Source: a virus
Strand: one strand, 5' to 3'
Virus record (IMG/VR): IMGVR_UViG_3300027911_000061
Location: 1 to 25,905 of that record
DNA: 25,905 bases
The position numbers were made by a program, and so were the translations under genes. Under the pieces are notes generated by a model. The model was not told where the DNA came from and searched no databases. It worked only from the letters and a program-made list of their open reading frames with translations. How positions within the stretch are numbered: the first letter of the stretch is position 1; every line of letters begins with the position of its first letter. This document shows positions 1-25,905 of this stretch, piece by piece.

Positions 1-1
1 A

Positions 2-355
2 GCGCGCGTTGCGCAGTCGATTGCGTACGCTCGTGCGCATCCCGAGAAAGTTTTGGTTGAAGTGCGCAGGCGCCAAACAGCAAAACTGCGCGCATTGCCC
101 GCGTGGGCTAACTCAGAATGGGAGCGGTTTTTTGCTCGTGAGGTATATCACGTAGCGCGGCGTCGTACGCTGCTGACGGGCGTAAAGCACGTCGTAGATC
201 ACATTTACCCGCTTCGAGCAGAGTGGGTGTGCGGGCTGCATTGCGCAGCGAATCTGCAGGTTCTTTCTGAGGCCGAGAATTTGCGGAAGCACAACAAACG
301 CGTGCCGAGCATGGAGGACAACTATGCCCCAACCTTATGCACGTGGTTTGCGTAG
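2..355 (+). CDS. HNH-type endonuclease-like protein, 5' truncated by window edge
   Basis: The frame is open from base 2, so the true start lies upstream; the TTG at 53 is only an internal codon. The visible part is about 117 residues. It carries a VDHIYPL motif followed by GLHC, NLQVL and an EN-x3-K segment, which is the pattern of small phage HNH proteins (metal-dependent nicking or cutting nucleases, often encoded near terminase genes). The upstream half has a basic RRRQ stretch and a P-x-W-A motif, also usual for this group. No Cys zinc knuckle is seen. A role in packaging-associated cleavage is inferred from family and position only. The 3' end overlaps the start of the next gene by about 30 bases. 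The region is GC-rich compared with most of the window. Confidence 0.72.
   Translation, partial: ARVAQSIAYARAHPEKVLVEVRRRQTAKLRALPAWANSEWERFFAREVYHVARRRTLLTGVKHVVDHIYPLRAEWVCGLHCAANLQVLSEAENLRKHNKRVPSMEDNYAPTLCTWFA
312..317 (+). promoter_or_regulatory. Strong Shine-Dalgarno that decides the start of the next gene
   Basis: GGAGGA lies six bases before the ATG at 324. It makes 324 the likely start of the Cys-rich gene, rather than the in-frame ATG at 337, which has no ribosome binding site. Confidence 0.6.
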
Positions 356-720
356 TTTCGGCTTTTTGTGACCGTTGCTCGTTTCGCTACCCGCTTGGGG
401 ATCTCAAGTACGAAGTCGTCAAGCTCAAAAAGACGGGGCTCAAGGTGTGCCCGTCTTGCCACGACCCCGACCACCCGCAGTTGCAGCTAGGGCTATACCC
501 CATTCAGGACCCGCAGGCTTTGCGCGAGCCGCGTGTCGACGTCAACCAGAACGTGGAGCGCACGATGTACGTGCAGTTGGGCGCGCCGGAGATACCGGTT
601 CTGGGGGCGACGATTGGCTTACCGATATGGGCTGCAACGGGGTATCCTTTTATACCGACGACGTACACGGGCGCCATTGTCGGCTCGGCTGTTGTTGGTG
701 TCATGATCGTAGGAACCTAA
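324..720 (+). CDS. Small Cys-rich (zinc-finger-like) phage protein with an apparent frameshift
   Basis: From the ATG at 324 the frame reads MPQPYARGLRSFGFL and hits TGA at 369. Removing one T from the T-run at 363-367 makes it read on as SFGFCDRCSFRYPL without a break to the stop at 720, giving about 131 residues. The joined product has two CxxC pairs (CDRC and, about 22 residues later, CPSC), which suggests a zinc-binding knuckle. A DPQALREPRVD segment follows, then a Gly/Ala/Val-rich hydrophobic C-terminus that could be membrane- or capsid-associated. Function is unknown. The family appears to be a small protein of podovirus late regions; I recall the motif but cannot check it. The stop is followed directly by the fibre gene. 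The break is either a sequencing error or a real frameshift. Confidence 0.6.
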
Positions 721-2361
721 ATGGCCAGCACAACTTTTGTCGACGGCACCACCCGCGTCATCGCTTCTTGGGCGAATGACGTCAACACGTGGGTGTACAA
801 GACCATCAAGGACAGCTCGGGCAACATCATGCAGCCCGGCGACGTGCTGCAAGCCGGTGTCGCGTCGTCTGGCACGGTGGGTTCTGGTACCGCAACGCTG
901 GGCTTCCTGCCCATCAATTCCAGTGGTTACGCCGTAGGTCAGTGGGTTCCCCGTACCAATAGTATTGCCAATCTTTTATCTACGATAGGCAACGCCGGAG
1001 AACTTGCTTGCGCTACTGACATACCCGCTGTCATGCAATTTACTGGCACCGTTGCGGGAGGAAAAATTGCGTACTTTGGTTGCAGCTTGGCGTATGTAAA
1101 CGCATCAATCCCCGGCATTGTTAACACCGCCCAAAACGGATATTCGCTGCCAACAAGTGTTGGGCTGGCATCTGTAACTATAAATCCTTCAACAAATGCT
1201 TCTGGAGGATACGCGGGCGGATCAAGCGATGTTGTTATTGGTAACTACTTAAACACATCAACAGTAACGCCCGTGTTGGGCACTAACAACATTGTTATTG
1301 GTACAGGGAAAAACATAGCGTTAAATGGGGCAACTGGAAGCGCTTTCCAAAACAACGTTTTAATTGGTGTTGGGGCTATTATTACTGATGGGTATTCTTA
1401 CAATAATTGCGTAATCGGGTCTACCGGTATTCTTGGCATTACCCAACTTTCTTTTTGCAAGCAATCTTCAAATATCGGTTCAAACGGATTTAGCGTTAGC
1501 GGAACGGGTATTACAGGTACTTCCCTAATAGACAGCTTTGCAAGTATTGGCTCTAACAACAACACTGTTTTAGCAAACGCTCTTACTCCTGCCAATACCG
1601 GGTCGTACATGACTCAGATTGGAACGTACAACGTAGTAACGGGCGGGGCAGATAACCTGGCGGTTATTGGATCGTCAAATAACTGGGGCTTGCTTTCTAC
1701 CGACCTGATGTCGGGTGGCGGTTGTATTGGCGTGTCGTTGCAAGACGCTGGAATGAACAACGCGGCGTTTCTTTCAAGCAGCTCAAGCCTGTTGCGTGTT
1801 GGAAATGGGTGCCTTCCAAACTTAGGTTTTGGAACAGAGTGCATCATTGACTTTCTGACAAACGCCGTAGGTACCGGAGCCGCAGGTGTCAATGGGAATC
1901 TGATTCTTCTTGGAAGCGCAAAGCAATACAACGCCGTTCCTCTTAACGCTACCGCTTCCGCACGCGGAACTCTTAGTGGCGGTCGCGGCGCTAACGTTGC
2001 TTATCAGTTTGGTTTTGCCGATCAGGGTTACACGGTAAGCGCAATTACCGCCAACGCAGCAACGCATACCGTTCCTGACGGTTGCTCAACGGTTGTGATG
2101 ATGCCAAACGCCGTGTATGCAACGCATACGGAACAGTTCCCTCCCAATCCTATAGATGGCCTGACGCTAACGTTTACCAATGGTTCCGCGTTTGCAATGA
2201 CTTCTTTTAGCGTTTCAACAAACGCAGGTCAAAGCGTTACCGGCGGAAGTCCGTTTGTTGTTGGTGCCGTTGCGGTTGGAGCGGTCGCCTGCAAGTATAT
2301 GTATTGCAAATCCGGCGCGGTTAGTGGCGCTCCTGCAAACACCTGGGTTCGGGTTGGCTAA
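721..2361 (+). CDS. Tail fibre or tailspike-like protein with beta-roll repeats
   Basis: This 546-residue protein starts MASTTFVDGTTRVIASWANDVN, a typical N-terminal virion anchor of podovirus fibres and spikes. Residues 170-320 hold eight short motifs of the type xIG (near 171, 191, 213, 230, 250, 274, 298 and 314), spaced 16-24 residues and rich in Asn, Gly and Ser. This matches the strand-turn rhythm of beta-helix or YadA-head-like rolls. The C-terminal part is Ala/Thr/Gly-rich without a recognised catalytic motif. It probably binds the host surface as a trimer (inference). Base composition changes abruptly near codon 78, at the end of the anchor. Its TAA overlaps the next gene's ATG (TAATG), suggesting coupled translation. 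The position ahead of the portal is unusual for a fibre, since the other fibres lie after the nozzle gene. Confidence 0.72.
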   Translation: MASTTFVDGTTRVIASWANDVNTWVYKTIKDSSGNIMQPGDVLQAGVASSGTVGSGTATLGFLPINSSGYAVGQWVPRTNSIANLLSTIGNAGELACATDIPAVMQFTGTVAGGKIAYFGCSLAYVNASIPGIVNTAQNGYSLPTSVGLASVTINPSTNASGGYAGGSSDVVIGNYLNTSTVTPVLGTNNIVIGTGKNIALNGATGSAFQNNVLIGVGAIITDGYSYNNCVIGSTGILGITQLSFCKQSSNIGSNGFSVSGTGITGTSLIDSFASIGSNNNTVLANALTPANTGSYMTQIGTYNVVTGGADNLAVIGSSNNWGLLSTDLMSGGGCIGVSLQDAGMNNAAFLSSSSSLLRVGNGCLPNLGFGTECIIDFLTNAVGTGAAGVNGNLILLGSAKQYNAVPLNATASARGTLSGGRGANVAYQFGFADQGYTVSAITANAATHTVPDGCSTVVMMPNAVYATHTEQFPPNPIDGLTLTFTNGSAFAMTSFSVSTNAGQSVTGGSPFVVGAVAVGAVACKYMYCKSGAVSGAPANTWVRVG

Positions 2362-3704
2362 TGACTACAGCAACCATACCATTTGTTTTTAATGCCGCAT
2401 CGCCTATTGTCAAAGGCGCTTCGCCTTCCGAGATGTTTCAGTTTTCTTTGGTGCCCAAAACAACTGCGTCCACTGGAAGCGGCAGCGCGTCAACTTTGCA
2501 CGATTTGAATATACAAACCGTAGCGGGCGCGTCTAATAATGTTTTTCAGTGCGTTCTTACAGACAGCCTTCAATACCAAGGAACTATTCTTGTAAACAAT
2601 ACGCCCGCTTTTGTTGGAAACATAGCGCCCGGACAAATTGCAACGTTTGTTTCTGCTGGAACTGCAAGTATTACGGCAACAAACCCAACCCTTGGAACAA
2701 TGGTCTTGTCCCAAGCCGTATCGCAATCAGGATCATCACAACAGTTTACGAGCTATATAACGGGGTCTTTGGCTCAACAAATAAGTTCTGCCATTGATTC
2801 TACAATCAGCGGAAAAACGTGGGGATCAACTACCGTCAGCAGGTACACGTCTTTTACCACGACAACCGCAACGGCCAATTCATCTTTATGGTGTTCGTCG
2901 CTGGTTGATACTACCGGCATCCCTTTTAGTTACGGTTCACCGTATGGCGCTTCTTATGTTGGTGCGTTGATTTCTCCCAACCATATTTTGTTTGCGAGCC
3001 ATGCTTCGGTAAACAACGGGACACTTGTTTATTTTCTTGGCAACGATAGCGTTGTGTATTCCGGGAAAGTAATTACCGTGGCTAGCGTTGCCGGTACGGA
3101 TATAACGGTTGCGTATTTGAATACTGCCGCAGGAGCGGTGGCAATAAATTCCGTTATCCCTACCAGCAAGTGCAAACCGTTTTCTTTTCTGCCAACCAAC
3201 TTTGCTCTGGCAAGTGGTTCTTCGTATCTTGCGTCATTGAATCAGGCAACGGGAATACAAGGTTATATCTATGTTCCGGTAATGTATCGAAACCAATACA
3301 ATGAAATACTGCTGATGGATCTGACGTCATTCCCAAGCACGGGAGAGTGTACGTTTTCAGGCTGCGCTCAAACAACTCCGGTAAACAGAACTCCGTGGTC
3401 GCAATCTCCCGCCGCCGTTGCTGCTGGCAGGCAATACACTTACGGGCCGATAGTAAATGACAGCGGTTCTCCGGTGTTTACTGTTATCCCCGGAGATGCA
3501 ACAAAAACCCCATGTCTTTTTGGAACGTGGCATACCGGAAATTCCCCGGCACCGGGGGCTGGAACAGTTCCCAATGTTGCGGCATACGTTTCCCAAATTG
3601 CAACGGCCATGCAATCAAGTGCAATAGCTGGCTCTGCTGGCACAGACACTACGGCCTACACGCCAACGATTATTTCGTTGTCTGGTTTTACAACCTACAC
3701 ATAA
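2361..3704 (+). CDS. Virion-associated protein with a chymotrypsin-like serine protease domain
   Basis: The product has 447 residues. Residues 1-150 are Ser/Thr-rich and look structural. Residues 180-420 fit a trypsin-fold (PA clan) peptidase. ISPNHILFASHA carries the candidate His214, like the usual 'AAHC' site. GTDITVAYL carries Asp247. NDSGSPVF carries Ser368, like 'GDSGGP', and is followed by a CLFGTWHTG strand that resembles the substrate-pocket strand after the active serine. The order His-Asp-Ser and the spacings (33 and 121 residues) are plausible for bacterial members. No signal peptide is seen. It overlaps the upstream fibre gene by one base, so it may mature that fibre or act on host surface proteins (inference). 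It could also be an inactive structural copy, but all three triad residues are present. Confidence 0.68.
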   Translation: MTTATIPFVFNAASPIVKGASPSEMFQFSLVPKTTASTGSGSASTLHDLNIQTVAGASNNVFQCVLTDSLQYQGTILVNNTPAFVGNIAPGQIATFVSAGTASITATNPTLGTMVLSQAVSQSGSSQQFTSYITGSLAQQISSAIDSTISGKTWGSTTVSRYTSFTTTTATANSSLWCSSLVDTTGIPFSYGSPYGASYVGALISPNHILFASHASVNNGTLVYFLGNDSVVYSGKVITVASVAGTDITVAYLNTAAGAVAINSVIPTSKCKPFSFLPTNFALASGSSYLASLNQATGIQGYIYVPVMYRNQYNEILLMDLTSFPSTGECTFSGCAQTTPVNRTPWSQSPAAVAAGRQYTYGPIVNDSGSPVFTVIPGDATKTPCLFGTWHTGNSPAPGAGTVPNVAAYVSQIATAMQSSAIAGSAGTDTTAYTPTIISLSGFTTYT

Positions 3705-3712
3705 AAAATAAA

Positions 3713-4186
3713 ATGGCAATTATTAAAGAATGGCGGTGCAAGGAACATGGGGAATTTGAATCCAGGTTCGCTGTTTGTCCGAATGGTTGCGTATCTGTTG
3801 ATCGGATTCATACTCGCGCTCCTGCTACTGTTTCGCGCCGCACAAAAAACATTGACGCTACCTTGTCTGGTATTGCGTCTGATTACAAGCTTTCGGACAT
3901 ATCGAACAAAAACGGGTCGCTTGCGAACAGCGTTGACAAATACAAACCGGCTGCTGAGGCAGATCCGGCAATGCAAAAATACATCCAAAGCAAAGTAGGT
4001 GCTTTTGGTGGCCGTATGCTGGTAGATCCGGCTACGGGATGTATGTACCGGGATAATTCCAACCTGCCTGAATCCAAGGCAAAGGTTGTTGGCAAGACTG
4101 AGGCCATTAACGGCGTCAGCACTAATGTTCCTATCAAGCCCGTGGTTCAAGGGTCTTGCGATGCAAATGGAAGGTTGCTGCGGTGA
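3713..4186 (+). CDS. Small Cys/His-motif phage protein preceding the portal
   Basis: The ATG at 3713 gives 157 residues beginning MAIIKEWRCKEHGEFES. An open frame extends further upstream into the protease gene but is not needed, because the family-like N-terminus starts here. C9, H12, C22 and C26 form a possible zinc site (CxxH and CxxxC), like the small zinc-ribbon proteins that often sit directly before podovirus portal genes. The rest is polar and predicted soluble, with a basic patch (SRRTKN) near residues 45-50. No clear Shine-Dalgarno precedes it, only an A-rich leader. Its TGA overlaps the GTG of the portal gene, so the two are probably coupled. A head or neck assembly role is inferred from position alone. 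Confidence 0.62.
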   Translation: MAIIKEWRCKEHGEFESRFAVCPNGCVSVDRIHTRAPATVSRRTKNIDATLSGIASDYKLSDISNKNGSLANSVDKYKPAAEADPAMQKYIQSKVGAFGGRMLVDPATGCMYRDNSNLPESKAKVVGKTEAINGVSTNVPIKPVVQGSCDANGRLLR

Positions 4187-5886
4187 AAATTCCATCAGAT
4201 CCGGCACTACGCATTGCGTTTTACAACAGCCTAATTTCGCAATGTTTTGCGTCGCGTCAGACGCGCATGGACTTTTATTCCCAAATGAGGATGTATTACC
4301 TCTTTGGATCGGAAACGGGGCAACTTCCAGAGGGGTCAATCAACAAGATTTATCCCACAATTGACCTTCTTTGCTCGTTTTTGTACGCACAGGAAACAAC
4401 TCGATTTGCCACGCAATTTGACAAAAGCGCGGATAAATTAAGTATTCAGCGTGCTTCTAGCATGAATGAAGCCATTAATGACGAATGGTTTAATTCCAAT
4501 GCTGACTCCATAGCAAATGATGCGGTTAAATGGGGCCTTGTCTACAACACAATGATCGTAAAACTGGTCATTCGTGGCACGGACATAGCGCCTTACCTTG
4601 TAAATCCGCAGAATTTTGGGGTGCTAAGAGAGGATATTCCTTCGCTTGACCGGCAAGAAGCGTGCGCGGTTATGTACCAGCAGACCGTCACGGACATGGA
4701 TACGCAACTTGTAGGTCATCCCCGCCGCGATGAAATCATGTCCCAAGTCTCCGCGACAAAACGTCAGGACGATGGAGACCAGAATCTTCCCATATCTCGT
4801 CTGTTAATTTCTGCGGGACCGGGTACGGGATCAAGCAATATCACGGGCCAAGCCGATCAAACCTCTGCCTATACTTTTGCCTATGCTCCGGTAGTAGATG
4901 CGGACATGGTAAAGATGTATGAGCTATACGTTTACGACGATGATCTTAACGACTATCGGATCGTGACAATTGCAAACCCTGGCGTGATTGTTTTTGATCG
5001 CCCTGCGGAAAAAGTATTCTTGCAACACGAATTGCCGTTTATCAAGTTCACGCCTAACCCGCTGCCGGATTATTTTTGGGGATTGGCAGAAGTTGACCAG
5101 ATCAAGGGTTTGCAAAAGCGTAGGGACAAACTGACCAATATGCTCCAGCATTTGCTGGATTTAAACGCCCAACCGCCTAAAGCACTTATGGGCGATGGTT
5201 GGACGGGTTTGGCTGATGAAAAGTTTCTGGCTCTTGGGGAGCCGGATTCTTACATATCCATTGATAACCCCAACGCCAAGGTTCAGGAGTTTCGGCCTTC
5301 CATACCGGAGGATTTGTGGCGCGAGTTTGGCTACAACGACGAACAGTTTCAGGAAGCCGTTGGACTGTCCAACACCTTGCAAGGCAAGGGAGAGCATGGC
5401 GTTAGAAGCCAAAGCCATTCCAAGAGCCTAGCCACAATGGGTTCTAGCCGGGCCAAAAAGCGGGCTTTGGTGATTGAGGATTCGCTAGAAAAAATGGCTA
5501 CGCTTTACGCAAAACTGATGCGCCGGTATGACGATAAGCATTATGTTGACGATATGGGTCAGTCTTTTGTGTTTGCCCAAATAGACGACAAGTTCTTGGT
5601 GAAAGTGGACGCACACTCCAACAGCCCGATTTTCATGGAAGATCAGCAGCAGATGGCCAGTCAATTGCTGCAAAGCGGGTCAATAAGCAAAAAGCGATTC
5701 CTCCAGTTGATGAATCCGCCTATGCTGCAAACGCTTATTAATGATTTGGCAGAGAAAATTGAGCCTGCCGAGCAACAAGCTGCGGAAAAGAAAGAAAAGA
5801 TGGAACTGGTTTCCATTGCCGCAAAGCAGCATGATGACCCTAATTTCCTCGATAAACTGATGAAAATGTTTGGTAAAGGACAATGA
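4183..5886 (+). CDS. Portal protein
   Basis: The portal is the dodecameric ring through which DNA enters the procapsid and to which the tail attaches. The start chosen is GTG 4183. It has GGAAGG at 4169-4174 and a GTGA overlap with the upstream gene, which gives 567 residues starting MKIPSDPALR; the ATG at 4156 is too far upstream of that site. Portal-like features are an N-terminal helical segment with YPTIDLLCSFLYAQE, a VNPQNFGV segment near residue 140, the clip/stem region DYFWGLAEVDQIKGLQKRRDKLTNML, and a long C-terminal helical region with GLSNTLQGKGEHGVRS that resembles the crown side of podovirus portals. Length is normal for the family. The C-terminal 60 residues are strongly helical and charged. 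Scaffold and capsid genes follow. Confidence 0.85.
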   Translation: MKIPSDPALRIAFYNSLISQCFASRQTRMDFYSQMRMYYLFGSETGQLPEGSINKIYPTIDLLCSFLYAQETTRFATQFDKSADKLSIQRASSMNEAINDEWFNSNADSIANDAVKWGLVYNTMIVKLVIRGTDIAPYLVNPQNFGVLREDIPSLDRQEACAVMYQQTVTDMDTQLVGHPRRDEIMSQVSATKRQDDGDQNLPISRLLISAGPGTGSSNITGQADQTSAYTFAYAPVVDADMVKMYELYVYDDDLNDYRIVTIANPGVIVFDRPAEKVFLQHELPFIKFTPNPLPDYFWGLAEVDQIKGLQKRRDKLTNMLQHLLDLNAQPPKALMGDGWTGLADEKFLALGEPDSYISIDNPNAKVQEFRPSIPEDLWREFGYNDEQFQEAVGLSNTLQGKGEHGVRSQSHSKSLATMGSSRAKKRALVIEDSLEKMATLYAKLMRRYDDKHYVDDMGQSFVFAQIDDKFLVKVDAHSNSPIFMEDQQQMASQLLQSGSISKKRFLQLMNPPMLQTLINDLAEKIEPAEQQAAEKKEKMELVSIAAKQHDDPNFLDKLMKMFGKGQ

Positions 5887-5887
5887 A

Positions 5888-6196
5888 ATGCCAGCCGCAT
5901 ACGGACAAGGTACTCAGTACACGCACATTACTACCGCTACAACCACGACTATTGCAGCGTCGGTTGGGCCTAATACCAACTTTGGCGGCACATTAGTATC
6001 CGTCACGGTCAATACCACTAGCCCTGGCGGAACTATCACAATTTACGATAGCGCCACGGCTTCTGGGGCGGTTATTGCAATCATTACCGTTGTGACCGCG
6101 ACCGATCCAATTTCCCTGCCGTACAACATCCAATGCAAGAATGGTTTGACCATAGTTACCTCTGCCACGACTGACGTAACAATTGGTTGGTTTTAA
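5888..6196 (+). CDS. Small beta-rich phage protein, probable virion component
   Basis: The ATG at 5888 follows AAAGGA at 5875-5880 and lies one base after the portal stop, giving 102 residues. An upstream in-frame TTG at 5870 is less likely. The protein is Thr/Ile/Val/Gly-rich with alternating beta strands. Its motifs GGTLVSVTVN, GTITIYDSATASG and a final NGLTIVT-IGWF are familiar from small hypothetical proteins near phage capsid genes. There is no signal peptide or membrane span. A capsid decoration or head-surface role is plausible from composition and neighbourhood but not proven. It is the last gene before the largest non-coding gap of the window. Confidence 0.6.
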   Translation: MPAAYGQGTQYTHITTATTTTIAASVGPNTNFGGTLVSVTVNTTSPGGTITIYDSATASGAVIAIITVVTATDPISLPYNIQCKNGLTIVTSATTDVTIGWF

Positions 6197-6197
6197 C

Positions 6198-6224
6198 TTG
6201 ACAAACAAAAATCATTGTTAGATT
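6198..6224 (+). promoter_or_regulatory. Candidate sigma70-type promoter
   Basis: A perfect -35 hexamer TTGACA lies at 6198-6203. The best -10 is TAGATT at 6219-6224 (four of six consensus bases), preceded by TG one base upstream as in extended -10 promoters. The spacer is 15 bases, which is short. GATTCT at 6221-6226 gives the ideal 17-base spacer but a poorer -10. It would drive a transcript starting near 6230 into the leader and the scaffold/capsid block. Confidence 0.45.
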
Positions 6225-6281
6225 CTGTTTGTGGGTATGGCTGCTCCCAATTTCAAAAGTGGCCACATGAGGGAGACCATC

Positions 6282-6323
6282 ATGGCACGTCACAAGCGCA
6301 AGGGTCGTAAGAGCAAGCGTTAA
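6282..6323 (+). CDS. 13-codon highly basic micro-ORF
   Basis: ATG at 6282 encodes MARHKRKGRKSKR and then TAA. GAGGGAG at 6269-6275 lies six bases ahead, a strong ribosome binding site for such a short frame. Nine of the 13 residues are Lys, Arg or His. In-frame ATGs at 6267 and 6237 could give 18 or 28 residues, but only 6282 has a good site. It lies between the candidate promoter and two hairpins. It could be a leader peptide whose translation affects the downstream RNA fold, or a tiny DNA- or RNA-binding virion peptide (compare the short basic J protein of microviruses, only as an analogy). No function is assigned. Confidence 0.4.
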   Translation: MARHKRKGRKSKR

Positions 6324-6325
6324 TT

Positions 6326-6384
6326 GGTGCGGGGACACCCGCGCCTAACCCGAGGGGGAGACCCCTCGGCATCCCCTGTAGGGG
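6326..6384 (+). ncRNA. Candidate structured RNA leader: two consecutive 8-bp hairpins plus a third
   Basis: Hairpin 1 (6326-6345) pairs GGTGCGGG with CCCGCGCC around a GACA loop (one G-U pair). Hairpin 2 (6350-6369) pairs CCGAGGGG with CCCCTCGG around GAGA, a GNRA-type tetraloop. A weaker hairpin 3 (6373-6384) pairs CCCC with GGGG around TGTA. The first two are four bases apart. No T-run follows, so a standard intrinsic terminator is unlikely. The rest of the gap to 6426 holds a short ATGT/ACAT inverted repeat (6402-6414) and the GGAG ribosome binding site of the next gene. A role in attenuation, message stability or packaging is inference. Confidence 0.4.
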
Positions 6385-6426
6385 CGGCATGGCGGGAAGT
6401 CATGTCTGTAACATCGGAGCAGCACG

Positions 6427-6894
6427 ATGCCATATCATAATTGGGGCGGTGTACGGGTTGGCAGCAAATCCGGCCTGACCGTCTACAGTGACCTTGCAGG
6501 CGTCCGTTCGCGGTTGGCGGCGGTTGCCTATGCGGTTTCTTTGAATACCGCGTCTACTGACGTTGCGGTACCTCTAAGCGTGATTCCTGGTGGCTACACC
6601 GGCACGCTGAACTACATTGTTCGCGGTTTTACGATTGCCAACGCGACAGCCACGCTTTCTACCAGCCCGACGATTTCGCTGTTTACGGGTGCTGGCGGCA
6701 CGGGTAATACGCTTGTTTCTGCTCAGGCCGTGACGGGTGTTACCACGCCGATTACTCAGTATTTGGACATTACTTTGGCTGCTTCGGCCACGGGTACGAT
6801 CCAAACTGCCCCGACTCTGTATATCCGCACTGGTGCTTCTAACCAGACAGCGGCTTTTGCTGATTTCTACATATACATTGAAGTCCTGCCATGA
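6427..6894 (+). CDS. Beta-rich phage structural protein candidate
   Basis: The ATG at 6427 follows GGAG at 6416-6419 and gives 155 residues (MPYHNWGGVRVG...). The protein is rich in Thr, Ala, Gly and Val with regular beta-strand segments (TGTLNYIVRGFTI, ATLSTSPTISLFTGAGG, TAPTLYIRTGA) and ends in an aromatic strand DFYIYIEV. It has no signal peptide or membrane helix. The style is that of head decoration or fibre jelly-roll proteins. The exact family is not recognised. Its start codon may pair with GGCAT at 6386-6390 in the leader RNA, which could modulate translation (inference). It overlaps the next gene by ATGA. Confidence 0.6.
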   Translation: MPYHNWGGVRVGSKSGLTVYSDLAGVRSRLAAVAYAVSLNTASTDVAVPLSVIPGGYTGTLNYIVRGFTIANATATLSTSPTISLFTGAGGTGNTLVSAQAVTGVTTPITQYLDITLAASATGTIQTAPTLYIRTGASNQTAAFADFYIYIEVLP

Positions 6895-7271
6895 CCATTG
6901 CAATGCCCGGAAGCCCTCAGAATGGCATAGCCAATATGGGCGGGCCGGACGCGGAAGCGGCTCCCGGCGGCCCTGCCGCAGGTCAGATGGCTACTCCCCA
7001 AAAAAAACTTGGGGAAATGGAAAAAGCCAAGGCAACCATACAGATAGCGGTAAAAGTGCTTACAATGAGTCTTGCTGCTTTTGAGCCTATGGGACCGGAA
7101 GCAAAATCGATTATGGATGCGATCAAAACGCTTTCCAAGTCTTTTGGCAAGACTGAGCATGAGGCAAAAGAACTTGTACCTGCTGAAATCAGTCAGTTAA
7201 TGAGCGGAATGAAACCTCCGGGTGGCGCACCTCAAGGCGGTCCACCCGGTAAACCCCCAGGAGCTATGTAA
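6891..7271 (+). CDS. Hypothetical phage protein with Pro/Gly-rich ends and a helical middle
   Basis: 126 residues, starting in an ATGA overlap with the upstream gene and ending in a TAATG overlap with the next one. Residues 1-35 are Gly/Pro/Ala-rich. Residues 38-107 form a likely amphipathic helical pair (KKLGEMEKAKATIQIAVKVL and a second helix ending around SFGKTEHEAKELV). The tail from 110 is a PPGG-type low-complexity stretch. This helical core with disordered ends fits an internal head or assembly-assisting protein encoded near a scaffold gene, but no family is recognised. It is probably coupled translationally to both neighbours. Confidence 0.55.
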   Translation: MTIAMPGSPQNGIANMGGPDAEAAPGGPAAGQMATPQKKLGEMEKAKATIQIAVKVLTMSLAAFEPMGPEAKSIMDAIKTLSKSFGKTEHEAKELVPAEISQLMSGMKPPGGAPQGGPPGKPPGAM

Positions 7272-7564
7272 TGGCACGCACTTCTACCACTGGTGTTTCG
7301 TATTTTTACAGCCCTCGCGGTGGTCTTGCCATTCGCGGGCCGATTGACAATAACCGCCTGAACGGTCGTATTTCCAACCCGCCCCGGTTTGGTATGTTGG
7401 GTGGTCTGGATGTTCCTTCGGACAAGGGTTTCAAGGAAAATATGTTCCGCATTGCCATGCCGGGTGCTACGGGCGACCAGCCTATCAAACAGGGCAATGT
7501 TGGCGAAAGAATCACTACGACCAAGCGTCGCAGTTCCAAAGACGTTGACACGAATTGGAAGTAA
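7271..7564 (+). CDS. Hypothetical small basic phage protein
   Basis: 97 residues starting at ATG 7271, with a one-base TAATG overlap with the upstream stop. The sequence is basic and rich in Arg, Gly and Pro (YFYSPRGGLAIRG, NPPRFGMLGGLDVP, ERITTTKRRSSKDV), with few hydrophobic runs and no membrane segment. It lies directly before the probable scaffold and ends three bases before it, so it belongs to the head assembly operon. Function is unknown. A DNA- or capsid-interacting role would fit the charge but is inference. Confidence 0.55.
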   Translation: MARTSTTGVSYFYSPRGGLAIRGPIDNNRLNGRISNPPRFGMLGGLDVPSDKGFKENMFRIAMPGATGDQPIKQGNVGERITTTKRRSSKDVDTNWK

Positions 7565-7567
7565 GAA

Positions 7568-8110
7568 ATGTCTGACTCTCTTGAAGGCATGAGTACCGAC
7601 CAGATTGAGACCCTTGCGCGTCTTGCAAAGACTTTGGGCGAAAAGCCTGAAACGCGCAAAGAGTGGCAAAAGCTGGTAAAGCGTGCTGTTCCTACTGCGC
7701 ATTTTGTTGAGTTGGAAGTAGACGAAAAGGTTGATGCTCGTCTTGCGCAGATTCAGGAAGAAAACGAGAAGTTCCGTGCGGAACTGGCTCAACGGGATCA
7801 ACGTGACCAGCGCAACCGTCTGCGCAACAAGCTGGAAAAAGAAGGTCTTATTGCTGGTGACGAAGATTTTGAAAAGGTCGAAGAAATCATGGTTAAGCAT
7901 GGAGTTGCGGACCATGAGTTTGCGGCCAAGCATTTGGCAAACGAGCGTCGCCTTGCCGAGCCGGTTGCCGAAGTTCCGGGTCGCGGCGGGCCGATGTATA
8001 TGCCGCAGGAAGCCAAGCAGTTTTTTAAGAATCCCACGCAAACTTCGCGTCGGCTTGCTCACCTAGCCGTTGATGACATTATCAAGGCGCGTCGTTCGCC
8101 GGGACGGTAA
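7568..8110 (+). CDS. Probable capsid scaffolding protein
   Basis: 180 residues, starting at ATG 7568 with GGAAG at 7557-7561. Scaffolds direct coat assembly into the procapsid and then leave. The support is its position between portal and major capsid genes and a composition typical of scaffolds: highly charged, almost entirely helical, with a likely coiled coil from about residue 50 to 95 (DEKVDARLAQIQEENEKFRAEL and following RDQRDQRNRLRNKLEKE). A more compact C-terminal segment ends in a basic helix (DDIIKARRSPGR) that resembles coat-binding tails of podovirus scaffolds. There is no protease motif. Sequence-family membership was not checked. Confidence 0.65.
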   Translation: MSDSLEGMSTDQIETLARLAKTLGEKPETRKEWQKLVKRAVPTAHFVELEVDEKVDARLAQIQEENEKFRAELAQRDQRDQRNRLRNKLEKEGLIAGDEDFEKVEEIMVKHGVADHEFAAKHLANERRLAEPVAEVPGRGGPMYMPQEAKQFFKNPTQTSRRLAHLAVDDIIKARRSPGR

Positions 8111-8112
8111 AC

Positions 8113-8277
8113 ATGACTCTGCAACAGATTCTTGAAGCAAAACTTCAAACTGCAAAGGATGAAGTTGCAAAGCTTGAGGCTGATTTTGCCCTGCTGAGTT
8201 CTTCCGGTTGGTGGACTCAGGAAGAAGAAATGCTTAAATCGTGGTTGTCTGCTGCTGCAAAGCACATTGGACTGTAA
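8113..8277 (+). CDS. Small helical protein (54 aa) between scaffold and capsid genes
   Basis: ATG 8113 lies two bases after the scaffold stop and encodes 54 residues (MTLQQILEAKLQTAKDEVAK...), ending at TAA 8275-8277. The first half is an ideal amphipathic or coiled-coil helix; the second holds SSGWWTQEEEM and ends KHIGL. It fills most of the 215-base space between the scaffold and capsid genes in the same tight spacing as its neighbours, and its codon use is like theirs. It may be a scaffold accessory or head completion peptide. No family is recognised. The upstream site GGGACGG is a modest ribosome binding site. Confidence 0.55.
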   Translation: MTLQQILEAKLQTAKDEVAKLEADFALLSSSGWWTQEEEMLKSWLSAAAKHIGL

Positions 8278-8325
8278 TGACTAACCTTGCCCGTAGCGGC
8301 ATGTTTTTAGGATAGGAGATAAATC
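8278..8325 (+). promoter_or_regulatory. Capsid gene leader with strong ribosome binding site
   Basis: AGGAG at 8314-8318 lies seven bases before the capsid ATG, the clearest ribosome binding site of the head block. Upstream, TGCC and GGCA (8288-8301) could form a 4-bp hairpin followed by TTTTT at 8304-8308. This is a weak terminator-like or RNA-processing element. A poor promoter match (TTGCCC at 8287, TAGGAT at 8308, 15-base spacer) is also present. Confidence 0.35.
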
Positions 8326-9366
8326 ATGCCGGTTTTTGGAAGTGGCGTTGTTCCGAGTGGTTCATACGGTGGCGCAAACCTTGGTGGCGAACTGAACGCG
8401 GTTACTCGCCGTGCTTTTGTTCCCAAGATGGTTGTGCAGATTTATAACAGCACTCCGTTTGCGGCTTCGCTGCTTTCCACGGCTCAAACGGCCACGGGCG
8501 GTGTTTCTTCCGTGTCGGTTCCGGTTCAAGGTCAGGCGTTTGTTAATACGCAGGCTTCGGACTACACCGGTACGTTCTCGCAGCCTGCCGTTCAGCAGGG
8601 CGCGTTCCTTGCTGAGTTCAACCTGAAAGTTCTGATTACGCCGATTCCGTTCCTTGGTATGGAAGGTCTGGTACAGCTTGACCACGCGGTTATCCCGCTG
8701 ATTGAAGCGCGGATGAACGATGCCACGAACAGCATGATTCTGTTCCTGACGAATAACCTGTACTCCAACTACAGCAACTTGAACCAGATTATCGGTCTGC
8801 CGGGTGCTGTTGATGACGGTACCAACCTTGCGACCTACGGCAACATTTCGCGGTCTTCCACGAACACCTGGTTCCAATCGAAGGTGTATTACAACGCTTC
8901 GGCTCCTGTAAACCCGACGCGCCAGAACGTGCTGCAATGGATTGCTGGTACGGTCAAGAACTGCGGAGAAGTTCCGACTTATGGTCTATGTGGTCCGGGT
9001 ACTTGGACGTTGCTGGCTCAGGATTTCGTTGGACAGGAAACGTATGTGGTCACGCCGGATTCGGCGTTTTCTGACGAAGGCAACGAAGGCGACGGCATCA
9101 AGGCCGCTTTCCGGGCGCTGATGATTGGTGGCGTGCCGATTTACATGGACCCGTATGCGCCGGAAGGTACGTTGTGGCTTCCGAATACGAATTACATGAA
9201 CCTGTATGTGCATGAGCAAGCAAGTTTTGCTTTTACCGGGTTTGAAAGTCTGCTCCCGAACTGGCAACTTGGCTTTGTTGGTGCGGTGGTAACGGCGGCG
9301 GAGCTTGTAAATGCCAAGCCCAAGGCTAGTACCGCTGTCAAGAATCTGAACTACCTGACGATCTAA
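8326..9366 (+). CDS. Major capsid protein (HK97-fold expected)
   Basis: 346 residues from ATG 8326, preceded by AGGAG. It lies after scaffold-like genes and before decoration and connector genes, the standard slot for the major capsid protein. The N-terminal third contains FVPKMVVQIYNSTPFAASLL and SVPVQGQAFVNTQASDYTG, resembling the N-arm and E-loop of coat proteins. LIEARMNDATNSMILFLTNNL resembles the long spine helix. The second half has GLCGPGTWTLLAQDF, GIKAAFRALMIGGVPIYMDP and VHEQASFAFTGFESLLPN, in the P-domain/A-domain style of podovirus coats. No protease cleavage motif is visible. The ribosome binding site and relatively high GC fit high expression. Confidence 0.82.
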   Translation: MPVFGSGVVPSGSYGGANLGGELNAVTRRAFVPKMVVQIYNSTPFAASLLSTAQTATGGVSSVSVPVQGQAFVNTQASDYTGTFSQPAVQQGAFLAEFNLKVLITPIPFLGMEGLVQLDHAVIPLIEARMNDATNSMILFLTNNLYSNYSNLNQIIGLPGAVDDGTNLATYGNISRSSTNTWFQSKVYYNASAPVNPTRQNVLQWIAGTVKNCGEVPTYGLCGPGTWTLLAQDFVGQETYVVTPDSAFSDEGNEGDGIKAAFRALMIGGVPIYMDPYAPEGTLWLPNTNYMNLYVHEQASFAFTGFESLLPNWQLGFVGAVVTAAELVNAKPKASTAVKNLNYLTI

Positions 9367-9378
9367 GCGGAGAAAAAC

Positions 9379-10566
9379 ATGGGCATTAATCAACTTGGTG
9401 GTATTGCACGGGCGGGTTCTCAGGCTTGGCAGAACAGCCAGCAATACACCCTGCCTGCCGCTGCGTCTTGGCTGATTCCTTCGGGCAACTGGTACATCAC
9501 GCTTGGACCGTACAGCGCGATCCAGTATTACGACGCACTGTCTAACCTCTGGCGCGCTTACCAAACCGGCCCCAACTCGGACCCGGTTCCGGTTTCGTCT
9601 GACGGTCAAAACTACCGCGTAAAGAACTGTACCGGCACGATTCTGGCGGCTGTTATTACTGGCGCTGGTTCGGGCATGAACAACGGCGTGTATCAGCTTT
9701 CTTCGCAATCCGGCGTCACTTCCACGCTTCCTGGTGGCACGACTCCCTTGACAGCGTTTACTGAGGCTGGTGGCGGTTCTCCGACTCGTCGCGCAACGTG
9801 GAACATGGTTGTTGGTGGTGCGGTTTCGACCACGCTGACGATCACTGCTGCGGGTAACAGCTACGGCTTTACCGGCGTTACGTCTTACACGAACTTCCCG
9901 ACTCTTTACGCTTCGGACCCTCCGAGTGGTGGTGTTCGCGCCACGGCAATCGTGACTTCAATGAGCGCGGTTGGTGGCATTACGGGCGTGACGGTGACGA
10001 ATCAGGGAGCGGGTTATACGACTGCTCCGACTTGGACGGTAATCCCGGCCCAAGGTGATACGGCGGGTAACGGTGCAATCCTGACCTCTACCCTGGTGGG
10101 TACGGGTACCATTACCGCGCTGTATTGCACGGAAAACGGCGCTGGTTATTCGGCCATTCCGACGCTGACCATGACGGGTGGTGGTTCGCCTACCGCGATT
10201 GTTGTGGGTTGCCTGTCTGTTACGGCAATTGCTGCTCCTACGGTTACGGGTATGTCGCCTACGAGCGGTGTATATCCTTGCGCGATTGGCGCGGGTTATA
10301 CGGCTGCTACGCCGATTTACACCAATCCGTCTATCAGCACGGGTCTTATGACCCCGCAGGCCGGTTTGATCCTTGCCAACGTGACGGGTGCTACTGCCAT
10401 GACGTTTGGTAACGGCATTACTGCTACCAATACGTTCCCGGTTTATGGTGGCTTGCATCAGCAAGTTCCCACGGTTGCTGCGTCGTTTGGTCTGTATACG
10501 GCTTACACGCCGGGTGCGATCACTCTGGGCGGCAATACGGACACGTTCTGGGCTGTAGCGGCGTGA
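9379..10566 (+). CDS. Capsid decoration or head-fibre protein with GAGY repeats
   Basis: 395 residues; ATG 9379 follows GGAG at 9369-9372. The N-terminal 90 residues (YTLPAAASWLIPSGNWYITLGPYSAIQYYD) form a conserved-looking domain that probably docks on the capsid. After that come beta repeats of the type V-T-x-x-GAGY-x-x-x-P-T, at residues 210-213, 254-257 and 304-307, each followed by a strand and a Gly-rich turn. Such repeats are common in phage decoration proteins and fibres. Placed directly after the capsid gene and probably made in high amounts, it most likely stabilises or decorates the head surface (inference). Its TGA overlaps the GTG of the next gene. Confidence 0.65.
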   Translation: MGINQLGGIARAGSQAWQNSQQYTLPAAASWLIPSGNWYITLGPYSAIQYYDALSNLWRAYQTGPNSDPVPVSSDGQNYRVKNCTGTILAAVITGAGSGMNNGVYQLSSQSGVTSTLPGGTTPLTAFTEAGGGSPTRRATWNMVVGGAVSTTLTITAAGNSYGFTGVTSYTNFPTLYASDPPSGGVRATAIVTSMSAVGGITGVTVTNQGAGYTTAPTWTVIPAQGDTAGNGAILTSTLVGTGTITALYCTENGAGYSAIPTLTMTGGGSPTAIVVGCLSVTAIAAPTVTGMSPTSGVYPCAIGAGYTAATPIYTNPSISTGLMTPQAGLILANVTGATAMTFGNGITATNTFPVYGGLHQQVPTVAASFGLYTAYTPGAITLGGNTDTFWAVAA

Positions 10567-10925
10567 TAAAAGTCACTAACGCATCGGGTTCCGATCATCA
10601 GGATCGGTACAACGGGGTTGATTACAAATTTCCTTATGGGGAATCGGTAATCATCCCTGATGATGCTGCCATTCATATGTTTGGTATGGGCCAACAAGAC
10701 AAGTTGCGTCAGATTACGCGGCTTGGTTGGGCACCTACTGGCATGGAAATGGACGGGGCTTTGAAGCGTTTGGATTCTTTTATGCTGGAGCCGTATGATG
10801 ATGAAGAAGATGAAGAACAGGATGTCGCTGTTCACATTTCACGGCCCACGGAGATACCAAGTACGCAAGAAGGATTGAACGGGGCAAAGAGCCGCACAAA
10901 AACTGCTTTTCGCAATGCAGGATAA
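10563..10925 (+). CDS. Small phage head or neck protein with acidic patch
   Basis: Translation probably starts at GTG 10563 in a GTGA overlap with the decoration gene, giving 120 residues. The core (VDYKFPYGESVIIPDDAAIHMFG and then RLGWAPTGMEMDGALKRLDSF) is a pattern I associate with small proteins encoded between capsid/decoration and adaptor genes in podoviruses. Residues 78-84 form an acidic run DDEEDEE. The C-terminus is basic and probably disordered. It could be a head-completion or DNA-retaining protein; that is inference from order. No membrane span or signal peptide is present. Confidence 0.58.
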   Translation: MIKVTNASGSDHQDRYNGVDYKFPYGESVIIPDDAAIHMFGMGQQDKLRQITRLGWAPTGMEMDGALKRLDSFMLEPYDDEEDEEQDVAVHISRPTEIPSTQEGLNGAKSRTKTAFRNAG

Positions 10926-10928
10926 TGT

Positions 10929-11573
10929 GTGGCTTTTACTGGAAACACTGTTGCGACCTACATAACGGCCACGCAAAGGCTTTTGCATGACGTTACGGCG
11001 CAGTATTGGTCTACCCAAGAATTAACGGATTACATCAACGATGCCCGGTTTCGCGTAGTTCGTGATTCCGGGTGTCTGCGAACTTTGCAAACCGTCACGC
11101 TGGTTCAGGGGCAGGAAGTCTACCCTATAGCAACCACGCTTCCAAACGCGCAACCTGCGTTTGACATTTTGAACATCAATATCATTTGGGGCAACAGCCG
11201 TATTCCTTTGCTGTATCGCCCTTGGACAGCGTACAACCAGGAATTGCGGTATTGGCAGCAGTATCAGGGCAGGCCATGCGCTTTTTCGATTTACGGACAA
11301 TTAAGCGTATATCTAGGGCCTTCGCCGGATCAAAATTATGTGAGCGAGTGGGATACGATCATTTCGCCGTATGTGTTTGTCAGCCCTACGGACCCAACGA
11401 TTGATGCTATTCCTTTGCCGTATCAGACTCCGGTTCCGTATTACGCTGCTTATACTGCAAAACAAAAGATGCAGCAGTGGGATGAGGCTCGATGGTTTGA
11501 GCGTATGTACAAGTCTCAGATTAATTCAGCCATAAACTCCGCGTATACACGGAGATTGCAGCGTGCCGTATAA
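10929..11573 (+). CDS. Head-tail adaptor protein
   Basis: 214 residues from GTG 10929, with AGGA just upstream at 10919-10922. Adaptors form a ring under the portal and join it to the nozzle. Support: the N-terminal helical segment TVATYITATQRLLHDVTAQYWSTQELTDYINDARFRVVRDSG, typical of podovirus adaptors of the phage SU10 type; a beta insertion (TLQTVTLVQGQEVYPI and RPCAFSIYGQLSVYLGP); and a C-terminal helical segment (YYAAYTAKQKMQQWDEARWFERMYKSQINSA) ending in basic residues. Length and position directly before the nozzle gene agree. It overlaps the next gene by 11 bases. A T7 gp11-type tubular protein is the alternative but fits less well. Confidence 0.72.
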   Translation: MAFTGNTVATYITATQRLLHDVTAQYWSTQELTDYINDARFRVVRDSGCLRTLQTVTLVQGQEVYPIATTLPNAQPAFDILNINIIWGNSRIPLLYRPWTAYNQELRYWQQYQGRPCAFSIYGQLSVYLGPSPDQNYVSEWDTIISPYVFVSPTDPTIDAIPLPYQTPVPYYAAYTAKQKMQQWDEARWFERMYKSQINSAINSAYTRRLQRAV

Positions 11574-13386
11574 TGGTCCGTCATTTGCCGCGCCCAAGCA
11601 ACATATGCTCAAGGAGTGGGGCAGCCTTGACACATCTGCAAACCGTCAGGCGATAAAAGAAACAGATTTTGCGTGGCTTGAGAATTGGATTCAAGTTGGC
11701 AATGCAAATCTGCGTTCCATAGACGGTCCTAGTTCCATCCTTGGAACTACCAGTGGTGGGGACACCATCTACGCCATGTTTGATGCAAACATCGGCGGAA
11801 ATGACACAATCATTTGTCTTTGTTCTAATGGCAATGGATACACATTTGCCACTGCCACTAACACGCTGACGCAATTTGCCACTTCCAAGTTTGACCATTC
11901 AAACGGGGCGGTAGCTCAGTGGCAAAACACCACGGCTTTGATAATCGGTCCTACGGGAGGTTATTGGTCATGGAACGGAACAACATTAGTAGACCTGAAC
12001 ACTGCTTTTACGATAACAGGGACGACTACCCTAACGAATCTTTTGACGGTTACGGCTTCTCCTGCGGGTTTTATCCTGACTCCTGGGATGACTTTTACCG
12101 GGGCAGGGATTACCGGAAGCATAACCATCATTTCCTTTGGAACGGGCAATGGTGGTAATGGCACGTTAAACAGCGCAAATGGCACATACAACGTCAGCAC
12201 CACGGCCAACGTTGGGCCTATAACGCTAAACGTAACGCAAACCGCTCCTACTGCTGGAACGGCTATTGCTACTTATGCCGGTAGGGTATGGATAGCCAAT
12301 GGCCGCACGATTTATTATTCTGCGCCCGGTTCCTACACTGACTTTACGGTATCGGATGCTGGTGGAGCGTTGACGGTTTCGGATTCTTCCCTGTACGGAT
12401 CTATTACGGGGATGACGGTATCTAACAATTACCTGTATTTCTTTGGGTTGGATTCCATCAACATTATTGGCGATGTTCGCGTTGGAACGGCCAGTCAGAT
12501 TGTTGGCGGCACTGCTTCCACGGTCACGGTAACGCTATTCACTAATACCAATATCACCTCCAACATTGGTATTCCTTCCCAAGCTGCTCCTAGCGCGGCG
12601 GGTTATCTGCGATCCCTTGTCTTTATGACTAATCGCGGACCTCACATTCTTGCGGGCGCATCCCCGCAAAAGATGGGGCCAAACCTTGATGGGATAGTGC
12701 CGTACATTGATTTTACAAAGCCCGTTGTATGCGGCGTGGCTCAGGTCAATTTTGGGTCCAATAGCCCCGGTCCTGCGGCAAATATCGTGATGTTTGGGTT
12801 TAACTACAAAGACCCATTGCTTGCAATAACCCGGTACATATTTGCCTGTTTTTATGATGGCAAATGGCTTCTTGCCAGCAATTACCTTGCTATCAATCCG
12901 GTAGTAAACCTGACTTATGCGGTTCAGGCTTTTTATACCGGCGTTCCTACAATGTATGGAACGGATGGAACACACATATACCAGTTATTCAACAACGATC
13001 TTAACCAACCCCGTTGCCAGATCAAAACGGCTCTTTGGCATCAGGGCGATCCTACGATTGACAAGCAGGTTATGCGCTTGGGGGTTGAAGCTACCTATCC
13101 GCAGGGCAATGCTTCTTTTAACGTCACTGTAGATACGGAAAACAACTCGACTAACGTAACGCTGTCCAACCAGAACATTGATACTTGGACTACGGCATTG
13201 GGAGTGGTGGCAACCTGGCTAACAGCGGGTGGGCAGGTTTCGGTATGGACCGCTCCTAATTACAGGTCGCTTTACTCGGATGCAAGCAACATCGGGAAAT
13301 ATTACGGATTTACCGTTACGAGTCAGACCAACGATGTTGTTGTTCAGGGCATTTTGTCCGAGTTCATAGAAAGAGCAAGGTGGTAG
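11563..13386 (+). CDS. Tail nozzle protein (beta-propeller type), podovirus tail tip
   Basis: 607 residues from GTG 11563, inside the end of the adaptor gene. Nozzle proteins form the hexameric end of the short tail and plug DNA until ejection. Support: an N-terminal MPYNGPSFAAPKQHMLKEWGSLDTS and FAWLENWIQVGNANLRS segment; repeated aromatic propeller strands (GGYWSWNG, GRVWIANGRTIYYSAPGSYTDF, NNYLYFFGLDSINIIGD, FYDGKWLLAS, THIYQLF); and a C-terminal YYGFTVTSQTNDVVVQG strand. Residues about 152-226 look like an inserted small beta domain (FTGAGITGSITIISFGTG then GTYNVS). P22 gp10 and SU10 nozzle are comparable by order and style, not by a checked alignment. The stop is one base before the first fibre gene. 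Confidence 0.75.
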   Translation: MPYNGPSFAAPKQHMLKEWGSLDTSANRQAIKETDFAWLENWIQVGNANLRSIDGPSSILGTTSGGDTIYAMFDANIGGNDTIICLCSNGNGYTFATATNTLTQFATSKFDHSNGAVAQWQNTTALIIGPTGGYWSWNGTTLVDLNTAFTITGTTTLTNLLTVTASPAGFILTPGMTFTGAGITGSITIISFGTGNGGNGTLNSANGTYNVSTTANVGPITLNVTQTAPTAGTAIATYAGRVWIANGRTIYYSAPGSYTDFTVSDAGGALTVSDSSLYGSITGMTVSNNYLYFFGLDSINIIGDVRVGTASQIVGGTASTVTVTLFTNTNITSNIGIPSQAAPSAAGYLRSLVFMTNRGPHILAGASPQKMGPNLDGIVPYIDFTKPVVCGVAQVNFGSNSPGPAANIVMFGFNYKDPLLAITRYIFACFYDGKWLLASNYLAINPVVNLTYAVQAFYTGVPTMYGTDGTHIYQLFNNDLNQPRCQIKTALWHQGDPTIDKQVMRLGVEATYPQGNASFNVTVDTENNSTNVTLSNQNIDTWTTALGVVATWLTAGGQVSVWTAPNYRSLYSDASNIGKYYGFTVTSQTNDVVVQGILSEFIERARW

Positions 13387-13387
13387 C

Positions 13388-14479
13388 GTGGCAAAACCAG
13401 TAACAGGATTGAGCGTTTTTGAGAATAACAACAGCAATTCTCTGGTGAACCTTGACGGGAATTTCACCACGATTGCCAATGCTCTCAATGACCCTGCCAG
13501 TTATACCAACTTTGGCACGGATACGGGGACTATAAACAACGTAGCGGTGACTATTGCCAATCTGAACATGATTGGATATGTCAACGGACAGATATTTCAA
13601 ATCCTGATTGCCAACACCAATACTGGCGTTCCAACGCTAAACATTAACGCGCTTGGCACAAAGACTATATTCCATCAGGACGGAACCAGCATGATTGCTG
13701 GTGATTTGGTAGCCAACAACGTTTATACGTTTGTCTACAACTCCACGCTTGCATCTGCTGCCGGTGGATTTAATCAGGTAGGCGCTCCAAGTGCTTCTGT
13801 TGGAAGCGCATCCAACGTGGCGACTAATTCTTCGTCTGCCAATAGCACTTTCTACCCAACGTTTGTAGCAGCTACCAGCGGCAATAACCCGATTACTACC
13901 AATTCGGGATTGACCTACAACCCTAGCACGGGCTTGCTAACGGTTACTTCGGTTTCTGGGACTTCGGGTGGTTTGTCGGGTACAAGTCCTGCTCTTGGGA
14001 CAAATTGGAAAATTGATAGCAACAATCAATTGACCAACAACGGCAATACGATGTATATGGCGGCAATCTATGCTTCCGGTTCTATGGTTGCTGGTGCGCC
14101 TGGAACTCCCATAACCTACAACACAATTATTTCCCAAGTTGGATCAAACTTTAGCCTAAGCGCGGGAGCCATTGTTATTGCTGCTGCGGGGCAATATGAA
14201 GTGTCTGCGTCTTTTGGTGTGGGTGACGCACTGGTAAATCTTGGCGCAGTGTTTTACTTTGGCGGCACGGCAAGCTCCATCATTGGGCCTAATTCCACAA
14301 CCAATGGATCGTATGTATTCCTTGCGGGTGCAAACGGTGCCAATAGCGGATATGTGACTCTTAGCGGGTTTGTCGTTACTACCGCAACCAATCAAAACGT
14401 TACTGTGCTTTCAAGCGTTGCGTTTTCTTCAATGAACGTGCAACAGTACGCGCAATTCAAGATCAGGAGAATTGGGTAA
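13388..14479 (+). CDS. Tail fibre protein 1 with C1q/TNF-like C-terminal domain
   Basis: 363 residues from GTG 13388, with AAGGTGG at 13377-13383. Residues 1-133 (MAKPVTGLSVFENNNSNSL..., DGNFTTIANALNDPASYTNF..., TLNINALGTKTI..., FVYNSTL) form the virion-attachment module shared with the next two fibres. Residues 145-200 hold a linker seen in many phage fibres (STFYPTFVAATSGNNPIT, LTYNPSTGLLTV). Residues 240-363 look like a C1q/TNF-like jelly roll (FSLSAGAIVIAAAGQYEVSA and a terminal QFKIRRIG), a common receptor-binding head. It probably binds the host surface as a trimer. It overlaps fibre 2 by one base. Confidence 0.72.
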   Translation: MAKPVTGLSVFENNNSNSLVNLDGNFTTIANALNDPASYTNFGTDTGTINNVAVTIANLNMIGYVNGQIFQILIANTNTGVPTLNINALGTKTIFHQDGTSMIAGDLVANNVYTFVYNSTLASAAGGFNQVGAPSASVGSASNVATNSSSANSTFYPTFVAATSGNNPITTNSGLTYNPSTGLLTVTSVSGTSGGLSGTSPALGTNWKIDSNNQLTNNGNTMYMAAIYASGSMVAGAPGTPITYNTIISQVGSNFSLSAGAIVIAAAGQYEVSASFGVGDALVNLGAVFYFGGTASSIIGPNSTTNGSYVFLAGANGANSGYVTLSGFVVTTATNQNVTVLSSVAFSSMNVQQYAQFKIRRIG

Positions 14480-15900
14480 TGCCCAAAATCACGGGCCTCA
14501 CTCAGTTTGAGAATAATGTCTCAAACAACCTGCTTTATCTTGACCAAAATTTCACGATTTTGGCCAATGCGCTAAATGCTCCCGAAAATTACACAAATTT
14601 CCTGATTGATTCCGGCCCGCCTAATTTCATTACGGCAACCAACCCGCTATTCACGCTTGCTGCCTACGCTGATGGACAGATATTTGCGGTAAGGGTGACA
14701 AGCTCGATAACTTCCACTTCTCCAACGCTCAACATCAACGGATTGGGCGCTAAAGTTATCTACGATATGTTGGGGCGGTTTGTTAATGTCGGAATGATTA
14801 TTGCGGGTCAGACATACGCATTTATCTACAATTCCACGTTAAATGGCGGTGTAGGCGGGTTTAATCTTTATTCGCCGGATCATTACCCGTTTTACGGTGG
14901 ATCAATTGCCGCTAACGCTGAAACAGCGGAAGTTGTTGTTGCGCCAAGTGCAACTCCATTAATAAATGCCGCGTTAAGCAACGTTTTTTATTTGGCGATG
15001 AACCAAAATGTTACCTCGTCAACCATAACAAATTCGTCAATTGGTCAAACAATCAGTGTTTTTATATCTCAAGATTCTACGGGGTCTAGAACAATAACGT
15101 GGCCTGCAAATTTCAAATGGGCCGGTGGAACGCCTGGTGTTTTGAGTACCATAGCAGGATATACGGATCTTTTAACTGCCACATATAGATCAGACGGGAA
15201 TTGGTACGCTTCGCTGCAAACTGCTTATCAAACTGTTGCAATTAACACATTGTTGTTAATGCATTTTGATGGAACAAACGGATCTACTTCTTTTGTTGAT
15301 GTTTTTGGTGGGTTTACTTCAACAAACATTAATGGAGTCAGCATCAGTACGGCCCAATACGAATTTGGTGGAGCTTCCATATATGTTCCTGCTGCTGGTA
15401 ATTCTTTGGTTGGCACAATTTCAGCAAACGGCGTAAACATTGGGTCTGGAGATTTTACTGTTGAATTTTGGGCTTATCCAATAAGTTTTGGAATTGCAAC
15501 AAACTATCCTTATGTTGTTTCAATTACAGATGGCTCCTCAACAATAGGATTGCAGTATAACAGCGGTGCAGGAACATCTTCTGTTCAAGGGCAAATTTCA
15601 ATTTCGGGCGCTTATACAAACACAACAAATACTGCTCTTACGTTAAACGCATGGAATCCAATAGCATTGGTTAGAAAATCCGGCAATTTTTCTTTTTATC
15701 TAAATGGAAATATTGTTGGATCTTCTGTTTTTGCGCCTGCATCAGTTTTAACTGCATCCCCTGTTTTATTGCAAATTGGTGGATTTAATCCAAGTGGAGC
15801 GGCTTTTACAGGATATGTAGACGAATTAAGAATTAGCAGTATTGCAAGATACACAACAAATTACACCCCAACCGGACCATTTCCAAACAGCCGTGGCTAA
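14479..15900 (+). CDS. Tail fibre protein 2 with fused LamG/concanavalin-like lectin domain
   Basis: 473 residues. Residues 1-132 are the same attachment module as in fibres 1 and 3 (MPKITGLTQFENN, LDQNFTILANALNAPENYTNF, LNINGLGAKVIYD, FIYNSTLNGGVGGFNLY). Residues 140-247 match the second module of fibre 3 (NAALSNVFYLAM, ISQDSTGSRTITWPANFKWAGG). Residues 257-473 are a LamG-like jelly roll: LLLMHFDGTNGSTSFVD, GDFTVEFWAYP, WNPIALVRKSGNFSFYLNG, GYVDELRISSIARYTTNY. This module probably binds host glycans (inference from the lectin fold). Its DNA (15247-15897) is AT-rich, about 30% GC in sampled lines, and looks acquired. The stop overlaps the start of fibre 3 by eight bases. Confidence 0.75.
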   Translation: MPKITGLTQFENNVSNNLLYLDQNFTILANALNAPENYTNFLIDSGPPNFITATNPLFTLAAYADGQIFAVRVTSSITSTSPTLNINGLGAKVIYDMLGRFVNVGMIIAGQTYAFIYNSTLNGGVGGFNLYSPDHYPFYGGSIAANAETAEVVVAPSATPLINAALSNVFYLAMNQNVTSSTITNSSIGQTISVFISQDSTGSRTITWPANFKWAGGTPGVLSTIAGYTDLLTATYRSDGNWYASLQTAYQTVAINTLLLMHFDGTNGSTSFVDVFGGFTSTNINGVSISTAQYEFGGASIYVPAAGNSLVGTISANGVNIGSGDFTVEFWAYPISFGIATNYPYVVSITDGSSTIGLQYNSGAGTSSVQGQISISGAYTNTTNTALTLNAWNPIALVRKSGNFSFYLNGNIVGSSVFAPASVLTASPVLLQIGGFNPSGAAFTGYVDELRISSIARYTTNYTPTGPFPNSRG

Positions 15901-16654
15901 ACCAATTACAGGCTTAACAGTATTTGAAAACAACCTTATCAATAGCATGGTGCTATTGGATAACAATTTTTCAATACTTGCCAATGCCATAAATGACCCT
16001 GCAACGTACACCAACTATGCGTTGGATACGGGATCGGTCAATTCGGTAACGATAACGCTTGCCGGGTACAACCTTGTTGGATATTTGGATGGTCAGGTTT
16101 ATTCGGTAAAACTAGCCAATACCAGCACTGCGGTTGGCGCAACCTTGAACGTCAACGGGTTTGGTGCAAAAAACATCTATGACTCGTTTGGGAATCTTGT
16201 AGCAGCGGGGATGCTGGTTCAGGGCCAGATAGTCAGTTTTATCTATAGTTCGACGCTTAACGGGGGATTGGGTGGATTTAATCTTTATGCTCCCAATGCT
16301 TTTGCTTTGGGTGGTGGCTCTATTGCTGGAAATTCCTACACGCCAACGGTAGCGGTAACGTTTACCGGATCAGTGTTGGTAAATGCTTTGCTATCCAATG
16401 TTTTTGACGTTGCAACGGCTACCAGCAATTTTACTTTTACCATTTCCAACCCATCAGGCGGTCAAACAATCAACGTATTTTTTACCCAAGACGCAACGGG
16501 TAATCGGGTTGTTACTTGGCCTGGGAATATCAAATGGGTTGGTGGATCTGCTCCGGTTCTTAGCACTGGAGCAAACAGCGTTGATTTATTGGTTGCAACG
16601 TATCGAAGCTCAACAAGCCTTTGGTACGGATCTTTGTTAAAGACTTTCTCATGA
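15893..16654 (+). CDS. Tail fibre protein 3, attachment part
   Basis: The start chosen is GTG 15893 (MAKPITGLTVFENN), because the shared family N-terminus begins there; the frame extends upstream to 15842 but that part lies within fibre 2. The product is 253 residues. Residues 1-133 are the attachment module (LLDNNFSILANAINDPATYTNY, LNVNGFGAKNIYD, FIYSSTLNGGLGGFNLY). Residues 136-253 are the second beta module shared with fibre 2 (NALLSNVFDVAT, FFTQDATGNRVVTWPGNIKWVGG). It lacks a C-terminal receptor domain; the LamG-like domain that follows this module in fibre 2 is here a separate gene starting in an ATGA overlap. The two products may form one fibre. Confidence 0.7.
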   Translation: MAKPITGLTVFENNLINSMVLLDNNFSILANAINDPATYTNYALDTGSVNSVTITLAGYNLVGYLDGQVYSVKLANTSTAVGATLNVNGFGAKNIYDSFGNLVAAGMLVQGQIVSFIYSSTLNGGLGGFNLYAPNAFALGGGSIAGNSYTPTVAVTFTGSVLVNALLSNVFDVATATSNFTFTISNPSGGQTINVFFTQDATGNRVVTWPGNIKWVGGSAPVLSTGANSVDLLVATYRSSTSLWYGSLLKTFS

Positions 16655-17385
16655 CTTTTGCCGCAAGAACCGCTAGTAATGCTCCTGCGGTTAGCGCAGG
16701 TGATCCATATTTTGCAAATGTAAAACTGCTTTTGCACATGGATTCGTCAGGTTTTCCTGATGTTATTGGAAGCACTATTACCAATAACTTTGGGGTAGCT
16801 CTTGCTGCTTCCCCGGCGTTGTTTAGTAGCAGCGCCCAATTTATTCCGGCTTCTTTTACTTTCCTGCAATCGTCTTTAAGTTCTTCTGGATTACTGTCAG
16901 GAGATTTTACGCTTGAAGCGTGGGTGTACTACACAAACGTTACCTTAAATTCAACATTGTTTTCTGCTGATAATGGATTTGGTCCCAATTACAAATGGTT
17001 TTTTGCTCTTAATTACAACGGAGCAAATACGTTTTCTTTGTCCCGGTATTACAACACCAACACCAATGTTCCCGTTAGCTGGTCATGGACTCCGACAATA
17101 AACACCGGGTATCAAATCTGCGTTCAAAGAAGCGGCAACACTTATACGTTTTTTGTTAATGGCGTAAGCCAAGGCAACGTAACTGATTCAACAGCTATTC
17201 CCGCGTTGGGACAAGGATTAGTTATTGGAGGGCTGTTTGATATTGGAAATCCTGGCGGTGCCGGTGGTCCGTATTTGTTTATCCAGCAAGGATACATAGA
17301 CGAATTTCGATTTACCGATGGCATTGCCAGATACCCGACTACGGGCTATACCCCGGCAGTAATCCCATTCCCCAACCACGGGTAA
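16651..17385 (+). CDS. Free-standing LamG-like lectin domain protein, probable fibre tip
   Basis: ATG 16651 overlaps the fibre 3 stop as ATGA and gives 244 residues; an upstream open frame from 16621 is not needed. The protein is a single LamG/concanavalin-like domain: VKLLLHMDSSGFPDVIG, GDFTLEAWVYY, YQICVQRSGNTYTFFVNG, GYIDEFRFTDGIARYPTTGY. The same order of motifs closes fibre 2, and both end in a PFPN-x2-G tail. It has no signal peptide and no membrane span. It probably forms the host-binding tip of fibre 3, held by contact rather than by covalent linkage (inference). One sampled line (16981-17040) has 35% GC. Confidence 0.7.
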   Translation: MTFAARTASNAPAVSAGDPYFANVKLLLHMDSSGFPDVIGSTITNNFGVALAASPALFSSSAQFIPASFTFLQSSLSSSGLLSGDFTLEAWVYYTNVTLNSTLFSADNGFGPNYKWFFALNYNGANTFSLSRYYNTNTNVPVSWSWTPTINTGYQICVQRSGNTYTFFVNGVSQGNVTDSTAIPALGQGLVIGGLFDIGNPGGAGGPYLFIQQGYIDEFRFTDGIARYPTTGYTPAVIPFPNHG

Positions 17386-17389
17386 ACCA

Positions 17390-17938
17390 ATGACCGTAGC
17401 CATAATCAAATGGATTCTCCAATTCATTGTAATGATTGGGGTGAATACTTTTACTCCGTTAATAATGGTGGTGGCGGTATGGTTTCAGGACCGGGTTACG
17501 GGGCGTATGCCTTTGCTATTGCGGTTTTTGGAAACCTATGACGATTTAGGCCCGGATCAAGGGATGTATGAACCTAAAGTCAAAATAATCTATAACAGGT
17601 TTGGGTGGCGGGCAAAGCAATGGTATTGGTTGGGGATCAGAAACCAGTGCTACACGCTGTTTTTCTGGATGGCTCCTGTAATCGACTATTACGGAGTTGC
17701 GCGGTACACCCACGTAGGCTCAAGGGGTGATCCTCATTGGAACGCATTTATTGAACAGTTTGGAACTGTTCATTTTGAATTTGGATGGTCTTGGAGATAT
17801 TCGGCCACAAAAGGCGGAAGTTTTGGCTTTGGATGGAAGATATTTTCTGTTGACAGGTTCCTTACGGGGGATAAAACTGGCACGGACAAAGATCGACCAC
17901 TTTTTTATCTACAAGTCAAACCGTACAGTACAATTTAA
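17390..17938 (+). CDS. Phage protein with N-terminal membrane segment, function unknown
   Basis: 182 residues, starting four bases after the lectin gene. Residues 1-32 contain one or two hydrophobic segments (IIKWILQFIVMIGV and LIMVVAVWF). The rest is soluble and rich in Trp, Tyr, Phe and Gly (GWRAKQWYWLGIRNQ, FFWMAPVIDYYGVARYTH, FEFGWSWRYSATKGGSFGFGWK), suggesting a membrane-tethered beta sheet. Such proteins occur just before lysis genes in podoviruses, and I recall a DUF-type family, but I cannot name it with certainty. It may act at the host membrane during lysis or DNA entry (inference). The ribosome binding site is weak. Confidence 0.58.
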   Translation: MTVAIIKWILQFIVMIGVNTFTPLIMVVAVWFQDRVTGRMPLLLRFLETYDDLGPDQGMYEPKVKIIYNRFGWRAKQWYWLGIRNQCYTLFFWMAPVIDYYGVARYTHVGSRGDPHWNAFIEQFGTVHFEFGWSWRYSATKGGSFGFGWKIFSVDRFLTGDKTGTDKDRPLFYLQVKPYSTI

Positions 17939-17960
17939 CTACCGCAAATAGGGGCGTTAT

Positions 17961-18227
17961 GTGGAACAAGACCGTAGAAATACCTGGAATGGACAAGAGC
18001 GAAGGGGTTGCTATTTCGAGCCAGAAAGCGCAGCCCAAGCTATCGCAACCTACCTTGACGCTTATCAGGTCCAACGGGACAAACGGCGTGAATCGGAGCG
18101 ATTTGAGCAGTTTGGCAGAGCCATCGCATCACGGGTTTTATGGCTCATTGGGGCGGTTTGCTTATACGCTCTTGGGCATAAACACGAAAGCATAATTGGC
18201 TTTCTGGAATGGGCTTTTAAGGGGTAG
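17961..18227 (+). CDS. Small single-span membrane protein, holin candidate
   Basis: 88 residues from GTG 17961 with AGGGG at 17949-17953. The N-terminal half is charged and polar (MEQDRRNTWNGQERR; QRDKRRESERFEQFGR), and residues about 55-72 (ASRVLWLIGAVCLYALG) form one transmembrane helix. Size, one membrane span and position directly before a possible lysin suggest a holin or lysis regulator. A competing frame starting at 17959 encodes a 78-residue low-complexity product and was rejected. The proof would be functional. It ends two bases before the DUF5675 gene, whose ribosome binding site lies inside its last codons. Confidence 0.55.
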   Translation: MEQDRRNTWNGQERRGCYFEPESAAQAIATYLDAYQVQRDKRRESERFEQFGRAIASRVLWLIGAVCLYALGHKHESIIGFLEWAFKG

Positions 18228-18229
18228 TC

Positions 18230-18643
18230 ATGGATTTGACGATTACTAGGTTTAAGGTGGGCGATACGGGCTGTTTTGGGACCATGACGGAACCGGACGG
18301 AACCCAAGTCTGCGTAACCGCAGAACACGCTTATTTGCAGGATTCCGGGGATGTATGGCTCCCCAAAGTTCCTGCCGGAACGTATCTGTGCAGCAGGGGG
18401 CATTTCCAGCTTAGCCACGGTCCTGTTTTTGAGACTTTTGAAGTCAAAGACGTACCTGGCCATTGGGGAATACTTATCCACAAAGGAAACCTGCCGGAAG
18501 TCGATTCTGAGGGCTGTTTCCTGCTTGGAGACTCGTTGGGGAGTTTAAATGGGCAAGAAGATGTAGCCAATTCTGCTGACGCTTTCCAGCGGTTTATGGC
18601 GCTTCAGGAGGGGGTAAACGAGTTTTGGGTAACGATTAAATGA
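18230..18643 (+). CDS. DUF5675 family protein, candidate cell-wall enzyme of the lysis cassette
   Basis: 137 residues; ATG 18230 with AAGGGG five bases ahead. The motif order CVTAEHA, VPAGTYLCSRG, FETFEVKDVPGHWGILIHKGN and DSEGCFLLG is that of DUF5675. In the ordered pair IHKGN (His84) and DSEGC (Cys96), the His then Ser-x-Gly-Cys layout recalls the HG...S-x-G-C signature of L,D-transpeptidase-type enzymes, though the spacing is short (12 residues) and homology is unproven. No lysozyme, amidase or peptidase is visible in the lysis cassette, and this gene lies between two small membrane genes and the spanins. It is therefore the best endolysin candidate (inference). There is no signal peptide, so it would need a holin to reach the wall. 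Confidence 0.7.
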   Translation: MDLTITRFKVGDTGCFGTMTEPDGTQVCVTAEHAYLQDSGDVWLPKVPAGTYLCSRGHFQLSHGPVFETFEVKDVPGHWGILIHKGNLPEVDSEGCFLLGDSLGSLNGQEDVANSADAFQRFMALQEGVNEFWVTIK

Positions 18644-18837
18644 AGTTTTTGACTGACTTGTTTACGGAGCGGGACGGGACAAGTTGGTGTATAGGGAGGA
18701 TAATTGGTGCTGCTGGCGCAGGCGTTATGTGTTATCGATTTGCTACTGCTGGTGGCGCTGATTTTGCTAACTTTGCCGGTGGCTTGGCGGCAATTATTGC
18801 GTCTATTGGGTTCAAAAACATCTCAGAAAGGCAGTAA
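18640..18837 (+). CDS. Small two-span membrane protein, holin candidate
   Basis: 65 residues starting in an ATGA overlap with the DUF5675 gene. FTERDGTSWCIGRIIGAAGAG leads into a first membrane segment (about 18-35), and FAGGLAAIIASIGF forms a second (about 44-58). The short charged tail is SERQ. A small protein with two membrane spans between a possible lysin and the spanin is typical for holins or antiholins. It and the 88-residue protein upstream may form a holin/antiholin pair (inference). It ends directly at the ATG of the next gene. Confidence 0.6.
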   Translation: MKFLTDLFTERDGTSWCIGRIIGAAGAGVMCYRFATAGGADFANFAGGLAAIIASIGFKNISERQ

Positions 18838-19305
18838 ATGAACTGGATTTACGAAATTGCTGCCATTATTTTGATGATTTTGGCCGGTGGAACCGTTTGG
18901 GTGGTCGAAGATAGGGAAATTGAGTCCCTAAAAGCCCAAATTTCGCAAATGCAGGCCCAAGATGCCATTAAAACGGCTCAATTTCTTGAAGAATCGGCAA
19001 AAAAACAACAGGAGTTGGAGAATGAACGCAATGCTGTTGTCGCTACCTATTTTGATGAACAGGATAAAAGCAACAAGCTTTTGTCTGATTTGCGTGGCCG
19101 TAACGTCTTGCTCAACTCCGCAATCGACTCCTTCGCCAAACGTAACGATTGCCAACTGCCCAAAATTGTCACTTCCCCCGGAATTGTTAGTGCCGCCCAA
19201 ACCGAAGGGGAGTTACTCAAAGCAAGTATCGGACTTTCAACAGACCTTGCAGGACAAGCTGAGGCCCTAGCAGATCAATTGAGGGCTTTGCAGGCACTAA
19301 AATGA
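18838..19305 (+). CDS. Rz: Inner-membrane spanin (Rz-like)
   Basis: 155 residues. Spanins fuse the inner and outer membranes in the last step of lysis in Gram-negative hosts. Residues 1-23 (MNWIYEIAAIILMILAGGTV) are an N-terminal membrane anchor. Residues 25-95 are charged and helical (EDREIESLKAQISQMQAQD, KKQQELENERNAVVATYFDE), as in Rz coiled coils facing the periplasm, and the C-terminal half (LLKASIGLSTDLAGQAEALADQL) is again helical. The gene contains a second reading frame with the features of Rz1, which strongly supports the call. It follows the 65-residue membrane protein without a gap and its end overlaps the next gene by four bases. Confidence 0.82.
   Translation: MNWIYEIAAIILMILAGGTVWVVEDREIESLKAQISQMQAQDAIKTAQFLEESAKKQQELENERNAVVATYFDEQDKSNKLLSDLRGRNVLLNSAIDSFAKRNDCQLPKIVTSPGIVSAAQTEGELLKASIGLSTDLAGQAEALADQLRALQALK
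19022..19270 (+). CDS. Rz1: Outer-membrane spanin lipoprotein (Rz1-like), nested in Rz in another frame
   Basis: This frame lies wholly within the Rz gene. ATG 19022 follows GGAG at 19011-19014 (7 bases) and gives 82 residues. A later ATG at 19055 gives 71 residues and a more ordinary signal peptide (MNRIKATSFCLICVAVTSC). Either way the hydrophobic core CLICVAVTS ends in the lipobox VTSC, so the mature protein would start at Cys and be lipid-anchored in the outer membrane. The mature part is Pro-rich (STPQSTPSPN; LSLPPELLVPPKPKG), typical of Rz1. Rz and Rz1 together bridge the two membranes. Confidence 0.8.
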   Translation: MNAMLLSLPILMNRIKATSFCLICVAVTSCSTPQSTPSPNVTIANCPKLSLPPELLVPPKPKGSYSKQVSDFQQTLQDKLRP

Positions 19306-19628
19306 GCCTAGGTATTTTCTGCGATGCGCCATTTGGCAATGAAGATGCCTGGATAGCGTTTTCGCTTGCTCATTTCTTGCGTCATCAGACTTACCGGCAA
19401 AGCATTAATGCCAACGTAACGCAGAGCAAGATAGACAATATATCGCCTACGGATAGTGTTTGGATGCTTGACCACGCGCAGGAGCATTTTGATATTGCTA
19501 CTGCGTTAAATGTTAATGCCAATCCGAACCTTGGGGAAACGGATTTGTCTGTGCAGGCCAATTTTGATAATTGGATGTACCAGCACCGTACTGAACACGA
19601 TCTTTTTGATTTGGCATTGGGGCTATGA
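19302..19628 (+). CDS. Small phage protein with three H-x3-H motifs
   Basis: 108 residues in an ATGA overlap with the Rz gene. It has three regularly spaced His pairs: His24/His28 (AHFLRHQ), His58/His62 (DHAQEHFD) and His95/His99 (QHRTEHDL). Each is preceded by Trp (W17, W54, W91), the last two with an exact W-x3-H-x3-H pattern. All segments look helical, so a small helical bundle that may bind metal is plausible. No family name is known to me, though similar small proteins sit beside ejection-protein genes in podoviruses. It also overlaps the next gene by ATGA, tying it to the internal virion proteins. Confidence 0.55.
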   Translation: MSLGIFCDAPFGNEDAWIAFSLAHFLRHQTYRQSINANVTQSKIDNISPTDSVWMLDHAQEHFDIATALNVNANPNLGETDLSVQANFDNWMYQHRTEHDLFDLALGL

Positions 19629-21010
19629 GTACCAGCGGGACTACTTCGGGTACTACTACTCCGCCCCCCAATCCGTATGCTTCTGGCATTACGTTGCCGG
19701 GGGTTGCGGCTAATAATGGGTCTTATACCTATAAAACGGTTTGGGATCCTGCTACTGGCACTTATGCAATTAATCAGGGGGCAGACGGGGCTTTGGCTCC
19801 GATTTTCAGTGCTTCCCAATGGGATCAGGTTCAAAAAGGTTTAGCGCCAAACGAAAAGTTTTCGGGAAGCGTTGCTGCGCCGGGTACTCAACCGGCTGTT
19901 CCTCATGGAAGGGGAACGGGGAATGGGAATGTAGCGCCCTCGCTGACCATATATAACAAGGGTGGCGGGGATACGCAGGTTGGCTACCGATTAGATCCAA
20001 AGACGGGGGATTATGTACCTGTTTCCTCTCAGGGGATTGGACAGGATTCTTGGTGGCAATCGCAAGGTTTTGCTGATTTGGCTTTAGGGGCGGTTGCTGC
20101 CGTAACGGGCGGGGCTGCTTTAGGTGCTTTTGGTGCGGCTGATGCTGCGGGTGCGGCTGCTGCAACTGGCGCTGCTGATGCGGGTGTTGGTGCTGCTGCG
20201 GCTGATGCTGCCGGGGGGACTGCTTTGACTACTGCTAGTGCGGGTGGGTTTGACGCTGCTGCTGCTAATGCGTCTTTTATGGGTTCCGTGGATGCTGCTA
20301 ATGCGGCTGCGGGAACTGCGGTTGATGCTTCCGGGGCGTCGATAGCAAGCACAATGCCGGATGTTTTGGCGGCTTCTACTGCTGGCGCTCCAAGTTGGCT
20401 AACTGCTGCCGGGAATCTTGTGGGAAGCGGGGTAAACGCCATTACAGGTGGTGGTAGTGCGGGTGGTATTGCGGGTCTTGCGGGCGGTTTGTATGCCGCT
20501 AATCAGGCCAAAAAAGACTCACAGACTTATGCCAACGAGTACAAGGCCCTAGCACAGCCCGCAGGGGCAATTGCCAATCAAGCTGCTCAGGAATACACCA
20601 CGGGCCAATTGCAACCTTGGCAGCAGGCGCAGATTGACCAAATGACCCAACAGGAAAAGGCTCAGGGAGCGCAATTCCTTTCCAATAGCGGACAAGGAAC
20701 AGCGGGCCAAAGCACTACGAGTCTTGGAATAAACCAGCAAATTGATACAAACGCACTTGTTCAGCATGGTCAGTTTGTGCAACAAGCGTTTAGCGACTTC
20801 CTTCAGTCTGACCAGCAATATGCAAACATTTATGGACAAGGCATCCAGGCAGAAATGACTGGAGACAAGGAAGTAATGGATCTTTGGAACAACATCCTTG
20901 GTGGAATGGCAAAAGCAAGTGCTTCGGGCGGCGGAAGTAGCGGTGGTGGTGGAGGAATTGGCGGGATAATTTCTTCTGGAATCCAAGCAATTGGAAACAT
21001 TTTTAGTTGA
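19625..21010 (+). CDS. Ala/Gly-rich internal virion or DNA-ejection protein candidate
   Basis: 461 residues in an ATGA overlap with the upstream gene. Residues 1-140 are polar with Pro/Thr/Gly. Residues 150-290 are an extremely Ala/Gly-rich hydrophobic stretch (for example FADLALGAVAAVTGG, AGGIAGLAGGLYAANQAK), like the membrane-active parts of ejection proteins. Residues 290-410 are Gln/Ala-rich and helical (YANEYKALAQPAGAIANQAAQEY, QQAQIDQMTQQEKAQG). The C-terminus is Gly-rich with a final hydrophobic helix. Together with the next two large genes it probably forms the proteins ejected into the cell to build the DNA channel (inference from order and composition). No lytic transglycosylase motif was seen. 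Confidence 0.6.
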   Translation: MSTSGTTSGTTTPPPNPYASGITLPGVAANNGSYTYKTVWDPATGTYAINQGADGALAPIFSASQWDQVQKGLAPNEKFSGSVAAPGTQPAVPHGRGTGNGNVAPSLTIYNKGGGDTQVGYRLDPKTGDYVPVSSQGIGQDSWWQSQGFADLALGAVAAVTGGAALGAFGAADAAGAAAATGAADAGVGAAAADAAGGTALTTASAGGFDAAAANASFMGSVDAANAAAGTAVDASGASIASTMPDVLAASTAGAPSWLTAAGNLVGSGVNAITGGGSAGGIAGLAGGLYAANQAKKDSQTYANEYKALAQPAGAIANQAAQEYTTGQLQPWQQAQIDQMTQQEKAQGAQFLSNSGQGTAGQSTTSLGINQQIDTNALVQHGQFVQQAFSDFLQSDQQYANIYGQGIQAEMTGDKEVMDLWNNILGGMAKASASGGGSSGGGGGIGGIISSGIQAIGNIFS

Positions 21011-21015
21011 TAAAC

Positions 21016-22533
21016 ATGGATACTGAAATCCCTACTGATGTTTCTGAATTGATTGGTAGCGCCCCGGCTGCTTTGCCTGATGTTTTGCCGGATGCTCCTA
21101 AAACCAATTACCCCGCTTATTATCAAGAACAATACAAACAAAACCGTGGGCCGGAACTGGAAAAGCAGGCCGAAGAACGACAAGCCAAAATTGACTCTAT
21201 AGAAAGTCAAAAAGAAGCTGATGATATTGCAGCGCAAAAAGAACTTGCCGATCTTGCAATAAAAAGCCGTCAGGATTTTATAAAAGGGGAAATGGAACGT
21301 CCCCAAAAAGACATTGAAGCGCCGCAATCGGAACCTTTGACTATGAAAGATGTTCAGTCAAATATGTTCCCTTTGTTGATTATGGCTACTATTGCTGGCA
21401 AGGGTCAGCGGCGGCACGCGGTAGGCGCTATGAGCGCGTTTGCTGCCATGATTCATGGGGCCGAAGAAGGAAAGAAAGAAAAGTATGAAGCAGAAAAAAA
21501 GAATTATGACGCTGCCGTAGCGCAATTGGAAAAAAACCAAAAAGAATACGAATCAAAACTAAAAGCCATTTTGGACAATGACAAAATGGCGTATCAAGAA
21601 AAGATGGACGCAACCAAAATTCTTGATATGCAATACGGTCATCGAATTAACGATGAAGAACGCGCTATTAAAGGGTTGAATGGTCAGATTGACAAAACAA
21701 AAGCCGTGGCAATGAATTTGACCAAATTAAAAGAAGCGCAAGACGCAATAGATATGAAAGCAAGGGCGCAATTAAAAACGCGTCAAGAAGCGGACAAGAG
21801 TTTTATGACTCCTGGGGCTATGGAAGATGCCGCTTGGAATAAACTTTTGTACGGACAAGAAGTAAAAGGTTTGGCTAATGCTTCTGGGAAAATAAGGGAA
21901 AGAGTAGCTAGTTTAGCTGACAGCATTGGTAGGCAATTGGGTCTTACTCCGCAGGAAATGGTTTCTTTGCCTAGAAACAATCAGGCAAAGCAAAAAGCTT
22001 TGTCCAACATGATTAATTGGGGCGCTGGCGTTGAAAAAGCCCAACAGCAATTGCAATCAACTTTTGCTGCCGCCGTTAAAGCTTTTGAACGACTTTCCAT
22101 TAAGCCGGGTCAGATTCAATCTTTAAACAAGGCAATTTTGAATGGTCAAAGAGAATTTAATGACCCTGATGCAAATGCGTATGCGTTTTGGATGAACACG
22201 GTTCGCACAGAATATGCGCGAATGATGAGCGGGCCTACTTCTAACGCCATGCTTCCCGTAGAAGCGGCAAGACGCGCCGATGACTCCATAAGCAATACTG
22301 TGAATATGGCTTCATTGCTAGAGCTTAAAAAATCGGTGGATCAAGAAGCCAAATTTTCGCGTGATTCCGTGCAAAACCAGGTTCAGGCTTTGAACGCTTC
22401 GATGCAAAATCCGTATGACACCCGCAGCCCTCAACAGCAGCAAGTTCAAGTCCCGTCAATGAATCAGGCACCGCAACAAGCGCCGCAAACTGCTCCTAAA
22501 GTTCCTCCGCCTCCGGGGTATGGGATTTTGTAA
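21016..22533 (+). CDS. Large coiled-coil internal virion protein candidate
   Basis: The start chosen is ATG 21016 (505 residues); TTG 21007, overlapping the upstream TGA, would add three residues. Neither has a strong ribosome binding site. Residues about 40-105 and 145-250 are highly charged and helical with coiled-coil periodicity (LEKQAEERQAKIDSIESQKE; EAEKKNYDAAVAQLEKNQKEY). Between them a hydrophobic stretch (MFPLLIMATIAGKGQRRHAVGAMSAFAAMI) could insert into membrane. The C-terminal 60 residues are Gln/Pro-rich and disordered. This fits an ejection or inner-core protein adjoining the Ala/Gly-rich protein. No enzyme motif is recognised. Its TAA overlaps the next ATG. Confidence 0.6.
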   Translation: MDTEIPTDVSELIGSAPAALPDVLPDAPKTNYPAYYQEQYKQNRGPELEKQAEERQAKIDSIESQKEADDIAAQKELADLAIKSRQDFIKGEMERPQKDIEAPQSEPLTMKDVQSNMFPLLIMATIAGKGQRRHAVGAMSAFAAMIHGAEEGKKEKYEAEKKNYDAAVAQLEKNQKEYESKLKAILDNDKMAYQEKMDATKILDMQYGHRINDEERAIKGLNGQIDKTKAVAMNLTKLKEAQDAIDMKARAQLKTRQEADKSFMTPGAMEDAAWNKLLYGQEVKGLANASGKIRERVASLADSIGRQLGLTPQEMVSLPRNNQAKQKALSNMINWGAGVEKAQQQLQSTFAAAVKAFERLSIKPGQIQSLNKAILNGQREFNDPDANAYAFWMNTVRTEYARMMSGPTSNAMLPVEAARRADDSISNTVNMASLLELKKSVDQEAKFSRDSVQNQVQALNASMQNPYDTRSPQQQQVQVPSMNQAPQQAPQTAPKVPPPPGYGIL

Positions 22534-23762
22534 TGGATTGGGAACCAGTAGAAGCGGGGGCAAAAAACGCAGAGGGCAAATATATGGCCCTCAAAGGCGG
22601 AGCTTGGGTTCCCGCTGATTCTGTTGCTAAAAACGCTCAAGGTCAATACATGGCTTTGATTTTAAAGCAGGCCCCAGAAAAGCCTGCTTTTGACCCTTAC
22701 CGGGACATACCTGGAAATCCAAAGGGCGCAGAAGCTTTGCCCGATCCTCAGTATTTCCCGCCACGGGAAGATGCAATACAGACTCCAGAATTGGGGGATG
22801 TTTTTAGTGGCATTGGGAAAGTATGGGATGAATCAAAGCTTGAGGGCCTTGTTCCAGAGGGCCAAATGGCTATTAAAGCTGCTCCAAAGATTGCCAAGGG
22901 AGCGGCAGAAGCCATACAGGAAGGCGCTGCTATACCGGGCAAAATTGCAAATGTTGTTGCGGGAAAACTTGAAGGCATTTCAAAGTCATTAATGCAAAGT
23001 TCAATCAAGCCGACTTTGGAACAATTGAAATCCGGTGATGCGGCAAGAGCAATTGACACTATGCTTAAAGAAAACATTTCTTTAAGCGAAAAAGGCGTTG
23101 AAAAACTCCGAGCAGAAATCAGTAAGTTAAACGATGAAATTAGTTCAATTATTAAAAATTCACCGGCAACCGTTGACAAGGAAAAAGTTGCTGAATATCT
23201 GAATACTTTAATTGATAAATTGAAAAAACAAGTAAACCCCCAAAAAGGATTGGATGCAGTAAAAAAATCGTGGAACAATTTTATTAATCATCCAGACTTG
23301 ATTAAAACAGAGCAATTCCCCGGTGGAGAAGTAACAACCGAAATTAGAAATATCCCAGTGCAGCAAGCGCAAGAAATGAAACAAGGCACTTATCGGGAGT
23401 TGGGAAACGAGGCTTACGGAGAATCAAGCACGGCGGAAAAAGAAGCTCAAAAAACTCTTGCAAGAGGGTTGAAAGAGCAAATTGCCGAGAAAGTCCCCGA
23501 AGTTGTTGCTCTAAACAAAAGAGAATCAGAATTGATAAACGCTCTTGATGTTGGAGAGCGTCGAGTATTGTTGGAATTAAACAAAAACCCGACTGGACTA
23601 GCAACTCTTGCAAAAAACCCCAAAGCAGCGCTTGCGTTTATGGCGGATAGATCGGCTCAATTCAAAACACTTGCTGCCAAAATAATTTATCGTGCGGCGC
23701 AAAAGATAAAACCAAACCAAAAGATAACTGGTATTGGTGCCGACCACCTTACGGGGGAATAA
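22533..23762 (+). CDS. Internal virion / ejection protein candidate with N-terminal repeat
   Basis: 409 residues, TAATG overlap with the upstream gene. Two near-identical decapeptides, KNAEGKYMAL (11-20) and KNAQGQYMAL (33-42), 22 residues apart, form a small duplicated motif. Residues 110-155 are Ala/Gly-rich and amphipathic (AIKAAPKIAKGAAEAIQEGAAIPG). Residues 160-400 are helical (SLMQSSIKPTLEQLKSGDAAR, LRAEISKLNDEISSIIKNSP, YRELGNEAYGESSTAEKEAQ), a pattern I recall from large structural proteins of other podoviruses. No catalytic motif is seen. It is the third gene of the probable ejection set. DNA here is more AT-rich than in the head block. Confidence 0.6.
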   Translation: MDWEPVEAGAKNAEGKYMALKGGAWVPADSVAKNAQGQYMALILKQAPEKPAFDPYRDIPGNPKGAEALPDPQYFPPREDAIQTPELGDVFSGIGKVWDESKLEGLVPEGQMAIKAAPKIAKGAAEAIQEGAAIPGKIANVVAGKLEGISKSLMQSSIKPTLEQLKSGDAARAIDTMLKENISLSEKGVEKLRAEISKLNDEISSIIKNSPATVDKEKVAEYLNTLIDKLKKQVNPQKGLDAVKKSWNNFINHPDLIKTEQFPGGEVTTEIRNIPVQQAQEMKQGTYRELGNEAYGESSTAEKEAQKTLARGLKEQIAEKVPEVVALNKRESELINALDVGERRVLLELNKNPTGLATLAKNPKAALAFMADRSAQFKTLAAKIIYRAAQKIKPNQKITGIGADHLTGE

Positions 23763-24040
23763 TGGCTACAGGCAAGCGTCAGAAGTTTCTGGAAAACCTG
23801 CGCAGCGGCGGGAAATCCTCCAAAAAGACGGTAAACGTCAAGCTGGAAGCCATGCTGGACAAGATGATGGAAGATGCCGTTAGGGATGATTCGGCCATGT
23901 CTTTCGAGGAAAAGATCCAGGTTGGCAAGCTTGCAATTCAACTTGAATCTGTCAGAAACCGCCTGGAATCTGATGATTATGGAACTGGTTTTGGCGTACC
24001 ATCCGAAGTAGAATCGCCTTTAGATACTACGGAGGAATAA
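23762..24040 (+). CDS. Small charged phage protein, function unknown
   Basis: 92 residues in a TAATG overlap, with a GGGGGA ribosome binding site just before the ATG. The sequence is basic at the N-terminus (GKRQKFLENLRSGGKSSKKT) and acidic at the C-terminus (ESPLDTTEE), with a helical middle (KLEAMLDKMMEDAV, EEKIQVGKLAIQLESVRNRLES). Size and charge would also fit a small terminase subunit or a DNA-binding accessory, but no HTH or terminase motif is convincing. Placement after the ejection genes and before a membrane protein gives no clear role. Confidence 0.52.
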   Translation: MATGKRQKFLENLRSGGKSSKKTVNVKLEAMLDKMMEDAVRDDSAMSFEEKIQVGKLAIQLESVRNRLESDDYGTGFGVPSEVESPLDTTEE

Positions 24041-24282
24041 TGGATATGTCGGAGGGCCAGCAGGCCGAAGTAATTGCAAATGCTGAGAAGGTGCTTTCTT
24101 ATATCAAGGTATCTTTGATAGTATTGTCTTTGAGGGCTACGGTCATGGGGGCTATGCTATTGGGGTTTGCCGTGACCATATGGGCTTTGGCTGCGCCTGA
24201 TGCGTTGCGAACAGCGGTTGCTATTGCGTGGTGGCCGTTGGTTTATCTACCGGCTCTATGGGCCGAAAGGACTGCAAGATGA
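24040..24282 (+). CDS. Small two-span membrane protein
   Basis: ATG 24040 (TAATG overlap) encodes 80 residues; ATG 24046 is a second possible start, better spaced from GGAGGA at 24031-24036. Residues about 31-52 (LRATVMGAMLLGFAVTIWAL) and 57-76 (RTAVAIAWWPLVYLPALWA) are two membrane helices joined by a short loop. It may be a further holin-like or superinfection-related membrane protein. It lies outside the main lysis cassette, so that is speculative. Its TGA overlaps the ATG of the next gene. Confidence 0.55.
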   Translation: MDMSEGQQAEVIANAEKVLSYIKVSLIVLSLRATVMGAMLLGFAVTIWALAAPDALRTAVAIAWWPLVYLPALWAERTAR

Positions 24283-24599
24283 AAAAGACTCTCCGTCCGA
24301 CCACCCACACTAGCGGCATTAGCCCCAAGAATGTCAAAGCAAAGCGGTTTTCCTCCAAAGAACCGGGGGAAATGCAACGTCCTACCCTGCCCATTGATAT
24401 TGAGAATATGCCCAATATGCCTCCCGTAATTGGGAAGCAAAACCCGGATCACATGAACTTTATCTTCCGGTTTGGGATTCAAAGCATGGATGGTACGGTT
24501 CCCTATTCGCCTATGGGAAAGCCCCGGCCTGGTCGTATTGACTTTGAAAGCCGGGAGATTATCGGCGCTTTGGGCAATAACGCCAAACGCGGGCTTTAA
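24279..24599 (+). CDS. Hypothetical basic, Pro-rich phage protein
   Basis: The start chosen is ATG 24279 in an ATGA overlap, giving 106 residues; the open frame upstream to 24228 lies inside the membrane gene and is not needed. The protein is basic and Pro-rich with little predicted structure in its first half (MKKTLRPTTHTSGISPKNVK). A more ordered C-terminal part (HMNFIFRFGIQSMDGTVPYSP and GRIDFESREIIGALG) follows. No family is recognised. It is the last plus-strand gene of the late block; its TAA interlocks with the stop of a minus-strand gene, with no terminator visible between them. Confidence 0.5.
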   Translation: MKKTLRPTTHTSGISPKNVKAKRFSSKEPGEMQRPTLPIDIENMPNMPPVIGKQNPDHMNFIFRFGIQSMDGTVPYSPMGKPRPGRIDFESREIIGALGNNAKRGL

Positions 24600-24823
24600 T
24601 CGTGATGGTCTAGTATTGCGTCTGAGCTGAGGCGCAAAAGGGCTTGTATATAGCCTACAAGCTCGCCATTGCGGGCTTTCCACAATTCCAACTCTGCTTC
24701 CTTGCCATTGATGATCGCTAGCAATTGGTGGATCTTCATATCTTTGGCAAGGATTGCTTCCTCATGCACCTGCTTTGTAACAACCTCATTTGTAACAACG
24801 TCGATTTTTTGCTTTGAAGCCAT
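24596..24823 (-). CDS. Small helical minus-strand protein, function unknown
   Basis: 75 residues; on the minus strand its ATG (24823) follows AAGGGA about six bases upstream. The first part is polar (MASKQKIDVVTNEVVTKQV), followed by a continuous amphipathic helix (KIHQLLAIINGKEAELELWK...LVGYIQALLRLS) with coiled-coil character. It is divergent from the HTH-type gene at 24889, with only 65 bases between them, so both may be controlled from the same short region. It converges on the late block and its stop overlaps the last plus-strand stop by three to four bases. Confidence 0.55.
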   Translation of the reverse strand: MASKQKIDVVTNEVVTKQVHEEAILAKDMKIHQLLAIINGKEAELELWKARNGELVGYIQALLRLSSDAILDHHD

Positions 24824-24888
24824 GATTATTCCCTTGAATTAAATAGGTATAAATACTAGCATTGTGTATTACGTTTTGGGGGATGACT
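24824..24888. promoter_or_regulatory. Divergent control region with imperfect dyad
   Basis: This AT-rich gap separates divergent genes. TAGGTATAAATACTA (24844-24858) is an imperfect inverted repeat (GTAT/ATAC arms, TAG/CTA flanks with one extra base), a candidate operator. Plus-strand TTGAAT (24834-24839) and TAGCAT (24858-24863), 18 bases apart, are a weak promoter pair. On the minus strand TGCTAGTAT offers an extended -10. None of these matches is strong. Confidence 0.35.
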
Positions 24889-25164
24889 ATGGAAACGCCT
24901 TATGAAACACCGATTGATTACTGTATTCGGATATTTGGCGGTGAATGGGAGTTATCCGGGGCGATACACAGGCACAGAAACCAGTTGAAACGCTGGCAGG
25001 ATCAAGGGGGAATGATTGCTGCGCAGGCGCAAACTGATATTTTGATTGCTGCCAGGAAGCGAAACATTGAAATTGATCCTGCTAAACTGGTTTACGATCC
25101 AATTCGGCAGATAGAAACTCACACTTTCGTTGCCAGTACCTTGCATCGGCCTCAGCCTGAATAA
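24889..25164 (+). CDS. HTH-type transcription regulator candidate (Cro/YdaS or carph-isopro-like)
   Basis: The start chosen is ATG 24889, after GGGGG at 24878-24882, giving 91 residues; starts at 24883 and TTG 24862 are also possible. IDYCIRIFGGEWELSGAIHRHRNQLKRWQDQGG fits the helix-turn-helix of small phage repressor-like proteins, where a second helix pair places the recognition residues near RHRNQLKRW. It is followed by MIAAQAQTDILIAARKRNIEIDPAKLV, the characteristic second half of that family. It probably binds DNA and could act on the dyad just upstream. Its last 83 bases overlap a minus-strand gene. The call rests on recalled family patterns. Confidence 0.6.
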   Translation: METPYETPIDYCIRIFGGEWELSGAIHRHRNQLKRWQDQGGMIAAQAQTDILIAARKRNIEIDPAKLVYDPIRQIETHTFVASTLHRPQPE

Positions 25165-25255
25165 GTTTGGATCTAAGGGCGGCTTCGACGCTGCCCGAAA
25201 TGCCCAATAACCGGGCTTGTTCCAGACATTCTTTGCAGGTTGTTTCTTTAAACAT
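25082..25255 (-). CDS. Small CxxC protein, minus strand
   Basis: 57 residues starting at ATG 25255 on the minus strand, with a strong AGGAGAGGGG immediately ahead, and ending at 25082. The sequence starts MFKETTCKECLEQARLLG and carries one CKEC pair plus another Cys (WQRKCEF), within a helical protein (EAALRSKLIQAEADARYWQR). It overlaps the upstream minus-strand gene by eight bases and the 3' end of the convergent HTH gene by 83 bases. The excellent ribosome binding site and operon arrangement are the main evidence that it is real. Function is unknown. Confidence 0.5.
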   Translation of the reverse strand: MFKETTCKECLEQARLLGISGSVEAALRSKLIQAEADARYWQRKCEFLSAELDRKPV

Positions 25256-25478
25256 TCCCCTCTCCTAGTGCGCGGATTTCCTTGTAAATTGCGGCAGAAC
25301 ATTCTGCCCAATCGTATGCAGTTCCCTCGCAAATGTCTGCGGCTCGCTCTAGCCCTGCTTTGTATGCGGCTAGTTGGTTAGCGCGGGCGTAGTCCTTCAT
25401 TTGCATAGCAATGTAACCATTGGGGTCGCAAATCCATGGGTTTGGCAGCGGCAGCAGGTCTGGTAGGTTTGGTTTCAT
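25248..25478 (-). CDS. Small phage protein, minus strand, function unknown
   Basis: 76 residues from ATG 25478 (minus strand), in an ATGA overlap with the preceding minus-strand gene and with an AAGGTGGA site ahead. The N-terminus is Pro/Leu/Asn-rich (MKPNLPDLLPLPNPWICDPNGY). The second half is one helix (ANQLAAYKAGLERAADICEG, DWAECSAAIYKEIRALG) with two Cys. Similar A-x2-ER-A-x-ICE helices occur in small early phage proteins whose role is not known. The longer frame starting at 25556 includes upstream-gene sequence and was not used. Confidence 0.55.
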   Translation of the reverse strand: MKPNLPDLLPLPNPWICDPNGYIAMQMKDYARANQLAAYKAGLERAADICEGTAYDWAECSAAIYKEIRALGEGNV

Positions 25479-25837
25479 GCTTCCACCTTGGGTTGTTGCT
25501 CCGATAAGAAGGCGGTAATGTTGGCAACAAGGGCCGGGTTGTCGGAATCTCCCCACGCAATATGATGCCGCGCTTCCCGCAGCAGCTTCTCAGCGGTGGC
25601 AAGGCGGTTCGTTTTGTTGTAAAAATCCTGCTTCCAACAGCCCGGAACGGTGCAGGGGTGACAGGGCCTGTACTTTTCAACTTCTTCTTGCAATTCCCGC
25701 ACGCGGGCCTCTAACGGCTCACGGGCTAGGGTGATGAGATCGGCAAACCTGCTGGCAAGAAACCCGTAGCCTTCCGGCGACATATCAAACCCCGCCTCTT
25801 TTGCCAGCCGTAGTGCTTCATCGCGGTTAGTGGTCAT
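25475..25837 (-). CDS. Small early-type phage protein with Cys cluster, minus strand
   Basis: 120 residues from ATG 25837 (minus strand), with GAGGAAAGG directly upstream and an ATGA overlap with the partial gene before it. It begins MTTNRDEALRLAKEAGFDM, a common opening of small accessory phage proteins. It then has a coiled-coil-like helix (EARVRELQEEVEKYR), a Cys cluster CHPCTVPGC that could bind metal, and another helix (NRLATAEKLLREARHHIAW). It overlaps the next minus-strand gene by four bases. No enzyme function is recognised. It is probably part of the early or middle region transcribed opposite to the virion genes. Confidence 0.58.
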   Translation of the reverse strand: MTTNRDEALRLAKEAGFDMSPEGYGFLASRFADLITLAREPLEARVRELQEEVEKYRPCHPCTVPGCWKQDFYNKTNRLATAEKLLREARHHIAWGDSDNPALVANITAFLSEQQPKVEA

Positions 25838-25905
25838 GGCCTTTCCTCAGACAAGGGTACATCTCGCCATTCGGCGGGGTGGTCTAACCAGTGTCGAACG
25901 TGCCC
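25834..25905 (-). CDS. C-terminal end of a minus-strand gene cut by the window edge
   Basis: The minus-strand frame is open from the window edge (25905) to TGA at 25834-25836 and encodes 23 residues, GHVRHWLDHPAEWRDVPLSEE and RP. The stop interlocks with the ATG of the next gene (ATGA overlap) and HWLDHPAEWR is a plausible conserved tail of a small phage protein. It shows that the minus-strand operon continues beyond the window. Nothing can be said about function. Confidence 0.45.
   Translation of the reverse strand, partial: GHVRHWLDHPAEWRDVPLSEERP

What the first reader, a model, noticed from the sequence alone, without database searches (positions are those of the whole stretch)
18230..18643. 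DUF5675 protein as the only visible lysin candidate
The cassette has two small membrane proteins and Rz/Rz1 but no known lysozyme, amidase, peptidase or transglycosylase. The DUF5675 protein sits exactly where an endolysin should be and has His84 and Ser-x-Gly-Cys96 in the order seen in L,D-transpeptidase-type active sites. It may be an undescribed wall-degrading or wall-modifying enzyme.
Basis: partly seen in the sequence, partly recalled or inferred. Interest (0 to 1): 0.7.

Follow-up and report, generated by a model that had tools for sequence, protein, structure and literature searches.

The report
DUF5675, likely thiol phage endolysin
A phage gene of "unknown function" sits in the slot of the cell-bursting enzyme, shares its active-site layout with enzymes that cut cell-wall peptides, and recurs as the only visible lysin candidate in related phages, so it is probably an endolysin of an untested type.

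Summary
Window 18230-18643 encodes a 137-aa DUF5675 protein (PF18925, E=3e-19) between a small membrane protein and an Rz/Rz1 spanin pair, with no other lysin found. The window is a fragment, but a 39-kb relative and a complete cultured vibriophage of the same SU10-like kind also carry DUF5675 and no other Pfam lysin. H84, G86, N87, G95 and C96 are invariant in about 150 diverse homologues, beyond the positions used to fetch them. Homologues adjoin small membrane genes (41/65 against 49/303 background) and spanins. In a jumbo-phage protein DUF5675 is fused behind a lytic-transglycosylase domain. Sequence profiles do link it to the Tlde1 branch of the LD-transpeptidase superfamily (hhalign 86-91%, P about 1e-6, catalytic His and Cys in register; that bridge profile hits solved Tlde1a at 2e-5) and weakly to YkuD. 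Best reading: a holin-released cysteine L,D-peptidase acting as endolysin. It is not wholly undescribed: crAss-phage homologues are already deposited as "L,D-carboxypeptidase/transpeptidase". No biochemistry was found in the papers searched.

The parts
17961..18227 (+). 88-aa protein (GTG start), one predicted transmembrane segment (residues 54-72); candidate holin or antiholin
   Evidence: hydropathy 1.79; no Pfam family, only a weak PHROG match of unknown function; stop 2 nt before DUF5675
18230..18643 (+). DUF5675 protein, 137 aa, proposed cysteine L,D-peptidase endolysin; no signal peptide or TM segment
   Evidence: PF18925 E=3.3e-19; AlphaFold pLDDT 96; conservation
18368..18385 (+). VPAGTY motif (residues 47-52; family consensus IPxGTY)
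   Evidence: P48, G50, Y52 at 95-98%; aligns with IPEG-Y of the Tlde1-like domain
18479..18490 (+). H84-K-G86-N87, proposed catalytic histidine loop
   Evidence: H, G, N invariant in the 153 aligned sequences; H84 65/65 among loci fetched only by the Cys motif
18506..18517 (+). S93-E-G95-C96, proposed catalytic cysteine (nucleophile)
   Evidence: G95 and C96 invariant; C96 66/66 among loci fetched only by the His motif; S/T three residues before the Cys in 132/153
18640..18837 (+). 65-aa moderately hydrophobic small protein, second holin/antiholin candidate; overlaps DUF5675 by 4 nt
18838..19305 (+). Rz-like i-spanin, 155 aa, N-terminal TM
   Evidence: phrog_2466 E=1.9e-8, phrog_739 E=1.1e-5; hydropathy
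19055..19270 (+). Rz1-like o-spanin nested out of frame in Rz (open from 18962; likely start at the Met near 19055), lipobox-like VTSC, proline-rich
   Evidence: sequence; no family match

Best explanation
The DUF5675 protein is this phage's endolysin, or at least its main peptidoglycan-cutting enzyme. It is made in the cytoplasm without a signal, released when the holin permeabilises the membrane, and acts with the Rz/Rz1 spanins. Chemically it is a cysteine peptidase of the LD-transpeptidase superfamily (Tlde1-like branch). C96, activated by H84 and supported by S/T93, attacks the bond between the L-centre of meso-DAP3 and D-Ala4 of a peptide stem. In a 4-3 cross-linked stem, water hydrolysis there would cut the cross-link (L,D-endopeptidase). 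Shown here: gene identity, cassette position, invariant His/Cys motif, remote homology to Tlde1, fusion to a transglycosylase domain, lack of other recognised lysins in relatives. Inferred: peptidoglycan as substrate, the L,D bond, hydrolysis rather than transpeptidation, sufficiency for lysis, and which small protein is the holin.
For: (1) Cassette position, co-oriented with Rz/Rz1. (2) The relative's 39-kb contig G001 has DUF5675 at 64% identity, overlapping a preceding 115-aa gene with a hydrophobic segment and coiled coil, and no Pfam lysin in its 11-family list. Complete Vibrio phage VA-RY-3 (SU10-like portal and capsid) has DUF5675 and no lysin in its 23-family list. KarBoss: none in 25 of 27 families shown. 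PF00959 absent from all 12 records searched, SLT from 11 of 12. (3) An adjacent small TM gene in 41/65 non-redundant loci against 49/303 background genes, p=1e-13; neighbours match Rz-like spanin families and a holin, with no endolysin among the 25 of 145 families shown. In Salinibacter phage M8CC-19 a 3-TM holin lies a few genes downstream. (4) Fusion: a 1627-aa protein of a 269-kb phage contig carries SLT (1062-1151) and DUF5675 (1336-1458); a 941-aa protein ends in DUF5675. (5) H84, G86, N87, G95, C96 invariant, with a non-circular check. (6) hhalign of DUF5675 against a Tlde1-like domain: probability 86-91%, P 1e-6 to 5e-6, IPxG-Y, His and Cys in register, 0/150 column shuffles as high. 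That domain's profile hits Tlde1a 7uma at 2.2e-5. Tlde1a is an LD-carboxypeptidase/transpeptidase using H121, S128, C131 (PMC9638812). Against E. coli-type YkuD: P=0.001, His/Cys in register, 0/150 shuffles; NlpC/P60 control P=0.37. (7) LD-endopeptidase activity is known in some YkuD enzymes (PMC12729407).
Against: Foldseek against the PDB found nothing significant for two confident models (pLDDT 96 and 94), so an LD-transpeptidase fold is not shown structurally. No direct Pfam hit to YkuD or Tlde1_dom, and the Tlde1 link passes through an intermediate set of two sequences. LD-carboxypeptidase activity alone would trim stems, not lyse cells. In some large phages (424E50-1, vB_CoeS_P1, Slicko01) the gene lies among metabolism or replication genes, not in a lysis cassette, and Slicko01 also has an SLT domain. 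The window is a fragment.
Confidence: 0.66

Rival explanations
1. It modifies the wall without lysing it: an LD-carboxypeptidase or D-amino-acid exchange enzyme (like Tlde1a) that weakens or seals the wall, prevents superinfection or aids entry, while an unrecognised protein or a host autolysin does the lysis.
For: The closest characterised relative, Tlde1a, trims tetrapeptides and exchanges D-amino acids (PMC9638812). Some large phages carry the gene outside lysis cassettes. crAss annotators chose 'L,D-carboxypeptidase/transpeptidase'.
Against: No other lysin in the Pfam scans of the G001 relative or of complete VA-RY-3. Recurrent pairing with small TM genes and spanins.
Confidence: 0.2
2. 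The active-site resemblance is convergent: DUF5675 is a distinct, new fold with a Cys/His centre, perhaps a peptidase or amidase cutting another peptidoglycan bond.
For: No PDB fold match for two confident models. YkuD similarity is weak (probability 9-20%).
Against: The Tlde1-like profile match spans IPxG-Y through GC in register at P about 1e-6 and is far above shuffles.
Confidence: 0.25
3. A canonical endolysin lies in the missing part of this genome and DUF5675 has an unrelated role.
For: The window is a linear fragment.
Against: The relative contig and the complete SU10-like vibriophage lack one at Pfam sensitivity; cassette location; fusion with SLT.
Confidence: 0.12

Closest known systems
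DUF5675 (PF18925 / phrog_1501)
   Same: Direct member: sequence, length and invariant motif
   Different: Nothing notable; the family has no assigned function
crAss-phage proteins deposited as L,D-carboxypeptidase/transpeptidase (cr112_1, cr116_1, cr1_1)
   Same: Homologous over the active-site half (38-48% identity over short stretches); in cr112_1 beside genes annotated lysis regulator/holin
   Different: Annotation only; no experiment found; presumed Bacteroidota hosts
Tlde1 family (PF10908; Tlde1a, PDB 7UMA)
   Same: IPxGxY, GF-IH, S-x-GC order, short H-to-C spacing, S/T three before the Cys
   Different: T6SS-delivered toxin with a capping subdomain and disulfides; no Pfam-level match to DUF5675
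YkuD L,D-transpeptidases (PF03734; E. coli LdtA-E, B. subtilis YkuD)
   Same: His before S/T-x-G-C; weak profile match in register
   Different: Longer H-to-C spacing, exported host enzymes, no Pfam or fold match
Canonical Gram-negative phage endolysins (lambda R, T4 E, GH24/GH19/M15 types)
   Same: Genomic slot, size, no signal peptide, Rz/Rz1 neighbours
   Different: Unrelated catalytic families; cut glycan or other peptide bonds

Membership tests
DUF5675 (PF18925) | Score above the curated Pfam cut-off over most of the model | tested here: met
   69.3 bits against 26.7, model 1-111 of 114
DUF5675 (PF18925) | IPxGTY, IHxGN, (S/T)xGC signature | tested here: met
   VPAGTY 47-52, IHKGN 83-87, SEGC 93-96
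YkuD L,D-transpeptidase (PF03734) | Pfam PF03734 match | tested here: not met
   Only DUF5675 reported at E up to 0.1
YkuD L,D-transpeptidase (PF03734) | YkuD beta-sandwich fold | tested here: inconclusive
   Foldseek PDB: no match at E<=0.001, best 0.32 and 0.39; hhalign P 0.001-0.004 with the active site in register
Tlde1 domain (PF10908) | Direct Pfam match | tested here: not met
Tlde1 domain (PF10908) | Profile homology with catalytic H/S/C in register | tested here: met
   hhalign 86-91%, P about 1e-6, to a Tlde1-like domain that itself hits 7uma at 2.2e-5
Phage endolysin | Gene in lysis cassette with holin/spanins | tested here: met
   Rz/Rz1 adjacent; small TM gene neighbours recurrent; holin identity itself unproven
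Phage endolysin | Only peptidoglycan hydrolase of the phage | tested here: inconclusive
   None seen in window, G001 or VA-RY-3; window is a fragment
Phage endolysin | Degrades peptidoglycan and is needed for lysis | not testable with these tools
   Needs biochemistry and genetics

The most novel reading that the evidence does not exclude
DUF5675 is a widespread, experimentally unrecognised class of endolysin and virion lysin: a single-domain cysteine L,D-endopeptidase of the Tlde1/LD-transpeptidase superfamily, serving as sole lysin in SU10-like podoviruses and SIO-2-like vibriophages and found in crassviruses, microviruses and fused into jumbo-phage virion proteins.
Probability: 0.5. Interest if true: 0.7.

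Novelty: new variant of a known kind. Interest (0 to 1): 0.52.

Why it matters
Peptidoglycan cleavage at the L,D bond by a YkuD/Tlde1-type cysteine enzyme would be an unusual chemistry for a phage endolysin. It would give a testable function to a large Pfam family of unknown function and explain how many complete phages without an annotated lysin (for example SIO-2-like vibriophages) burst their hosts.

Tried and rejected
Phage_lysozyme (PF00959) and SLT searches of 12 records found only one SLT, in Slicko01. Single-sequence and profile searches of the PDB with DUF5675 gave no usable hit. Foldseek PDB on two models was negative; Foldseek BFVD returned DUF5675 kin. The NlpC/P60 profile as control was unrelated. 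A sortase control could not be built because no members were found. A loose first count of nearby TM genes was uninformative because spurious ORFs inflate it; it was replaced by adjacent-gene counts with a background. Literature: only two papers mention DUF5675, both as table or list entries. Pattern-fetched loci could make motif conservation circular; checked by counting the residue not used in fetching.

Full report
What is there. The ORF at 18230-18643 is exactly as described: 137 aa, DUF5675 (PF18925 E=3.3e-19; phrog_1501, unknown function), with H84 and S93-E-G-C96. It lies 2 nt behind an 88-aa ORF with one transmembrane segment and overlaps by ATGA a 65-aa moderately hydrophobic ORF; an Rz-like spanin follows (phrog_2466, E=1.9e-8) with an out-of-frame Rz1 bearing a lipobox-like VTSC and a proline-rich tail. 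The DUF5675 protein has no hydrophobic N-terminus, as expected of a holin-dependent endolysin. PHROGs scans of the other ORFs up to 24.04 kb show portal, capsid, tail-fibre-type and unknown proteins but no lysin. The window is a 25.9-kb linear IMG/VR fragment.

Is another lysin hidden elsewhere? Two viral contigs carry a 64% identical copy. In the 39-kb one, DUF5675 overlaps a preceding 115-aa gene with a hydrophobic segment and a coiled coil, and Pfam finds 11 families over its ORFs, none a lysin. Vibrio phage vB_ValP_VA-RY-3, a complete cultured phage with SU10-type portal, capsid and adaptor, has DUF5675 (E=3e-31) and no lysin among its 23 Pfam families. The 39-kb relative also carries SU10 portal and adaptor matches, so this is the same broad kind of phage. 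KarBoss, one of the SIO-2-like vibriophages, shows none in 25 of 27 families. A joint scan of a Salinibacter and an Alteromonas phage shows none in 25 of 44 families, so that one is incomplete. PF00959 is absent from all 12 records and SLT from 11 of 12.

Context across the family. Among 65 non-redundant loci, 41 have an adjacent co-oriented small transmembrane gene, against 49 of 303 other genes in the same loci (p=1e-13). Neighbour proteins match several Rz-like spanin families, lipoproteins and a holin; no endolysin appears among the 25 of 145 families shown. In the Salinibacter phage a 3-TM holin (PF11351, E=3e-19) lies a few genes downstream. Two fusions are telling: a 1627-aa protein of a 269-kb phage contig contains a lytic transglycosylase SLT domain (E=7e-6) and, downstream, DUF5675 (E=3e-26); a 941-aa protein ends in DUF5675. 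Large proteins carrying several wall-active domains are typical of virion-associated wall hydrolases (inference). Counter-examples exist: in three large phages the gene is embedded among metabolism or replication genes.

Active site. In 153 aligned members H84, G86, N87, G95 and C96 never vary; E32, P48, G50, Y52 and S115 are at 95-99%. Most loci were fetched with motif patterns, so independence was checked: C96 is present in 66/66 loci fetched only by the His motif, and the His loop in 65/65 fetched only by the Cys motif; the 13 phage-collection members found by tblastn and aligned all have both. The residue three before the Cys is S or T in 132/153, and the His-to-Cys distance is 11 or 12 in most.

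What superfamily? AlphaFold models of the window protein (pLDDT 96.3) and of a bacterial homologue (93.8) are confident, mostly beta with one long C-terminal helix, but Foldseek finds no significant PDB match for either; the BFVD matches are DUF5675 kin, including one deposited as L,D-carboxypeptidase/transpeptidase. Sequence profiles say more. Against an alignment of E. coli LdtA/B/C/E and other YkuD domains, hhalign gives P=0.001-0.004 with catalytic His and Cys in register and beats 150 of 150 column shuffles; an NlpC/P60 control gives P=0.37. Against a two-member Tlde1-like C-terminal domain of bacterial Rhs-like proteins, probability is 86-91% and P about 1e-6, aligned from IPxG-Y through H to GC. 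That domain's profile hits solved Tlde1a (7UMA) as top match at 2.2e-5. Tlde1a has an altered LD-transpeptidase fold and uses H121, S128 and C131 as an LD-carboxypeptidase and exchange transpeptidase (PMC9638812). DUF5675 is therefore most likely a Tlde1-side member of the LD-transpeptidase superfamily, but this rests on a two-step profile link and is not confirmed by fold search.

Mechanism. A cysteine acyl-enzyme at the meso-DAP3/D-Ala4 bond, resolved by water, would trim free tetrapeptides and, in a 4-3 cross-linked stem, cut the cross-link. LD-endopeptidase activity exists in some YkuD enzymes such as LdtCd2/3 (PMC12729407). Released by the holin, this could disrupt the sacculus, after which Rz/Rz1 would act on the outer membrane. 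The substrate, the bond and sufficiency for lysis are inferred.

Novelty. The idea is partly anticipated: crAss-phage homologues beside genes annotated as lysis regulator/holin are already deposited as L,D-carboxypeptidase/transpeptidase, and PhaLP lists YkuD (10 proteins, one PF10908) among phage lytic domains (PMC8310338). No experimental study of DUF5675 was found in the papers searched. I rate it a new variant of a known kind: endolysin by role, a thiol L,D-peptidase by chemistry.

Noticed in passing
L136:14-4897 and L185:1424-4249: DUF5675 fused into a 1627-aa protein of a 269-kb phage contig that also has an SLT transglycosylase domain, and at the C-terminus of a 941-aa protein
   Followed up: partly
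L204:2514-3447, L197:2547-3444, L199:2083-2980: Tandem DUF5675 pairs in bacterial contigs (Prevotellaceae, Bacteroidaceae, Roseburia): the upstream copy has lost the active site (His to Arg, Cys to Asn), the downstream copy is intact; a pseudoenzyme-enzyme pair
   Followed up: no
L009, L012, L013 (microviruses): DUF5675 genes in small ssDNA microvirus genomes; in the Apis-associated one between the major capsid and pilot protein genes
   Followed up: no
window 13388-16654: Three consecutive tail-fibre-like proteins share an N-terminal module (KPxTGLxxFENN...NxxxLDxNFxxLANALN), suggesting duplicated fibre genes with variable C-termini; relatives show the same paralogy
   Followed up: no
window 17390-17938: DUF7338 protein (E=6e-9) with a hydrophobic N-terminus immediately upstream of the cassette; role unknown
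   Followed up: no
L241 / L272: Tlde1-like domains at the C-terminus of Rhs-like bacterial proteins, below the PF10908 cut-off but matching solved Tlde1a; a bridge between DUF5675 and Tlde1
   Followed up: partly
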